Source of the DNA: Actinomycetota bacterium
GTDB taxonomy: Bacteria; Actinomycetota; Acidimicrobiia; Acidimicrobiales; Iamiaceae
Direction of reading: 5' to 3'
Length of the DNA stretch: 64,000 nt
Assembly: GCA_016185275.1 (NCBI GenBank)
Contig: JACPNX010000018.1
Location: forward strand, 62,001-126,000
The translations under genes and the position numbers were made by a program. Positions within the stretch are counted from its first letter, which is position 1. The number at the start of each line of letters is the position of its first letter. Below the pieces are notes generated by a model that searched no databases, was not told the origin of the DNA, and was given only the letters and a program-made list of their open reading frames with translations. Below, piece after piece: positions 1 through 64,000 of this stretch.

Positions 1-1520
1 GCGACTGCGGCGTGCCCTTCGACGACCTGATGGCGCTCGGCCACCGCCCGGGCGACACCGCCGACACCCCGTTCAACATGGCGGTCATGGGTCTGCGCCT
101 GGCGGGCCGGTCCAACGCCGTGTCGAAGCTCCACGGGGCGGTGAGCCGGCGCATGTTCGACGACCTCTGGAGCGGCATCCCGATCGACGAAGTGCCGATC
201 ACCTCCGTCACCAACGGCGTCCACGCACCGACGTGGGTGTCGGCCGAGATGAGCGACCTGCTCTCCAGCCGGGTGCTGCCCGACTGGCCCGAAGCCGGCC
301 ACGACCGCTGGGCCCGGGTCGACGACATCGGTGACGACGAGCTGTGGCGGGTGCTCGACGAGGGCCGCGCCCGGCTCGTGGCCTTCGTCCGCGAGCGGCT
401 GCGCGAGTCGATGCTGGCGCGGGGCGTGTCGGTGTCCGACGCGGTCTGGGCCGACGAGGTGCTGGACCCGCGGGCGCTGACGATCTGCTTCGCCCGGCGC
501 TTCGCCACCTACAAGCGGGCCAACCTGCTGCTGTCCCAACCGGAGCGGCTACGCAAGTTGCTGACCAGCAGCCGCCGACCGGTCCAGTTCGTGTTCGCCG
601 GCAAGGCGCACCCCGCGGACGAGGCGGGCAAGGAGCTGATCCGCCAGGTCGTCGCCTTCTCGCGCGACCCGGAGGTGCGGCGGCGGTTCGTCTTCGTCGA
701 GGACTACGACATCGCCGTCGCTCGCGCGCTGTACTCGGGGGCCGACGTCTGGCTGAACACGCCCCGCCGGCCGCTCGAGGCCTGCGGCACCTCGGGCATG
801 AAGGCGGCGCTGAACGGCGCGCTCAACTGCTCGATCCTCGACGGCTGGTGGGACGAGCTGTTCGACGGCGGCAACGGCTGGGCCATCTCGTCGGCCGAGC
901 GCGTCGACGAGGAGTCCCGCCGCGACGAGATCGAGGCCAACTCGCTGTTCGAGCTCCTCGAGCACCAGATCGTCCCGCTGTTCTTCGACCGGTACGGCGG
1001 CGGGGTGCCGCGGCGCTGGACGGCGCGCGTGCGGCACTCGCTGCGGACGATCGGTCCTGAGGTCCTCGCCACCCGCATGGTGCGCGACTACACGGTCCAG
1101 CTCTACGAGCCGACCGCGGCCGAAGGTGCCCGCCTGGCCAACGACGGCTGGGGCCCGGCCCGGCAGCTGGCCGAGTGGAAGGCCCGGGTGCGGGGGGCGT
1201 GGAGCGGGGTCCAGGTGGGTGCGGTCACCACCGATGCCGGGGAGGTGCCGCTCGGCGCAGCTCGCACGGTCTCGGCCGAGGTGCACCTCGGCGACCTCGC
1301 ACCCGCAGACGTGGAGGTGCAGCTGCTCCACGGCCCGGTGGGCGCCGAGGGTGAGCTCGACGGGTTCACGGTGGCGACGATGGAGGCCGGCCCGGACGGC
1401 CGCTGGCAGGGTTCGTTCCGTTGCGACCGGCCGGGCCGCTACGGGTTCACCGTCCGCGTCGTCCCGCACCACCCCGACCTCGTCCGCCCGCTCGAGCTCG
1501 GCCTGGTCCGCACCGCCTGA
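1..1520 (+). CDS. glgP: alpha-glucan (glycogen) phosphorylase, 3' part
   Basis: This is the C-terminal part of a GT35 alpha-glucan phosphorylase, which releases glucose-1-phosphate from alpha-1,4-glucans with pyridoxal phosphate. The reading frame is already open at the window edge, so the start lies upstream. The PLP-binding segment GTSGMKAALNG is visible, with the Schiff-base lysine at nt 801-803, followed by LNCSILDGWWDE, typical of the actinobacterial short-type enzymes. A beta-rich tail of about 100 residues follows the catalytic core. The gene runs towards the enoyl-CoA hydratase, with a palindrome between the two stops. The family call is firm; whether glycogen or maltodextrin is preferred cannot be seen. 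Confidence 0.9.
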   Translation, partial: DCGVPFDDLMALGHRPGDTADTPFNMAVMGLRLAGRSNAVSKLHGAVSRRMFDDLWSGIPIDEVPITSVTNGVHAPTWVSAEMSDLLSSRVLPDWPEAGHDRWARVDDIGDDELWRVLDEGRARLVAFVRERLRESMLARGVSVSDAVWADEVLDPRALTICFARRFATYKRANLLLSQPERLRKLLTSSRRPVQFVFAGKAHPADEAGKELIRQVVAFSRDPEVRRRFVFVEDYDIAVARALYSGADVWLNTPRRPLEACGTSGMKAALNGALNCSILDGWWDELFDGGNGWAISSAERVDEESRRDEIEANSLFELLEHQIVPLFFDRYGGGVPRRWTARVRHSLRTIGPEVLATRMVRDYTVQLYEPTAAEGARLANDGWGPARQLAEWKARVRGAWSGVQVGAVTTDAGEVPLGAARTVSAEVHLGDLAPADVEVQLLHGPVGAEGELDGFTVATMEAGPDGRWQGSFRCDRPGRYGFTVRVVPHHPDLVRPLELGLVRTA

Positions 1521-1559
1521 CCCGCCCGCCCGCCCACCCACCCACCCACCGCAGCCCGC

Positions 1560-1606
1560 TTCTTTGGTTCTTTGGCAACGCATGGCGAGGCCAAAGAACC
1601 AAAGAA
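1560..1606. repeat. dispersed palindrome, copy 1 (likely bidirectional terminator)
   Basis: Perfect 17-bp inverted repeat: arm TTCTTTGGTTCTTTGGC at 1560-1576, complement at 1590-1606, 13-nt loop. C-rich sequence before it and G-rich sequence after it could lengthen the stem. It lies between two convergent genes, where a hairpin would end transcription from both sides, although no T-run follows. Related copies occur at 21799-21843 and 37614-37664. Confidence 0.8.
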
Positions 1607-1629
1607 CGCGAGGCGGGTGGGCGGGAGGG

Positions 1630-2427
1630 CTACCTGCCGGTGAACCGGGCCTGTCCCGGGCCGGAGGCGCGGAACGACTCGATGCCGATGCGAGCGTCGT
1701 CGGTGCCGAACACCTGCACGAAGAGCTGCTGCTCGAGGTCGAGCCCCCCGTTGAGCGTGATGTCGAGGCCGCGGTCGATGGCCCGCTTGGCCAGGCCCTG
1801 GGCGACGACGGCACCGGCCGCGATGGTGGCTGCTCGGGCCGTGGCCCGCTGCAGCAGCTCGTCGTGGGCCACCACCTCGTCGACGAGCCCCATGGCCAGT
1901 GCCTCGTCGGCACCGACCTGGCGCCCGGTGAAGATCAGGTCCTTGGCCCGGGCCGGCCCGACGAGGCGGGACAGGCGCTGCGTGCCGCCACCGCCCGGGA
2001 TGATCCCGAGCAGGATCTCCGGTTGGCCGAGTCGCGCCCGCTCGGACGCGATGCGCAGGTCGCAGGCGAGGGCCAGCTCGCAGCCGCCGCCGAGCGCGAA
2101 GCCGGAGATCGCCGCGATCGTGCAGCGGGGGATGTCGGCCACGGCGCCCAGGGCGCGCAGGAACAGATCGCCGATGACTCGGGCTTCGTCGGGGCCCGCG
2201 AACTCTGCGATGTCGGCGCCCGCGGCGAAGATCTTCGGTCCTCCGGTGACCACCACCGCGCCCGGGGGGTCGTCGGTCAGCGCCTCGGCGACGCCGAGCA
2301 GCTGGCGCAGCAGCTCGGTGGACAGCGCGTTCATCTTCGGGTGGTCGAGGGTGACGACGGCAACGCCGTCGGCTCGCCGTTCCACGGAGACGAGTGGCGC
2401 AGAGGGGGGCGCGGGCGGCTGGGGCAT
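1630..2427 (-). CDS. enoyl-CoA hydratase/isomerase family protein
   Basis: Crotonase-fold protein of about 265 residues that probably hydrates or isomerises enoyl-CoA thioesters. It shows the family pattern: DHPKMNALSTEL near the N-terminus, an oxyanion-hole region AAGADIAEFAG, and SGFALGGGCELALACDLRIAS followed by GQPEILLGIIPGGGGTQRL, which holds the positions of the two catalytic glutamates. The ATG at 2427 was chosen over a longer frame because the latter would overlap the divergent gene and because a TACGTT box lies exactly six bases upstream. The substrate is unknown. Beta-oxidation or branched-chain acyl-CoA breakdown is the inference. Confidence 0.88.
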   Translation of the reverse strand: MPQPPAPPSAPLVSVERRADGVAVVTLDHPKMNALSTELLRQLLGVAEALTDDPPGAVVVTGGPKIFAAGADIAEFAGPDEARVIGDLFLRALGAVADIPRCTIAAISGFALGGGCELALACDLRIASERARLGQPEILLGIIPGGGGTQRLSRLVGPARAKDLIFTGRQVGADEALAMGLVDEVVAHDELLQRATARAATIAAGAVVAQGLAKRAIDRGLDITLNGGLDLEQQLFVQVFGTDDARIGIESFRASGPGQARFTGR

Positions 2428-2433
2428 CCGGCG

Positions 2434-2443
2434 AACGTAACCT
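2434..2443. promoter_or_regulatory. overlapping divergent -10 boxes
   Basis: On the minus strand TACGTT (2434-2439) lies 6 nt before the enoyl-CoA hydratase ATG. On the plus strand TAACCT (2438-2443) lies 9 nt before the DUF4184 ATG. The two boxes share two bases, so the genes probably have mutually exclusive, leaderless or near-leaderless transcription. Confidence 0.45.
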
Positions 2444-2452
2444 CGGCCGCCG

Positions 2453-3220
2453 ATGCCGTTCACGTTCCTCGCCCACCAGGCGCCGGTCATACCGCTCAAG
2501 CTGAGGTGGCCGAGCCGCTTCGACGGCGTCGCTCTCGCGGTCGGGACGATGGCTCCGGACTTCGCCTATCCCCTCGACCGCACGCCGCTCGCCGTCGAAG
2601 CGCACGCGCTGCCCGGCCTCTTCACGTTCGGCCTCCCTGTCACGCTGGCCGTCGCCTTCGTCGTGCGACGCGTGGCCGCTCCCCGCCTGCCGCGCCTGTT
2701 GCCGCCGGGTCCACCGCTGCACCTCGAGGACTACGAGATCCTGGGCCGGCACCGGCACCGGTGGTGGGTCGTGGCCGGGAGCAGCGTCACGGGACTGCTG
2801 TCGCACGTCTTCGTGGACGCCTTCACGCACCGGCGCGGCATCTTCGTGAGGCTGATCCCGGCGCTGCGGCGGGTGTGGCTCGAGGTGGATGGGCGCAAGG
2901 TTCCGGGCTTCGAGGTCCTCCAGTACGGCGGGCACGTCTGGTTGAGCGTGGCCGCTGCGGGGATGCTCCTGTGGATCGGGCGTCGGCGCTGGCTGCTCGA
3001 CGAGACCGCTCGCCGGCGCACCGCCTGGCAGCCATCCGAGGTGGGTGCGGCGGCCAGGGTCCGCTTCGCCGTGGGGTCGGCCTTCGGGGCCGCGGTGGCG
3101 GCGGTGCTCGTCGTGCGGGCCCCGCTCGGGTTCAGCGCCTCGATCGTCGCCGCGGCGGCCGCGATGGCGGCCGGGTTGCTGGCCGGCGCCGTTGCCGCCC
3201 TGCCGCGCCGCCCGGCCTGA
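2453..3220 (+). CDS. DUF4184 family membrane protein
   Basis: 255-residue integral membrane protein. The N-terminus MPFTFLAHQAPVIPLK and the motif VGTMAPDFAYPL are typical of DUF4184, a family of unknown function related to membrane-bound metal-dependent hydrolase-like proteins. His/Asp residues in AHQAP, MAPDF and SHVFVDAFTHR could bind metal. Several hydrophobic segments are visible around residues 65-80, 100-120, 160-178 and 200-245. It is divergent from the enoyl-CoA hydratase and ends just before the MeaB-like gene on the other strand. No substrate or pathway can be assigned. Confidence 0.75.
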   Translation: MPFTFLAHQAPVIPLKLRWPSRFDGVALAVGTMAPDFAYPLDRTPLAVEAHALPGLFTFGLPVTLAVAFVVRRVAAPRLPRLLPPGPPLHLEDYEILGRHRHRWWVVAGSSVTGLLSHVFVDAFTHRRGIFVRLIPALRRVWLEVDGRKVPGFEVLQYGGHVWLSVAAAGMLLWIGRRRWLLDETARRRTAWQPSEVGAAARVRFAVGSAFGAAVAAVLVVRAPLGFSASIVAAAAAMAAGLLAGAVAALPRRPA

Positions 3221-3244
3221 TCAGCCCGTAGACCGGAGGGCGTC

Positions 3245-3330
3245 GCTCAGGCGTCGACGCCGGTCAGGAGCCGATCGGCGGCCCCAGGCCTGCTCAGGCG
3301 TCGACGCCGGTCAGGAGCCGATCGGCGGCC
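3245..3330. repeat. 39-bp direct duplication at the 3' end of the meaB-like gene
   Basis: The same 39 bases occur at 3245-3283 and 3292-3330, separated by 8 bp. The inner copy encodes the C-terminal ADRLLTGVDA and stop of the GTPase. The outer copy is a spare tail with its own stop. It looks like a recent tandem duplication. Confidence 0.85.
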
Positions 3331-4277
3331 GTCCACGGATCGAGCCGGCGATCGACCACGGCCGCCTCGACCTCCGCCCGCTCGCGGTCGTCGACCAGGG
3401 CGTCGGCGCGGGCCCGCAGCCGGGCCGCGACCACGGCGCGCAGCTCGTCGCGGAGCCGTTCGGCCCGCTTGGCGGCCAGCCGGCCGCCGGTCTCGAGGAA
3501 CGCCCGGTGCCGCTCGACGGCGGCCAGCAGCTCCTTCACGCCCTCGCCCGTGGTCGCCACCGTGCACACGATGGGAGGACGCCAGTCGCCGAGCTCGGTC
3601 AGGTCCAGCATCTGCTCGAGGTCGCGAACGGTCTCCTTGGCGCCGTCGCGATCGGCCTTGTTGACCACGAACAGGTCGGCGATCTCCATGAGCCCCGCCT
3701 TGTTCGCCTGCACCGCGTCGCCCCAACCGGGATTGACCACGACCACGGTCGTGTCGGCGGCACCTACGATCTCGACCTCGACCTGGCCCACGCCGACCGT
3801 CTCGACGACGACCCAGTCGACGCCCACGGCGTCGAGGACCCGCACCGCTTCCGGGGTGGCGAGAGCGAGGCCGCCGAGGTGGCCGCGCGTGGCCATGGAG
3901 CGGATGAAGACTCCGGGGTCGAGGACGTGGTCACCCATGCGGACCCGGTCGCCGAGGATCGCGCCCCCGGAGAACGGCGAGGACGGATCGACGGCGAGCA
4001 CGGCGACCTGCCGGCCGGTGCGGCGGAGCTCGACGATCAGGGCGTTCGTGAGCGTGGACTTCCCCGCGCCGGGCGCTCCCGTCATACCGAGCGTGTACGT
4101 CCGCCCGCCGAGGGGATGGCACCGGCGGCCCACCTCGTGCGCCCTGGCTCCGCCCCGCTCCACGATGGACAGCAGGCGGGCCAGCGCGGCGCGGTCGCCG
4201 TCGCGGGCACGGGCGAGCAGCGCCTGCGCGTCGCGGGGCAGGCGGGCGGGGTCGGCTCCGCCGTCTCCAGCGCTCAC
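3294..4277 (-). CDS. meaB: MeaB/ArgK-type GTPase, mutase chaperone
   Basis: G3E-family GTPase of about 327 residues. MeaB proteins protect and reload B12-dependent acyl-CoA mutases. Visible features are the Walker A GAPGAGKST (about residues 65-73), AVLAVDPSSPFSGGAILGDRVRM, the VVVETVGVGQVEVEI switch region and the NKAD base-recognition motif. GTG 4277 starts two bases after the stop of the NifU-domain gene and gives the usual family length. A longer frame would only read through that gene out of frame. The likely client is the mutase large subunit at 12.0-13.6 kb, which is not adjacent. The 3' end is duplicated next to the stop. Confidence 0.88.
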   Translation of the reverse strand: MSAGDGGADPARLPRDAQALLARARDGDRAALARLLSIVERGGARAHEVGRRCHPLGGRTYTLGMTGAPGAGKSTLTNALIVELRRTGRQVAVLAVDPSSPFSGGAILGDRVRMGDHVLDPGVFIRSMATRGHLGGLALATPEAVRVLDAVGVDWVVVETVGVGQVEVEIVGAADTTVVVVNPGWGDAVQANKAGLMEIADLFVVNKADRDGAKETVRDLEQMLDLTELGDWRPPIVCTVATTGEGVKELLAAVERHRAFLETGGRLAAKRAERLRDELRAVVAARLRARADALVDDRERAEVEAAVVDRRLDPWTAADRLLTGVDA

Positions 4278-4279
4278 CG

Positions 4280-4537
4280 CTAGAGCGAGACGATGCTCTC
4301 GGACACCTGGTCGCCCACCGATTCGACCGAGGTCACGCCGGGCACCCGGTCCTTGAGGATCCGCTCGACGCCGGCCTTCAAGGTGACGGTCGAAGCGGGG
4401 CAGCTCACGCACGCGCCGACGAGCTCGACGGTGACCACGCCGGTGGCCACGTCCACCCCGCGCAGGAAGATGTCGCCCCCATCGGCCTGGATCGCGGGCC
4501 GGATCGCCTGGATGGTCTTGTTGACCTGCTCTTCCAC
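4280..4537 (-). CDS. NifU C-terminal-domain (Nfu-type) iron-sulfur scaffold
   Basis: Protein of about 85 residues consisting only of the NifU C-terminal domain. The signature GACVSCPASTVTLKAGVERIL contains the CxxC pair that binds or transfers a 4Fe-4S cluster in Nfu proteins. The start used is GTG 4537, preceded closely by a GAGGAG-like ribosome site. A TTG 24 codons upstream is less likely because the extra residues look unlike the domain. The stop is two bases from the start of the MeaB-like gene, so the two are probably co-transcribed. Confidence 0.85.
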   Translation of the reverse strand: MEEQVNKTIQAIRPAIQADGGDIFLRGVDVATGVVTVELVGACVSCPASTVTLKAGVERILKDRVPGVTSVESVGDQVSESIVSL

Positions 4538-4663
4538 GCTGCTCCTCGAACCGGGACTCGCCCATTCTCCCACGGGGCCCCCGGGGCAGGGGAAACCCAG
4601 GGAGGCCAACGGCGCCGGCGGGCCCGCTGTTCCCGCTTCGACCGTGGACCGGGCCCGCCCGCC

Positions 4664-5218
4664 CTACCCGCCGGCGCGGACGGTGGCGGCCGTGACCCGC
4701 TTACGGCCCCGCAGGACCAGGGTCAGTGCCACCACGAGCAGGATGAGCACGGCGACGGCGAACACGACCGTGCCGCCGGCACCCGAGTTCTTCCCCTTGC
4801 GGGCGGGCGGCGCCTGGGTGGTCACCGTCGACGTTTCCGCGCCCGGCCCGGACGTCGAGCCGTTGCCCTGGTTGTCGCGCGGTGCGCTGGTGGACACCCT
4901 GGAACCGGCCGTGGACAGCGGCGCCGTCGTGGTGCCCTGCCGGGGCAGCGCCCTGGCCGCCACCGGTTCCGCCATCGGCTCCGGCACGGCGGCCGCTACC
5001 GATGCCACCGCCGCGGCTGCCCGGCCGGTGCGGGCGCCCGCCGCGGTGGGCAGCGCCAGCCCGGCCACGACGGCGAGGAGCGCCGCCGCGGCACCCATCC
5101 CCGCGGGGCCGCGGGCACCTCGGCGCGCGGGGCGGCGGTCGATCGGGAACGCGGGGGTGCCGGCGGGCATGGGGTTCGACCTCATCGACGGCGGGCGGGC
5201 GCTCCCACTCTGACCCAC
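4664..5218 (-). CDS. hypothetical secreted/membrane protein with C-terminal anchor
   Basis: Up to 184 residues, family not recognised. A hydrophobic Ala/Leu stretch near residues 40-60 resembles a signal peptide. The middle is Ala/Pro/Thr/Ser-rich and probably disordered. A second membrane segment at about residues 150-170 (VVFAVAVLILLVVALTLVL) is followed by a basic RGRKR stop-transfer tail. It could therefore be an exported, membrane-tethered protein. The start is uncertain: an internal Met at residue 12 also fits. It lies between the NifU gene and murA on the same strand with no conserved partner. Confidence 0.5.
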   Translation of the reverse strand: MGQSGSARPPSMRSNPMPAGTPAFPIDRRPARRGARGPAGMGAAAALLAVVAGLALPTAAGARTGRAAAAVASVAAAVPEPMAEPVAARALPRQGTTTAPLSTAGSRVSTSAPRDNQGNGSTSGPGAETSTVTTQAPPARKGKNSGAGGTVVFAVAVLILLVVALTLVLRGRKRVTAATVRAGG

Positions 5219-5242
5219 CGGCCGCGGCGGACACCAGATCGG

Positions 5243-6490
5243 TCAGCGCGTGACGTCCGCTCCCAGGCCACGCAGCTTGTCGTCGAACCGTTCGTAGCCC
5301 CGATCGACGTGGTGGGCGTCGAGCACGACCGTCTCGCCGTCGGCCACCAGGCCGGCCACGACCAGCGCCGCACCGGCCCGGATGTCAGGCGCGCGCACCG
5401 GCGCGCCGGACAGCCGGGCGACGCCGCGCACGATGGCGTGGTGGTCCTCGACGCGGATCTGGGCACCCATGCGGTTGAGCTCCTGCACGTAGCGGAACCG
5501 GCCGCTGAAGACGTTCTCGGTGACGATCCCGACCCCCTCGGCGACCGACAGCATGGTCAGCAGCAACGGCTTGTAGTCGGTGGCGATCCCCGGGTACGGC
5601 AGCGTGGCGATGTCGGTGGCCCGCAGGCGGCCTCGGGCCATCGCCCACAGCCCGTCGGGGTGGGGCGATGTGCGCAGGCCCATGTCGCCGAGCTTCTGGA
5701 CGAGCATGTGCATGTGGTCGCCGCGCGCGCCCTGCACGACGATCTCGCCGCCGCACACGCCGAGGGCGGCGAGGAACGTCGCCGCTTCGATGCGGTCGGG
5801 CACGACCGTGTGCTCGACGGGCACCAGCTCCTCGACGCCCTCGACCACGATCGTCGACGAGCCGGCCCCGAACACCTTGGCGCCCATGCGGTTGAGGTAG
5901 GCGGCGAGGTCGGCGATCTCGGGCTCGCGCGCGGCGTTCTCGATGACCGTCTCACCCTTGGCCAGCACGGCCGCCATGAGCACGTTCTCGGTGGCGCCGA
6001 CGCTCGGGAACTCGAGGAGGATGCGGGCGCCGACGAGGCCGTCGGTGCGCCCCTCCACGAAGCCGTGGGCCGTCGTGAAGCTGGCACCCAGCGCCTCCAG
6101 CGACGCGAGGTGCATGTCGATCGGCCGGTGCCCGAAGTCGTCGCCGCCGGGCAGCGCGACCCGGGCCTCGCCGTGGCGGGCCAGCAGCGGGCCGAGCACG
6201 ACGATCGACGCCCGCATCTTCTCGACCAGCTCCCACGGCGCCTCGGTGCCCACCTCGTCCGGCCGGTCGATGCTGAGCGCTCCGGTGAGGTGGCGCTCCA
6301 CCGCCAGGCCCATGGAGCGCAGAAGGTCGGCCATGAGGTCGACGTCGGCGATGCGCGGCACGTTGTGCAGCACGTGGGTGCCTTCGGCCAGCAAGCTCGC
6401 CGCCATCAGCTTCAGGGCCGAGTTCTTGGCGCCGGCGACCGCCACGGTGCCCTCGAGCGGACCGCTCGGGTGCACGACGAAGCGGTCCAT
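5243..6490 (-). CDS. murA: UDP-N-acetylglucosamine 1-carboxyvinyltransferase
   Basis: MurA of 415 residues, normal length. It transfers enolpyruvate from PEP to UDP-GlcNAc, the first committed step of peptidoglycan synthesis. The N-terminus carries GAKNSALKLMAAS, with the conserved Lys-Asn pair. The active-site loop reads LPGGDDFGHRPIDMH: Asp117 stands where E. coli MurA has Cys115, the fosfomycin target. The same Cys-to-Asp change in mycobacterial MurA makes the enzyme fosfomycin-insensitive. ATG 6490 gives the family N-terminus, and a TACGAT box lies ten bases upstream. The frame continues upstream but without family similarity. Confidence 0.95.
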   Translation of the reverse strand: MDRFVVHPSGPLEGTVAVAGAKNSALKLMAASLLAEGTHVLHNVPRIADVDLMADLLRSMGLAVERHLTGALSIDRPDEVGTEAPWELVEKMRASIVVLGPLLARHGEARVALPGGDDFGHRPIDMHLASLEALGASFTTAHGFVEGRTDGLVGARILLEFPSVGATENVLMAAVLAKGETVIENAAREPEIADLAAYLNRMGAKVFGAGSSTIVVEGVEELVPVEHTVVPDRIEAATFLAALGVCGGEIVVQGARGDHMHMLVQKLGDMGLRTSPHPDGLWAMARGRLRATDIATLPYPGIATDYKPLLLTMLSVAEGVGIVTENVFSGRFRYVQELNRMGAQIRVEDHHAIVRGVARLSGAPVRAPDIRAGAALVVAGLVADGETVVLDAHHVDRGYERFDDKLRGLGADVTR

Positions 6491-6500
6491 GGGACCGAGG

Positions 6501-6506
6501 ATCGTA
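6501..6506 (-). promoter_or_regulatory. -10 box of murA
   Basis: TACGAT on the minus strand, ten bases before the murA ATG. It fits TANNNT and implies a very short or absent leader. Confidence 0.35.
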
Positions 6507-6662
6507 GCGGCGCCCGCCCGGCCGTGACGGTCCGGGGGCACCGGGGCGGCGGGACTCGCGACGCCGCGTCGCCGGGACGGGCGGTCCCCCGAGCCGCCGT
6601 GCGCCGCTGCCGCCGGCCGGCTGACCTTGGGCGGCGGGCGCGGCCGCGCTAGCAAGTCCGGC

Positions 6663-8195
6663 GTGCCGACCGTCGTGCGCACCGATGAGGTCGACGCCGA
6701 GCAGCTCGCAGCCCGCCGCCGGGCGCGCGCCGATGTGGTCGTCGAGCGCGCCGACGGCGACGACCGGTACGTCGCCGACCGCGGCCCGTTCCGGTCGTAC
6801 GAGCGCCGGCTCGACTGCGAGCCGCTGGGTGAGGGCCGGTTCCGGCTCACCGAGACGACGTCGTTCCGCCTCGCCATCCCGCTGTGGGGCCCCCTGTTCG
6901 TGCTGCCGATCCGGCGGGAGATGCGCCGGGTCGAGGGGCGGGACGCCCCGCGCCAACCGTGGTGGGCGCCGCCCGACGCCTTCGACGCCCGGTCGGCCGA
7001 GATCCTCGGGCTGCTCAGCATCATCTCGATCGTCGTCGGCTACCTCGGGACGCTGCTCACCCAGACGCTCACCTTCGCCGCCGACGAGTTCAGGGCCTCG
7101 ACGACCGCGCAGTCCACGACGCTCGCCGCGGTTCGGGTCGGCGTGCTCCTCGCGCTCGTGCTCGTGGCCCGCGCCGACCGGCTGGGCCGGCGCCGCCTCC
7201 TCATCGGGGCCGCCGTGGGCGCGTGCGCCACGGCCGTGCTCGGGGCGGTCGCGCCGAGCCTGGTGGTGCTGGGAGCCACCCAGGCGGTCTCGCGCGGCCT
7301 GGCCACGACGGGGGTGGTGCTCATCACGATCGTCGCCGCCGAGGAGATGCCGGCCGGGTCGCGGGCCTACGCAGTGAGCGTGATGACGATGGCCGCCGCG
7401 CTGGGCGGCGGCATGGCCCTGTGGGCGCTGCCGCTCGCGGACCTCGGCACCCAGGGCTGGCGGCTGGTGTACCTGATCCCGGTGCTCGGCATCCCGGTGG
7501 TGCTCCGAGCGGGCCGCGCGCTGCCCGAGTCGAAGCGCTTCGTGGGGCCGCATGCCGAGCGGGCGACGCTCAAGGGCCACATGGGCCGGCTCGGCGCGCT
7601 GTGCGCCACGTTCCTGCTGATCTCGGCCTTCGCGGCACCGGCCTCGCAGCTGCTGAACGAGTTCTTGAAGGACGAGCGGGGCTTCAGCGGCGGGCGCATC
7701 TCCCTGTTCATCGTCCTGACCACGACCCCGGCCGGGGTCGCCATCGTCGTCGGCGGGCGGGTGGCCGACGTGCGGGGCCGGCGCCGGTTGGTCGTCGGCT
7801 CGGTGGTGGTGGGCGCCGTGCTGACCACCCTGTCGTTCGCCAGCCGGGGGTGGCCGATGTGGGTGTGGAGCCTGGCGGGCACCATGGCCGGCGCGCTGTC
7901 GGTGCCCGCCCTCGGGATGTACGGGCCCGAGCTGTTCCCCACCGGCGCCCGCGGGCGGGCCAACGGCGTCATCCAGACGGTGTCGGTCGTGGGCTCGGCT
8001 CTCGGACTGCTCGTCGCCGGGATCGCGGCCGACCGCACGGGGTCGCTCGCGCGGGGGATGGCGATCCTGGTGGCCGGTCCCCTCATCGCCGCCGCGGTCG
8101 TCTGGCGGACCTATCCGGAGACGGCGCACCGCGAGCTGGAAGAGCTCAACCCCGAGGACGCCGCGGCGTCGGCCTTGCCGTCCGTGCTGCCGTGA
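6663..8195 (+). CDS. MFS transporter with soluble N-terminal extension
   Basis: About 510 residues. The first 120 or so residues are hydrophilic (PTVVRTDEVDAEQL through RFRLTETTSFRLAIPLWG) and look like a small cytoplasmic domain. Twelve hydrophobic segments follow, with MFS loop motifs such as ARADRLGRRRLLIG after TM2 and GRVADVRGRRRLVVG in the second half. The C-terminus resembles sugar/metabolite transporters (YPETAHRELEELNPED). GTG 6663 was chosen because a longer frame would add a GC-rich peptide without similarity. The substrate is unknown. The extension is unusual for MFS carriers. Confidence 0.8.
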   Translation: MPTVVRTDEVDAEQLAARRRARADVVVERADGDDRYVADRGPFRSYERRLDCEPLGEGRFRLTETTSFRLAIPLWGPLFVLPIRREMRRVEGRDAPRQPWWAPPDAFDARSAEILGLLSIISIVVGYLGTLLTQTLTFAADEFRASTTAQSTTLAAVRVGVLLALVLVARADRLGRRRLLIGAAVGACATAVLGAVAPSLVVLGATQAVSRGLATTGVVLITIVAAEEMPAGSRAYAVSVMTMAAALGGGMALWALPLADLGTQGWRLVYLIPVLGIPVVLRAGRALPESKRFVGPHAERATLKGHMGRLGALCATFLLISAFAAPASQLLNEFLKDERGFSGGRISLFIVLTTTPAGVAIVVGGRVADVRGRRRLVVGSVVVGAVLTTLSFASRGWPMWVWSLAGTMAGALSVPALGMYGPELFPTGARGRANGVIQTVSVVGSALGLLVAGIAADRTGSLARGMAILVAGPLIAAAVVWRTYPETAHRELEELNPEDAAASALPSVLP

Positions 8196-8215
8196 TGCTG
8201 AGGGCACCAGGGCGG

Positions 8216-8221
8216 TACCTT
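8216..8221 (+). promoter_or_regulatory. -10 box, leaderless type
   Basis: TACCTT ends six bases before the ATG of the L,D-transpeptidase gene, placing the transcription start at or next to the start codon. Confidence 0.4.
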
Positions 8222-8227
8222 CTGGCC

Positions 8228-9085
8228 ATGCCCAACCGCGCCCCACTCGCCCGCCCGCTCGGGCGCGCCGTGCGGATGCTGGCCGGCTTGGTCGTGGTGG
8301 TCACTGCGGCGTGCAGCTACCAGCCACCCCGGTTGGCCAGCGCCCCGCCGGTCACCACGGCTGCGCCGGCCGCGGGCGGGTCCACCGCCCCGGCGGCCGG
8401 TCTCGGTCCCACGAGCACCTCGGCGCCGGGCACGTCGGCTGCGCCCGCCACCGCCGCCGGTTGGGGTGTGGTCGACGGCGCCGGCACGATCGTCGCCACG
8501 GCCCGCTCCGGGCTGAGCGGGATCGCCGTGTTCGGCTCGCCGGGCGGTTCACGGGTGAGGACCCTCGAGAACCCCAGCGCCGAGTACGGCGTCAACCAGG
8601 TCTTCGTCGTCACCGAGCGCCAGCCCGGTTGGCTCAAGGTGATGCTGCCCGTGCGACCCAACGGCACGACGGGCTGGATCCGAGAGTCCGACGTGACGCT
8701 GGCGGCTCACGACTACCGCATCGTCGTGTCGCTGTCCGGGCACCGCTTCGCCCTGTTCCGCGCCGGCCGGCTCGTGCTCGAGGCACCTGCCGGGATCGGC
8801 CGCAGCGACCGGCCGACGCCGGGCGGCACCTACTACACGTGGGTGCTGCTCGATCCGACGCAGGACATCTACGGCGCCTACGCGTACGGGCTGTCCGGCT
8901 TCTCCGACGTGGTCACGTCGTTCAACGGAGGGCCGGGCCGGCTCGGGATCCACGGCACGAACGATCCCTCGTCCATCGGCAGGGACGTCAGCAGCGGCTG
9001 CATCCGGCTCTCGAACGAGACCGTGACCCGGCTCGTCCGCTCGATCGGACTGCCGCTCGGCGTGCCGGTCGAGGTGCGCGCCTAG
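8228..9085 (+). CDS. L,D-transpeptidase (YkuD), exported
   Basis: 285 residues. A basic N-terminus and hydrophobic stretch end in VTAAC, a plausible but weak lipobox. A Thr/Ala/Pro linker, an SH3-like region (about 95-160) and a C-terminal YkuD domain follow. The catalytic signature is present: IHGTND, then SSGCIRLSNE with the nucleophilic Cys. Such enzymes make 3-3 cross-links in peptidoglycan or attach wall proteins. ATG 8228 follows a TACCTT box by six bases, suggesting a leaderless message independent of the transporter upstream. Confidence 0.9.
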   Translation: MPNRAPLARPLGRAVRMLAGLVVVVTAACSYQPPRLASAPPVTTAAPAAGGSTAPAAGLGPTSTSAPGTSAAPATAAGWGVVDGAGTIVATARSGLSGIAVFGSPGGSRVRTLENPSAEYGVNQVFVVTERQPGWLKVMLPVRPNGTTGWIRESDVTLAAHDYRIVVSLSGHRFALFRAGRLVLEAPAGIGRSDRPTPGGTYYTWVLLDPTQDIYGAYAYGLSGFSDVVTSFNGGPGRLGIHGTNDPSSIGRDVSSGCIRLSNETVTRLVRSIGLPLGVPVEVRA

Positions 9086-9092
9086 GCCGCGC

Positions 9093-9722
9093 CTAGGTCC
9101 GCCGTACCGGCCGGTCGCGATCGCCGCCGCCGCCGCCGCCGGCGGCCGAGCCCGCGAGCCAGCCGGCCACCGCGTCGGCGATGGTGTCGTCGCTGCGCTT
9201 GGGTTCGTGGCCCTCGCCGTCGAGCCAGACGTGCGTGACGGGCCCGGGGATGGCGGCCGTGGCCGCCTCGATCTCGTCCGGGCGGCCGAACGGATCCCGG
9301 GTGCCGGCGACGAAGAGGCACGGCAGCCGCAGCGACGGGAAGTGCTCGGTGCGCATCCGCTCGGGCCTTCCCGGCGGGTGCAGCGGGTAGCTCAGCAGGA
9401 TCAGACCGGCGGCCGGCAGGCCCTCGGCCACCGCCATCGAGCACATGCGCCCGCCCATGGAGCGGCCGCCGAGCACGATCCGCTCGGCGGGCACACCGGT
9501 GCGCTGCGCCAGCGCGGACGCCTCGCCGACCACGCAGGCGACGAGCGTGGGGGCTCGATCGGGTGCACGACGGCCGGCGCGGCGGTAGGGGAAGTCGATG
9601 CGCGCCACGGGCAGCGGCGCGACGCGCTCCGCCACGGCGACCAACGTGTGGTGCTCGGCATCGGCGCCGGCACCGGGCGCCAGCACCATCGCGCCAGCCA
9701 CGCGAGATCGCCGCGGACTCAC
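9093..9722 (-). CDS. alpha/beta hydrolase of the KANSL3/TEX30-like type
   Basis: 209-residue alpha/beta hydrolase. The nucleophile elbow GGRSMGGR has the catalytic Ser at about residue 88. AGTRDPFG supplies the acid and GEGHEP the histidine. An early GAGADAEHH segment matches predicted dienelactone-hydrolase-like enzymes of the TEX30 group. GTG 9722 overlaps the TGA of the upstream J-domain gene, so translation is probably coupled. The C-terminus ends in a poly-Gly and Arg/Asp-rich tail. The substrate is unknown. Confidence 0.82.
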   Translation of the reverse strand: MSPRRSRVAGAMVLAPGAGADAEHHTLVAVAERVAPLPVARIDFPYRRAGRRAPDRAPTLVACVVGEASALAQRTGVPAERIVLGGRSMGGRMCSMAVAEGLPAAGLILLSYPLHPPGRPERMRTEHFPSLRLPCLFVAGTRDPFGRPDEIEAATAAIPGPVTHVWLDGEGHEPKRSDDTIADAVAGWLAGSAAGGGGGGDRDRPVRRT

Positions 9723-10420
9723 GACGCCAACAGGATCCGGCGGGCCTCGCTCAGCTCGGTGATGCGCTGGGCCGCGTCGTCCGCCGCTCCCCCGTGGTCC
9801 GGGTGGGCGTCGCGCAGCAGCTCGCGGAACCGGCGCTGGACGACCGCACGCCCGGGCACCGGTTCGTCGAGGCAGAGCACGCCGAGAGCCCAGGCGACCG
9901 GGTCACCGGCGCCCGCCGCGAGCCAGCCGCCGGCCACCCCTCGCCCGGTCAGGTACTCGACGAGAGCGTCGTCGCCGCCGCGCCACGCCAGACCCCGCCG
10001 CACGAGGCCCATCACGGCCGGGCGGGACGCGGGTGCCAGCATGCCGGCGGCGTAGACCGCGGCCAGCACCTGGGGGGCGGGTGACGTGCCGTCGCGGTCG
10101 TCGAGGTCGAAGCGCAACCGCTCGCCGTCGCCCGACAGCCGGTGGACGCGCCGGTTGAGACCGATCCGGTCGACCTGGAAGCGATGGCGAAGGCGAGGCT
10201 GCGGGATGCGCCGGCCCTCCTCGAGCTGGTGGGTCAGGTGGACCAGGTCGCCGCGCAGCTCCGGGTCGATGCGGTCGACGAACGCGGCCGCGATCCCGGC
10301 CAGGAGGATTCCCCCGAAGCCCGGCGCGGGCGACACGGGCAGCTCGCTGTCGCCCAGAGCGAGCCGGCGGGTGGGGGCGATCGGCCGGGACTGGAACACC
10401 TCCAGCTCGGCCAGGACCAT
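9719..10420 (-). CDS. hypothetical protein with C-terminal J-like domain
   Basis: 233 residues. The N-terminal two thirds match nothing I recognise. The last 45 or so residues resemble a truncated DnaJ domain, with RRFRELLRDAHPDHGG containing the HPD motif that stimulates Hsp70, then a helix TELSEARRILL. It may recruit DnaK to a particular client. It is expressed with the alpha/beta hydrolase through a 4-bp GTGA overlap. A TAGCGT box six bases before the ATG supports the start and a leaderless message. Confidence 0.65.
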   Translation of the reverse strand: MVLAELEVFQSRPIAPTRRLALGDSELPVSPAPGFGGILLAGIAAAFVDRIDPELRGDLVHLTHQLEEGRRIPQPRLRHRFQVDRIGLNRRVHRLSGDGERLRFDLDDRDGTSPAPQVLAAVYAAGMLAPASRPAVMGLVRRGLAWRGGDDALVEYLTGRGVAGGWLAAGAGDPVAWALGVLCLDEPVPGRAVVQRRFRELLRDAHPDHGGAADDAAQRITELSEARRILLAS

Positions 10421-10426
10421 CGCCTC

Positions 10427-10432
10427 ACGCTA
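10427..10432 (-). promoter_or_regulatory. -10 box, leaderless type
   Basis: TAGCGT on the minus strand, exactly six bases before the ATG of the J-like protein gene. Confidence 0.4.
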
Positions 10433-10574
10433 CCGGCGGCCGGCGTGCCGGGCGCTCAGAGGTGCGCGGCGCGGGCGGCCGGACCCGGTGCCCGGCGCAG
10501 GCGGCCCGAGGTGCCCGGCGCCGAGGCCAGACCTGGTGGACGCGGGCCGTGCCGGCCGCCGAGGACCGTCCGCT

Positions 10575-11417
10575 TCAGACCAGCGGGCGGACCGCGCTGC
10601 GCAGGTCGCGCGCCGCGGCCCGGACGTCGGCCTCCTCCGCGTGCTCGTCGTCCAGGAGGTCGCGCAGCGTGACCGCCCGCCCGACGATGCCGTCCCAGTC
10701 GTCGCGGTCGAAGCCGAAGGGCAGCGGCAGCGCCTCGGCCGCCGCCACCGCGTCCACGAGGCCGAGCACCGCCTCGGAGTCCTCCGTGTCGTGCAGCAGA
10801 CGGTCCGCGGCCACGAACAGATCCGAGAGGGCGTCCTGGGCGGCGAGCCCGTCGTCACCGTCGCCTTCGATCCGGCCCGCGCCGGCTTCGGCGATCACGT
10901 CCTCGACGAGGCCGTCGACGCGGTCCTCGTCCTGCGCGTACACGCTCACCACGCGGGCGTGGAGGTCGACCTCGTAGTCGATCTCGGCCTCGGCGAGCAG
11001 TTCGCCGAGACGGTCGAGGACAGGTTGCTCCCAGTCGGTGAGGTCGTAGTCGACCTGCTCCCGGTCGCCGTCGAGGCCCGGCCGCGCCCGGAGCAGGGCG
11101 TCGTCGACCTGGTCGACGAGCTCGTCCACCGTGTCCTCGTCGCCCGCCGCGACCACCAGAGCGCCGGCCTCCCACACGTGCGTCACGCCGGCGGTGGTCA
11201 GCAGGCCGTCGAGCATCACCCGGGCCCCGTTGCCCCACTCCTCGAAGGAGTAGACGATCTGGCCTTCACCGGGCTCGGCGCCTCCCTCCGCGCCCTCACC
11301 GGCCTGAGCGCCCGCCGCCGGCTCCTCGTCGGCCACCAGCGGCACCCCGCAGTCGGAGCACGACTGCACCGAGGCGACGTAGCCGGCACCACACTCCGGG
11401 CAGGTCTTCACGGGCAC
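10575..11417 (-). CDS. zinc-ribbon protein with acidic alpha/beta repeats
   Basis: 280 residues. The N-terminus carries a double-Cys zinc ribbon, CPECG and CSDCG, spaced by about 14 residues. An acidic Ala/Gly/Glu linker follows, then two similar modules, each containing a stretch like FEEWGNGARVMLDGLL or LTDWEQPVLDRLGELL followed by a short beta segment. These resemble DUF2007-like signal-transducing domains, which is a weak match. The C-terminus is helical and acidic. GTG 11417 is preceded by TACCAT six bases away. Function unknown. Confidence 0.68.
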   Translation of the reverse strand: MPVKTCPECGAGYVASVQSCSDCGVPLVADEEPAAGAQAGEGAEGGAEPGEGQIVYSFEEWGNGARVMLDGLLTTAGVTHVWEAGALVVAAGDEDTVDELVDQVDDALLRARPGLDGDREQVDYDLTDWEQPVLDRLGELLAEAEIDYEVDLHARVVSVYAQDEDRVDGLVEDVIAEAGAGRIEGDGDDGLAAQDALSDLFVAADRLLHDTEDSEAVLGLVDAVAAAEALPLPFGFDRDDWDGIVGRAVTLRDLLDDEHAEEADVRAAARDLRSAVRPLV

Positions 11418-11423
11418 GGCCGG

Positions 11424-11429
11424 ATGGTA
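11424..11429 (-). promoter_or_regulatory. -10 box, leaderless type
   Basis: TACCAT on the minus strand, six bases before the GTG start of the zinc-ribbon gene. Confidence 0.4.
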
Positions 11430-11511
11430 CGCGCTCGGGCCGCAGCGCTCGGCCGCATCGCCGGTGCCCGGGCCGCGCGGAGGCGACCCGGGCGCTCGAG
11501 GCGAACGCGAC

Positions 11512-11913
11512 CTACGGCGTCACCGAGGCGTTCCAGGTCCGCCAGTTGGCCTGGGACGTGCTGGTGCCTCCCGCCGTCCACTGCGAGGTGACCCAGACCT
11601 GGCCCACCGTTCCGCCGGTGGCCGCGGCCGGGTCGGGGGTGGCCGCGGCGTAGTCGCCCCAGCGGCACGCCGCCGCGCGGACGCAGTCGAAGCCGACGTA
11701 CGGCTGCGTCGACGCCCGGATGGTGATGCCGGTCGACTGCGCGCCGGCACCGACCTTCGAGACGGCCCGGATGCGGGGGAAGACGGTCGCGCTGGACTGG
11801 TCGAACGTCATCACCATGCCGGAACCGAACAGCGACGAGCCGCCGCCGACGCACCGATCGGGCGAGATGGCGACGCGCCGATCGGGCGACGAGCGCGGAA
11901 CGGAACGACCTCA
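11512..11913 (-). pseudogene. C-terminal remnant of a large secreted protein
   Basis: The 101-residue frame ending at 11512 carries a tail seen at the end of big exported actinobacterial proteins: two Cys in FDCVRAAACRWGDYAAATPDP, then VGQVWVTSQW and a terminal NWRTW. No start codon is found in frame upstream of an internal GTG/ATG cluster near 11817, although the frame stays open. A different frame begins at ATG 11913 with MRSFRSALVA, basic and signal-like. This suggests loss of most of the gene plus a frameshift. A short direct repeat containing CGATCGGGCGA lies in the upstream part. A short functional exported peptide is the alternative. Confidence 0.4.
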
Positions 11914-12011
11914 TCGCGCCTCCCCTCGGGCGCGCGCCCTGCGCCATCACCGGCGGGGAGCCTCCCGCCATCCCGAGCCGGGTGCCATCGCGACCGTCGG
12001 GCGCCGAGCGG

Positions 12012-13643
12012 TCAGAGAACTGGCGTCTCGACGTGGCGGCCGAAGACGTCGGCCAGCGCGTCCATGATCTCGCCCTCGGTCGCATAGGTGCGTACGGCGT
12101 CGATCAGCGCGGGCATCAGGTTGACCTCGGGATCGGCAGCCTCGCGGCGCAGCCGCCCGAGGGCATCGTGCACCGCAGCACCGTCCCGGTCGGCCTTGAC
12201 CGCCTGCAGGCGCTTGATCTGCGCCTGCTCCTGCTCGGCGGCGATCCGCAGGATGTCGAGGGCGTCGTCGTCGGAGCCCTCGGTGAAGCGGTTGACGCCC
12301 ACGACGACCCGGCGGCCGTCGTTGACGCGCCGCTCCAGCTCGTAGGCGGAGTCGGCGATCGCGGACTGGAACCAGCCGTCGTCGAGGCTGGCGTAGACGC
12401 CCTCGAGGATCGATCCCGCGCCCTTGGCGTCGAGGGCGGCGAAGATCTCCTCCGCCTGCCGCTCGACCTCGTCGGTCAGCGCCTCGACGAACCAGGACCC
12501 GCCGAGGGGATCCGCCACGTGGGGGACTCCCGTCTCGTGGGCGATCACCTGCTGGGTGCGCAACGCGAGGCGCGCCGCCTTCTCGGTCGGCAGTGCCAGG
12601 GCCTCGTCCATCGAGTTGGTGTGCAGGCTCTGGGTGCCGCCGAGCACGCCGGCGAGTGCCTCGATCGCCGTGCGGGCGATGTTGACCTCGGGTTGCTGCG
12701 CGGTGAGCGACACGCCGGCGGTCTGCGTGTGGAACCGCAGCCGCAGCGACCGCTCGTCCCGGGCGCCGTACCGGTCGCGCATCCAGCGGGCCCAGATGCG
12801 CCGGGCCGCGCGGTACTTGGCGATCTCTTCGAAGAAGTCGATGTGGGCGTTGAAGAAGAACGAGAGCCGGGGGGCGAACGTGTCGACGTCGAGCCCGGCC
12901 GAGCGGGCCAGCTCCACGTAGGCGAACCCGTTGGCCAGCGTGAAGGCCAGCTCCTGCACCGCCGTGGAGCCCGCCTCGCGGATGTGGTAGCCGGAGATCG
13001 AGACGGGATGCCAGCGGGGCATCTCGGCCGTGCAGAAGCGGATCGTGTCGCGCACCAGGCGCATCGAGGGCCGCGGCGGGAAGACGAACTCCTTCTGCGC
13101 CTGGTACTCCTTCAAGATGTCGTTCTGGAGGGTGCCGCCCAGCCGCGACCGCTCCACCCCCGACTCCTCCGCCGTGGCCACGTACATGGCCAGCAGCACC
13201 GCCGCCGGCGAGTTGATGGTCATCGACGTGGTGACCGCGCCGAGGTCGATCCCGGAGAACAGCTCCTCGACGTCGGCCAGCGTGTCGACCGCGACGCCGC
13301 ACTTGCCGACCTCGCCTTCGCTGAGCGGATCGTCGCTGTCGCGGCCCATCAGCGTCGGAAGATCGAAGGCGGTGGACAGGCCGTCGCCGCCCGCGGCCAG
13401 GATGGACCGGAAGCGCCCGTTCGTGTCCGTCGCCGTGCCGAACCCGGCGAACATGCGCATGGTCCACAGCTTCGATCGGTACATCGACGCGTACGGGCCG
13501 CGGGTGTACGGGAAGGCGCCGGGGAACTCGCGGCCGTCGGGCCCGTAGACCCCGTCGAGGGGGATGCCGGACATGGTGCTGAACTCGACGTCACGGCGGG
13601 GGGCCTCGTCGTACTGGGCCTTCCACTCGTCACGGGCGGTCAT
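12012..13643 (-). CDS. acyl-CoA mutase large subunit, methylmalonyl-CoA mutase family
   Basis: 543 residues comprising only the TIM-barrel catalytic domain of the B12-dependent acyl-CoA mutases. Family stretches seen are TRGPYASMYRSKLWTMRMFAGFGTA, GLSTAFDLPTLMG, SMTINSPAAVLLAMYV, GTLQNDILKEYQAQKEF, SISGYHIREAGSTAVQE and QQPEVNIARTAIEALA. The cobalamin-binding domain with DxHxxG is missing, so a separate small subunit must exist elsewhere. Positions after GPY differ from canonical methylmalonyl-CoA mutase (SMYRSKLW instead of TMYAFRPW-like), so the substrate may be another branched acyl-CoA. ATG 13643 starts the conserved N-terminus. The MeaB-like GTPase at 3.3-4.3 kb is the likely chaperone. 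Confidence 0.88.
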   Translation of the reverse strand: MTARDEWKAQYDEAPRRDVEFSTMSGIPLDGVYGPDGREFPGAFPYTRGPYASMYRSKLWTMRMFAGFGTATDTNGRFRSILAAGGDGLSTAFDLPTLMGRDSDDPLSEGEVGKCGVAVDTLADVEELFSGIDLGAVTTSMTINSPAAVLLAMYVATAEESGVERSRLGGTLQNDILKEYQAQKEFVFPPRPSMRLVRDTIRFCTAEMPRWHPVSISGYHIREAGSTAVQELAFTLANGFAYVELARSAGLDVDTFAPRLSFFFNAHIDFFEEIAKYRAARRIWARWMRDRYGARDERSLRLRFHTQTAGVSLTAQQPEVNIARTAIEALAGVLGGTQSLHTNSMDEALALPTEKAARLALRTQQVIAHETGVPHVADPLGGSWFVEALTDEVERQAEEIFAALDAKGAGSILEGVYASLDDGWFQSAIADSAYELERRVNDGRRVVVGVNRFTEGSDDDALDILRIAAEQEQAQIKRLQAVKADRDGAAVHDALGRLRREAADPEVNLMPALIDAVRTYATEGEIMDALADVFGRHVETPVL

Positions 13644-13947
13644 GGCAGGGAGTCTCGCGCCCGGACGGCCGCCGGTCGCCTCCCAGCGCCCGGTACGTCC
13701 CCGGCTGCGACGGGTGGCGCGGGCCGGACCCCACCCCGTTTGGCGGGCCGGGCCCCCACTCTGTCGGCGGGCCGGACCCCACTCTGTCGGCGGGCCGGAC
13801 CCCACACCGTTGGCGGGCCAGGCCCCACACGGTTCCGGGCCGGGCCCCACACGGTTCTGATCGCGGCAAGCGCCGCGTGGCCCGCCCGTGTGCACTCAGA
13901 ACGCGGGGACCACTCGCGGGCGCTGTTTCGATTGCAGAAAGCGCCGC
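13644..13947. other. repeat-rich intergenic region
   Basis: About 300 bp without a credible gene between the mutase start and the Ppx/GppA stop. It holds a 23-bp minisatellite and a long-range inverted repeat that reaches into the 3' end of the Ppx gene. No clear promoter for the mutase was found in it. Confidence 0.6.
13716..13859. repeat. 23-bp degenerate minisatellite, about six units
   Basis: Units close to GGCGGGCCGGACCCCACTC plus four bases recur with a period of 22-25 bp. Two adjacent units (from about 13742 to 13790) are nearly identical and the outer ones are degenerate. There are no spacers, so this is not a CRISPR array. Confidence 0.75.
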
Positions 13948-13973
13948 TCAGGGACCACTGGCGCGATCAGAAC
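13854..13973. repeat. 12-bp inverted repeat bounding a 120-bp element
   Basis: GTTCTGATCGCG at 13854-13865 and its exact complement at 13962-13973. The left arm is followed by a small hairpin CGCGGC-AAGC-GCCGCG (13862-13877). The right part overlaps the last codons of the Ppx/GppA gene. It resembles a small palindromic mobile element; no target duplication was seen. Confidence 0.5.
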
Positions 13974-15759
13974 GGCGGCCCGGTCGCACCGGACCGTCAG
14001 AGTTGGCCGGACCGCCAGACGTTGCCGGGGAGGCAGACGTAGCTGCCGAACCCAAGGTTGCCGACGCAGCGGGGGCGACGGCCAGGACGACCCGCACCGG
14101 TGCGCCGAGCACGGCCTCGAGCAAGCCCGTGCGCTCGGACGCCGTGGCGATCTCGAGCGAGGGGTCAGCGCCGACCGTCGGCACGACCTCGACCACGACG
14201 GCGCCGTCGGCCACGCCGTCGACCTCGACCACGACCGCCGGCACGACCTCGACCACGACCTCGCCGTCGTCGTCGCCCGCGCCGTCGCCCGCGCCGTCGA
14301 CCGCGTCCTCGCCGTCGCCGGCGCCGTCCTCGTCGCGCTGGGACACGCGCACGGCGGACACGGCGCGGTCGTGGCCGTGGTCGAGGGCGATGGCGATCCG
14401 CAGGATCCCGGCCAGCGCCCGCACCACCCGCTGCGCCTCGGCGTCGAGCACGGCGAACTCCGGGTGGCTCGCCTTCGGTGCGCTCTTGCGGTGGTACCGG
14501 GCGACGAGGGCGATCAGCTCGATCTCGCGGTCGGTGAAGCCGAGCAGCCGGTCGCTGTTGCGGATCACGTAGTAGCTGTGCTTGTGGTGCCCGTCGTGCG
14601 ACACGACGAGGCCGACGTTGGCCAGGAGGGCGGCCGCCTCGAGGATGTCGCGCCACGACGGGTCGAGCCCGTGGCGTCCGGCGGTGGCGTCGAAGAGCTG
14701 CAGGGCGAGCGTCGCGACCCAGGTCGAGTGAGCCGGGTCGTCGTCGAAGGCGTCGGCGACGTGGCGCACGCTGGCCCGGGCCACGTCCGTCAGATGGCGC
14801 AGCGTGCCCTCGCGCGAGCGCTGGAGGGTGTCGAGCAACACGCCCTCCCGCAGCGCGGCCTCACTGAACACGACGCTGTCCATGCCGAAGGCTCGGATCA
14901 CCTCGTCGAGGATGAGCGATCCCGCGAGGACGATGTCGACGCGCTTGGGCTCGATGCCGTCCACGCCGCCGAGCGTCCCCTCGCACGCGGCCCGAGCGAT
15001 CTCCGCGGTCACCGCGGCGATCGCCTCAGCGCTCGTGACGACGCCGTTCCAGGTCCGCAGCGGTTCCCGGTCGCCGCGGTGCGCCAGCCTGACGACCTGC
15101 TCGGCCGTCCCCGACGACGCGACCGCGACCTCGAAGCCGTGGCGTTCCACCGCCGGCCGGAACGGCCGCAACATGGCCCTGATGTGCCGGCGGCAGTGAT
15201 CGACGGCCGCCTCCGTGGCGGCACCGTCGGGGAAGAAGCGCCCGGTGAGGCGCACCGCCCCGAGCTTCAGGCTCCGGGCGGCCAGCACCTCGCCCCGCTC
15301 GCCGACGAGCAGTTCGGTGCTGCCACCACCGATGTCGCACAGCAGCAGGCGGCGGTCGAACACCGGAAGGGCCTGGAGGACGCCGAGGTGGATGAGGCGG
15401 GCCTCCTCCACGCCGGAGATCACCTCCACCTCGACGCCGGCGTCGCGGCGCGCGCGGGCGAGGAAGTCGTCGTGGTTGGCGGCCTCGCGCACGGCCGACG
15501 TGGCCACGGCCCGCACCGTCGCCCGGTGCGCGTCGGCCACGGCGCGCAGGCGGGCCAGCGCGTCGACCCCGCGCTCGATGGCGTCGGGCTCGAGCTGCTT
15601 CATGTCGCCAGGCCCGTGGCCGAGTCGCACGACGTGCTTTTCGCGGGCCACGACCTCGAAGCGGTCGGCGCCCGTCACCCGGGCGACGACCAGGTGGATC
15701 GAGTTGGTGCCGACGTCGATGGCGGCGAGCGTCTCGGGCGTCGTGAGGCTCGAAGCCAT
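13948..15759 (-). CDS. Ppx/GppA family phosphatase with acidic insert
   Basis: 603 residues. The N-terminal ASKHA fold has [15 protein letters not shown], the [11 protein letters not shown] phosphate loop and SGTAEQV. An HD-like C-terminal half follows ([24 protein letters not shown]). These enzymes hydrolyse polyphosphate or pppGpp. The C-terminal beta domain is interrupted at about residues 475-530 by a low-complexity Asp/Gly/Ala/Val stretch with repeated VVVEV blocks, after which family-like sequence resumes briefly. The tail is Ala/Ser/Gly-rich. ATG 15759 is preceded by TAGCCT at 8 bases. Exopolyphosphatase is more likely than guanosine pentaphosphatase, but this is not settled. Confidence 0.85.
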
Positions 15760-15767
15760 GGGCGCCG

Positions 15768-15773
15768 AGGCTA
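15768..15773 (-). promoter_or_regulatory. -10 box of the Ppx/GppA gene
   Basis: TAGCCT on the minus strand, eight bases before the ATG at 15759; leaderless-type spacing. Confidence 0.38.
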
Positions 15774-15796
15774 CCGGGGCCTCGCGCGCCGCCAAC

Positions 15797-15802
15797 TAGG
15801 GT
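15797..15802 (+). promoter_or_regulatory. -10 box of glpX
   Basis: TAGGGT on the plus strand, eight bases before the glpX ATG. It is divergent from the Ppx/GppA promoter only 24 bp away. Confidence 0.38.
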
Positions 15803-15810
15803 CGACGGCC

Positions 15811-16806
15811 ATGACCAGGGAGAGGCAGGTGCCGACGCGCAACTTCGCACTCGAGCTCGTCCGCGTCACCGAAGCAGCGGCCATGGCCGCCTCGCGGTGG
15901 ATGGGCCGCGGCGACAAGAACGGGGCGGACGGCGCGGCGGTGGAGGCCATGCGGGTCGTGCTGTCGACGGTGCCCATGGACGGCGTGGTGGTCATCGGCG
16001 AGGGCGAGAAGGACGAGGCGCCGATGCTCTACAACGGCGAGCGCATCGGCGACGGCACCCCCCCGGAGACCGACATCGCGGTCGATCCCGTCGAGGGCAC
16101 GACGCTCACGTCGCTCGGCCGCGGCAACGCCATCTCGGTCATCGCCCTCAGCGACCGGGGCACCATGTTCGATCCCGGTCCCTGCGTCTACATGGAGAAG
16201 GTGGCGGCCGGACCCGAGGCGGCCGGCGCCATCGACGTCACCAAGTCGGCCACCGAGAACCTGCACCTCGTGGCCGAGGCCAAGCAGGAACACGTGAGCG
16301 ACGTGACCGCGGTGATCCTCGACCGGCCCCGCCACGAGGAGCTGATCGCCGAGGTGCGCGAAGCCGGCGCGCGCATCCGCCTCATCCCCGACGGAGACGT
16401 CATCGGCGCCGTGTCGACCGCTTGGCCGGACACGGGCGCCGACATCCTGTTCGGCATCGGCGGCACCCCGGAGGGTGTGATCGCCGCCGCCGCCATGAAG
16501 TGCATGGGAGGCGCCATCCAGGGCCGGCTCTGGCCCCGCAACGAATCCGAGCGCAAGGCCGCCATCGCCGCCGGCTACGACCTCGACCGGGTGCTCGGCA
16601 CCGACGACCTGGTGCAGGGCGACAACTGCTTCTTCGCGGTCACCGGGATCACCGACGGCGAGGTGCTCAAGGGCGTCCACTACGACGCCAGGGGCTGCAC
16701 GACCCAGTCGCTGGTGATGCGGTCGAAGTCGGGCACGACGCGGCTCATCAACGCGCGCCACAAGCTCTCGAAGCTGCGATCCTTCAGTGCCGTGGAGTTC
16801 GGATGA
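15811..16806 (+). CDS. glpX: class II fructose-1,6-bisphosphatase
   Basis: 331 residues, normal GlpX length. It removes the 1-phosphate of fructose-1,6-bisphosphate in gluconeogenesis. Metal and substrate motifs are clear: [15 protein letters not shown], the DPVEGTT metal site, then [14 protein letters not shown] and [13 protein letters not shown]. The ATG follows a TAGGGT box by eight bases. Its TGA overlaps the ATG of the arsC-like gene by four bases, so the two are co-translated. This is the main Actinobacteria-type FBPase. Confidence 0.96.
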
Positions 16807-17180
16807 TCGCGCGGACCAACGGCGTCACGATCTTCCACAACCCGCGGTGCTCGAAGTCCCGGGGCGCCTGCGAGCTGCTGGGCGAGCACGGCGTCGAGGC
16901 GAACGTGCGCGAGTACCTCAAGCAACCGCCCACCCGGCACGAGCTCGAGGACCTCATGCGGATGCTCGGCATCGACGACCCGAGACGGATGGTGCGCACG
17001 GGCGAGGACGCGTACCGCGAGCTCGGTCTGGCCGAGGCCGATCGAGACGAGCTCCTCGACGCGATGGTCGCCCATCCGATCCTGATCGAGCGTCCCATCG
17101 TGATCCGGGGCGACCGGGCCGTCATCGCCCGCCCGCCCGAGCGCCTGCTCGACCTGCTGGACCTGCTGGGCACGGCCTGA
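16803..17180 (+). CDS. arsC: ArsC/Spx family thioredoxin-fold reductase
   Basis: 125 residues of the glutaredoxin-linked ArsC fold. The N-terminal active site reads [15 protein letters not shown], with the CxxS arrangement typical of E. coli-type arsenate reductases. A basic [21 protein letters not shown] region follows and supplies the anion-binding arginine. It is translationally coupled to glpX by an ATGA overlap. Without an ars operon nearby, arsenate reduction is only the family-level assignment. A housekeeping YffB/ArsC-like role is possible. Confidence 0.85.
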
Positions 17181-17548
17181 CCCGGACACCGCGAACGTCT
17201 TCGCGGCCGCCGGGCGGCGGTTCCGGCCGGCCGGGTTTCGACCGGCGGGGGTGTTCGCCGGAAGGAAAAGCAGCGAACCCGCCGGCGGGGGGGAGGACCG
17301 GCGGGTTCGATGCGGTTGTGCGCCCATGACGTTTCAGGCCAGGCGCCTGGGGCGGGGATCCAGGAGGCGGCACGCCGCGGGCAGCCATCGGTCTGCCCAC
17401 CCGCTCCGGCGGGCAAACCCGCGCATCCGAAGAAATTCCCCGAAGTTCGGGGACCGCCCACCGGCCGGTCACGCACCGCGCGAACAACGGCCTCGGACGG
17501 CACCTCCGGCACGCTCCGTATGAATCGCCGGCCGAGAGCGAGGCACGT
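17181..17548. other. intergenic region with two palindromes
   Basis: About 370 bp between the convergent arsC-like gene and the 2H/GNAT gene. Open frames here have no family features. It contains a strong hairpin at 17275-17308 and the 15-bp palindrome CCCCGAAGTTCGGGG at 17438-17452, a possible operator with no suitably placed gene. Confidence 0.5.
17275..17308. terminator. GC-rich hairpin, possible terminator
   Basis: Perfect 11-bp stem GAACCCGCCGG / CCGGCGGGTTC with a 12-nt G-rich loop, about 95 bp after the arsC-like stop. There is no T-run, as is common for actinobacterial hairpin terminators. Confidence 0.45.
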
Positions 17549-18511
17549 TCACAGTGGCCTCCACGGTCCCGCCGACGGGGGCGACCGGTCGCCGGGCCGC
17601 CAGCCGAGACGGTCGACCAACCAGTCGACCAACCGGTCGTCGACGCGCTCGGCAGGGCCCGTGAGCCGCGCCGCGCCGGCGTCCCGGGCGAGCCGGCCGA
17701 CGTGCTCCACCAGGTGGCGGCCCACTCCCTCCCGCCGGACGGCCTCGGCCACCACCACCGAGTCGAGGCGAGCCTCCTCCACCTGACCGGCGGCCACGAC
17801 GCACGTCGCCAGCGCCGCTCCCACCACGGTGTCGCCGCGGCGGGCCAATGCCGCGAACCGGCCGGCGGCCAGCCGCCCACCCGGCAGGCCGAGCAGCACC
17901 GCCGCCTCCGGATCGAGGGTGTCGTGGTCGGTCAACGTCAGCTCCAGGCCGCCCCGGCCCACCAGCGTCGGCGGCCCGAGCGGCGCATCGGCCAGCGGAA
18001 CCCAGGCCCGGCCGCCCCCCGGTCCGGCGCCTGCCACCTCTTCGAGCACGTGGAGCCGCTCCACGGTGACGTCGACCTCGTAGGCGGCGAGGCCCTCGAC
18101 GGCGGCGGCCAGGCGGGATCCGTCAAGCTGCTCCTGGGCAACGGTGACGTGAGGGACGAACTCGTGGTCGAGCCGGCGATCGAAGGGGCCGGCGAAGACC
18201 GTGTCGCGCAGGGCCCGCAGCCGGTCCAGCTCACCCGTCACCGCCAGGTAGATCGTCGGGGTGACCGGTGCGAACGTGGTGACCGGACCGAGCCGGAGCC
18301 GCAGCGCTCCGGCGCTGGCCGCCGCGGCGGCACGGGCGAGGGCCAGCGCGCCCGGCAGATCCTCGACGCGGACGTTGACCGGCGGCACCAGCGTCAGGTG
18401 CGGGGCGACGCGGCCGAGCATCGGGTCACCGCACGCCCTTCGCAGACCGTCGACCTCCGCGGCCACCGGCGGGGGGACGACGAGGACGACACCGAGTCGA
18501 CGGCGGGGCAA
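17549..18511 (-). CDS. 2H phosphoesterase / GNAT acetyltransferase fusion
   Basis: 320 residues in two parts. Residues 1-165 form a 2'-5' RNA ligase-like 2H phosphoesterase, with the paired HxT motifs PHLTLVPP (near 38) and PHVTVAQE (near 120). Residues 165-300 form a GNAT acyltransferase with the acetyl-CoA loop in VAEAVRREGVGRHLVEHVGRLARDAG. 2H enzymes act on 2',3'-cyclic nucleotide or RNA ends. GNATs acetylate amines. The joint substrate is unknown. A TTG at 18511 is the start, with a GAGAG-like site just upstream. The stop is far from the neighbouring genes. Confidence 0.8.
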   Translation of the reverse strand: MPRRRLGVVLVVPPPVAAEVDGLRRACGDPMLGRVAPHLTLVPPVNVRVEDLPGALALARAAAAASAGALRLRLGPVTTFAPVTPTIYLAVTGELDRLRALRDTVFAGPFDRRLDHEFVPHVTVAQEQLDGSRLAAAVEGLAAYEVDVTVERLHVLEEVAGAGPGGGRAWVPLADAPLGPPTLVGRGGLELTLTDHDTLDPEAAVLLGLPGGRLAAGRFAALARRGDTVVGAALATCVVAAGQVEEARLDSVVVAEAVRREGVGRHLVEHVGRLARDAGAARLTGPAERVDDRLVDWLVDRLGWRPGDRSPPSAGPWRPL

Positions 18512-18568
18512 CGGAGCTCTCGCGTTCCAGGTGGTCCGGTGTCCGAGTTCCGCCGCGCGCGCTCGACG

Positions 18569-21013
18569 TCAGCCGCCGACGAGCACCGCGAACTCCTCGG
18601 ACGCCACGAGGTGCACGACCACGTCGCGCTCGCCTGCCGAGCGGGCGGTGATGCGGCGCACCCAGTCGGCGCGGATCGAGGGGTTGGGCAGCCGTTGCAG
18701 GTACTGGCGGTAGAGGTCGTCGACGAGCCTCGTCGCGTACTCGCTCGACGCCAGCAGGGCCTTGGCCAGAGGTCCGGCGTCGCCGGTCTCGTCCACGCGG
18801 GACGTCCAGTAGGCGCGGCCTCCGTCGTCCGGCTCGCGCCCGACCAGGCCCTGGTACAGCGCCTCGACGGTGCCCGCCGCGGTGGCCGTCTCCATCGACG
18901 AGCCGAGCACCGACCGGGCGAGTACGACGATGCCGTCCTCCAGCCGACCGGCTCCGGTGGTGCGCGCGGCCAGGTCGAGCAGATCGGGCGCGGGCCGGCG
19001 CTCGGACAGGTGCAGTGCCACCTCGGTGAGGCGTCGCCGGGTCACCTCGTCGCCCCGCACGATGGCATCCACGGTCGCGGCACGCCGGCCCGGGTCGTTG
19101 CGGCTGTCCCGGACGTCCACGAACGAGTCGGAGTCGTGCCCGAAGAGCCCGAGGAGCACCGCACAGGCCCAGATCGTCTTGGCGGTGCGGGCCCCGGAGC
19201 AGCCGGGAACGTCGGGTGGCGTGTCCACCGGGCCGGCGGTGGGCGCGGTGAGGCCACCGGTGCGCTCGTTCGTGAACGCGAGGTCGTCGATCCGTAGCAA
19301 GCCGGCCGGCGTCCGGTCGGCCCGCAGCTCGATCCGTGCCACCCGGGTGAGGTCCACGCCCGTGAACCGCTCGAGCGGGATGCGCACGCCGCCCATGCCC
19401 ACGTGCACCACGGACGAGCCCACCGGACGGTGCAGGGCGTTGGTGAACTCGCCGGCTCGCACGACCGCGCTGCGCCCGTCGGCGTCGATCAGGGCCACAC
19501 TGAGGTCCTGCTCGGCCCGCCGCAGGTTGCGCGGGTCGACGGGCACGCCGACCCGGAACCGCAGGCCGTCGTAGCGGGTGACGTCCACGCCGTCGCGCCC
19601 GAGCGACTCGCTCACCATCGCGCCGCCCGGTCCGATCCAACCGATCGAGGCGACCTCGGCGTCGCTGATCTCGCCCGTGCCCTCCGGCCGGTCGGGCCGG
19701 CACAGCACCTGGCCGGGCGGTGGCCGGATGTCGACGCGCTGCACGGGCGCGCACCGCAGCGCCGGCGCGGCGCGGCGGATCTCGGCCAGGCCTCCGAGCC
19801 GGTTCGTGCGCGCCGATGCGGGCGAGGTGAAGCGGTCGACGTCGAGCCGGTCCGGTTCCTGCCACGACACGACCCACCGCACCGGGTCGGGAGGAGCCAC
19901 CATGCCGGTGACCGCCGCCTGCGCGGTGGCGTCGCCGAGCACGAACCGGGCCAGGAAGGGCTCCATGGCCGCCGTGCCCGCGATCCGCTGCTGGTACGGC
20001 GTCAGCCGGCCCGGTCGACCGCGCCCGCACGTGTCGTCGCCGCTGCCGTCCAGGCCCAGCCAGCCAGCGTCGTCGAACGAGCCCGGGCCGGTGGTCCAGA
20101 CCGTGTTGAACCAGTTGTGGTTCGCGCCGTAGATCAACGTGGTCTGCTTGGGCGCGACGTCGCCGGTCGCGGCGTAGCGCGAGTCGTCGTAGTAGCGCTG
20201 TCCCTGGAGATCGCTCACGTCGCCGTCGCAGTAGGGCAGCACCACCTGCAGCGGCACGCCGGTGAGGACCCTGCGGGCGAAGTCGACGGGAGCGAGGGCC
20301 ACGACGGCTCGGATGCGGTACGGCTCGCCGGTGTCGCGGATCTGCTGGGCCGCGGCCACGACCCCCTCACCGCCGCGCGAGTGCCCCATGAGGCCCACGC
20401 GCGCGAGGTCGACCTTGCCGAGGAAGCGGTCGCCGAACGGTCCGGACCCCGACGTGTTCCAGTCCTTCCAGAGTGAGAGGTGCCGGCGGACGAGCTGGCC
20501 GCGGGCGTCGGCGCCGCCGTCGGCCATCGCGCCGTCGGCCGCGTTGATCCCGTTGGCGCCGATCGACGCGACGATGGCCCCCCTTGCCGCGAGGGCGCGC
20601 CCGAGTGCGTCGTAGCCCTGGTAGCTCGGCACCTCCTGCTCGCCGGGCCCGCACGGCCAGTTGGCGCTGACGTCACCCGGTCCAGGCCCGGAGCACGTGA
20701 CGTGCCGGCCGTGCAGCAGGATCACGAGCGGGGCGCGCTCCGCGATCGTCCGGGGGGCGTAGACGCGTGCCCGCAGCTCGACCGGCGCACCGAGCCCCGC
20801 GGGCCGGAACGCCGTGTCCCCGAGGTCGTAGGACAGCACGTCGACGGGCGCTGCGGCGGGAGCGGCCTTGGAGGCCGTGGAGGCCGTGGAGGCCGTGGAG
20901 GCCTTGGAGGCTGTGGGGACGGCGCCGGCGGGCGCGACGAGCAGGCCGGCGCCGGCGAGCACCGCGACCGTGCCCATCCGGCACCACACCGCGACCCCGC
21001 GGCCGCTGATCAC
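18569..21013 (-). CDS. secreted alpha/beta hydrolase with C-terminal DUF4214 domain
   Basis: 814 residues. The signal peptide (about 1-31) is followed by an Ala/Ser/Thr repeat coded by 9-bp tandem units (near 20870-20910). The hydrolase domain (about 60-370) has the elbow MGHSRGGEG and an oxyanion segment ILLHGRHVTCSGPG. A beta-rich middle (400-590) resembles a carbohydrate-binding-like sandwich. The last 100 residues match DUF4214 (YQGLVGREPDDGGRAYW, LASSEYATRLVDDLYRQYLQR), a module found on surface or S-layer-associated proteins. GTG 21013 overlaps the stop of the upstream lipoprotein gene. It is likely an extracellular esterase/lipase; the substrate is unknown. Confidence 0.82.
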   Translation of the reverse strand: MISGRGVAVWCRMGTVAVLAGAGLLVAPAGAVPTASKASTASTASTASKAAPAAAPVDVLSYDLGDTAFRPAGLGAPVELRARVYAPRTIAERAPLVILLHGRHVTCSGPGPGDVSANWPCGPGEQEVPSYQGYDALGRALAARGAIVASIGANGINAADGAMADGGADARGQLVRRHLSLWKDWNTSGSGPFGDRFLGKVDLARVGLMGHSRGGEGVVAAAQQIRDTGEPYRIRAVVALAPVDFARRVLTGVPLQVVLPYCDGDVSDLQGQRYYDDSRYAATGDVAPKQTTLIYGANHNWFNTVWTTGPGSFDDAGWLGLDGSGDDTCGRGRPGRLTPYQQRIAGTAAMEPFLARFVLGDATAQAAVTGMVAPPDPVRWVVSWQEPDRLDVDRFTSPASARTNRLGGLAEIRRAAPALRCAPVQRVDIRPPPGQVLCRPDRPEGTGEISDAEVASIGWIGPGGAMVSESLGRDGVDVTRYDGLRFRVGVPVDPRNLRRAEQDLSVALIDADGRSAVVRAGEFTNALHRPVGSSVVHVGMGGVRIPLERFTGVDLTRVARIELRADRTPAGLLRIDDLAFTNERTGGLTAPTAGPVDTPPDVPGCSGARTAKTIWACAVLLGLFGHDSDSFVDVRDSRNDPGRRAATVDAIVRGDEVTRRRLTEVALHLSERRPAPDLLDLAARTTGAGRLEDGIVVLARSVLGSSMETATAAGTVEALYQGLVGREPDDGGRAYWTSRVDETGDAGPLAKALLASSEYATRLVDDLYRQYLQRLPNPSIRADWVRRITARSAGERDVVVHLVASEEFAVLVGG

Positions 21014-21708
21014 CGGAGCACCTCGAGGGCTCCCGCGTCGACGGCGGGAGCGTCGCCCCAGCGGATGGTGACCGGTGCGCCGGCCACCAGTGCGCTCGCA
21101 TCGAACGTGGCCGCCACGAGGGCGTCGCCCTCGGGCGTCTCGACGCCGACGCCGATGGCGCGGCCGCCGACGCTCACGACCGCCCGGGCGTCGCGCGGCG
21201 GGAACCGGCCCGGGATGCGGACCCGGTGCACGAGCCGACCCGCGGCGGCGCCTCGGCGCACCCGCACCACGTCGGCGGCGGGCCCCGTCACCCGGGCGCT
21301 GCGGGTCCCGGGTGCCGGTGCCGCGACGACGTCGCGCAGCCCCGTGGGATCGAGCCCGGCGACCGGGGAGGCGCTCTCACTCCCTGACGTACCGGGCGAG
21401 GGCGCTGCTGCAGGCGCGGTGGTCGGTGCGACGCGGCCGGTCGGCGCGGAGGGGCCCTCCGCCGGCCGCGCCGGCCGCGCCGGGCGCGCCGGCGTGGCGG
21501 CCGAGCTCGGGGCCCCGCGGGACCCAGCGACCACCCGCCCACCGCCACACCCGGTCAGCGCCACTGCGGCACCCGCCACGACGGCAGCGGCGAGCAGGGC
21601 TCTGCGTCGCCCCGGGTGCGTCGGGTGCGTCGGGTGCGCCAAGTGCGTCGGGTGCGCCAAGTGCGCCGGCTGCGCCCGGCGCGACGTCGAGGTCCGTTCC
21701 AGCGCCAC
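21010..21708 (-). CDS. hypothetical lipoprotein
   Basis: 232 residues, family unknown. GTG 21708 is preceded by a GGGAGGG ribosome site. The N-terminal cytoplasmic part contains a His/Pro/Leu/Ala repeat (AHLAHPTHLAHPTHPTHPG) from tandem 9-18 bp units. A hydrophobic segment ending in ALTGC, a good lipobox, comes next. The mature part starts with a Pro/Ala/Thr linker and ends with a beta-rich domain of about 90 residues. The 4-bp GTGA overlap with the secreted hydrolase suggests that they act together at the cell surface. Confidence 0.6.
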   Translation of the reverse strand: MALERTSTSRRAQPAHLAHPTHLAHPTHPTHPGRRRALLAAAVVAGAAVALTGCGGGRVVAGSRGAPSSAATPARPARPARPAEGPSAPTGRVAPTTAPAAAPSPGTSGSESASPVAGLDPTGLRDVVAAPAPGTRSARVTGPAADVVRVRRGAAAGRLVHRVRIPGRFPPRDARAVVSVGGRAIGVGVETPEGDALVAATFDASALVAGAPVTIRWGDAPAVDAGALEVLR

Positions 21709-21798
21709 GGCGCCCTCCCGCCCGGTCGACCGGCGCCTCTCGCCGGTGTCGCCTCGCGAGGCACAGTAGCCAGCCCGGTCCCCGCACCCCTCCCCACG

Positions 21799-21843
21799 TC
21801 TTTGGTTCTTTGGCAGCGCCTCACGAGGACAAAGAACCAAAGA
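21799..21843. repeat. dispersed palindrome, copy 2 (after the atp operon)
   Basis: TCTTTGGTTCTTTG at 21799-21812 pairs perfectly with 21830-21843 across a 17-nt loop. It lies about 60 bp beyond the atpC stop and probably serves as the operon terminator. Same family as copies at 1560 and 37614. Confidence 0.75.
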
Positions 21844-21903
21844 TGTGCGGTGGGGGTGGCGGTCGGGACCGGCCGCTGGCGGGCCGGTCGGTCGGTCGGT
21901 CGG

Positions 21904-22319
21904 TCAGTGCACCGAATCGGCGAGGCCGCGCATGCCGCCGGCGGCCTGGATGCGAGCGTGGGCCCGCCGCAGCGAGGCTTCGCACTCGCCGTCGTGCTCG
22001 TGGGCGAGCGTGCGCTCGGCCTGCTCCTTGGCTTGGCGGGCGCGCTCGACGTCGATCTCCTCGGCCAGCTCGGCGACGTCGGAGAGGATCGACACGGAGT
22101 TCTCCGACACCTCGACGAAGCCGCCGTGCACGGCCACGTGGAGGTCGTCGCCGCCGGTCGGGCGGATCGTGGTGACGCCGATGGCGAGCGCGCCGACGAA
22201 AGGGGCGTGGCCGTTGAGGAAGGCGATGTCGCCGCCATCGACCGTGCGGGTGATGACCAGGTCGGCCTCGCCGGACCACAGGATCCGCTCCGGCGACACC
22301 ACCTGCACGTCGAGCGCCA

Positions 22320-22320
<1 letters not shown>
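21904..22320 (-). CDS. atpC: F1Fo ATP synthase epsilon subunit
   Basis: 138 residues. The N-terminal beta sandwich begins MALDVQVVSPERILWSGEADLV and contains the family-typical GHAPFVGALAIG. The C-terminus has the helical hairpin region EEIDVERARQAKEQAERTL. It regulates and couples F1 rotation. The ATG overlaps the atpD TGA by four bases (ATGA). It is the last gene of the operon, followed by a palindrome that may terminate transcription. Confidence 0.96.
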
Positions 22321-24699
<2,379 letters not shown>

Positions 24700-24707
24700 G
24701 GCCGGAC

Positions 24708-26273
24708 CTAGCTCTCGGAGGCGCGGACGGCGCCGCCCGGCCGGGGCGCGTCGCCGTCGCCCGAGGGTGCGAACTGCTCGCCGAAGGACCGGATCGCCTG
24801 CTTCAGCGCGTCCTCGTCGCCGAGCGCGCCGCTCGTGCGGATGCCGTCGAGGAGGTCGCCGTGGCGGGCGCGCAGGTAGTCGACCAGCTCGGCCTCGTAG
24901 CGCCGGACGTCGGGCACCGGGACCTCGTCGAGGTAGCCGCGGGTGCCGGCGTAGAGCACCACCACCTGCTCCTCGACCGGCATCGGCGAGTTGAGCCCCT
25001 GCTTGAGCAGCTCGGTCAGCCGGTACCCGCGCTCGAGCGTGGCCTGCGACACCGCGTCGAGCTCGGAGCCGAACGACGCGAACGCCTCGAGCTCGCGGAA
25101 CTGGGCGAGGTCGCCCTTGAGCGTGCCCACCGCCGCCTTCATGGCCTTGATCTGGGCGGCGCCGCCCACCCGGGACACCGATTGGCCGACGTTGATCGCC
25201 GGGCGGATGCCCGACTTGAACAGGTCGTCTTCGAGGAAGATCTGGCCGTCGGTGATCGAGATCACGTTGGTCGGGATGTACGCCGAGATGTCGCCGGCCT
25301 TGGTCTCGATGACCGGCAGCGCGGTGAGGGATCCGCCGCCGTTGGCGTCGGAGAGCTTGGCCGCCCGCTCGAGCAGCCGGCTGTGCAGGTAGAAGACGTC
25401 GCCCGGGTACGCCTCGCGGCCCGGCGGCCGGCGCAGCAGCAGGGAGATCTGGCGGTAGGCCTCGGCCTGCTTGGACAGGTCGTCGTAGACGGCGAGGGCG
25501 TGGCCGCCGTTGTCCATCCAGTGCTGGCCCATGGCGCAGCCGGCGTAGGGCGCGAGGTACTTGAACGGGGCCGGGTCGGAGGCGGCCGCCACCACGACCA
25601 CGGTGTACTCGAGCGCCCCGTGCTGGGCCAGCGTGGCCACCGTGTTCGCCACCGTCGAGGCCTTCTGCCCGATGGCGACGTAGATGCAGTTCACCCCCAG
25701 GCCCTTCTGGTTGATGATCGTGTCGATGGCCACGGTCGTCTTGCCCGTCTTGCGGTCGCCGATGATGAGCTCGCGCTGACCGCGGCCCACCGGCGTCATG
25801 GCGTCGATGGCCTTGATGCCGGTCTGCAGCGGTTGGTGCACCGGCTGGCGGCCGATGATGCCGGGGGCCTGCACCTCCATGCGGCGCTGCTCCACGCCGG
25901 TGAGGTCGCCCTTGCCGTCGATCGGGTTGCCGAGGGCGTCGACCACGCGGCCGAGCAGCCCGTCGCCCACCGGGACCGACAGGATGTTCCCGGTCGCCTT
26001 GACCGTCTGCCCCTCTTCGATGTGGTGCACGTCGCCGAGGACCACCGCGCCGATGGACTCCTCGTCGAGGTTGAGGGCCAGGCCCACCGTGCCGTCTTCG
26101 AACTCGAGCAGCTCGTTCACGGCCGCGTCGGGCAGGCCCGAGACGCGGGCGATGCCGTCGCCCACCTCGAGGATGCGCCCGACCTGGGCGGCGGACACGT
26201 CGGGGGTGAAGCCCTCCAGGTTGCGCCGGAGGACGGCGGTGATGTCGTCGGGAGAGAACGTCAGCTCGGCCAT
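24708..26273 (-). CDS. atpA: F1Fo ATP synthase alpha subunit
   Basis: 521 residues. The non-catalytic nucleotide-binding subunit, with Walker [28 protein letters not shown], and the arginine-finger region [11 protein letters not shown]-like ([35 protein letters not shown]). ATG 26273 gives the family start [17 protein letters not shown]. The frame stays open further upstream in unrelated sequence over atpH. An acidic/Pro-rich extension ends the protein. Confidence 0.97.
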
Positions 26274-26293
26274 GGGTTCCTCTACTTGGGCGT

Positions 26294-26821
26294 TCAGAGC
26301 GAGTTGCGGAGCTGCTCGAGGCGGCGGCGGACCGACCCGTCGATGACGGTGTCGCCCACGCGGGCGACGATGCCGCCCTGCACGGACGGGTCGATGATGA
26401 CCTTCACCTCGACCTGCTTGCCGGTGGCCCGCCCGAGCGCGTCGGCGAGGCGGACCTTCTGGTCGTCGGTGAGATCGGTGGCCGAGCGGACCTCGGCGAC
26501 CTCCTTGGACGCGGCGGCCGCGCTGCGCGCGACCATCGCGTCGACGATGGCGGGGATCTCGCGGGCCCGGCCGGCGGCCACGAGCAGGCTCACGATGCCG
26601 GTCGTGGACGGCTGCGCCCGCCCGCCGAGCAGGTCCTCGACGATCTGCTGGCGGAGGGCGGCAGGGATGTGCGGGTCGGCAAGGCGGTCGCGCAGCTCGT
26701 CGTTGGCCTCGAGGGCCCGGGCGAAGCGGAACAGCTCGTCCTCGACCTCCCCGAGGGCGCCCTCGGCGCGGGCGACCGAGAACAGCGCCTCGGCGTAGAC
26801 GTCGACCCGCAGCTCGTTCAC
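26294..26821 (-). CDS. atpH: F1Fo ATP synthase delta subunit
   Basis: 175 residues. OSCP-type peripheral stalk subunit: N-terminal [18 protein letters not shown], then the C-terminal strand region [37 protein letters not shown], which is the family signature. GTG 26821 overlaps the TGA of atpF by four bases. Confidence 0.96.
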
Positions 26822-27492
26822 GGCTGCGAACCCACCTGGGCGATGAACTGCTCGACGAGCTGGGTGTTGGTGTCGCGGTCGAGGTTGCGGCCGACGACCT
26901 TCTCGGCGGCGCCGATGGCCAGGGCCGCCACCTCATGGCGGAGGTCGGCGATGGCCTGCTGCTTGGAGGCTTCGATGTCCGCCGCCGCCCGCTGGCGCAT
27001 CTCGGCCAGCTCGGCTTGGAGCCGCTGCTCCTGGTCGCGCTTGATCGAGTCGGCCGCCTGCCGCGCCTCTTCGATGATGCGGCCCGACTCCGCCCGGGCG
27101 TCGGCGAGCTGGGCCCGGTACTCGGCGAGCACCTGCTCCGCTTGGGACTTGGCCGACTCCGCCCCTTCGAGGTCGCCGCGGATCTTGTCCGCCCGGGCGT
27201 CGAGCCCCTTCTTCACCGCCGGGTACCCGAACTTGGCGAGGAACCCGAACACGACGACGAAGGCGATGCCGACCCAGATGAGCTCGTTGGTGGCGGGCAC
27301 GAGCGGGTTCGGGGCCTGCTGGCAGGCGTCGATCTCGGCGCCCTGCTCCAGCTTCTTGATGCACTCCTCGCCGGCCTTGGTGGCCTTGGTGGTGGTCCCG
27401 CCGGCATCCTGGGCCCCGGCCCACGAACCGGTGCCGAGGGCGCCGACGACGACCAGCGCCACGGCGGCGACGAGCAGCCGGGTGCGCCGCAC
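26818..27492 (-). CDS. atpF: F1Fo ATP synthase b subunit with cleavable-type signal peptide
   Basis: 224 residues. Subunit b normally begins with its single membrane helix. Here residues 1-28 look like a signal peptide ([20 protein letters not shown] ending in AGAQD). About 40 exported residues with two Cys ([14 protein letters not shown]) come before the expected membrane helix at about 70-88. A long charged coiled coil follows. The rest ([29 protein letters not shown]) is ordinary b subunit and dimerises to hold delta. It is three bases from atpE and overlaps atpH. The periplasmic-side domain is the odd part. Confidence 0.93.
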
Positions 27493-27494
27493 CG

Positions 27495-28565
<1,071 letters not shown>

Positions 28566-29012
28566 CTACTCCTTTGCTGCCGCGGGCTTGAGCCCGGGGA
28601 AGGCCAACGAGGCGGACACGTACCGGGTCTCCCAGGCGAGCAGACCGAGGTGGCTCACGATCAGCGCGAGGCCGAGCGGCCAGGGCGCCAGCCACGGTTG
28701 GTGGCGCACGGCGAGGACGATCCCGGCGACGAGCGCCATGCGCACCAGGAAGCCGAACAGGGCCACGGCCATCACGAGGCCGAGGGAGATGCGTGCCGCC
28801 CACGCCAGCAGGGCGGCGGAGAGCCAGAAGTTGGCGAGGACGATCGCGGTGGCGAGGCCGACCGACGCGACGCCGGCCCACCCCCACACGAGGCCGGCCG
28901 GCAGCAGGGCCACCGGCGCGGCGAGCGCGCCGCGGCGGACCAGGTCGCCGGCCACCTCGCGCTCGGTGGCGGGACCGAGGTCGCGGCCGACGAGGACCGA
29001 TGCGTCGGTCAT
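28566..29012 (-). CDS. atpI: ATP synthase subunit I-like membrane protein
   Basis: 148 residues with four hydrophobic segments, matching the ATP synthase I family, thought to help c-ring assembly or Mg2+ uptake. Conservation of this family is low, so the call depends largely on position between atpZ and atpB. The ATG overlaps the stop of the preceding gene (29009-29012). Confidence 0.8.
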   Translation of the reverse strand: MTDASVLVGRDLGPATEREVAGDLVRRGALAAPVALLPAGLVWGWAGVASVGLATAIVLANFWLSAALLAWAARISLGLVMAVALFGFLVRMALVAGIVLAVRHQPWLAPWPLGLALIVSHLGLLAWETRYVSASLAFPGLKPAAAKE

Positions 29013-29329
29013 GGCCCCGGCTCCACCGAGCCGTCGGCGGGCGCCGGCCCGCCGGGGGCGGCCTCACCCGCGACACGCCGGCGGGGCAGGTCGGCCTCGA
29101 GCGCGCGCATCCTCGCGTCGTAGCCCAGCCACATCTTCACGAAGGTGCCGGCGAAGCCGAAGAGGCTGAACGCCACCACGAACAGCGGAAAGGTGCCGGC
29201 GACCCGGTCGACCAGCCAGCCGATGCCGCCGAACACGACGGGCACGAGCGCCATCTCCATGCCGCGCGAGAACGAGTCACCGAAGCCTCGGTTCAGGTCT
29301 CGCTTGGCTCGCAGATCGAAGGCGGGCAC
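29009..29329 (-). CDS. AtpZ/AtpI-type F0F1 ATPase subunit
   Basis: 106 residues. A two-helix membrane protein (FGDSFSRGMEMALVPVVFGGIGWLVDRVAG, then FPLFVVAFSLFGFAGTFVKMW) of the AtpZ family, which acts with AtpI in ion handling or assembly. The C-terminus is Ala/Gly/Pro-rich and cytoplasmic. It is the first gene of the ATP synthase operon. The 184-bp gap upstream is less GC-rich and holds the likely promoter. Confidence 0.82.
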   Translation of the reverse strand: MPAFDLRAKRDLNRGFGDSFSRGMEMALVPVVFGGIGWLVDRVAGTFPLFVVAFSLFGFAGTFVKMWLGYDARMRALEADLPRRRVAGEAAPGGPAPADGSVEPGP

Positions 29330-29412
29330 GGAGGTCCTTGCAGACGATGGCGAAGAACGGGCGGGAAGCGACGGTCGCAGCGAGGCGAACCAGCGCTTGT
29401 GAACGTTTGCGC

Positions 29413-29442
29413 AATGTAGGCCACAGGTTTCGCGGCCCGCAA
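29413..29442 (-). promoter_or_regulatory. candidate promoter of the atp operon
   Basis: On the minus strand TTGCGG (29437-29442), an 18-bp spacer and TACATT (29413-29418). It lies about 85 bp upstream of the first atp gene in the AT-richest stretch nearby, so it would give a real 5' leader, unlike many genes here. Confidence 0.35.
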
Positions 29443-29513
29443 ATCTGGCTCGCGAGCCGGCTCAACATTGGCGCGAAGGACCGGCGAACCGTACCAGCCG
29501 CCGGCGAGAGCGG

Positions 29514-30632
29514 TCAGGCCTCGTCGGTCGCGGCCCTCGCCCGGCGCACGCCGGGATGGAAGTACGTGTAGAGGAACAGCCCGAGCGCGACCACCCCGAT
29601 CGGGACCAGCGCGTCGCCCTTGCCGGTGTAGACGGGATACAGCACGAAGGCCGACAGCAGCGCGGTCCACGACCAGAGGATCACGACGCTGCGGCGCTGG
29701 CCGTGCCCCAGGCGCATGAGGCGGTGGTGCAGGTGGTCCTTGTCGGCCTCGGCCACACCGGCTCGCTTCGTGGCCCGGCGGACGATGGCGAAGGCCGTGT
29801 CGAGGATGGGAACGCCCATGACGAAGAACGGGATGAACAGCGGCAGGTAGAAGAAGAACACCTGGCCGCTGAACGGGTTGTCGGTCTGGCCGCCGACGAG
29901 CATGGTGGCGGCCGCCATCATCGTGCCGAGCATCAGCGCACCGCCGTCGCCCATGAAGATCCGCGCCGGGTGGAGGTTGAACGGCAGGAACCCCGCACAG
30001 ATGCCGACCACGAGGATCGCCACCAGAGGGCTCGGGTTCTCCGGGCGCAGCACCCCGACGTCGGCGAGGCGGTGGCCGTAGAGGAAGAAGGCGGCGGCGG
30101 CGATGGCCACGATGCCGGCGGCGAGGCCGTCGAGGCCGTCGATCAGGTTCACCGCGTTGGCCATGCCGAGCACCCACAGCACGGTGACCAGTGGCGCCAG
30201 GTCGGACGACAGCACCAGCAGCCCCGCGAACGGGATGCGGAAGAACAGCATCGCCACGCCGAGCAGGTACAGCGACGACCCCGCCAGCACGAGACCGGCG
30301 GTCTTGGCCGGTGCCGAGACGGGCCGCACGTCGTCAACCGTCCCCACCGCGCAGGCGACCGCGGCGGCCAGCACCACCGCCACCGGCAGGGACGATCCCT
30401 CGAACATGGCGGCGAAGCCCCCGATGCGCGACGCGACCAGCATCCCGACCGCGAAGCCGGCGAGCATGGCCAGGCCGCCGAAGTACGGCGTCGGGACCTT
30501 GTGAACGCGCCGGGCGTCCGGCTGCGCCAGTGCCCCCACCCGGCGGGCGAGCCGCCGGAACACCGGGGTGAGCACGAGCGTGACGCCGGACGCGACCGCG
30601 AAGACGACCCCGTAGTCGATTGCTCGGGCCAA
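29514..30632 (-). CDS. wecA: undecaprenyl-phosphate GlcNAc/sugar-1-phosphate transferase
   Basis: 372 residues, polytopic member of the MraY/WecA/TagO family. It loads a sugar-1-phosphate on polyprenyl phosphate to begin wall polymer synthesis. Catalytic motifs are in order: GTVDDVRPV, NLIDGLDGLAAG, FMGDGGALMLG and the HLHHRL cytoplasmic loop. The start is TTG 30632, ten bases after glyA. Position between glyA and the atp genes is conserved in actinobacteria, where the enzyme supplies arabinogalactan or teichoic-acid linkage lipids. The polymer made here is unknown. Confidence 0.9.
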   Translation of the reverse strand: MARAIDYGVVFAVASGVTLVLTPVFRRLARRVGALAQPDARRVHKVPTPYFGGLAMLAGFAVGMLVASRIGGFAAMFEGSSLPVAVVLAAAVACAVGTVDDVRPVSAPAKTAGLVLAGSSLYLLGVAMLFFRIPFAGLLVLSSDLAPLVTVLWVLGMANAVNLIDGLDGLAAGIVAIAAAAFFLYGHRLADVGVLRPENPSPLVAILVVGICAGFLPFNLHPARIFMGDGGALMLGTMMAAATMLVGGQTDNPFSGQVFFFYLPLFIPFFVMGVPILDTAFAIVRRATKRAGVAEADKDHLHHRLMRLGHGQRRSVVILWSWTALLSAFVLYPVYTGKGDALVPIGVVALGLFLYTYFHPGVRRARAATDEA

Positions 30633-30642
30633 GGTGCGCGAT

Positions 30643-31890
30643 TCAGGCCGGGGGGTACGGGGCGAACTTGGTGCACAGGGCGGTGACCTCGTCGTGCACC
30701 TGTGCCAGCGAACCGGCGTCGTCGCGGTCTTCGAGCACGAGGTGGATCAGGTGCGCGACCTCCCGCATCTCGCGGGGCCCCATCCCCTGCGTAGTGACGG
30801 CGGGCGTCCCGATCCGCAGGCCGCTGGCGACGTAGGGCGGGCGGGGATCGTCGGGCACCGTGTTCTCGTTGAGGCTGATCCCGGCAGCGTCCAGGGCCAG
30901 CCGCGCCTTCTTGCCCGACAGCTCCGGGTCGAACGACCGCAGGTCGACCAGCATCAGGTGGTTGTCGGTGCCGCCCGAGACCAGGCGGAAGCCGTGGCCG
31001 GCCAGGGCCTCGGCGAGGGCGGCGGCGTTGGCCACGATCTGTCGCGCGTACTCGGCGAACTCGGGTTGCGCGGCCTCGTGGAAGGCGACGGCCTTCGCCG
31101 CGATCACATGGTCGAGGGGGCCGCCCTGCGAGCCGGGGAACACGGCCTTGTCGATGGCGCCGGCGTGCTCGGCCCGGCTGACGATGCAACCGCCGCGGGG
31201 GCCGCGCAGCGTCTTGTGCGTGGTGAACGTGACCACGTCCGCGAACGGCACCGGGTTGGGGTGCACGCCTCCGGCGATGAGCCCCGCCACGTGGGCCGCG
31301 TCGAACAGGAAGAGGGCGCCGACCTCGTCGGCGATGGCCCGGAACGGTTCGGGTTCGATGATGCGCGGGTAGGCGGTGGCGCCGGCGACGATCAGCTTCG
31401 GGCGGTGCTGGCGGGCGAGGTCGCGCAAGTGGTCGAAGTCGATGCGCTCGTCGCTCGCCGTGAGCCCGTACGACACGAACCGGTAGAGGATGCCGCTCGC
31501 GTTGACCGGCGAGCCGTGCGTGAGGTGACCGCCCTGGTCGAGCCGCAGGCCGAGCACGGTGTCGCCGGGCGCGAGCAGCGCCTGGTACACGGCCATGTTG
31601 GCGTTGGCGCCGGAGTGGGGTTGCACGTTGGCGTGCTCGGCGCCGAAGAGCGCCTTGGCCCGCTCCCGCGCCAGCTCCTCGGCTCGGTCGATCACCTCGT
31701 TGCCGCCGTAGTAGCGCTTGCCGGGGTAGCCCTCGCTGTACTTGTTGGTGAGCACGGAGCCGGTGGCTCGCATGACGGCGGGCGAGGCGAAGTTCTCCGA
31801 CGCGATGAGCTGCAACGTGGTGCGCTGCCGCGCCAGCTCGTCGTCGAGGATGGCGAACAGGTCGGCGTCTTCGGTCGTGGGCCAGGGCAT
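30643..31890 (-). CDS. glyA: serine hydroxymethyltransferase
   Basis: 415 residues, PLP enzyme interconverting serine and glycine with tetrahydrofolate. The PLP lysine lies in [46 protein letters not shown] and [15 protein letters not shown] are all canonical. ATG 31890 follows AGGAG by five bases and sits immediately after the stop of the LMW-PTP/RpiB fusion, so the two are one transcription unit. Confidence 0.97.
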
Positions 31891-31898
31891 GGGGTCTC

Positions 31899-33098
31899 CT
31901 AGTCGGCGGGACGTCCGTGCAGCAACGATTCGATGAGCGCGTCCTGCGCCTTGCGATCGCCGGCGGCGGCCTCGAGGGCGGTGAGCTGGTCCACGCGGCG
32001 TTGGTGACGGCCGCCGTCGAACGTCGTGGCCAGCCACGTGGCGACGATCTCCTCGGCCAGCCCCTCGCCCACCACGCGCGCTCCCATCGACAGCACGTTG
32101 GCGTCGTTGTGCGCACGCGAGAAGCGAGCGGTGAACAGGTCGTTGCAGAGCGCGGCCCGCACCCCGGGCACCGTGTTGGCCGCGAGCTGCTCGCCCTGCC
32201 CGGACCCGCCGACGACGATCCCCCGGTCGGCCGCGCCGTAGGTCACCGCCCGGCCCACGCCCGCGCAGAAGCCGGGATAGTCGACGGGCTCGGGGCCGTG
32301 CGTTCCGACGTCCAGCACCTCGTGGCCGAGCTTGGTGAGCACCTCGATCAGGTGCGCCTTGAGGGCGAAGCCCGCGTGGTCGGAGCCGACGGCGACCCGC
32401 AGCGTGGGCGCGGCGCCGTTCCCGATCGGCGCCGCCCGCGCCTCGGGCTCCGGTCGAGGCTCGACCGCCGGTCGGGCTGCGCTCGGCCGCGGCTCCGGCT
32501 CGCCGAGCTCGGAGGCGACCCGGGCACCGGGCTCGCGACCGGCTCCGTCGGCCGGCGCCGCGGCGTGCGCCCACAGCAGATCGGCCAGCCGGTCGACGAG
32601 GTCGTCGATCTCGGCGGCCGCCGCCTGGTACACGGCGAGGGGCTGGCCGATCGGGTCGGCGACGTCGTCGTGGGAGTCCGGGCCGAGCAGCGAAGCGGGC
32701 TTGCGGCCCATGCCGACCCGATCGAGCCAGCGCTCGATCGACTCCGACCGGCGGGCACCGCAACCCTCGCCCAGGCGCACGAGCTCCTTCAGCGTGAAGA
32801 TGCGCCCGAAGCGCCCCGGGCACGCCACCGTGGCCTCCCGGACGTGCTCCCGGGCCATGCCGACCACCAGATCGGCGGACTGCACGAGCTCGGGCGTCAG
32901 GAGGCGGCTGCGGTGCCCCGAGAGGTCGAGGCCGCGCTCGCGCATCGCCTCCACGGCGCCGCCGGACGCCGGGCGCCCCTCGCTCACCGTGCCCGCGGAC
33001 GACACCGTCGCGTCCACGCCCAGCCGCTCGAACCGGTCGCGCAACAGCACCTCGGCCATGGGTGATCGGCACTGGTTGCCGGTGCAGACGAGGAGCAG
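31899..33098 (-). CDS. rpiB: LMW protein phosphatase / ribose-5-phosphate isomerase B fusion
   Basis: About 400 residues. The N-terminal part is a low-molecular-weight phosphatase: P-loop CTGNQCRSP and the DP-containing [13 protein letters not shown] Pro/Ala/Arg/Glu linker (about 170-225) joins it to RpiB with [13 protein letters not shown] and [17 protein letters not shown]. In Bacillus, ywlE (arginine phosphatase) and ywlF (RpiB) are separate neighbours upstream of glyA. The P-loop residue that sets specificity, Thr in YwlE and Ile in tyrosine phosphatases, is Gln here. No ATG, GTG or TTG precedes the P-loop in frame. I place the start at CTG 33098; the first ordinary start (ATG 33059) would remove the catalytic loop. 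Confidence 0.85.
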
Positions 33099-33175
33099 GT
33101 CGATGCGCCGGATCGTAGTGCCGGCCCGTACGCTGCCTGCCCCGCCCGACCACTCCCCGCCCGGTGAGCCCCGCC

Positions 33176-34681
33176 ATGCCGCCCCGTTCCGACGCCCTCG
33201 ATCCCCGGACGGCCGTACTGGTCGGTGGCGGGCAGCTCAGCCACCGCGTCGACCGCGGGGCCACCCCGATGGAGCCGGTCGAGCTCATGGCCGAAGCGGC
33301 GAGGCGCGCGGCGGCCGACACCGGAGCCGCTGCGGGTGAGGTGCTCGCCGCGGTCGACACCGTCGCGATCGTGCAGATCTTCTCGTGGCGCTACCGCGAC
33401 CCCGCCGCGCTCGTGGCCGAGCGGATCGGCGCCCCGGTGCGGCGAACGATCCACACGGCGACCGGCGGCAACATGCCCCAGGCACTCGTGAACCGGGCAT
33501 GCCTCGACATCGAGTCGGGACGGGCCGATGCCGTGCTCATCGGCGGCGCCGAGGCATGGCGCACCCGCTCGGCCGCTCGCGCTGCCGGTGAGCACCCGGC
33601 ATGGACGGTGCAGGACGACACCGTCGCACCGTCGGAGGTCCTCGGCCATGACGGACCTCTCGGCCATCCTGCGGAGACCGCCTGTGGTCTGGTGGCACCG
33701 GTCCAGCACTATCCCCTGTTCGAGAGCGTCCTGCGGGCCCGGGCCGGGCGCTCGCACGCCGAGCACCTTGCGCACCTGAGCCGTCTCTGGGCCGGGTTCA
33801 GCGAGGTGGCGTCGACCAACCCGCACGCGTGGATCCAGGAGCGGTTCTCGGCCGAGCAGCTCGCCACCGTCGACCCCGGCAACCGCATGGTCGGGTTCCC
33901 GTACCCGAAGCGTCTGAACTCGAACAACGCGGTCGAACAGGGCGCCGCCGTCCTCGTGTGCTCCGCCGAGCGGGCCCGGCGCCTCGGCATCGCGCCCGAG
34001 CGTTGGGTGTTCCCGCACGCCGGCACCGATGCTCACGACACGCTGTTCGTCTCGAACCGGCCGGACCTGGGTGGGTCACCGGCGATCCGGGTGGCGGGTC
34101 GCCGGGCGCTCGCTCTGGCCGGTGTCGGCCCCGACGACCTCGCGCACCTCGACGTCTACTCGTGCTTCCCGTCCGCGGTGCAGGTGGCCGCCGCCGAGCT
34201 GGGGTTCGGCCTCGACCGGCGTCTGACGGTCACGGGTGGCCTGTCGTTCGCCGGAGGCCCCTGGAACGACTACGTGACCCACGCGCTGGCCACGATGGTC
34301 GGCGTGCTGCGCGACGACCCCGGCTCACGCGGCCTCGTCACCGCCAACGGTGGCTTCCTGACCAAGCACGCGTTCGGCGTCTACTCCACCGAGCCGCCGG
34401 CCGGCGGCTTCCGGTACGACGAGCCCCAGGCCGAGGTGGATGCGGCCGGCTCGGTCGACCTGGCCGAGGGCGCAACGGGGCCGGCGACGGTGGAGGCCTA
34501 CACGGTCATGCACGACCGGGAGGGTGCGCCCGAGCGGGCCTTCGCCGCCGTGCGGCTGGCCGACGGCCGGCGGGCATGGTCCACGAGCACGGATGCCGGC
34601 GTGCTGGCCGAGATGCTGGCCACCGAGGTCGTCGGCCGCTCCGCCGACCTCACGGCCGAAGCGTCGCTGTCGCTCCGCTGA
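33176..34681 (+). CDS. thiolase-like protein type 1 (acetyl-CoA acetyltransferase-like)
   Basis: About 501 residues with a thiolase fold plus a C-terminal beta-barrel extension, as in thiolase-like proteins of type 1 (TLP1). The usual nucleophilic Cys position reads [19 protein letters not shown], with no Cys, while [11 protein letters not shown] and [14 protein letters not shown] keep other thiolase elements. True thiolase activity is therefore doubtful. Such proteins occur in lipid/steroid catabolic regions of actinobacteria. ATG 33176 fits the family N-terminus; a GTG at 33164 is an alternative. It is divergent from the LMW-PTP/RpiB gene. Confidence 0.8.
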
Positions 34682-34713
34682 GCGGCACGCGGCGCCGTCG
34701 AGGCGCCGCGCGC

Positions 34714-35067
34714 TCACGCGACCCGGCGAGCCCGCGCGGGTGCAGCCGGGACGCGCTCCTCGGACGCGGCCACGAGGACCGCGCCCGACACCACGCAGGC
34801 GACGGCACCGGTCTCGAGCAGGTCCTCGGTGCCCGCGCCGAGCAGCGCGGCCGCCAGGAGGACGAGCCCGGCGAGCATCATGAGGGCGCCGATCCGGGCG
34901 GCGGTGATCACCCGTCCGGCCGCTCCGCCCGCCGAGGCCCGGGCCCTGCACGCCACGGCCGGGGCCTCGGGCAGGACGACCACGTCGTCGCCCCACGGGC
35001 CGGCTCCGGCGAGGTCGGGCTGGGCGGTCGAGGGGTCGAGCGTGAGCGTCGGTACGGAGGAGGTCAT
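34714..35067 (-). CDS. hypothetical two-helix membrane protein
   Basis: 117 residues, no recognised family. The N-terminal 50 residues are hydrophilic. Two hydrophobic segments follow (IGALMMLAGLVLLAAALLGAG and GAVACVVSGAVLVAA), then a basic RARR tail. ATG 35067 is preceded by an AGGAG-like stretch 10-15 bases upstream on its strand, and it was preferred over a longer upstream start. It lies just downstream of tsaC on the same strand. Confidence 0.5.
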   Translation of the reverse strand: MTSSVPTLTLDPSTAQPDLAGAGPWGDDVVVLPEAPAVACRARASAGGAAGRVITAARIGALMMLAGLVLLAAALLGAGTEDLLETGAVACVVSGAVLVAASEERVPAAPARARRVA

Positions 35068-35117
35068 GCGCCGGTCGTCCTCCCCCGCCGCGGCGAGCGG
35101 CAGAACCGATGCGGGCG

Positions 35118-35720
35118 TCACGCCGACGCCTGCACCAGGTCGTCGAACGTGAGTGTCCCCTGGCGCAGCATCCGCCACGCCGGCCGGGTGCAGTCCACGA
35201 CGGTGGAGGCCTCGCCGTGGAGCGGGCCGCCGTCCACCACGACGTCGACGGGGCCGAGCAGGGCCGCCGCCGCTTGCGCGGCGGCGGACGGGGTGGGTGC
35301 GCCGTGGCGGTTGGCGCTGGTGGTCGCCAGCGGGCCGACCTCGCGGGCGATGGCCTGCACGACACCGGAGTCCGGGCAGCGCACGCCGATCGTCGCCGGG
35401 TCACCGCCCAGGTCGAGGTGGGCCGCCGCGGGCGAGCGGCGCACGACCAGGGTCAGCGGCCCGGGCCAGCACCGGTCGACCAACCGGCGCACCTCGGGGG
35501 TCACGCCGGCGCACCAGCGCAGGGCCTGCTCGGCATCGCTCACCAGCACGGCGAGGGCCTGCTCGGCCGGTCGACCCTTCAGCCCGGCGAGCACCGCGGC
35601 GGCTCCCGGTCGCTCGGCGCGGACGGCCACGCCGTACACGGTGTCGGTGGGCAGGACCACGCAGCCACCGGCGCGCAGCGCGGCGACGGCGGGCGCCACG
35701 CCGGGGGGAACGTCGGCCAT
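35118..35720 (-). CDS. tsaC: L-threonylcarbamoyladenylate synthase
   Basis: 200 residues, YrdC/Sua5 domain without the extra Sua5 C-terminal domain. It makes threonylcarbamoyl-AMP for tRNA t6A37. Family motifs: CVVLPTDTVYGVAVRAE, LKGRPAEQALAVLV, WPGPLTLVV, and the GVRCPDS and ATTSANRHGAPTP nucleotide-binding segments. ATG 35720 has a TAGCCT box eight bases upstream. In actinobacteria it normally follows prmC; here an alcohol dehydrogenase on the other strand lies in between. Confidence 0.93.
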   Translation of the reverse strand: MADVPPGVAPAVAALRAGGCVVLPTDTVYGVAVRAERPGAAAVLAGLKGRPAEQALAVLVSDAEQALRWCAGVTPEVRRLVDRCWPGPLTLVVRRSPAAAHLDLGGDPATIGVRCPDSGVVQAIAREVGPLATTSANRHGAPTPSAAAQAAAALLGPVDVVVDGGPLHGEASTVVDCTRPAWRMLRQGTLTFDDLVQASA

Positions 35721-35728
35721 GGGCGGCG

Positions 35729-35734
35729 AGGCTA
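35729..35734 (-). promoter_or_regulatory. -10 box of tsaC
   Basis: TAGCCT on the minus strand, eight bases before the tsaC ATG; leaderless-type spacing. It lies just beside the 8-bp repeat tract. Confidence 0.38.
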
Positions 35735-35761
35735 CGGCCTTCTCGGCGTGCCGCAGTGAGC

Positions 35762-35841
35762 GAGCGGGCGAGCGGGCGAGCGGGCGAGCGGGCGAGCGGG
35801 CGAGCGGGCGAGCGGGCGAGCGGGCGAGCGGGCGAGCGGGC
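35762..35841. repeat. ten tandem copies of GAGCGGGC
   Basis: Ten uninterrupted 8-bp units between divergent tsaC and the alcohol dehydrogenase, an 80-bp tract likely to vary in copy number. Its position between two starts could affect promoter spacing. Confidence 0.95.
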
Positions 35842-35949
35842 AAGCGCCCGCAGGCGAACCGGCCCTGCGCCCGGCGGAGCGGGGCCTGCGGCGGTACGGT
35901 CGCCACCGGGTCCGAGCGGACCCCGAGGCAGACGGCAAAGGGGGGCGCC

Positions 35950-37023
35950 GTGCGCGCGGTCGTGTTGCGTGAGGGCGGGCTCGAGGTCGCCGAGGTGCCC
36001 GACCCCGTGCCCGGGCCGGGCCAGCTCCTGGTCCGCACGTTGGCCTGCGGGATCTGCGGTTCGGACCTGCACGCGCTCGACCACGGCGACCAGCTCGAGG
36101 CGATGATGCGGGCGTCCGCCGAGATGCCCGAGTCGATCGTGGCCGAGGTGCTCGACCTGCGCCGTGACGTCGTGATGGGTCACGAGTTCAGCGCCGAGGT
36201 CGTCGACGCCAGCCGGGGCGACGGCAGCCGTCGCGAGGGTGACATCGTTGTGTCGCCGCCGGTGCTCGTGGCCGGCACGAACCTGCACATGTTGGGCTAC
36301 AGCAACTCGTTCCCCGGCGGCTACGGCGAGCTGCTGGTGCTCTCGGAGGTGCTCACGCTGCCGGTGCCGGCCGGCATCGACGCGCGCGCCGCTGCGCTCA
36401 CCGAACCGATGTCCGTCGGACTCCACGCTGTGCGCCGGAGCGGCCTCCGACCCGGCCAGCCCGCGGTGGTGGTGGGCTGTGGCCCGATCGGTCTCGCCGT
36501 CGTCGCCGCACTGCGGAGCGAAGGAGCCGGCGTGGTCGTGGCCGCCGATCTCTCGCCCGCCCGGCGGGCCCTGGCCGGGCAGATGGGCGCGGCTGTCGTG
36601 GTGGATCCGCAGGAGGAGCCGGTGTTCGAGGCGTGGCGGCGGGTCGGCGGCGCGGGGAGCGAGCCGCCCGTGGTGTTCGAGGCGGTCGGCGTGCCCGGGA
36701 TGCTGGACCACATCGTCACCACGGCGCCCCGGGACACGCACGTCGTCGTGGCCGGTGTGTGCATGCAACCCGACGCCATCCAGCCGCTGCACGCCATCGT
36801 GCGCGAGCTCCGGCTGTCGTTCGTGTTCGGCTACGACGTCGCGGAGTTCGCCGAGACGCTGAACCGCATCGCCGGCGGCGAGCTCGACGTCACGCCGCTC
36901 ATCACGGGCTCCGTGGACCTCGACGGCGTGGCGGGCGCGTTCACCGAGCTCGGAACCCCGGGCCGGCACTGCAAGATCCTCGTCGAGCCCGGATCGGGCC
37001 GAGGCCTCGCGGGCGCTGACTAG
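35950..37023 (+). CDS. zinc-type MDR alcohol dehydrogenase
   Basis: 357 residues of the medium-chain dehydrogenase family. The catalytic zinc site is present: CGICGSDLHALDHGD and GHEFSAEV. The Rossmann motif is GCGPIGLAVVAAL. The structural-zinc lobe with four Cys is absent and replaced by a helical insertion (EMPESIVAEVLDLRRD). Oxidises or reduces an alcohol/polyol with NAD(P); substrate unknown. GTG 35950 follows a GGGGG tract and gives the family N-terminus. The last codons fall within a 36-bp tandem duplication. Confidence 0.85.
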   Translation: MRAVVLREGGLEVAEVPDPVPGPGQLLVRTLACGICGSDLHALDHGDQLEAMMRASAEMPESIVAEVLDLRRDVVMGHEFSAEVVDASRGDGSRREGDIVVSPPVLVAGTNLHMLGYSNSFPGGYGELLVLSEVLTLPVPAGIDARAAALTEPMSVGLHAVRRSGLRPGQPAVVVGCGPIGLAVVAALRSEGAGVVVAADLSPARRALAGQMGAAVVVDPQEEPVFEAWRRVGGAGSEPPVVFEAVGVPGMLDHIVTTAPRDTHVVVAGVCMQPDAIQPLHAIVRELRLSFVFGYDVAEFAETLNRIAGGELDVTPLITGSVDLDGVAGAFTELGTPGRHCKILVEPGSGRGLAGAD

Positions 37024-37066
37024 GCCGGCGCGGGCCGAGGCCTCGCGGGCTCTGGCTAGGCCGGCT
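36995..37066. repeat. 36-bp tandem duplication across two stop codons
   Basis: 36995-37030 and 37031-37066 are adjacent, nearly identical copies. They contain the stop of the dehydrogenase (+) and the stop of prmC (-), as if the convergent junction had been duplicated. Confidence 0.8.
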
Positions 37067-38057
37067 CGGGCTGACGACGCTTCCGCCCGGCCGGTGCGGC
37101 GCGGGCGACGAGGCAGCGGTCCCGACCGGCCAGGTCGGGTCGCACCTCCACCTCCGTGAACCCGGCGGCCCGGGCCAGGCCGGCCGCCGCCCGGCCCTGC
37201 TCGGCGCCGATCTCAACCACCAGCGCGCCAGCCGGCGCCAGCCACTCCGGTGCTCCCGCCACGACGACCTCGATCGCCTCGAGGCCCGTCGGGCCCGGTA
37301 CGAGGGCGTCGGTCGGTTCCCAGTCGGCGACGACCGGATCGAGCGGCTCGGCGGCCGCGACGTACGGCGGGTTGGACACGACCACGTCGACGCGGCCGCG
37401 CAGATCCCCGGGGAGGGCGGCGTACCAGTCCCCTGCGGCGAGGCGAACGTCGACCGCGGCCCTGCCGGTGCCGGCCAGGTTGGCCCGAGCGAGCTCCAGC
37501 GCGTCGGCCGAGCGATCGGTCGCCCACACGCTCGTTCCCGGGCGCTCGACGGCGATCGACAGCGCGATGCAGCCCGTGCCGGTCCCGAGGTCGACGACCG
37601 TGCCACCCCGCCGCGTCTTCGGCTCTTTGGCCACGTCTGGCGATGACAACGAGCCAAAGACGGGAGCGGCGCCGGCCAAGGCGGCGCCGCGACCGAGGGC
37701 GGACACGGCTCGGTCGAGCTCGACGAGCGCGTGGTGCACGACGTGCTCCGTCTCCGGGCGGGGGATGAGCGCCCGCCGGTCGACGAGCAGGTCGAGCGTG
37801 CGGAAGCCCCAGCGGCCGAGCACGTGCTGGAGTGGTTCACCGGCGCGACGGCGGGCGAGCATGCGGTCGAAGCGGGCCACGCCCCGAACCGTCGCGGGCT
37901 CGTCGAGGTGCACGAGCAGCTCGGCACCGTCGAGGCCGGACGCCTCCTCGGTGATGCGCCAGGCGTCGACGTCGGGCGACGGCACGCTTGCCGACCGCAG
38001 CTCGCGCTCCGCCTCGGCCAGCAGCGCCCGCCACGGCACCAGGCCCCCGCCCGTCAC
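37056..38057 (-). CDS. prmC: release factor glutamine methyltransferase with inserted palindrome
   Basis: 333 residues, longer than the usual 280-290. It methylates the Gln of the GGQ loop in RF1/RF2. The N-terminal helical domain ends with LIPRPETEHVVHHAL. Motif I VVDLGTGTGCIALSIA and the catalytic VSNPPYV are intact. Between these conserved parts is an extra stretch, residues about 115-150. Part of it (about 132-148, FGSLSSPDVAKEPK) is encoded by copy 3 of the dispersed palindrome. GTG 38057 overlaps the prfA stop by four bases, pairing the enzyme with its substrate RF1. Confidence 0.92.
   Translation of the reverse strand: MTGGGLVPWRALLAEAERELRSASVPSPDVDAWRITEEASGLDGAELLVHLDEPATVRGVARFDRMLARRRAGEPLQHVLGRWGFRTLDLLVDRRALIPRPETEHVVHHALVELDRAVSALGRGAALAGAAPVFGSLSSPDVAKEPKTRRGGTVVDLGTGTGCIALSIAVERPGTSVWATDRSADALELARANLAGTGRAAVDVRLAAGDWYAALPGDLRGRVDVVVSNPPYVAAAEPLDPVVADWEPTDALVPGPTGLEAIEVVVAGAPEWLAPAGALVVEIGAEQGRAAAGLARAAGFTEVEVRPDLAGRDRCLVARAAPAGRKRRQPEPA
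37614..37664. repeat. dispersed palindrome, copy 3, inside prmC
   Basis: CGTCTTCGGCTCTTTGGC at 37614-37631 and a near-complement ending at 37663. It differs from copies 1 and 2 mainly by T-to-C changes that keep pairing as G-U or G-C. It sits in frame within prmC and adds about 17 codons. Confidence 0.8.
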
Positions 38058-39118
38058 CCGCCCTCGGTGAGCCGCCGGGTCTGCTCGTCGGCGACCAGCG
38101 CGTCGCTGACGTCGTCGAGCTCGCCGGCCAGCACGCGATCGAGCTTGTAGAGCGTGAGGCCGATCCGGTGGTCGGACACCCGGTTCTCCTTGTAGTTGTA
38201 CGTCCGGATCTTCTCCGACCTGCCGCCGCCGCCGACCTGGCCGCGCCGGGCCTCGGACAGCTCGGCGGCCTGGCGCTCCTGCTCCATGCGGAGCAGCCGG
38301 CTGCGCAGCACGCGCAGCGCCTTCTCCTTGTTCTGGAGCTGGCTCTTCTCGTCCTGCATCGACACGACCAGGCCGGTCGGCTTGTGGGTGACGCGCACCG
38401 CCGAGTCCGTCGTGTTCACCGACTGGCCACCGGGGCCGGACGACCGGTAGACGTCGATGTCGAGGTCGTTTGGATCGATGCGCAGGTCGACCTCCTCCGC
38501 CTCGGGAAGGACGGTGACTGTCGCGGACGACGTGTGGATGCGCCCCTGTGACTCGGTGACCGGTACGCGCTGCACGCGGTGGGGACCGGCCTCGTGCTTC
38601 ATCCGCGTCCACACGCCGTCGCCCTTGAGGAGGAACGACACCTCGCTGTAGCCGCCGAGATCCGACGGCGCGGCGGCGAGCACCTCGAAGCCCCAACCCA
38701 TGCGGGCCGCGAAGGCCTGGTACATCTCGAAGAGGTCCTTGGCGAACAGGTTCGCCTCCTCTCCTCCCTCGGCGCCCCGGATCTCCACGATCACGTTGCG
38801 CTCGTCGTTGCGATCCCGCGGCAGCAGCAGCAGCTTCAGGTCGCGGCCGAGGCGGTCGACCTCCGCCTCCGCCCCCGTCAGCTCGGCGCGGGCCATCTCA
38901 CGGTCGTCGCCCTCGGTCTCCGCGATGAGCTCGCGGGCCGCGGCGACGTCGCCCGTGCGCGACCGCAGCGCGCGGCCCGTGGCCACGATCGCCTCCAGCT
39001 CCTTGTGCCGCCGGGCGAGGTCGGCGTAGCGGGTGCGGTCGCCGAACACGGCAGGGTCGGCAAGCCGCGCCTCGACGTCGGCGAGCTCGCGCTCCAGCTC
39101 GGCGACCTTGTCCAGCAC
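38054..39118 (-). CDS. prfA: peptide chain release factor 1
   Basis: 354 residues. Terminates translation at UAA/UAG. The GGQ loop SSGPGGQSVNTTDSAVRVTH is intact, and the decoding-loop region appears as KHEAGPHRVQRVPVTES. Start GTG 39118 follows a TAGCCT box by six bases. It is coupled to prmC by a 4-bp overlap. Confidence 0.97.
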   Translation of the reverse strand: MLDKVAELERELADVEARLADPAVFGDRTRYADLARRHKELEAIVATGRALRSRTGDVAAARELIAETEGDDREMARAELTGAEAEVDRLGRDLKLLLLPRDRNDERNVIVEIRGAEGGEEANLFAKDLFEMYQAFAARMGWGFEVLAAAPSDLGGYSEVSFLLKGDGVWTRMKHEAGPHRVQRVPVTESQGRIHTSSATVTVLPEAEEVDLRIDPNDLDIDVYRSSGPGGQSVNTTDSAVRVTHKPTGLVVSMQDEKSQLQNKEKALRVLRSRLLRMEQERQAAELSEARRGQVGGGGRSEKIRTYNYKENRVSDHRIGLTLYKLDRVLAGELDDVSDALVADEQTRRLTEGG

Positions 39119-39124
39119 CGGCCC

Positions 39125-39130
39125 AGGCTA
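39125..39130 (-). promoter_or_regulatory. -10 box of prfA, leaderless type
   Basis: TAGCCT on the minus strand, exactly six bases before the prfA GTG. It lies only a few bases from the stop of the upstream gene. Confidence 0.4.
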
Positions 39131-39616
39131 CTTGCGGTCCTCGCCTCCTCCCTCGAGACCGAGCTCACGGCGGATCGAACCCAGGCGCTCGTCCGCGGCC
39201 CGCTGCTGCTCGGCCGCCTCCAAGTCGATGGCCGCGCCCTCGCCACCCGCACCCGCACCACCCGCGCCGCCCGCGCCACCGCCGCCCGCGCCGCCCCCCG
39301 GCGTCGACGAGGAGGAGGTGGGCGAGGAGGGGGCTCGGGGCGCCATCTCACCTGCCGCGGGCGGCACGGGACGGTCGGGGGCCGGACGCTCGGCGGACGC
39401 CCGGCGCGCCGCCTCTTCGGCGACGCGCGCCTCGGCGCGGATGCGGGCCCGCACCTCGTCGAGCGTGGGCGCCTCGCCGTCGGCGCGCAGCCACGGCCGC
39501 TCGGCCGCCTCGGCTTCGAGGCGCGCCTCCCGCCGGTCGAGCTCGGCGTCGCCCTTCGACAGCGCGTCGTCGAGCTTGGCCCTGGCGTAACCGACCCAAC
39601 GCTTCCAGCTGCTCAC
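39128..39616 (-). CDS. hypothetical charged protein with Gly/Ala linker
   Basis: About 162 residues, unknown family. The N-terminal 75 residues are helical and highly charged ([39 protein letters not shown]). A Ser/Pro/Gly-rich low-complexity stretch with runs of GGA repeats follows, then a charged C-terminal helix with [18 protein letters not shown] 39616 is chosen; a start six codons upstream is possible. It lies between the 39.6-40.7 kb unknown gene and prfA in the same direction. Confidence 0.5.
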
Positions 39617-39647
39617 GCGACCATCTTCGCCCAACGGGCGACCCGGA

Positions 39648-40667
39648 TCAGGGGAGGGTCCGCCAGTCCCCGTCGACGGCCACCACCTGGGCCGGCCGCA
39701 CGAGCTGATCGGCCAGCGCGGTCGTGAGCGGAACCACGTCTCGCGCCGCCACCGCCAGGACGAGCCGGGCGTCCGGCGCGTGGAAGCCCCGGTCGTCGGC
39801 TGCGGTGGGCACGAGCTCGACGTCGACCCCCAGCGAGCACACCACGACGAGCGGCTCCCCGGTGTCCGCGGCGGTGCCGAGCGCGGTGGCGGGCAGCCGC
39901 TCGCGCAGGTTCGTGCGGGGCACCGCGGACACCACCGGCCGCAGATCGCTCGCGCCGACCACCTCCGGATGGCCGACCAGGACGGCCCGCATCCACCGCT
40001 CGGGCACGAGCTGGTTCATGGGATGGGGCGCGGCACCCGGCCGCCGGTAACGCCCCACGATGTCGACCGCCCGCCGCAGCTGGTCCTGGGTGGACAGGTC
40101 CCCGTGCAGCATGGCCGTGACCTCGCGGTCGAACCTGCCTACGCCGACGGCGAGCCGGGCTCCACCCTCGGCGTCGGGGTCGTGCTCGATGCGGGCCACC
40201 TCCAGGCCGCGTAGCTCACCGACGACGATGCCGTCCTCCTCGACGACCTCGAGCCCGACCTCCGCGAGCAGCGCTCGCAGGCGAGGCGCCTCCGGCGGAG
40301 GCAGCGGGCGCGGGATCGGAGCCGGCTCGGCCGGGCGCAGCGCCTGCCCGTCGACGGACCACGCCCGGGTCGCCGGCCGGGCCAGGTGGGTGGCTCGCCG
40401 CGCCAGGACCGCCGCGGCCGCGTCGTCATCGACGACGACGTGAAGCGACGCGGCGCCGACCTTGCGGGCCCACGTCAGCGCGCCGCCCAGGTTGCGCTCG
40501 GAGCCGGTGTCGAGCAGCACCCAGCCGGTGCCGTCCTCGCCGAGCAGTGCCGCCCCTCCCGGGAACACGTGCCCCGAGCGCGCCTCGGCGCCCCAGCCCT
40601 CACGGACCAGGGCGCCGAGCTTGGCGGCGTTGAGCGCGGCGCGGCGCGGCGGGTCGGCGGCGCTCAC
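39648..40667 (-). CDS. conserved-looking hypothetical protein
   Basis: About 339 residues, no family recognised. The sequence has ordered alpha/beta character throughout: [34 protein letters not shown] near the N-terminus and [33 protein letters not shown] in the middle. The C-terminal part lists several short strands ([20 protein letters not shown]). It contains no Cys cluster, membrane helix or nucleotide-binding loop. The GTG at 40667 starts just after rpmE, suggesting co-transcription with the ribosomal protein and the genes towards prfA. Confidence 0.62.
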
Positions 40668-40680
40668 GCGGTGGACGGGG

Positions 40681-40887
40681 CTACTTCTTGCGCCGGCCGT
40701 ACCGCCGCTCGAACCGGTCGATGCGCCCACCGGTGTCCACCAGCTTCTGCTTGCCGGTGTAGAAGGGATGGCACTCGTTGCAGAGCTCGACGTTCAGCCG
40801 CTCGACGGTGGAGCGCGTCGTGAACGTGTTGCCGCACGAGCAGTGCACGGCGGTCTCTCGATACGTCGGGTGGATGTCGGTCTTCAT
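40681..40887 (-). CDS. rpmE: 50S ribosomal protein L31, zinc-binding form
   Basis: 68 residues. [22 protein letters not shown] opens the protein, followed by [13 protein letters not shown], giving the Cys set of the C+ (zinc) paralogue used when zinc is sufficient. It lies between rho and prfA as in most actinobacteria. An ordinary 140-bp gap separates it from rho. Confidence 0.97.
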
Positions 40888-41031
40888 GTCGGCTCCCGGG
40901 CCTGCGTTGGAGATGCGGCACTGGCCCTGCAGGCGATCGACCAGCGTACCGTGTTGATGGCGAATGCCTCCGGCCTTCGCGTGCGCCTGCTCGCTGGCGC
41001 TCCCGACGGCGCGCGGCGGCGCGCGACGGCG

Positions 41032-43104
41032 TCAGCCGGCCGGGCTCTTCGCGATCTCGGCGAGGAACTCGTCGTTGGACCGGAACGAGCGCATGCGGTC
41101 GAGGAGCAGCTCCAGACCGGCCGCGCCGCTGGTGCCCTCGTCGGCCTTCAGCGCCGACAGCACCCGGCGCAGCTTCCACACCTGCTGGAGCTGGCGCCGG
41201 TCGAACAGCAGCTCCTCGTGGCGTGTCGAGGAGGCGTCGACGTCGATGGCCGGGAAGATCCGCCGCTCCGCCAGCCGCCGGTCGAGCTTGAGCTCCGCGT
41301 TCCCGGTGCCCTTGAACTCCTCGAAGATGTGCTCGTCCATGCGCGAACCGGTCTCGACGAGCGCGGTGGCGAGGATCGTGAGCGAACCGCCCTCTTCGAC
41401 GTTGCGGGCGGCCCCGAAGAACTTCTTGGGCGGGTACAGCGCTCCGGCGTCGATGCCGCCCGACATGATGCGCCCGGTCGCCGGGGCGGCCAGGTTGTAG
41501 GCGCGAGCCAGGCGGGTGATGCCGTCGAGGATGATGCAGACGTCCTTGCCGTCTTCGACCATGCGCTTGGCCCGCTCGATGACCAGCTCGGCCACCACCG
41601 TGTGCTCGTCCGACGGGCGGTCGAACGTGGAGGCCGCGACCTCGCCCCGGTCGAGCCAGCGGCGGAAGTCGGTGACCTCCTCCGGCCGCTCGTCGACCAG
41701 GAGCACGATGAGCTCGACGTCGGGGTTGTTGCGCTCGATCGACCGGGCGATCTCCTTCATGATCGTGGTCTTGCCCGCCTTGGGCGGCGACACGATCAGC
41801 CCACGCTGGCCCTTGCCGATCGGCGATATGAGGTCGACCACGCGAGCTGTCATGTTGCCCGGCTCGTCCCGGCGCTCCAGCCGCAGCGGTGAGTCGGGGA
41901 ACAGCGGGGTGAGGTCTTCGAACCGCGGCCGCTCGCGCGCCGCCTCGGGATCCTTGCCGTTGACCGCGTCGATCTGCAGCAGCGCAGGGTTCTTCTCGTT
42001 GCGACCCGCCGGCCGGCTCTTGCCGGTGATGCGGTCGCCCTTGCGCAGGCCGAGCTGGCGCACCTGCTTGACCGAGACGTAGGCGTCGTCACGCGACGGC
42101 AGGTAGCCGTGGAGCCGCAGGAAGCCGTAGCCCTCGTCGCGCAGGTCGAGCACGCCGTCGACGTCGACGGGTGTGTCGTCGGCCGGCGGGGCCGGCTGCT
42201 GCTGGCCTTCGGGACCCCGCTCGCGGTCGCGGCCGCGCCGGCGGCGCCTGCGGGCACCCCCTTCGCCGTCGTCGAAGCGACCGTCGTCGTCACCGCGCCC
42301 GTCGTCGCCCGCCACCTCTTGGGCCGCCTGGTTCGCCTGGACCGACCCGGCCTGCGCCGGCGAACGCGTCCCCTCGCCCGCTCGCGCCCCCTGGGACGGG
42401 CTTTGCTGGCTGGACGGCGCGTTGGGGCCGCCGCCCTTGGGCGCCGGCGCAGCGGGCGCACCGGCCGGGCCTCGGCGGCGCGCGCCGCCGGCGGCACCGG
42501 CCCTGCCCCCGTCGCGGCCCGGACCGCTTCGATCGCCTCGATCGCCCGGCCCGCCGTCGGCCCGGTCCGGGCGACCCGGCCGATCGCCGCCATCGCGTGT
42601 CCCGCCGGGGCGGCGAGCGTCCCGGCCCGCGGCGGGTGCCGCTTCCGGGGCGACGGCCGCGCCGCCACCGTCGTGCCCACCCGAGCGCGGGCCCGGGTCG
42701 GTGCTCGGGTCATTCTCGGCACCGCCGGGCGAGGCGACCTCGCCGCCGCGCGGTGACGCGGTCCCGGGCGCGGGCGCGGATCCGGCACCGGCCGTCCTGG
42801 CCGCGCGCTCGGCAGCCTCGCGGCGCTCGGGCTCGACGGCGTCGCCCGGCACCGCGGCCTCGGCCGCCCCGGACGGCTCGGCCGCCTCAGACGGCTGGGT
42901 CGGCTCGATCGGCTCGGTCGGCTCGGTCGTCTGGGACAGCGTCTCCTGCCCGGCCGCCTCGTCGACACCGGCGAGCTGGAGGATCAGGTCGACGATCTCG
43001 GCCTTGCGGGCACGGGACGGGGGCTTCTTGCCGAGCTGCTCGGCGATCTGGCTCAGCTCGTCGCGCTCCTTGCGCTCGAGCATCGAGCGGTGCAGACCAC
43101 TCAT
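41032..43104 (-). CDS. rho: transcription termination factor Rho with long disordered insert
   Basis: 690 residues, against about 420 in E. coli. Residues 1-50 form the Rho N-terminal helical domain (RKERDELSQIAEQLGKKPPSRARKAEIVDLILQLAG). About 270 residues of Gly/Arg/Asp/Pro/Ala-rich disordered sequence follow, ending in [13 protein letters not shown]. From about 310 the normal RNA-binding cold-shock domain (VLDLRDEGYGFLRLHGYLPS) and ATPase core appear, with Walker A SPPKAGKTTIM and DGITRLARAYN. Large inserts are known in actinobacterial Rho and bind structured GC-rich RNA; in some species they phase-separate. A 180-bp leader precedes it. Confidence 0.95.
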   Translation of the reverse strand: MSGLHRSMLERKERDELSQIAEQLGKKPPSRARKAEIVDLILQLAGVDEAAGQETLSQTTEPTEPIEPTQPSEAAEPSGAAEAAVPGDAVEPERREAAERAARTAGAGSAPAPGTASPRGGEVASPGGAENDPSTDPGPRSGGHDGGGAAVAPEAAPAAGRDARRPGGTRDGGDRPGRPDRADGGPGDRGDRSGPGRDGGRAGAAGGARRRGPAGAPAAPAPKGGGPNAPSSQQSPSQGARAGEGTRSPAQAGSVQANQAAQEVAGDDGRGDDDGRFDDGEGGARRRRRRGRDRERGPEGQQQPAPPADDTPVDVDGVLDLRDEGYGFLRLHGYLPSRDDAYVSVKQVRQLGLRKGDRITGKSRPAGRNEKNPALLQIDAVNGKDPEAARERPRFEDLTPLFPDSPLRLERRDEPGNMTARVVDLISPIGKGQRGLIVSPPKAGKTTIMKEIARSIERNNPDVELIVLLVDERPEEVTDFRRWLDRGEVAASTFDRPSDEHTVVAELVIERAKRMVEDGKDVCIILDGITRLARAYNLAAPATGRIMSGGIDAGALYPPKKFFGAARNVEEGGSLTILATALVETGSRMDEHIFEEFKGTGNAELKLDRRLAERRIFPAIDVDASSTRHEELLFDRRQLQQVWKLRRVLSALKADEGTSGAAGLELLLDRMRSFRSNDEFLAEIAKSPAG

Positions 43105-43284
43105 TGGGCGTCGGGACCTCGTTCGTTTTCGGCGGTGGGGAGAGGACGGTCCGGTGCCGGCACGGCGGCGCGCAGGAGCGCACGGAATCGGGAACCGGGT
43201 GACTGGCGGGGAGGCCCTCGTGCGTCGTGGCGATCGGAGACCGACCGTCCGCGACGAGTTGCCTCGGACTGTAGCGCGAGGCGG

Positions 43285-44439
43285 CTACCGAGCCAGCAGC
43301 CGAGCCATCATCTCGTGACCCGGTACGGCCGCCATGCCCGCCGTCGCCGGCTCGGTGTAGGCGCGGGGCGCCGGCCGGATCCCCTCGCCGGCGAGCAGGT
43401 AGGGCACCGGATCGGACGTGTGCGTCTTGCGGGCGCACGGTGTCGCGTGGTCGGGCAGGAGCAGAAGCCGCCAGGGGCCGAGGTCGTCGAGCCCGTCGAC
43501 CAGCCCGCCGAGGATCCGCGTGTCCCAGTTCTCGAGCGCCCGGACCTTCTCCTCGACGTTGCCGGCGTGGCCCGCTTCGTCGCTGGCCTCGACGTGGATG
43601 ACGAACAGGTCGGCCCCGTCGCCGAGGGCCACGAGGGCGGCGTCGCGCTTGCCCTCGTAGTCGGTGTCGTACCAACCGGTCGCACCGGGGACCTCGACGA
43701 GATGAATGCCGGTCAGCACCGCGAGGCCGCGGACGAGGTCGACCGCGGTGACGAGGCCGGCGTCGACGCCGTACCGCTCACGGAACGGGGGCAGGGACGG
43801 CTGGTGTCCCTGGCCCCAGAGCCACACCTGGTTGGCGGATCCGCCGAAGCGGCCGACGACCTCGCGTGAGGCGTCCATCAGCGCCCGCAGCTTCGGCGCG
43901 GCCGGACCCTCCGGCCAGACCACCGGCTTGTCGCTCAGGTCGTGTGGCGGCGTGCACCGGGCATCGGCCCACGCCGCGGGCGCGACGACGATGTGCCGGT
44001 ACTGCACGCCGGGGTGGAACGACACGTCACCGCCCGCGCCCGAGCCAAGCTGCGCGTCGAGCGCGGCGATGACCTCGGCCGCGTCCTCCGACGGCGGGTG
44101 CCCGCCGGCGAAGTCCCGCATGGTCCCGTCGTCGCCGATGGTCACGAGGTTGCACCGGTAGGCGATCTGGTCGTCGCGCAGGCGCAGGCCGAGAGCCGCC
44201 GCTTCGATGGGCGCCCGCCCGGTGTGGTGCTCGGCGGGGTCGTAGCCCAGGATGCTCATGTTGCCGACGTCGCTGCCGGGCGGCATGCCCGGCGGGATCA
44301 CCGCGGCCCGGCCCACCTCCGCCCGCGCCGCCAGCGAGGCGAGCACCGGCATGGACGCGTACTCGAGCGGCGTGCGGCCGCCCAGCTCGGCCAACGGCTC
44401 GTCGGCACAGCCGTCGGGGACGCACACGACGTACTTCAC
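43285..44439 (-). CDS. archaeal-type phosphoglycerate mutase family protein, candidate homoserine kinase
   Basis: 384 residues of the alkaline-phosphatase-like apgM family (COG3635). Active-site motifs: PDGCADEP with metal-binding Asp, GSDVGNMSILGYDP with the phosphorylated Ser at about 61, and late LPDHATPCARKTHTSDPVP metal ligands. The family was named for 2,3-bisphosphoglycerate-independent mutase, but members next to hom and thrC were proposed as homoserine-kinase analogues. Here the gene follows thrC in exactly the thrB slot, and no GHMP-type ThrB is seen. GTG 44439 has its own TAGGCT box six bases upstream. I favour homoserine phosphorylation; mutase activity is not excluded. Confidence 0.85.
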   Translation of the reverse strand: MKYVVCVPDGCADEPLAELGGRTPLEYASMPVLASLAARAEVGRAAVIPPGMPPGSDVGNMSILGYDPAEHHTGRAPIEAAALGLRLRDDQIAYRCNLVTIGDDGTMRDFAGGHPPSEDAAEVIAALDAQLGSGAGGDVSFHPGVQYRHIVVAPAAWADARCTPPHDLSDKPVVWPEGPAAPKLRALMDASREVVGRFGGSANQVWLWGQGHQPSLPPFRERYGVDAGLVTAVDLVRGLAVLTGIHLVEVPGATGWYDTDYEGKRDAALVALGDGADLFVIHVEASDEAGHAGNVEEKVRALENWDTRILGGLVDGLDDLGPWRLLLLPDHATPCARKTHTSDPVPYLLAGEGIRPAPRAYTEPATAGMAAVPGHEMMARLLAR

Positions 44440-44445
44440 GGCGCC

Positions 44446-44451
44446 AGCCTA
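44446..44451 (-). promoter_or_regulatory. -10 box of the PGM-family gene
   Basis: TAGGCT on the minus strand, six bases before GTG 44439, just after the thrC stop. It would allow separate leaderless transcription from the threonine genes. Confidence 0.4.
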
Positions 44452-44464
44452 GGGAAGGCCCGGT

Positions 44465-45919
<1,455 letters not shown>

Positions 45920-47224
45920 TCAGGCCCCGTCGTCGGCGACGACCCGCAGGACCGAGCCGACGCGATGCACGGCGTCCAGCTCGCGCAGGTCGTGCAGCGT
46001 CTTGCGCACGTCCGCCTCGCGGGCGCGGTGGGTGATGAAGATGAGGCGGGCTTCGGCACCGATGCCCTCCTGCTCCATTGACCGAATTGACACGCCGTGG
46101 CGTTCGTAGATCTCGGCTATCAGCCGTAGCACCCCGGGCCGATCCTCCACGTCGAGGTTCACGTAATAGGACGTGACGAGGTCGTCGATGGGGCGGATGC
46201 GGGCGGGCCCCAGGGAGCCGATGCTGGCGTGGGCTCCCTTGCGCAGGTTCACGGCCGCGTCGATGAGGTCCCCGAGCACCGCCGAGGCCGAAGGGCTGCC
46301 ACCGGCGCCGCGGCCGTAGAACATGAGGTCGCCGACTGACGCGCCCTCGACGAACACCGCGTTGAACGAGTCGCGCACGCCGGCGAGCGGATGGTGCTTG
46401 GGGACCATCGCCGGGTGGACGCGCACGCCGATCTCGGCCCCGTCGGGCCCGTCGACCCGCTCGCACACGGCCAGGAGCTTGATGACGTAGCCCAGACGGT
46501 CCGCGAACGCGATGTCGACGGCGGTGATGCGGGCGATGCCCTCGTGGTGCACGTCGCCTGCTCGCACGCGCGCCCCGAAGGCGATCGAAGCGAGGATCGC
46601 AGCCTTGGCGCCGGCGTCGTAGCCCTCCACGTCGGCCGTCGGGTCGCGCTCGGCGTAGCCGAGGCTCTGCGCCTCGGCCAGGGCCTCGACGTAGGTGACG
46701 CCCTCCTCGCTCATGCGGGTGAGGATGAAGTTGGTCGTCCCGTTGACGATGCCCATGATGCGGCGCACGTCCTCACCGGCGAGCGACTCACGCAGCGGCC
46801 GCACGATCGGGATGCCGCCGGCGACCGCCGCCTCGAAGAGCAGATCGCGGCCGGCGGCCTCGGCGGCGGAGAACAGCTCGGCGCCGTGGTTGGCGAGCAG
46901 CTCCTTGTTGGCCGTGACGACCGACTTGCCGGCGTCCAGCGCGCACAGGATCAGCTCGCGAGCGGGCTCGATGCCCCCGATCACCTCGACGACCACGTCG
47001 ACCTCGGGGTCGGCGACCACTGCCGCGGCGTCGCGGGTCAGCACACCGTCGGCCAGTGCCACGGGACGCTCACGGGACAACGTGCGCACGGCCACCCGGG
47101 TCACGTCGAGGCGCAGCCCGGTGCGGGCCTCGATGGCGCCGGCCCGGCCGCGCACCAGCTCGACGAGCGCGGCGCCGACGTTGCCGCATCCCAGCACCCC
47201 CACCCGCACCGTCGAGCCCTGCAC
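45920..47224 (-). CDS. hom: homoserine dehydrogenase
   Basis: 434 residues. NAD(P)-dependent reduction of aspartate semialdehyde. Rossmann motif VGVLGCGNVGAALVEL, the catalytic stretch FEAAVAGGIPIVRPLRESLAG, and GIVNGTTNFIL. The C-terminal ACT domain (VTSYYVNLDVEDRPGVLRLIAEIYERHGVSI) is the threonine-feedback module. Start GTG 47224 follows TAGCGT by six bases. The stop touches the thrC start, so these form one unit. A strong hairpin lies upstream between lysA and hom. Confidence 0.96.
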   Translation of the reverse strand: MQGSTVRVGVLGCGNVGAALVELVRGRAGAIEARTGLRLDVTRVAVRTLSRERPVALADGVLTRDAAAVVADPEVDVVVEVIGGIEPARELILCALDAGKSVVTANKELLANHGAELFSAAEAAGRDLLFEAAVAGGIPIVRPLRESLAGEDVRRIMGIVNGTTNFILTRMSEEGVTYVEALAEAQSLGYAERDPTADVEGYDAGAKAAILASIAFGARVRAGDVHHEGIARITAVDIAFADRLGYVIKLLAVCERVDGPDGAEIGVRVHPAMVPKHHPLAGVRDSFNAVFVEGASVGDLMFYGRGAGGSPSASAVLGDLIDAAVNLRKGAHASIGSLGPARIRPIDDLVTSYYVNLDVEDRPGVLRLIAEIYERHGVSIRSMEQEGIGAEARLIFITHRAREADVRKTLHDLRELDAVHRVGSVLRVVADDGA

Positions 47225-47230
47225 GGCGCA

Positions 47231-47236
47231 ACGCTA
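47231..47236 (-). promoter_or_regulatory. -10 box of hom, leaderless type
   Basis: TAGCGT on the minus strand, exactly six bases before the hom GTG. A leaderless message would rule out an attenuator for transcripts starting here. Confidence 0.4.
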
Positions 47237-47289
47237 CCGGCCCCGCTCAGACGCCCCAAGGCCCCGGGTCCGGACGCCGCAAATCCATA

Positions 47290-47334
47290 GTGGTCGCAGA
47301 TCCGGGACACCTTCTGTCCCGCAACTGCGACCAC
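47290..47334. terminator. nested hairpin between lysA and hom
   Basis: Outer perfect 10-bp stem GTGGTCGCAG (47290-47299) with 47325-47334, inner 7-bp stem CGGGACA (47303-47309) with 47315-47321, loop of 5. It lies 25 bp beyond the lysA stop. Probably the lysA terminator, separating it from the hom promoter; a REP-like element is the alternative. Confidence 0.6.
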
Positions 47335-47359
47335 AAGCGTGGGGAATGGCGCGGCCGGC

Positions 47360-48682
47360 TCAGCGCGCGTCGAGGCGCAGGAGGTCGTCGTCGGTCTCGC
47401 GGCGCACGACGACGCGCGCCTGGCCGTCTCGGCAGAACAGCACCGCGGGGCGGGCCACCTTGTTGTAGTTGGAGCCCATGGAGTGCCCGTACGCGCCCGT
47501 CACCGGCGTGGCGAGCAGGCCGCCGACCGCGAGCGACGCGGGCACGTGGGCGTCGCGGACCAGCACGTCGCCCGACTCGCAGTGCTTGCCGACGACGGTG
47601 ACCCGCCGGGGCCGCGGCGCCAGGACGGCCCGAGGATCGAAGGCCTCGTAGCCGGAGCCGTACAGCACCGGCCGCGGGTTGTCGCTCATGCCGCCGTCCA
47701 CCGACACGTAGGTGCGCACGCCGGGGATGTCCTTGACCGTCCCCACCTCGTAGACGGTGAGGGCGGCCGCAGCGACGATGGCCCGGCCCGGCTCGGCCGT
47801 CACGTGCACGCCGTCGAGGCCGGCCTCCCCGGCCGCCGCGCGCACGGCCCGGCCCCACTGCGCGATCGACGGTGCCTCCTCGCCCTCGACATAGGCCACC
47901 CCGAGGCCGCCGCCGATCGACAGCTCGCCGACGCCCAGGTCCCGTACGAGCGGCGCCACGGCGAGGACCGCCTGGCGGAAGAAGTCGGCGACGAACACCT
48001 GCGACCCGATGTGCGCGTGCAGGCCCACGAGCTCGACCGCCGGTGACCGGCGGGCCCGCTCCACCGCCTCGGCCGCCGCGCCCGCAGCCACGCCGAAGCC
48101 GAACTTCGAGTCGTCCTGACCGGTCTGCACGTAGGCGTGGGTGTGCGCCTCGATGCCGGGCGTGACGCGGAGCAGCACCGCGGGCACGCGGCCATCGGCG
48201 GCATGGAGCCGCTCCAGCCGGTCGAGCTCGTCGAACGAGTCGACCACGATGCGCCCGACCCCCACCTCCCGAGCCCTGCGCAGCTCGGCCTCGCTCTTGT
48301 TGTTGCCGTGCACCACGAGCCGGTCCGGCGCGACACCGGCGGCCAGCGCCACGTGCAGCTCACCGCCGGTGGCCACGTCGAGGTGCAGGCCCTCCTCGGC
48401 CACCAGCCTGGCCATCGCCAGGCACAGGAACGCCTTCCCCGCGTAGGCCACGCCCGGACCGAAGGCGCTCAACGCCTCCCGGCAGCGGGCCCGGAGGTGC
48501 GCCTCGTCGTAGACGAACAGCGGCGTGCCGTGCTCGGCGGCCAGCTTCGCCACCGGACATCCGCCGATCACCAGGCCCCCGTCACCGCCCACTGCGGCCG
48601 TGTCGGGCAGCAGGTGCCATGGCAGCGGGCCGCGCCCGTCGACGTGCTCGTCGACCGGCGCCTCCGCGGGGTCCGGCAGCAC
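47360..48682 (-). CDS. lysA: diaminopimelate decarboxylase
   Basis: 440 residues, fold III PLP enzyme, last step of lysine synthesis. PLP lysine in VAYAGKAFLCLAMA, then HGNNKSEAELRRA, GLHAHIGSQVF, the GGGLGVAY phosphate loop and the active-site CESGDVL near the C-terminus. GTG 48682 starts two bases after the argS stop. It lies between argS and hom as in other actinobacteria. Confidence 0.95.
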   Translation of the reverse strand: MLPDPAEAPVDEHVDGRGPLPWHLLPDTAAVGGDGGLVIGGCPVAKLAAEHGTPLFVYDEAHLRARCREALSAFGPGVAYAGKAFLCLAMARLVAEEGLHLDVATGGELHVALAAGVAPDRLVVHGNNKSEAELRRAREVGVGRIVVDSFDELDRLERLHAADGRVPAVLLRVTPGIEAHTHAYVQTGQDDSKFGFGVAAGAAAEAVERARRSPAVELVGLHAHIGSQVFVADFFRQAVLAVAPLVRDLGVGELSIGGGLGVAYVEGEEAPSIAQWGRAVRAAAGEAGLDGVHVTAEPGRAIVAAAALTVYEVGTVKDIPGVRTYVSVDGGMSDNPRPVLYGSGYEAFDPRAVLAPRPRRVTVVGKHCESGDVLVRDAHVPASLAVGGLLATPVTGAYGHSMGSNYNKVARPAVLFCRDGQARVVVRRETDDDLLRLDAR

Positions 48683-48684
48683 CG

Positions 48685-50292
48685 CTACATCGACTCCGGA
48701 GCCGACACCCCGAGCAGGTCCAGGCCCACGGCCAGGCCGATGCGCGTCGCCTCGACCAGCCAGAGCCGGGCCTGGGTGAGCGCCGGAGCCACGCCGTCGC
48801 CCATCACGTAGCAGTCGTGGTAGAAGCCGTGGAACCGGTCGGCCAGCTCGCGGACCCAGGTGGCCACCTTGTGCGGGGCCCGCTCGTCGAGGGCCACGAG
48901 CACCACGTCGGGCAGCTCGGACAGCGACCGCAGCACCTCGAGCTCGCGCTCGTGCACGAGCAGCCCGAGGTCGACGTCCGCCAAGGGCTGCCGGGCGACG
49001 CCGCGCTCGGCCGCGACCCGGTGGATCGACGCGATCCGGGCGTGCGCGTACTGCACGTAGTAGACGGGCGATTCCCTCGACTCGGCGCGCACCCGATCGA
49101 GGTCGATGGTGGTGGGCTGGTCGATCGACGTCGACAGCGACAGGATGCGCATGGCGTCGGCACCGATCTCGTCGACGAGGTCGTCGAGGTCCACGGCGTT
49201 GCCGGCCCGCTTCGACATGCGCCCGCTGGTCAGCGAGATCATCTGGCCGAGGCGCACCTCGAGGCGCTCGGGCGCCACGCCCAGGGCCTGCACGCCCGCC
49301 TTGAGGCTGGCGACCTGCCCGTGGTGGTCGGCGCCCCACACGTTCACGACGAGGTCGAAGCCCCGGATGAGCAGCTTGTTGCGGTGGTAGGCGAGATCGC
49401 CGGCCAGGTACGTGAAGTCGCCGTCCGCCTTGCGCAGGACGCGCTCCTCGCGGGGATCACCGAAGTCCGCGGTGCGCAGCCACAGCGCGCCGTCCCGCTC
49501 GGACACCAGACCGCGCTCGGCGAGCAGGTCCACGGTCTCGCCCACCGCGGCGCTGTCCTCGATCGACGCTTGGCTGAACCACTCGTCGTAGGAGATGTTC
49601 ACCGCCTCCATCTGGTGGCGGATGAAGCCGAGGATCTTGCCGGCGGCCCAGCGGCCCGCCTCCTCGACGTCGTGTGGACCCTCGTAGGCCGAGGCGAGGC
49701 CCTTCACGAAGCCGCTGGCGTAACCGTCCTCGGGCACCGGCTCGCCGTCGGCGCGCGCCAGCACCGACGCACCGAGCCGGCGGATCTGGCCGCCGGTGTC
49801 GTTGACGTAGTACTCGCGGGTGACCTCGTGCCCGGTGCGCTCGAACAGCCGCCCGAGCGCGTCGCCGTACGAGGCGAACCAGCCGTTGCCCACGTGGATC
49901 GGCCCGGTCGGGTTGGCCGACACGAACTCGACCTGCACCCGCCGGCCGTGGCCGACGTCGTGGCGGGCGTAGCCGTCCACGCCCGCATCGACGACGTCAC
50001 GCAGCACCTCGTGCAGCCATGTCGGCGCCAGGTGCAGGTTCACGAACCCGGGACCGGCCACCTCGACCTTGTCGACGTGCGGGGGCGCGTCGACGGTGAG
50101 CCGCTCGGCCAGGGCCTGGGCGATCTGGCGCGGGGGTCGTCCCGCGGCTTTCGCCGACGCCAGCGCGACGTTGGTGGACCAGTCGCCGTGTTCGCGCCGG
50201 GCCGGCCGCTCGAGCCCGACGGTGGGCGGCGCGTCGACGCCGAGCTCGCCCAGGGCGCTGCGGATGGCGTCGGCGAGCTGGTCGCGGATCAC
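48685..50292 (-). CDS. argS: arginyl-tRNA synthetase
   Basis: 535 residues, class I synthetase. The HIGH signature reads SANPTGPIHVGNG, and the KMSKS-equivalent is GRMSKRAGN. The N-terminal Add1 domain (WSTNVALASAKAAGRPP) and the C-terminal DALR anticodon-binding domain (ESPVYYVQYAHARIASI) are both present. GTG 50292 has an AGGAG eight bases upstream, so it uses a Shine-Dalgarno start. The tRNA-Arg(CCG) gene lies about 570 bp away on the other strand. Confidence 0.97.
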   Translation of the reverse strand: MIRDQLADAIRSALGELGVDAPPTVGLERPARREHGDWSTNVALASAKAAGRPPRQIAQALAERLTVDAPPHVDKVEVAGPGFVNLHLAPTWLHEVLRDVVDAGVDGYARHDVGHGRRVQVEFVSANPTGPIHVGNGWFASYGDALGRLFERTGHEVTREYYVNDTGGQIRRLGASVLARADGEPVPEDGYASGFVKGLASAYEGPHDVEEAGRWAAGKILGFIRHQMEAVNISYDEWFSQASIEDSAAVGETVDLLAERGLVSERDGALWLRTADFGDPREERVLRKADGDFTYLAGDLAYHRNKLLIRGFDLVVNVWGADHHGQVASLKAGVQALGVAPERLEVRLGQMISLTSGRMSKRAGNAVDLDDLVDEIGADAMRILSLSTSIDQPTTIDLDRVRAESRESPVYYVQYAHARIASIHRVAAERGVARQPLADVDLGLLVHERELEVLRSLSELPDVVLVALDERAPHKVATWVRELADRFHGFYHDCYVMGDGVAPALTQARLWLVEATRIGLAVGLDLLGVSAPESM

Positions 50293-50335
50293 GGAAGGTT
50301 CTCCTGTCGGTCGGGTGGTCCCCCGGGCACGCGGG

Positions 50336-50713
50336 TCAGGGCCGGCGGCCCAGCAGCTTCTCGACCCGCTCGAGCAGGTCGTCGGGTTCGAAGGGCTTGG
50401 TGACGTAGTCGTCCGCGCCCGCCGCGAAGCCGGCCTCGACGTCACGGTCGAGCGCTCGGGCCGACAGCACGACGACGGGGATCGACGCCAGATCCGCGTC
50501 GCCCCTGAGGTCGGCGAGCAGATCGAGCCCCGAGTGCACCGGCATCATCACGTCGGTCACGACCGCGTCGGGTCGCTCGGCGCGGGCCACGGCGAGGCCC
50601 TCGGCGCCGTCGGAGGCCCGCACCACGGTCCACCCCTCGAGCTCGAAGCTCATCACGAGCAGGTCGAGGATGACCGGGTCGTCCTCGACGACGAGGATCT
50701 TCGGCGCCGCCAC
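50336..50713 (-). CDS. single-domain response regulator
   Basis: 125 residues, receiver domain only. The acidic pocket is in ILVVEDDPVI. The phosphoacceptor Asp is in VVTDVMMPVHSG. Thr/Ser and Lys switch residues lie in VVLSARAL and YVTKPFEPDDLL. No output domain or nearby kinase is present, so it probably works by protein contact in a multi-component phosphorelay. GTG 50713 follows TAGGAT by eight bases. Confidence 0.9.
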   Translation of the reverse strand: MAAPKILVVEDDPVILDLLVMSFELEGWTVVRASDGAEGLAVARAERPDAVVTDVMMPVHSGLDLLADLRGDADLASIPVVVLSARALDRDVEAGFAAGADDYVTKPFEPDDLLERVEKLLGRRP

Positions 50714-50721
50714 GGCTTCCG

Positions 50722-50727
50722 ATCCTA
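50722..50727 (-). promoter_or_regulatory. -10 box of the response regulator
   Basis: TAGGAT on the minus strand, eight bases before GTG 50713. Confidence 0.35.
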
Positions 50728-50859
50728 CGGGTGGGCCCGCGGGCCCTCCGAACCCGCTCCCCGACGGTCGTCGCTTCGTCACCGTCGCCCGGGCGGGGGC
50801 GGAGCCACGAGCATGCTCGGGAGCGGAGCGCGCGGCCCGCGCTACGCTCGTCGCTCCCC

Positions 50860-50934
50860 GCCCTCGTAGCTCAGGGGATAGAGCATCGGCCTCCGGAGCC
50901 GTGTGCGCAGGTTCGAATCCTGCCGAGGGCGCCA
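50860..50934 (+). tRNA. tRNA-Arg (CCG)
   Basis: Cloverleaf: acceptor GCCCTCG pairs with CGAGGGC, D-arm GCTC/GAGC, anticodon loop CTCCGGA giving anticodon CCG (reads CGG), T-arm CAGGTTCGAATCCTG, then G and an encoded CCA. It is the left neighbour of the accessory region. I did not find a second copy of its 3' end that would mark an attachment site. Confidence 0.95.
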
Positions 50935-50946
50935 GCGATTCTAGGC

Positions 50947-50975
50947 CCTGACCAGCGCAAAACGTGCTGGTCAGG
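50947..50975 (+). terminator. hairpin after tRNA-Arg
   Basis: 10-bp stem CCTGACCAGC / GCTGGTCAGG around GCAAAACGT, extended by GG/CC beyond a single-base bulge, 12 bp beyond the tRNA. A likely tRNA terminator; no T-run. Confidence 0.5.
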
Positions 50976-51102
50976 CCCTCGCTCGCTTCGCCGTCGTTCA
51001 CCGGCAGAACCGCACGTTCGCCGCCGAGATTGGGAGGAGCGTGGGAGGATAGGCCAACCGGCGGCGAGCAGCTCGCGGACCGCTGCCGCGTCGGGTTGTC
51101 GT

Positions 51103-52151
51103 TCAGCTGGCTCCGTCCGCGTAACGGATCATCGTCAAGGTGAGGCCATGCCTGGCGATCGGCACGAACCCGAGCGACTCATAGAGCCCCCGCGCCGGGT
51201 TGCCCTCGTTGACGCTGAGACTGATGGCTCGGTGACCGCAGGCGATGCTGGCGTCGATCAGCTCGACGAGCAACCGCCGCCCGATCCCGTTGCCGCGATG
51301 CGACGCGACGACCGCGATCGCCAGCTCCGGCACGTCCTCGGCGACGAAGCCGTGGCCCACGCCGCGCCGACCGGCCGATCAGCCGCCTCGGCGATCACTG
51401 CCACGTCGCCCGGTCGCGACCAGTCTCGCCAGAACCGCTGGTTGCGAGGCTCGGCCATCGAATCCTCGAAGCTCGGCCACCTGTCACCCGGCCGATTGGC
51501 CGCTTCGTACAGCATCCGCTTCACGAACTCGAGATCCGCGGTCGTCGCTGGACGTACACGAACCGAGTCGTCGTCCACCAGGGAGGCCGCAATCCCGACG
51601 GTGTCGCCCGGACAGAGGTCCAAGAGCAGGTAGTCGCAGACGTCGCGATGGCGCGCCGTCACCGTGCCGTCGTTGGCGAGCTCGGACCACTCGTCGACGA
51701 CGTCACCGTGATCCCACGCTCGGTAACCCCGACGCTCGTACAGCTGGCGTGCCGAGTTGGTGTGCTCGACCGCAAGACCCACGATCGTCGCCCCGCGGTA
51801 GCGGGCGGTGCGCTCGGCTGCATCGAGCAGCGCGCTGCCGGTGCCCCTCCCCGTCGGATACGCCGCGAGCGCCTGGATCTCCGGGAACTCGCCGAGGTGG
51901 TCGATCACAGGCGGGTACTTGGATCGCCGGCGCACGACCACGTGCCCGACGACGGCACCCGCTTCGTTGTGGGCGAGCAGGTAGTCACACCAACCTGCTT
52001 CCTGGGCGGCGAATCGCTGCTCGTGGTGGCGCAAACCCTCGCCGCCGGCTGCGCGGAGGGCGTCAAGATCGGCGCGGGTCGCTCGACCTGCCGTGGTGGC
52101 GCTGTACAGGCCGCGCCATCCTGCGCGGCTTCCAGATGTGGGGCGAGCTGC
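51103..52151 (-). pseudogene. tandem GNAT acetyltransferase, frameshifted
   Basis: Two GNAT domains in one gene. The first, about 52100-51640, has VVGHVVVRRR, then AAYPTGRGTGSALLDAAERTAR and ARQLYERRGYRAWDHG. The second begins near 51550 (VRPATTADLEFVKRMLYEAANRPGDRWPSF). Near 51358 it moves to another frame, which continues with GHGFVAEDVPELAIAVVASHRGNGIGRRLLVELID and ends at 51103. One extra G in the run TGGG would restore GAAW-GHGF, so this is a one-base deletion or a sequencing error. No proper start for the first domain was found; its N-terminus also looks truncated. The coordinate 52151 is approximate. Confidence 0.6.
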
Positions 52152-52366
52152 CCGAGGGGTCCACGTACACGCGCCGGCGGCGGCTGCGCGACGAGTGGCG
52201 TCTGGCCGTGCGCATCTGGGGGGAGAACCGCACACAACCCGAGATCGAGCGCGAGATCATCGCGCAGCACGGGCAGCACGTGGCCCTCCACGTGCTCGGG
52301 TCCAAGCGGGCGGTGAGGGAGTTCCTCGGCCGGGTCGAAGCGGGCGTCCCGAGCATCGATGGCTGA
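52136..52366 (+). CDS. small hypothetical protein
   Basis: 76 residues, unknown family: MWGELPEGSTYTRRRRLRDEWRL and then helical, charged sequence ending FLGRVEAGVPSIDG. The start overlaps the 5' end of the broken GNAT gene on the other strand. A 31-bp piece of this gene (52184-52214, coding LRDEWRLAVR) recurs exactly at 56051-56081, showing that the island once held or copied another version. Confidence 0.4.
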   Translation: MWGELPEGSTYTRRRRLRDEWRLAVRIWGENRTQPEIEREIIAQHGQHVALHVLGSKRAVREFLGRVEAGVPSIDG

Positions 52367-52437
52367 AGCCGGCGAGCGAGGCCCTGGTGTGAGCCGGTCC
52401 GACGCGGTGTTGCCCACGGACCCTGTGTCGGCCGCCT

Positions 52438-52743
52438 TTACGCCGAGGGCCGCAGCTCCACGGCCAGCTCGAGGCCGAGTGCGGTCGCTACGCGGTGCAG
52501 CGTCGTGAGCGTGGCGCCGGTGCCGCCGGCCTCGAGGCGTGCCACCGCTGCCTGGCTCGTCCCCATCCGTGCCGCCAAGTCCCGCTGGGTCAGCCCGGCG
52601 GCCTCTCGCGCCTCCCGCACCCGCTCGCCGACCTCCGCAGCGAGGTGCGCGGCGGCGTAAGCCTCGTCGAACCGAGCACGCTCCACAGCGCTCATGCGCC
52701 CAACGCGCTTCGCCTTCGTCTCGCTCCAGGTGGCTCGTGCCAT
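52438..52743 (-). CDS. higA: HTH antitoxin of a HigBA-like pair
   Basis: 101 residues. The C-terminal XRE-type helix-turn-helix AGLTQRDLAARMGTSQAAVARLEAGG is clear. The N-terminal 45 residues are helical and charged (MSAVERARFDEAYAAAHLAAEVGERVREAREA). The ATG overlaps the stop of the toxin gene (ATGA). Toxin-first order is typical of HigBA. It likely binds the toxin and represses the shared promoter. Confidence 0.82.
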   Translation of the reverse strand: MARATWSETKAKRVGRMSAVERARFDEAYAAAHLAAEVGERVREAREAAGLTQRDLAARMGTSQAAVARLEAGGTGATLTTLHRVATALGLELAVELRPSA

Positions 52744-53078
52744 CAGTCGTCCTCCGCAGTGTGCTGCTCGTCGACGCAGCGCTTCATCGCCCGCCGTGCT
52801 CGCTTGATCTCCTGGGCCTCGTTCATGCGCTGCTTCCGGAACACCGTGAGCAACACGATCCTGTCGCCGCCGGCAAAGAAGTAGGTGATCCGCTGCGCAA
52901 CCCTGCCGAGGTCGAAGCGGAGCTCGAACAGGCCCTCGCCGAGCGCGCGCGAGTGCGGCATCCGCAGCTGCGCCCCACGCTCGACCAGGCGGTCGAGGTG
53001 GAACGCCACGGTGCCGAACTCGCCGGCCGCAAGGCCGCCGAGCCACTCCTCGACTTCCGGTTCGAGCTCGAGATGCAT
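52743..53078 (-). CDS. higB: RelE/HigB-type toxin
   Basis: 111 residues. Family segments: VEEWLGGLAAGEFGTVAFHLDRLVERGAQLRMPHSRALGEGLFELRFDLGRVAQRITYFFAGGDRIVLLTVFRKQ, close to phage Gp49/HigB-like mRNA interferases, ending with RARRAMKR. It would cleave ribosome-bound mRNA when free of antitoxin. It lies 18 bp from the integrase gene and is transcribed with it or from a promoter in its 3' end. Confidence 0.82.
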   Translation of the reverse strand: MHLELEPEVEEWLGGLAAGEFGTVAFHLDRLVERGAQLRMPHSRALGEGLFELRFDLGRVAQRITYFFAGGDRIVLLTVFRKQRMNEAQEIKRARRAMKRCVDEQHTAEDD

Positions 53079-53096
53079 TCGATATCAGAGATGGTA

Positions 53097-53990
53097 TCAG
53101 GCGAGGGCGGCTTCGATGCGCTCGTTGGCGAGCTGCTCGTCGCCGTCGAGGGCGCCGACGTAGGTCGACACGAGCGTCTCGACGCTGTGGCCCATGCGCT
53201 TGGCGACTTCGCCGAGCGGGACGCCGGCACGGAGCCACGTCGTGGCCGCGGCGTGGCGGCAGTCGTACATGTGCATGGACGGCGTGCCGACGGTCGCCAG
53301 CGCGCGCTGCAGCGCCCGGGCCCAGTTCGACCACGACGGGCGGCCGCCGGTGCGGGTGCAGAACAACAGGTCGTCGCCGCGGAAGCCGCCGTCGCGAACC
53401 CACGCCCGCAGCAGCTCGACGAGCACCGGCGGGATCGGCACGGAGCGAGCGCCGGTCTTCGGCTCGCCGGACTCGTCGAACGACACGTCGGCCTCGGTCA
53501 CGTGGATGCGACCCCACCCGGTGCGGGGCAGATCGAGCGCACGAGTTCGCAACATGACGACCTCCGAAGGACGCAGCCCGGCGTAGTAGGCGACTGCGGT
53601 CATCAGCTGGTAGGTGCGGCTCGCCGGCTGGTGGCTGGCGATGGCATCGATCACCGCCGCCATCGTCTCGGGATCGGGTAGCGCGCGCACGTTGATCGCT
53701 CGCCGGGTGCGAGCGGCCTTGCGCTGGGCGCACCCGCGCGGTGCCGGCGGCCACGGGTCGACGTCGAGCACGCCGACCTCGACGGCACGCCGCACGCAGG
53801 CCCTCGACACCTTGCGGAAGCGTGTCGCCGTCGAGGGCGACAGCGGCTGGCCGCCGTCGCCGAGACCGAGCGCGCGGTCGACGTCGGCGAGCATCGGCCG
53901 GGTGAGCTGGCCGAGCTCGAGCGACCAGCGGTCGAGCCACGCCGCCGCGTCGGCGTCGACGACCGATCCGTCCGGCCGGGGCCACGACAC
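53097..53990 (-). CDS. tyrosine recombinase/integrase
   Basis: 297 residues. The catalytic set is complete: Arg in YYAGLRPSEVVML, the HxxR of YDCRHAAATTWL, His in AKRMGHSVETL and the nucleophile Tyr in STYVG. The core-binding domain is seen from about residue 15 to 85 (SLELGQLTRPMLADVDRALG). The arm-binding N-terminal domain of typical island integrases is missing, so GTG 53990 may start a shortened gene. It is next to a toxin-antitoxin pair and 2.2 kb from tRNA-Arg. A remnant of a second copy lies at 56083-56122. Confidence 0.88.
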   Translation of the reverse strand: MSWPRPDGSVVDADAAAWLDRWSLELGQLTRPMLADVDRALGLGDGGQPLSPSTATRFRKVSRACVRRAVEVGVLDVDPWPPAPRGCAQRKAARTRRAINVRALPDPETMAAVIDAIASHQPASRTYQLMTAVAYYAGLRPSEVVMLRTRALDLPRTGWGRIHVTEADVSFDESGEPKTGARSVPIPPVLVELLRAWVRDGGFRGDDLLFCTRTGGRPSWSNWARALQRALATVGTPSMHMYDCRHAAATTWLRAGVPLGEVAKRMGHSVETLVSTYVGALDGDEQLANERIEAALA

Positions 53991-54029
53991 GAGGTGGCGG
54001 CGAGCGCCGGCCGGCGCCGGCGGCGCGCC

Positions 54030-54409
54030 GCGGCGCCGCCGCGCAGACCGCGATACCGGTCCAGGGCGAACACGTCCGACGGCCGCATCGGCTCCACGCG
54101 TTCAGCACCGGCCGAACCCAACCGCCAGCACGTGGCCGGCACCTCGAGAAACGGCAGGCGGTGCGAGACGGCCTCGGCCCCCGACGCTGGGAACACGACG
54201 ATCAGGTCACGGTCACCGAGGTGACCGAGGGCGTGGGAGAGCCCCACGTCGCTCATCGTCGGCTTCATTCCTTCGTCCGCTGCGATCACGCACAGGCGGG
54301 TGTCGTCCGCGAACCAGTGGAAGAGCCTCGAGAGCGCCCCCTTCTCTGGCGAGAACCGAGTCGTCGGCGCCCCGGCGGCCTCGGCGATCGCCTCGACGTT
54401 CATGTCCAC
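54030..54409 (-). CDS. hypothetical protein of the accessory region
   Basis: The frame from the ATG at 54409 gives about 125 ordered residues: AIAEAAGAPTTRFSPEKGAL, then FHWFADDTRLCVIAADEG and DVGLSHALGHLGDRDLIVVFPASGAEAV, then PSDVFALDRYRGLRGG. The first half suggests an alpha/beta domain with acidic residues; I do not recognise the family. After about 54030 the frame becomes Arg-rich and overlaps the integrase out of frame, so the real end is probably lost or frameshifted there. It is divergent from the ADP-ribosylglycohydrolase fusion. Confidence 0.45.
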
Positions 54410-54526
54410 CGATGCCCGCCAAGCAAGCTGTCACAGGGCTCGTGCACGATTCCGACCATACGTCCGACCTGTGACCGCCGCCGAGAAACGGCATCCGGGC
54501 CCTGAACTCACGGGAGCGCACATCCA

Positions 54527-56011
54527 GTGGACCCACTCGACAGAGCAATCGGCGCACTCCTCGGGCTCGCGGCCGGGGACGCAGTGGGCACCACCCTCGA
54601 GTTCCGCCGGCCGGGCTCGTTCACGCCCATCGACGACATGGTGGGTGGAGGTCCCTTCGACCTCCGGCCCGGGGATTGGACCGACGACACCTCGATGGCA
54701 CTCTGTCTCGCCGAGTCGATCCTCGACGCGGGAACGATGGATCCCGTCGACCAGCTGCGTCGCTACCTGCTCTGGAAAGACGGTGGCTACCTGTCCTCGA
54801 ACGGTCGCTGCTTCGATATCGGCAACACCACCCGCAGCCAGCTCGAACGGTTCCGCCGAACAGGCGAGCCCATCGATCCGCATCCGAGCGACGACGCGGC
54901 GGCGAACGGCTCGCTCATGCGACTCGCAGCGGTACCCATCCGGTGGCACGCAGATCCCGGCGAGGCAGCGGAACGCTCAGCAGAGTCGAGCCGAACCACA
55001 CATCCCGCGACTCGACCCGTCGACAGCTGCCGTCTCATGGGGGCGATGATCGCCGCGCTGATCACCGGCACCCCGTTCGAGGACGTCGCCGCGCCGACCT
55101 TCTGGCGTTGGGGCGAGCTGCACGCGGAGGTCGACGCGATCGCTACCGGCTCATGGCGTGACATGACGCCACCGCGGATCAAGGGCACCGGGTACTGCAT
55201 CGACGCACTCGAAGCAGCGGTGTGGGCTGTGGCCGGCGCGGCCGACTTCCGAGACGCCGTGTTGCGGGCTGCCAACCTCGGCGACGACGCCGACACGACG
55301 GCGGCGATCGCAGGGCAGCTCGCCGGCGCTCGATGGGGCGCGGCCGCGATTCCAGCCCCGTGGCGCGAGAAGCTGGCCGGAGCGGACCGCATCGTCTCGC
55401 TGGCACGCGGCCTGTACGCAGCTGGCGGCGGCGACGTCGATGACCCCTGGGCCTACGACCCCTTCCTGCACGCATGGTGGGTGCGGCCCCGGCGGCTCCT
55501 CGCGGGCGAGTACCCCGGACATCCCGATCCGGTGCGAGCCCGCCACAACGTCGACGTGCTCGTCGACGTCGGCATCCGCACCTTCATCGACCTCACCACG
55601 CCCGCTGATCGACTCGAGCCGTACGGGCCGGTCGTCCAGGCGGCGCGCGCAGCCCGCAACCTGGACCTGCGCCACTGCGCGTTCCCGATCCCCGATCTCG
55701 GTGTCGTCGATGACCACGACTACGACGCCGTCGCCACGATGATCGAGGACGCCCTCGAACGAGGCGGTGCCTACGTGCATTGCTGGGGAGGCATCGGCCG
55801 CACCGGAACGGTCATCGGGTGTCTCCTCGTCGACGAGGGCCTCGACTACGACGCCGTCATCGCCCGGCTCGCAGCACTACGCGAAGGCACGAGGAAGGCC
55901 CGCCGCGCCGCACCGGAGATGTCGGTCCAACACGACGTGCTCCGTCGACGAGCCGACGCGCGTCGACGCGGCTCGTTGGGCGGAGAGAGCACCTGGCACA
56001 TCGGGTCATGA
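54527..56011 (+). CDS. ADP-ribosylglycohydrolase / dual-specificity phosphatase fusion
   Basis: 494 residues. Residues 1-300 match the DraG/ARH family: GDAVGTTLEF, GDWTDDTSMALCLAESIL, AAANGSLMRLAAVP and NLGDDADTTAAIAGQLAGA, the last three giving the two-metal site. Residues 320-470 form a protein-phosphatase-like domain with YVHCWGGIGRTGTVIG, the HCx5RT loop, and general-acid candidates in PDLGVVDDHDYD. The protein could remove ADP-ribose and phosphate from a shared target or process a phosphorylated ADP-ribose. GTG 54527 is the start, with GGGAG about ten bases upstream. No partner ADP-ribosyltransferase is nearby. Confidence 0.88.
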   Translation: MDPLDRAIGALLGLAAGDAVGTTLEFRRPGSFTPIDDMVGGGPFDLRPGDWTDDTSMALCLAESILDAGTMDPVDQLRRYLLWKDGGYLSSNGRCFDIGNTTRSQLERFRRTGEPIDPHPSDDAAANGSLMRLAAVPIRWHADPGEAAERSAESSRTTHPATRPVDSCRLMGAMIAALITGTPFEDVAAPTFWRWGELHAEVDAIATGSWRDMTPPRIKGTGYCIDALEAAVWAVAGAADFRDAVLRAANLGDDADTTAAIAGQLAGARWGAAAIPAPWREKLAGADRIVSLARGLYAAGGGDVDDPWAYDPFLHAWWVRPRRLLAGEYPGHPDPVRARHNVDVLVDVGIRTFIDLTTPADRLEPYGPVVQAARAARNLDLRHCAFPIPDLGVVDDHDYDAVATMIEDALERGGAYVHCWGGIGRTGTVIGCLLVDEGLDYDAVIARLAALREGTRKARRAAPEMSVQHDVLRRRADARRRGSLGGESTWHIGS

Positions 56012-56050
56012 CGGGACCCCGTCAGCACGCTGCGGTCGCGCTGGCAGCGC

Positions 56051-56122
56051 CTGCGCGACGAGTGGCGTCTGGCCGTGCGCAGCTTGCGGAACCGCGCCGC
56101 CGTGGAGGGCGACAGCGGCCGG
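56051..56122. repeat. mosaic of two gene fragments
   Basis: 56051-56081 is an exact 31-bp copy of 52184-52214 (small hypothetical gene). It is followed at once by 56083-56122, about 35/40 identical to integrase bases 53811-53850 (minus-strand LSPSTAxRFRK). The order and junction differ from the intact copies, so it is a scar of recombination. Confidence 0.75.
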
Positions 56123-56189
56123 CGGTTGACCGGCAGCGTTGGGAGGGATGGGCCACCGCACCGATCAGCCACGGCAGCGATCAGTCGGG

Positions 56190-56741
56190 TCAGAATCGGA
56201 AGCGGGTCAGGCCGCCCGGCTCCGTCCCCAACGTCACGATCGCCGAGCGCGGCTCGATGCGGTACACGTTCCACGGCGGTGGGCCCTGCGACGGTGCGTT
56301 GAACGGGGCGGTGATGCCCGACCCGCTGTCATCCGGCTCGGCCGGCCAACCACTGTCCGCCCACGCTTTCGCGGCGCGGGCGAGTGCGCTCGGGTCGGTC
56401 ACCCGCGCGGCGTCGCCCTCGACGACGACGTCTGCGTCCCGGATCGACAATGCGATCGAGCAACGTCGGCTGCGCGCGACGTTGCGTGCCTTGCGCGTCC
56501 CTGCTCCGGTCTGGAACCAGAACGCGCCGTCCAGCCACACGGCACCGACCGCGGTCACGTGCGGGCTGCCGTCTTCGTTGACGGTGCACAGCCACGTCGC
56601 ACGAGCGTTCATCGCGTCCGGAGCGGGCGCCGAGCCCGCCTCCAGCTTGTCGACGACGCCAGCCCAGTCCACCGGCGGCAGCCCGTCGGCCTCACCGAGA
56701 TTGATCACTTCCACGGAGATCCCCTTCCGACGTCCGGCCAT
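56190..56741 (-). CDS. pyridoxamine 5'-phosphate oxidase-like flavin-binding protein
   Basis: 183 residues, split-barrel FMN/F420-binding fold. Typical segments: ATWLCTVNEDGSPHVTAVGAVWLDGAFWFQTGAGTRKARNV, then CSIALSIRDADVVVEGDAARVTD, and a C-terminal PPPWNVYRIEPRSAIVTLGTEPGG. In actinobacteria many such proteins bind F420 or heme rather than act in vitamin B6 synthesis. The start may be 56741 or a GTG ten codons downstream. It is at the far side of the accessory region. Confidence 0.82.
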   Translation of the reverse strand: MAGRRKGISVEVINLGEADGLPPVDWAGVVDKLEAGSAPAPDAMNARATWLCTVNEDGSPHVTAVGAVWLDGAFWFQTGAGTRKARNVARSRRCSIALSIRDADVVVEGDAARVTDPSALARAAKAWADSGWPAEPDDSGSGITAPFNAPSQGPPPWNVYRIEPRSAIVTLGTEPGGLTRFRF

Positions 56742-57143
56742 CGTGCCCCATGGCGCTCGTTGATGAGACGTGCGACGGTCGCAGAATTCATCGGGAGCGC
56801 CGCGGAGGAGGTAGCGGGTGCCGGATGAGACCGATCCGTCGTTCGCCCGACGGGTCGCTGACCTCGGCTCGATCTACGCCGAGCCGGTCCCGGCCAGACC
56901 GGCTTGCAGCTCACGGATGATCTTGCCGAGTTGGCCTGAAGCGAGCAGTCCGGGCCCGAGCGGGCCCGACGAGTCGTGACCGATACGTCGGCGGCCCATG
57001 CGGCAACGAGACGCCGGTCGGTTTCACTGAGCGTCTGTGGTGATCCCACCGCCCTCCTCTCCGCGACCGCCCAGCGCCTCCGACTCCCGAACCGGCGCCC
57101 ACGCCGAGCCGCCGGCTCAGCCGCGGCAGTACCCGCCACAGGC
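56742..57143. other. region with no secure gene
   Basis: 400 bp between the PPOX-like gene and the LCP gene. A 41-codon frame on the minus strand (56874-56999) encodes RIGHDSSGPLGPGLLASGQL and a helical end, and may be the tail of a lost gene. An overlapping frame reads TDRRLVAAWAADVS, also remnant-like. No intact gene is supported; it is probably the right end of the accessory region. Confidence 0.4.
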
Positions 57144-58652
57144 TCAGCCGCAGGACTGGCCGGGCGGTGCGTCGCCCGGGACCACGCCGACGACCTCGGT
57201 CGTCGGGGGAGCCGACCCGGGCCTGGTGGTCGTCGGTGGGGACGTCGAGCCGCCGTGGGCGCTCGAGGTCGTGGTGGTGGTCAGTGGTGCCGCCGCCGGG
57301 CGCAGGATGGCGGGCAGCGCGGCCTGCTCCACGCCGGTGAGGTCCGCAGCGGTGAGCAGCTCCACCGCGCCCGGCTGAACGTCGGCATCGGGCACGAGGA
57401 CCGCGCCTGCGCTCAGGTGGCGCGCCACCAGCGCGGCGGCCCCGAGGTCCTGGGGGTTGAACCGCACGCGGGTGTACGGGGCCGGGTCGACGCCCGGGAC
57501 GTCGTTCAGGTTGCCGGTGCCGTCGATGCGGAAGCCGGCCGAGGACAATGCGCCGGCCACGTCGGCGGCCTGCCCGGCCTGGCCGGACCCGTTGAGGACC
57601 TGGACGGCGACGTCGTCCTCGGAGAGCACGTCGCCCAGGACGCCGAGCTTGCGGTCGCGGAACAGGTCGAGGACCGGCCGGGCCGCGTTCGCGTTGACCG
57701 TGACCACCTTCGCGCCGCCGTCGGTGAGCAACGGCCTGTTGGGCAACGTGAACGACTCGAGCTGGCGGCCGCGGAAGCGGGAGAAGCGGCGGCCGAGGTC
57801 CAGCAGGGCGGACAGCGACAGGTCCTTGTCGATCGTGACCTGCTTGACCGCACTGTCCACGAGCCGCTTCATGGTGACCGGGTTGGTCAGGCCGCGTGAG
57901 ACGGCCCGGTCGATGCTGCGGCGGATGAGCAGCTGCTGGCGGCTGATCCGGCCGAGGTCAGCGGTGCCGTCGGACCGCCACCTCCCGTCCTCCATGTACT
58001 GGAGGTACCGGGAGCGGGCGAACGCCAGCGCAGCGGTGCCGTCGAGCGTGACGCAGCCCGGCCGGTCGACGTCGAGACCGGAGTTGCGGTCCCGCATCGC
58101 CCGGTCGAACCACACGGGCACGCCGCCGATGGCGTCCACGACGCGCTGGAAGCCGGCGAAGTCGACCTCGACGTAGTGGCTGATGGGCACGCCGAAGTCC
58201 TGCTGGATCGTGTCGATCAGCGTCTGGACGCCGCTGTTGAGCGCGGAGTTGATGCGCCCGACCCCCCGGCCACCGGCGATCGGCACCCACAGGTCACGCG
58301 GCAGCGACAGCAGGCGGATCGACCGGCTGCGCGGGTCCACGCGCACCACGAAGATCGTGTCCGAGCGGCTACCGACGATGTTGCCGCGGACGAAGGCGCC
58401 AGCGTTGGGCGAGGCCGAGTCCAGCCCGGCGCGGCTGTCGGAGCCCACCACGAGGAAGTTGCGGGGCAGCCCGGGCGGGGCGGCCGACAGGCGCAGCTTC
58501 ACCTTGTTGACCCGTCCGAAGCTCCACGCGCCATACCCCGCCGCCGTCGCGGCCGCGACGGCGGCCAGGGTCAGCAGGATGCCGAGCCCGACGACGGCGC
58601 GCTCGCCCGCCGTGCGGCGCGGCCTGCGGGGGGGAAGGCGAGGCGCAGCCAT
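57144..58652 (-). CDS. LytR-CpsA-Psr family wall ligase with LytR_C domain
   Basis: 502 residues. Short basic cytoplasmic tail, one membrane helix (about 20-42), the LCP catalytic domain (about 65-330: FLVVGSDSRAG, SDTIFVVRVDPRSRSIRLLSLPRDLWVPI, ARSRYLQYMEDGRWRSDGTADLGRISRQQ) and a LytR_C module (QVLNGSGQAGQAADVAGALSSAGFRI), ending with a Thr/Pro tail. LCP enzymes attach glycopolymers from lipid carriers to peptidoglycan, here arguably the product chain started by WecA. A TACCGT box lies nine bases before the ATG. Confidence 0.93.
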   Translation of the reverse strand: MAAPRLPPRRPRRTAGERAVVGLGILLTLAAVAAATAAGYGAWSFGRVNKVKLRLSAAPPGLPRNFLVVGSDSRAGLDSASPNAGAFVRGNIVGSRSDTIFVVRVDPRSRSIRLLSLPRDLWVPIAGGRGVGRINSALNSGVQTLIDTIQQDFGVPISHYVEVDFAGFQRVVDAIGGVPVWFDRAMRDRNSGLDVDRPGCVTLDGTAALAFARSRYLQYMEDGRWRSDGTADLGRISRQQLLIRRSIDRAVSRGLTNPVTMKRLVDSAVKQVTIDKDLSLSALLDLGRRFSRFRGRQLESFTLPNRPLLTDGGAKVVTVNANAARPVLDLFRDRKLGVLGDVLSEDDVAVQVLNGSGQAGQAADVAGALSSAGFRIDGTGNLNDVPGVDPAPYTRVRFNPQDLGAAALVARHLSAGAVLVPDADVQPGAVELLTAADLTGVEQAALPAILRPAAAPLTTTTTSSAHGGSTSPPTTTRPGSAPPTTEVVGVVPGDAPPGQSCG

Positions 58653-58661
58653 GACGGAGCA

Positions 58662-58667
58662 ACGGTA
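58662..58667 (-). promoter_or_regulatory. -10 box of the LCP gene
   Basis: TACCGT on the minus strand, nine bases before the LCP ATG at 58652. Confidence 0.35.
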
Positions 58668-58733
58668 ACGGGGCGGTCCGCCGCGACCGTGTCATGGCCC
58701 CGGGTGCCGCCGCGTCACCCGCGGCGCCCCACC

Positions 58734-60017
58734 TCAGGCCTTGGGCTTGGCGCCCTCAGGGCGCGGCTCGCGGGGCAGGCCGAGGAAGCGCTCCCCCACG
58801 ATGTTGCGCTGGATCTCGGCCGTGCCACCCCAGATGGTCTCCGAGCGGGAGAAGAAGAAGGACGCCTGCAGCGGCGAGACGGGGTAGTCGCGTGCCGCCG
58901 AACGCCGCCCGACACCGGGCACGAACTCCTCGTCGGAGCTTCCGGTGAGGACCTGGCCCTCCATTCCGAGGATGTCCATGGCCAGCTCCATGGTGTCGCG
59001 GTGCGTCTCGGACCAGAACATCTTGTTGGTGGCGCCGAGCGCGATCACGTCCATGTTCGGAGCGAGCTTGGTGCCCGCCGCGTCGGCGACCTCCTTGCGC
59101 AGCGCCTCGGTCAGCGACCGGAGGCCGTTGATGCGCATGATCTGGATCTTCGCCCACTGCCGCACGAGCCGCTGGCGGATGAGCGGGTCGTCGATCCTGC
59201 CGTTCTCGCGAGCCTTGTCGACGATGGTCTCGAGCTCGCGCTCGAACCGGCGGTGCGACGTGGTGGCCGACGCACCCCGCTCGAAGCCGAGCGTCGTGTT
59301 GGCCACCTTCCAGCCGTTGTTCACGCCGCCGACGACGTTGTCCTTCGGGCACCGGGCGTCGGTGAAGAACACCTCGTTGAACTCGGCCGAACCGTCGGGC
59401 TGCACGATGGGACGTACCTCGATCCCCGGCTGGCGCATCGGCACCAGCAGGTACGAGATGCCCTTGTGCTTCGGTGCACCGGGGTCGGTGCGGGCCAGGA
59501 AGAAGCACAGGTCGGCGTGCTGGGCCTGGGTGGTCCAGACCTTCTGGCCGTTGACGACCCATTCGTCCCCGTCGAGCACGGCCGTGGACGTGAGCGAGGC
59601 GAGATCCGAGCCCGAGTCGGGCTCCGAGAAGCCCTGGCACCAGGAGATCTCACCGCGGATGATGCCGGGCAGGAACTGGCGCTTCTGCTCCTCGGTCCCC
59701 CATTGGAGGATCGTGGGCCCGACCAGGGTGTCGCCGAAGAAGTCGGCCCGCATCGGCGCCTTGGCCGCCGCGAACTCCTCGTTGAGCACGACGTTCTCGA
59801 TCACGGACAGGCCCTTGCCGCCGTACTCCTTCGGCCATGAGGCGCAGATCCAGCCGCCCTCACGGAGCTTGTCGGTCCACTCCTCGTTGAAGCGCCTGCG
59901 CTCGTCCGGCGACATCTCGAAGCCCTCGTCGAACCAGCCGTGCGGCAGGTTCTGCTCCAGCCAGGCCCGCACCTCCTTGCGGAACTGCTCGGCCTCCGGG
60001 GGATACGTCAGATCCAT
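58734..60017 (-). CDS. acyl-CoA dehydrogenase
   Basis: 427 residues. FAD-dependent dehydrogenation of an acyl-CoA. Flavin and substrate segments: ISWCQGFSEPDSGSDLASLTSTAVLDGDEWVVNGQKVWTT, FNEVFFTDARCPKDNVVGGVNNGWKVA, and the C-terminal WGGTAEIQRNIVGERFLGLPREP. It begins with LTYPPEAEQFRKEVRAWLEQNLP. It resembles the actinobacterial FadE enzymes of sterol and branched-chain catabolism more than the short-chain type. ATG 60017 is used. The nearby genes do not identify the substrate. Confidence 0.92.
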   Translation of the reverse strand: MDLTYPPEAEQFRKEVRAWLEQNLPHGWFDEGFEMSPDERRRFNEEWTDKLREGGWICASWPKEYGGKGLSVIENVVLNEEFAAAKAPMRADFFGDTLVGPTILQWGTEEQKRQFLPGIIRGEISWCQGFSEPDSGSDLASLTSTAVLDGDEWVVNGQKVWTTQAQHADLCFFLARTDPGAPKHKGISYLLVPMRQPGIEVRPIVQPDGSAEFNEVFFTDARCPKDNVVGGVNNGWKVANTTLGFERGASATTSHRRFERELETIVDKARENGRIDDPLIRQRLVRQWAKIQIMRINGLRSLTEALRKEVADAAGTKLAPNMDVIALGATNKMFWSETHRDTMELAMDILGMEGQVLTGSSDEEFVPGVGRRSAARDYPVSPLQASFFFSRSETIWGGTAEIQRNIVGERFLGLPREPRPEGAKPKA

Positions 60018-60124
60018 GCCCCCATCTTGACCCTTCGGTCAGGAGCGGGGGAAGTCCGGCGGAGGGGTCGTGGGCGAGATGTCGCGGCGTCGCCGGGACG
60101 CCGGTTCATGGCGCTCTCCGGGAC

Positions 60125-60778
60125 TCAGGGCGTGCCCCCCAACCGGGCGATCAGCGTGACGACCTTGCTGTGGCCGCCGGCGCGCGCCGCTCCGAGCGCG
60201 GTCAGCCCCTCGGCGCTGCGCCGGCCCAGGTCGGCCCCGGCGTCGACCAGGATGCGCACGACCGTCGCGTGGCCGCGTTCAGCCGCGTACATGAGCGCGG
60301 TCACGCCGGCGTCGTCGGCGAGGTCGACCTGCGCTCCGCGGTCGACGAGGAGCCGGACGATGTCGCTGTGGCCGGCACTGGCTGCGAACATCAGCGCGGT
60401 CGTGCCCGCATGATCCCGCTCGTCCGTCGGCGAACCCCGATCGAGCAGGTCGACCAGCAACTCCTTCTCGCCACGGTGGGCGAAGAGCATCATCGTGGTC
60501 GTCCCCGCGGGCATGCCGGCGGCCACGGCCGGATGGGCCTGCGGAAGCCGGCGGTTCGGCACACCGGTCGTCGTCAGGTGGCGCAACGTCGACGCCGCGA
60601 TCGGCGTGAGGTCCGGCTGGTCGTCGACGCTGTAGAGGACGGAACCGCCCGCGATGGACAGGTCGTAGAGGAGCCGGTCGAGGTCGCCCTCGGACACCCA
60701 GCCCTGGCTGCCGTCGGCCCGCACCGAGAAGATGCCGCCGTCCCGGTTGACGTGGAGGTACAGCACCGGGCCGGGCAT
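60125..60778 (-). CDS. ankyrin-repeat protein
   Basis: 217 residues. Residues 1-85 form an N-terminal domain of unknown type (VLYLHVNRDGGIFSVRADGSQGW). From about 90 there are four ankyrin repeats with the usual TTALMFAASAGHSDIVRLLVDRGAQVD pattern. It probably binds another protein. Start ATG 60778 is supported by TACGAT seven bases upstream; the frame continues upstream but overlaps the divergent F420-type gene. Confidence 0.82.
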   Translation of the reverse strand: MPGPVLYLHVNRDGGIFSVRADGSQGWVSEGDLDRLLYDLSIAGGSVLYSVDDQPDLTPIAASTLRHLTTTGVPNRRLPQAHPAVAAGMPAGTTTMMLFAHRGEKELLVDLLDRGSPTDERDHAGTTALMFAASAGHSDIVRLLVDRGAQVDLADDAGVTALMYAAERGHATVVRILVDAGADLGRRSAEGLTALGAARAGGHSKVVTLIARLGGTP

Positions 60779-60785
60779 CGGAGCG

Positions 60786-60791
60786 ATCGTA
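60786..60791 (-). promoter_or_regulatory. -10 box of the ankyrin gene
   Basis: TACGAT on the minus strand, seven bases before ATG 60778. Confidence 0.38.
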
Positions 60792-60844
60792 GGGGTGCAG
60801 GCCGAGGCCGTCGGCGACCTTGAGCCGGCACACCGGACGCCGCC

Positions 60845-60850
60845 TACTGT
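60845..60850 (+). promoter_or_regulatory. -10 box, leaderless type
   Basis: TACTGT on the plus strand, exactly six bases before the ATG of the F420-type gene. Confidence 0.4.
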
Positions 60851-60856
60851 TCCGGC

Positions 60857-62038
60857 ATGGCCGTCACCGAGCAGCCCACCAAGCCCACGCGCGAGCGCTG
60901 GACCGCCCAGTGGCTCGAGCTGTTCGACGAGGTCATCACGTCCGGGCTGTGCACGGGTTGCGCGGCGTGCGTCGTCGCCTGCCCGCACGACGTGATCGGC
61001 TACGAGCACGCGGAGGGCGGCTACCGGCCGTTCCACCTCGAAGACGAGCTCGGCCCGGACGACTGCATCCACGGCCAGAAGGGCTGCACGTCCTGCACCC
61101 GGGCATGCCCGCGCTTTCGGATGTGGGAGCCACAGGCCGACGAGCTGCTCTTCGGCCGCACCCGGACCGCCGACGAGGTCTCGGGCGTGTTCAGCGACGT
61201 GTTCCTCGCCCGCGCGTCGGACGCCGTGATCCACGAAGTCGGCCAGGACGGCGGTCTGGTCGGCGCCATCCTGCTCTGGGCACTCGAGCACGACGTGATC
61301 GACGCCGCGCTCGTGTCGTACCTGGAGGGCGACGGCGCCACATGGAAGGCCAAGCCCGGCGTGGCCACCACGCGCGACGACATCGTCGCTTCGGCCGGGA
61401 GCCGCTACACGTACTCGGCCAACACCCTGGCCTACGACGAGGCGGTGGCCGCGGGACACGAGCGTCTCGCGTTGGTCGGGATGTCCTGCCAGTCGTCCGC
61501 GCCGCCGGTCATGAAGGCCCGCAAGATCGGCAAGGTCGGCCGGCGCTTCGCGCTGAACATCGGCCTGCTGTGCTCGAAGACGTTCGACGACAGGATCTTC
61601 GAGGAGCTGTTCGAGGCGAAGTACGGCATCCCCCGCGCCGCGATCAAGAAGGTGAACATCAAGGGCCGCTTCCAGATCTGGACGCACGACGGCGAGTACC
61701 ACGAGGTGCCGCTCAAGGAGTGCCACGCGTGGACCCGTGAGGGCTGCAACCACTGCCCCGACTTCGCCGCCGAGCACGCCGACATCTCCACCGGAGGCAT
61801 CGGCAAGTTCAACGACTGGACGCTGACCATCGTGCGCACCGACGCCGGCCGCGAGGTGATCGAGGGCCTGCGGCGCGACGGCTGGATCGAGACGCGCCCC
61901 GGTGACGACGATCCCGACGCCATCGCCCTCATGCACAAGCTGGCGGCCAAGAGCCGTAAGCGCTGGCCCGAGTCGGCCGTGCCGTACCCGGGCCTGCTGC
62001 CCGGGGCGACACCGCGCGAGGTGCCCACGCTCGGCTGA
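60857..62038 (+). CDS. coenzyme F420 hydrogenase/dehydrogenase beta-subunit family protein
   Basis: 393 residues. The N-terminus holds two 4Fe-4S ferredoxin clusters: CTGCAACVVACP and CTSCTRACP. The FrhB-like domain follows, with HEVGQDGGLVGAILLWALE, ALVGMSCQSSAPPV and IGLLCSKTFDD, and a late CNHCPDF. Family members transfer electrons between F420H2, flavin and iron-sulfur partners. No hydrogenase or other subunits are adjacent, so the partner is unknown. ATG 60857 follows TACTGT by six bases. Confidence 0.88.
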   Translation: MAVTEQPTKPTRERWTAQWLELFDEVITSGLCTGCAACVVACPHDVIGYEHAEGGYRPFHLEDELGPDDCIHGQKGCTSCTRACPRFRMWEPQADELLFGRTRTADEVSGVFSDVFLARASDAVIHEVGQDGGLVGAILLWALEHDVIDAALVSYLEGDGATWKAKPGVATTRDDIVASAGSRYTYSANTLAYDEAVAAGHERLALVGMSCQSSAPPVMKARKIGKVGRRFALNIGLLCSKTFDDRIFEELFEAKYGIPRAAIKKVNIKGRFQIWTHDGEYHEVPLKECHAWTREGCNHCPDFAAEHADISTGGIGKFNDWTLTIVRTDAGREVIEGLRRDGWIETRPGDDDPDAIALMHKLAAKSRKRWPESAVPYPGLLPGATPREVPTLG

Positions 62039-62098
62039 CCGCCGGCGCTCGCTGGAGCCGGCGTCGCGCCACGAGGCGGCACGAGGCGGCTGCTGGCG

Positions 62099-62668
62099 CT
62101 AGGTGCCGGACGGCCGCCGGAGTGCCCACACCAACGACAGGCCGCAGCCCCTGTTGTTCAGATCGTCCTGGTCGGCGGCCAGCTTGCGGGCCGTCGGCGC
62201 GATCTCTGCGAAGCCGAACGCGGCGATGGCGACCCCGACGGCGTACAACCAGGCTCGGCCGCTGAGGATCGACGCGACGAAGCCGAGCAGAGGCGACACC
62301 TCTGCGAGCGCGAGACGAACGAAGAAGCGGTTGCGGTACGAGCTGGCGAGCGCCTGGGCGTCACGGCCGTCGAGCGGGAGGCGGATCACCCGTGACGCGA
62401 CGATCTGGACGAGGCTTCCCACGAGGACGAGCGCCAGTCCCGGTGCCGCGCTCGAGCCCGCAGGAGCGCCGCCCGATGCCGCCAGGATGGCGACGGGAAC
62501 GCCCATGAGCACCAGGCCCAACGCGAACACGACGAACAGCCGGCGGACAACGACGAGCCCGTCGGGCACGTCCTGGGCCGCACCAGCCGCCGTGCCTGGA
62601 ACGAGCAACGAGCGCCGCACATGCCCCGCGCTGCGCCACCCAGGGTCCTCGTCGTCGAAACGTTCCAT
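62099..62668 (-). CDS. hypothetical membrane protein
   Basis: 189 residues, unknown family. Four hydrophobic segments at about 45-65, 75-95, 125-145 and 148-165, with charged ends (MERFDDEDPGWRSAGHVRRS and NNRGCGLSLVWALRRPSG). ATG 62668 is the first start that gives only the ordered part; the longer frame overlaps the neighbouring lipoprotein gene. Confidence 0.6.
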   Translation of the reverse strand: MERFDDEDPGWRSAGHVRRSLLVPGTAAGAAQDVPDGLVVVRRLFVVFALGLVLMGVPVAILAASGGAPAGSSAAPGLALVLVGSLVQIVASRVIRLPLDGRDAQALASSYRNRFFVRLALAEVSPLLGFVASILSGRAWLYAVGVAIAAFGFAEIAPTARKLAADQDDLNNRGCGLSLVWALRRPSGT

Positions 62669-62711
62669 CGCAGCCGTCTTCCCGAACCCCGTCCTACCGC
62701 CGCGAACCTGG

Positions 62712-63071
62712 CTACTTGGCCGGCAGCTTGAAGGCCTTGGGGTTCTTGGCGCAGGCGTCGACGACCTTGATGGCCTTGGCGGGCAGGGGCGCCGGCTTCT
62801 TCGACTGGTCTTCGTTGATCTTCTTGAACTCGGAGAAGGGGATCGTGCGCCGGAACCCGGCGTAGAGGCAGGTGCATGTCGCGGTGGTCGCCGCCGGCAC
62901 CTTGGCTCCGGAGGTGCGCTCCGCCTCGCAGCCGCGGATGAAGTTCTTCTGCGTGGTGTTGCCGTAGCTCGTCGGGATCCGCTGGCCGCCGCACGCAGAA
63001 CCGAGCACGGCGACGGCGAACAGGACGAGGGCGATGCTGCGAGGCGAGCCGGCCGAGCGGGGGGAGGACAT
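62712..63071 (-). CDS. small lipoprotein
   Basis: 119 residues. The N-terminus has a hydrophobic stretch ending in VLGSACGG, a likely lipobox. The mature part has four Cys (one in FIRGCEAER, two in TCTCLY, one in VDACAKN), perhaps forming disulfides. The compact pattern GCEAE, CTCLYAGFRRTIPFSEFKKI resembles small exported proteins of actinobacteria. A TACGGT box lies nine bases before the ATG. Confidence 0.7.
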   Translation of the reverse strand: MSSPRSAGSPRSIALVLFAVAVLGSACGGQRIPTSYGNTTQKNFIRGCEAERTSGAKVPAATTATCTCLYAGFRRTIPFSEFKKINEDQSKKPAPLPAKAIKVVDACAKNPKAFKLPAK

Positions 63072-63080
63072 CGGCGGGAC

Positions 63081-63086
63081 ACCGTA
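63081..63086 (-). promoter_or_regulatory. -10 box of the small lipoprotein gene
   Basis: TACGGT on the minus strand, nine bases before the ATG at 63071. Confidence 0.35.
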
Positions 63087-63173
63087 CCGGTGGCCTCAAG
63101 CGGGCGGTAATCGCCCCGCGCGACGAGGCCAGCCGGAGACACAGGTGCGGCTGCGCCCGGCGGCCCGAGCCGG

Positions 63174-64000
63174 TCAGACCAGCGCGCGCAGCTCGCCCAC
63201 CGCGAAGAGGAGAGCGGTGAACCCGAGGAAGCCGGCCACGATCGGTTGGAGCCGCCGGTCGTCGGTGCGCACGGTCAGCGCGGCACCGAGACGGGCGCCG
63301 GGAACGACGCCCAGCGCGAGCAGGAGGGCGAAGCGCCAGTCGATGTCGCGGTTGACCAGGCCATGGGTCAGCGTGCCGGGCACGGCGAACAGCGCCACAC
63401 AGGCGAGCGACGTGGCGATGGCCCGCTTGAGCGGCATCCGTGCCATCTGCGTGAAGGCCGGGACCATGACCACGCCGCCGCCGATGCCGAGCAGGCCCGA
63501 GAGCAACCCGGCCACGACGCCGATCCCGCCGATCACCGGACCGCTGCTCTCGTGGTGGACCGCGGCCGAGCGCACCGGCCCGGGCGCGTGGGCGCGCGAA
63601 GGCGAGCCTGCCGGCGATGCGCGGCCTGCCACCGGAGTCGACGCTTCGCCGGCTGCCACCCCACCCGGCGACACGCCACCCGACGACACGTCACCCGGCG
63701 ACACGTCACCCGGCGACCCCCCACCCGGCGACACGCCACCGGGCGACACGCCACCGGGCGACACGTCACCGGGCGACACGTCACCCGGCGACCCCCGACC
63801 CGGCTCCTCCGGCGATCGCCCGGGCCCGGCCAGGTCGTCGGTCTCCGCCTCGGCCTCCGGATCGCCCGCAGGCGGCCGGCGGCTGGTCGCCATCCGGACC
63901 GACGACCAGGCGAGCAGGGCCGCGGTGGCGAGCATGAGCACGTGGCCGCGACCCGGCACGCGGGGCGCCAGCACGGATCCGCCGATCGAGGCCAGCGCGC
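63174..64000 (-). CDS. TauE/SafE-type sulfite/anion exporter, 3' part
   Basis: The visible part is about 275 residues; the frame stays open to the window edge, so the start lies outside. It contains the end of the first repeat (SIGGSVLAPRVPGRGHVLMLATAALLAW) and all of the second (VAGLLSGLLGIGGGVVMVPAFTQMARMPLKRAIATSLACV, VVPGARLGAAL). Between them is a cytoplasmic loop of about 110 residues with tandem SPGDV/SPGGV units coded by 15-bp repeats. The family exports sulfite or organosulfonates; the substrate is unknown here. Confidence 0.82.
   Translation of the reverse strand, partial: ALASIGGSVLAPRVPGRGHVLMLATAALLAWSSVRMATSRRPPAGDPEAEAETDDLAGPGRSPEEPGRGSPGDVSPGDVSPGGVSPGGVSPGGGSPGDVSPGDVSSGGVSPGGVAAGEASTPVAGRASPAGSPSRAHAPGPVRSAAVHHESSGPVIGGIGVVAGLLSGLLGIGGGVVMVPAFTQMARMPLKRAIATSLACVALFAVPGTLTHGLVNRDIDWRFALLLALGVVPGARLGAALTVRTDDRRLQPIVAGFLGFTALLFAVGELRALV

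Follow-up and report, generated by a model that had tools for sequence, protein, structure and literature searches.

A gene for an LMW phosphatase fused to RpiB, found in a member of the Acidimicrobiia (GenBank assembly GCA_016185275.1, contig JACPNX010000018.1), most probably lacks a leader and starts at an ATC codon. We place its promoter so that +1 would be the A of ATC 33104, with the ribosome initiating at AUC (probability about 0.87; positions are those of the window, the whole 64,000-nucleotide stretch of DNA that was analysed). Leaderless initiation was previously thought to need a 5′ AUG or GUG, and AUC would otherwise be expected hardly to work as a start; the arrangement is nonetheless kept in dozens of related species. 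A long-conserved AUC would mean that the RUG rule holds only in certain lineages or, alternatively, that weak leaderless starts have been deliberately retained. Gene callers restricted to ATG, GTG, and TTG will truncate or miss such proteins across a large, mostly uncultured class. The evidence is comparative sequence throughout, and the fusion comes from one draft assembly.

Start of the phosphatase gene in the window

The fusion frame extends from stop to stop over 33236..31899 (minus strand) and includes the loop CTGNQCRSP, with the catalytic Cys codon at 33086-33084. Features of the window are as follows.

33112..33117, minus strand: −10 promoter element TACGAT, read directly, 7 nt upstream of ATC 33104
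33102..33104, minus strand: predicted AUC start codon and +1 (A, 33104), with C at −1; position conserved, box and ATC moving together
33066..33086, minus strand: P-loop C-T-G-N-Q-C-R (C-X5-R) of the LMW phosphatase
33057..33059, minus strand: first in-frame ATG (Met of SPMAE), 3′ of the P-loop and catalytic Cys; not the start
31899..33104, minus strand: LMW phosphatase/RpiB fusion gene, 401 codons plus stop (LMW phosphatase domain at about residues 1-180, Ala/Pro-rich linker, RpiB domain at about 235-401)
30643..31890, minus strand: glyA (serine hydroxymethyltransferase), the following gene, preceded by a GGAG Shine-Dalgarno sequence of its own
22320..30632, minus strand: genes for a WecA-like glycosyltransferase and AtpI, followed by those of the F-type ATP synthase, all co-directional with the phosphatase

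Both domains were identified with Pfam in a single frame (LMWPc at residues 4-107, 6e-24; LacAB_rpiB at residues 237-374, 1e-52). The phosphatase part belongs to PF01451, having both the C-X5-R P-loop (CTGNQCR) and the family profile, and its segment DVADPIGQP aligns with the DP motif of 4egs. The LacAB_rpiB domain is complete (profile positions 1-138 of 138), and the RpiB part scored above the cut-off for TIGR01120 rpiB and below that for TIGR02133 (152 bits; cut-off, 168 bits). The gene heads a run of same-strand genes comprising glyA, the WecA-like transferase, AtpI, and the F-type ATP synthase. On its other side, 59 bp from the phosphatase start, a divergent gene for a thiolase-like acetyl-CoA acetyltransferase (33164-34681, plus strand) lies between the phosphatase and a Sua5 gene; a short tandem repeat (~35750-35845) encoding LARSPARP-type repeats immediately precedes the Sua5/YrdC domain frame.

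A first-pass annotation of this DNA had reported that the phosphatase lacks an ordinary start codon. The frame, read directly, agreed: it has no ATG, GTG, or TTG from the upstream in-frame stop to the P-loop, and the two upstream codons that had been pointed out are present (ATC at 33104-33102 and CTG at 33098-33096, minus strand). By sequence criteria, ATC 33104-33102 is the best start of the frame, and a protein started there has the same number of residues before the Cys as YwlE (alignment 1-109 to 1-109). Because TACGAT, a good actinobacterial −10 box, stands 7 nt before the ATC, the first transcribed base is most likely the A of this codon; the gene thus has the layout of leaderless genes, with a −10 box 6-8 nt before the start and no room for a Shine-Dalgarno sequence. 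It departs from the mycobacterial leaderless rule of an ATG or GTG start, having ATC and no RTG available. A generic sigma-70 consensus scan, which demands a −35 hexamer, found no promoter match. A sequencing error that hides a standard start, a possibility raised in the same annotation, is very unlikely, since the start-less layout recurs in dozens of separately assembled genomes, including the single-contig genomes G003 and G016.

Start regions in relatives and in lhr

Start regions were read from whole genomes (mostly drafts) and named contigs of Acidimicrobiia relatives, a comparison that the first-pass annotation had proposed as a check. At 58 of the 66 distinct orthologue loci with a box, TANNNT was followed after 6-8 nt by ATC; the codon in this place was otherwise GTG (5 loci), ATG (2 loci), or ATA (1 locus). 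The sampled genomes are related, and the 58 ATC loci do not represent 58 independent events. In shuffled upstream DNA, a box at this spacing is expected by chance in 0.98%. Eleven further loci were without a box and had mostly ordinary starts. The −10 consensus among the ATC loci was TA[CG]A[AC]T, and the −1 base was C in 49/58. The third-base C of the ATC was rejected as evidence by itself, because 96% of the internal Ile codons of the orthologue genes are ATC. Many relatives (L007, L009, L012, L014, L020, L026, L029, L059, L069, and L070) have a palindrome close to CTTGACCGnnCGGTCAAG, resembling a repressor operator, on the upstream side of the phosphatase −10 box; this palindrome is absent in the window.

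A second gene has the same arrangement. In the genome of the window, lhr (a DEAD-box helicase by sequence) has TACGAT, 6 nt, and ATC, and the next 64 codons include no standard start. Among the lhr start regions compared (L205-L233), TANNNT-6/7 nt-ATC was found in 18 of the 19 genomes read of the window's family, with the distance from the ATC to the first conserved motif ranging from 5 to 27 codons (−5 to −27) and an in-frame stop in the box in 12 of the 18. The nineteenth (L216) has GTC at the box and an in-frame TAA within it, and in other families the codon at the box is usually GTG or ATG.

Coding starts behind a −10 box were scanned with a simple coding score over 0.8 Mb, later 1.2 Mb, of the 3.4-Mb genome of the window. 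The 1.2 Mb yielded 62 leaderless ATG, 51 GTG, and 3 ATC genes, ATC being the sole codon other than ATG and GTG to rise above noise at leaderless spacing; genes of all three kinds had the same spacing and mostly C at −1. The stretches of G003 and G016 were picked to contain the phosphatase and lhr, so the ATC rate there is biased. A LivH-like permease with an N-terminal extension (L295, G000:C8:159707, minus strand) is a plausible candidate for a third ATC gene, having TACGAT-6 nt-ATC and then 28 codons that include no standard start; its relatives were read in small part, or have GTG or ATG one or two codons later (L306 and L312, with ATC at the box, then GTG or TTG-ATG). A separate observation concerns infC (L144, G000:C48, minus strand), which seemingly has an ATA start behind GAAGGA and no ATG, GTG, or TTG between the in-frame stop and the conserved IF3 start.

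A strict pattern matched in 18/296 class genomes (a lower bound, as the pattern fixes several codons), and its reversed-pattern control matched in 0/296. With the start codon left open, the pattern found ATC in families within and beyond the window's order, GTG in others, and ATG at the same leaderless spacing in the small AT-rich family f65. The predicted leaderless ATC arrangement is very widespread in Acidimicrobiia. Outside the class, leaderless ATC was not found in a 246-genome sample of the phylum, where matches mostly had ATG, GTG, or TTG at or beside the position. On the phosphatase tree (modest branch support), ATC is found on the majority of branches and was exchanged for canonical codons several times, with 13 changes versus a shuffled mean of 17.

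Alternative readings of the start

The ATC could merely mark where transcription starts and encode a conserved Ile, with translation beginning at a nearby non-standard codon (CTG 33098 or codon −4); CTG is known as a rare start in other systems, and several strand-1 codons differ from ATG by one base. We regard this as improbable. Codon −4 varies (ATC, GTC, GTG, CTG, GTT) and is not linked to the box, whereas the ATC and the box move together: the ATC is the sixth codon before the catalytic Cys (−6) in 53 loci, and in the five where it lies 1-5 codons farther upstream (L027, −7; L024 and L030, −9; L013, −10; L062, −11), the box was shifted along each time. The GTG and ATG of relatives substitute exactly at the ATC position, as in L154 and L159 (GTG as the sixth codon before the Cys, following TACACT and TAGGAT, respectively), and lhr obeys the same rule with a different sequence after the ATC. 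In L016, an ATG fourteen codons before the Cys stands 7 nt after TACACT. The ATC is bound to the promoter and not to a position in the protein. The first-pass annotation had suggested a rare start codon, or a leaderless start on one; a leaderless ATC, conserved across Acidimicrobiia and used also by lhr, is strongly supported, whereas CTG 33098 is not supported, as this codon is not conserved among the orthologues.

Slightly less probable again is a dedicated initiator (an unusual tRNA or a modified initiation factor) that decodes AUC as a regular start in the class. At least two unrelated genes use AUC, and infC of the window's genome is also without a standard start (ATA), both of which would suit such an initiator; against it, reading 30 of 43 tRNA loci and some neighbours turned up no unusual initiator tRNA, the tRNA genes there (among them three CAT and one GAT) being ordinary-looking, and ATC occurs in only about 3 of the 116 leaderless genes in 1.2 Mb.

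Translation from far upstream, or by a frameshift out of an upstream reading frame, is very unlikely, even though the frame in the window is open to 33236. On its upstream side the window has a divergently oriented gene, and the upstream sequence scores negative for coding. The −10 box itself contains an in-frame stop (e.g., TAGACT) in 14/58 ATC loci, which makes a start from upstream impossible in those loci, and 22/58 have no ATG, GTG, or TTG anywhere from the in-frame stop to the catalytic Cys. Least credible is a true start at ATG 33059, the first in-frame ATG and the likely pick of an automatic caller, yielding a truncated non-phosphatase protein whose front has decayed or was mis-sequenced: initiation there would remove strand 1 and the catalytic loop, which are kept in all orthologues, the Met of SPMAE is a family residue, and where relatives have normal starts, these lie at the same upstream position.

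Proposed mechanism and comparison with known systems

Under the leaderless ATC reading, the 5′ end of the mRNA would be the AUC itself, and initiation there would presumably employ the ordinary initiator tRNA, the codon being read as formyl-Met. The C-C mismatch at codon position 3 should make this initiation weak. A strong, near-consensus −10 box combined with a weak start codon would then give much mRNA of a housekeeping operon (glyA, ATP synthase) and little phosphatase per transcript. We put forward this pairing of strong promoter and weak first-cistron start as a dosage device with less assurance than the start itself; position 4 of the −10 box, which is A in 37/58 phosphatase ATC loci versus 3/116 leaderless genes of the window's genome, was counted in favor of a strong promoter. 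A weak leaderless AUC start would, in addition, respond to IF3 and free 70S ribosomes. In E. coli, IF3 has been documented to antagonise leaderless mRNAs (PMC9031893), so an IF3-sensitive switch is conceivable here. More speculatively, and less likely than not, AUC may be a functional, selectively kept leaderless start in Acidimicrobiia for a few genes (the phosphatase, lhr, and perhaps the LivH-like permease), at which translation would be controlled in response to the IF3 level or to free 70S ribosomes.

The YwlE arginine phosphatase (1zgg, 4kk3, 4pic) and 4egs are the closest solved LMW phosphatases, and the N-terminal length is the same. YwlE has Thr as the third P-loop residue, whereas the window phosphatase has Gln and so lacks this mark of YwlE. 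The Gln had been taken in the first-pass annotation to indicate a possible new target, but it is ordinary variation, being one of seven residues found there among the 58 ATC-start orthologues (I, 39; Q, 11; T, 3; R, 2; V, L, and A, 1 each). The fusion to RpiB, reported there as well, is real in the assembly but private to this genome: it was seen in one draft genome only, and the other ATC-start loci with the frame read have a separate phosphatase gene, most of ~180-215 amino acids. Nor is the pairing or the naming new. Phosphatase and rpiB genes are neighbours in most relatives, usually in different frames, and the best solved match of the phosphatase part, 4egs, is an LMW phosphatase that was deposited as RpiB, so their association is of long standing. 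In B. subtilis, ywlE likewise lies beside rpiB-like ywlF and glyA. The RpiB part resembles the actinobacterial type (Mycobacterium tuberculosis RpiB, 2vvo/1usl; TIGR02133) in its full-length domain match and in the shared GGSGQGEQ motif; unlike the M. tuberculosis protein, it sits fused behind a phosphatase.

Start codons of the AUU/AUC/AUA type, with IF3 autoregulation, are known from infC (E. coli infC, Myxococcus dsg). The phosphatase is like these in that a conserved AUH replaces AUG, which in infC is thought to keep synthesis low or regulated. It differs in that infC starts are led by a Shine-Dalgarno sequence, whereas the phosphatase and lhr are predicted to be leaderless and are unrelated to IF3.

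Rare bacterial AUC starts have been acknowledged (PMC9094748), and ATC with a Shine-Dalgarno sequence had low activity (PMC4633059). No bacterial precedent for a leaderless AUC start was found in the literature searched, which took in few subscription papers. In mycobacteria, a 5′ ATG or GTG was found to be necessary and sufficient for leaderless initiation, and leaderless reporters in M. smegmatis required RTG, with ATC serving as the inactive negative control (PMC4633059). The phosphatase resembles the leaderless RUG genes of mycobacteria and other actinobacteria (PMC4633059, PMC9094748) in its −10 box just upstream, its preference for C at −1, and an mRNA that would begin with the first base of the start codon; unlike in the mycobacterial genes, it is ATC that holds the start position in the phosphatase of Acidimicrobiia.
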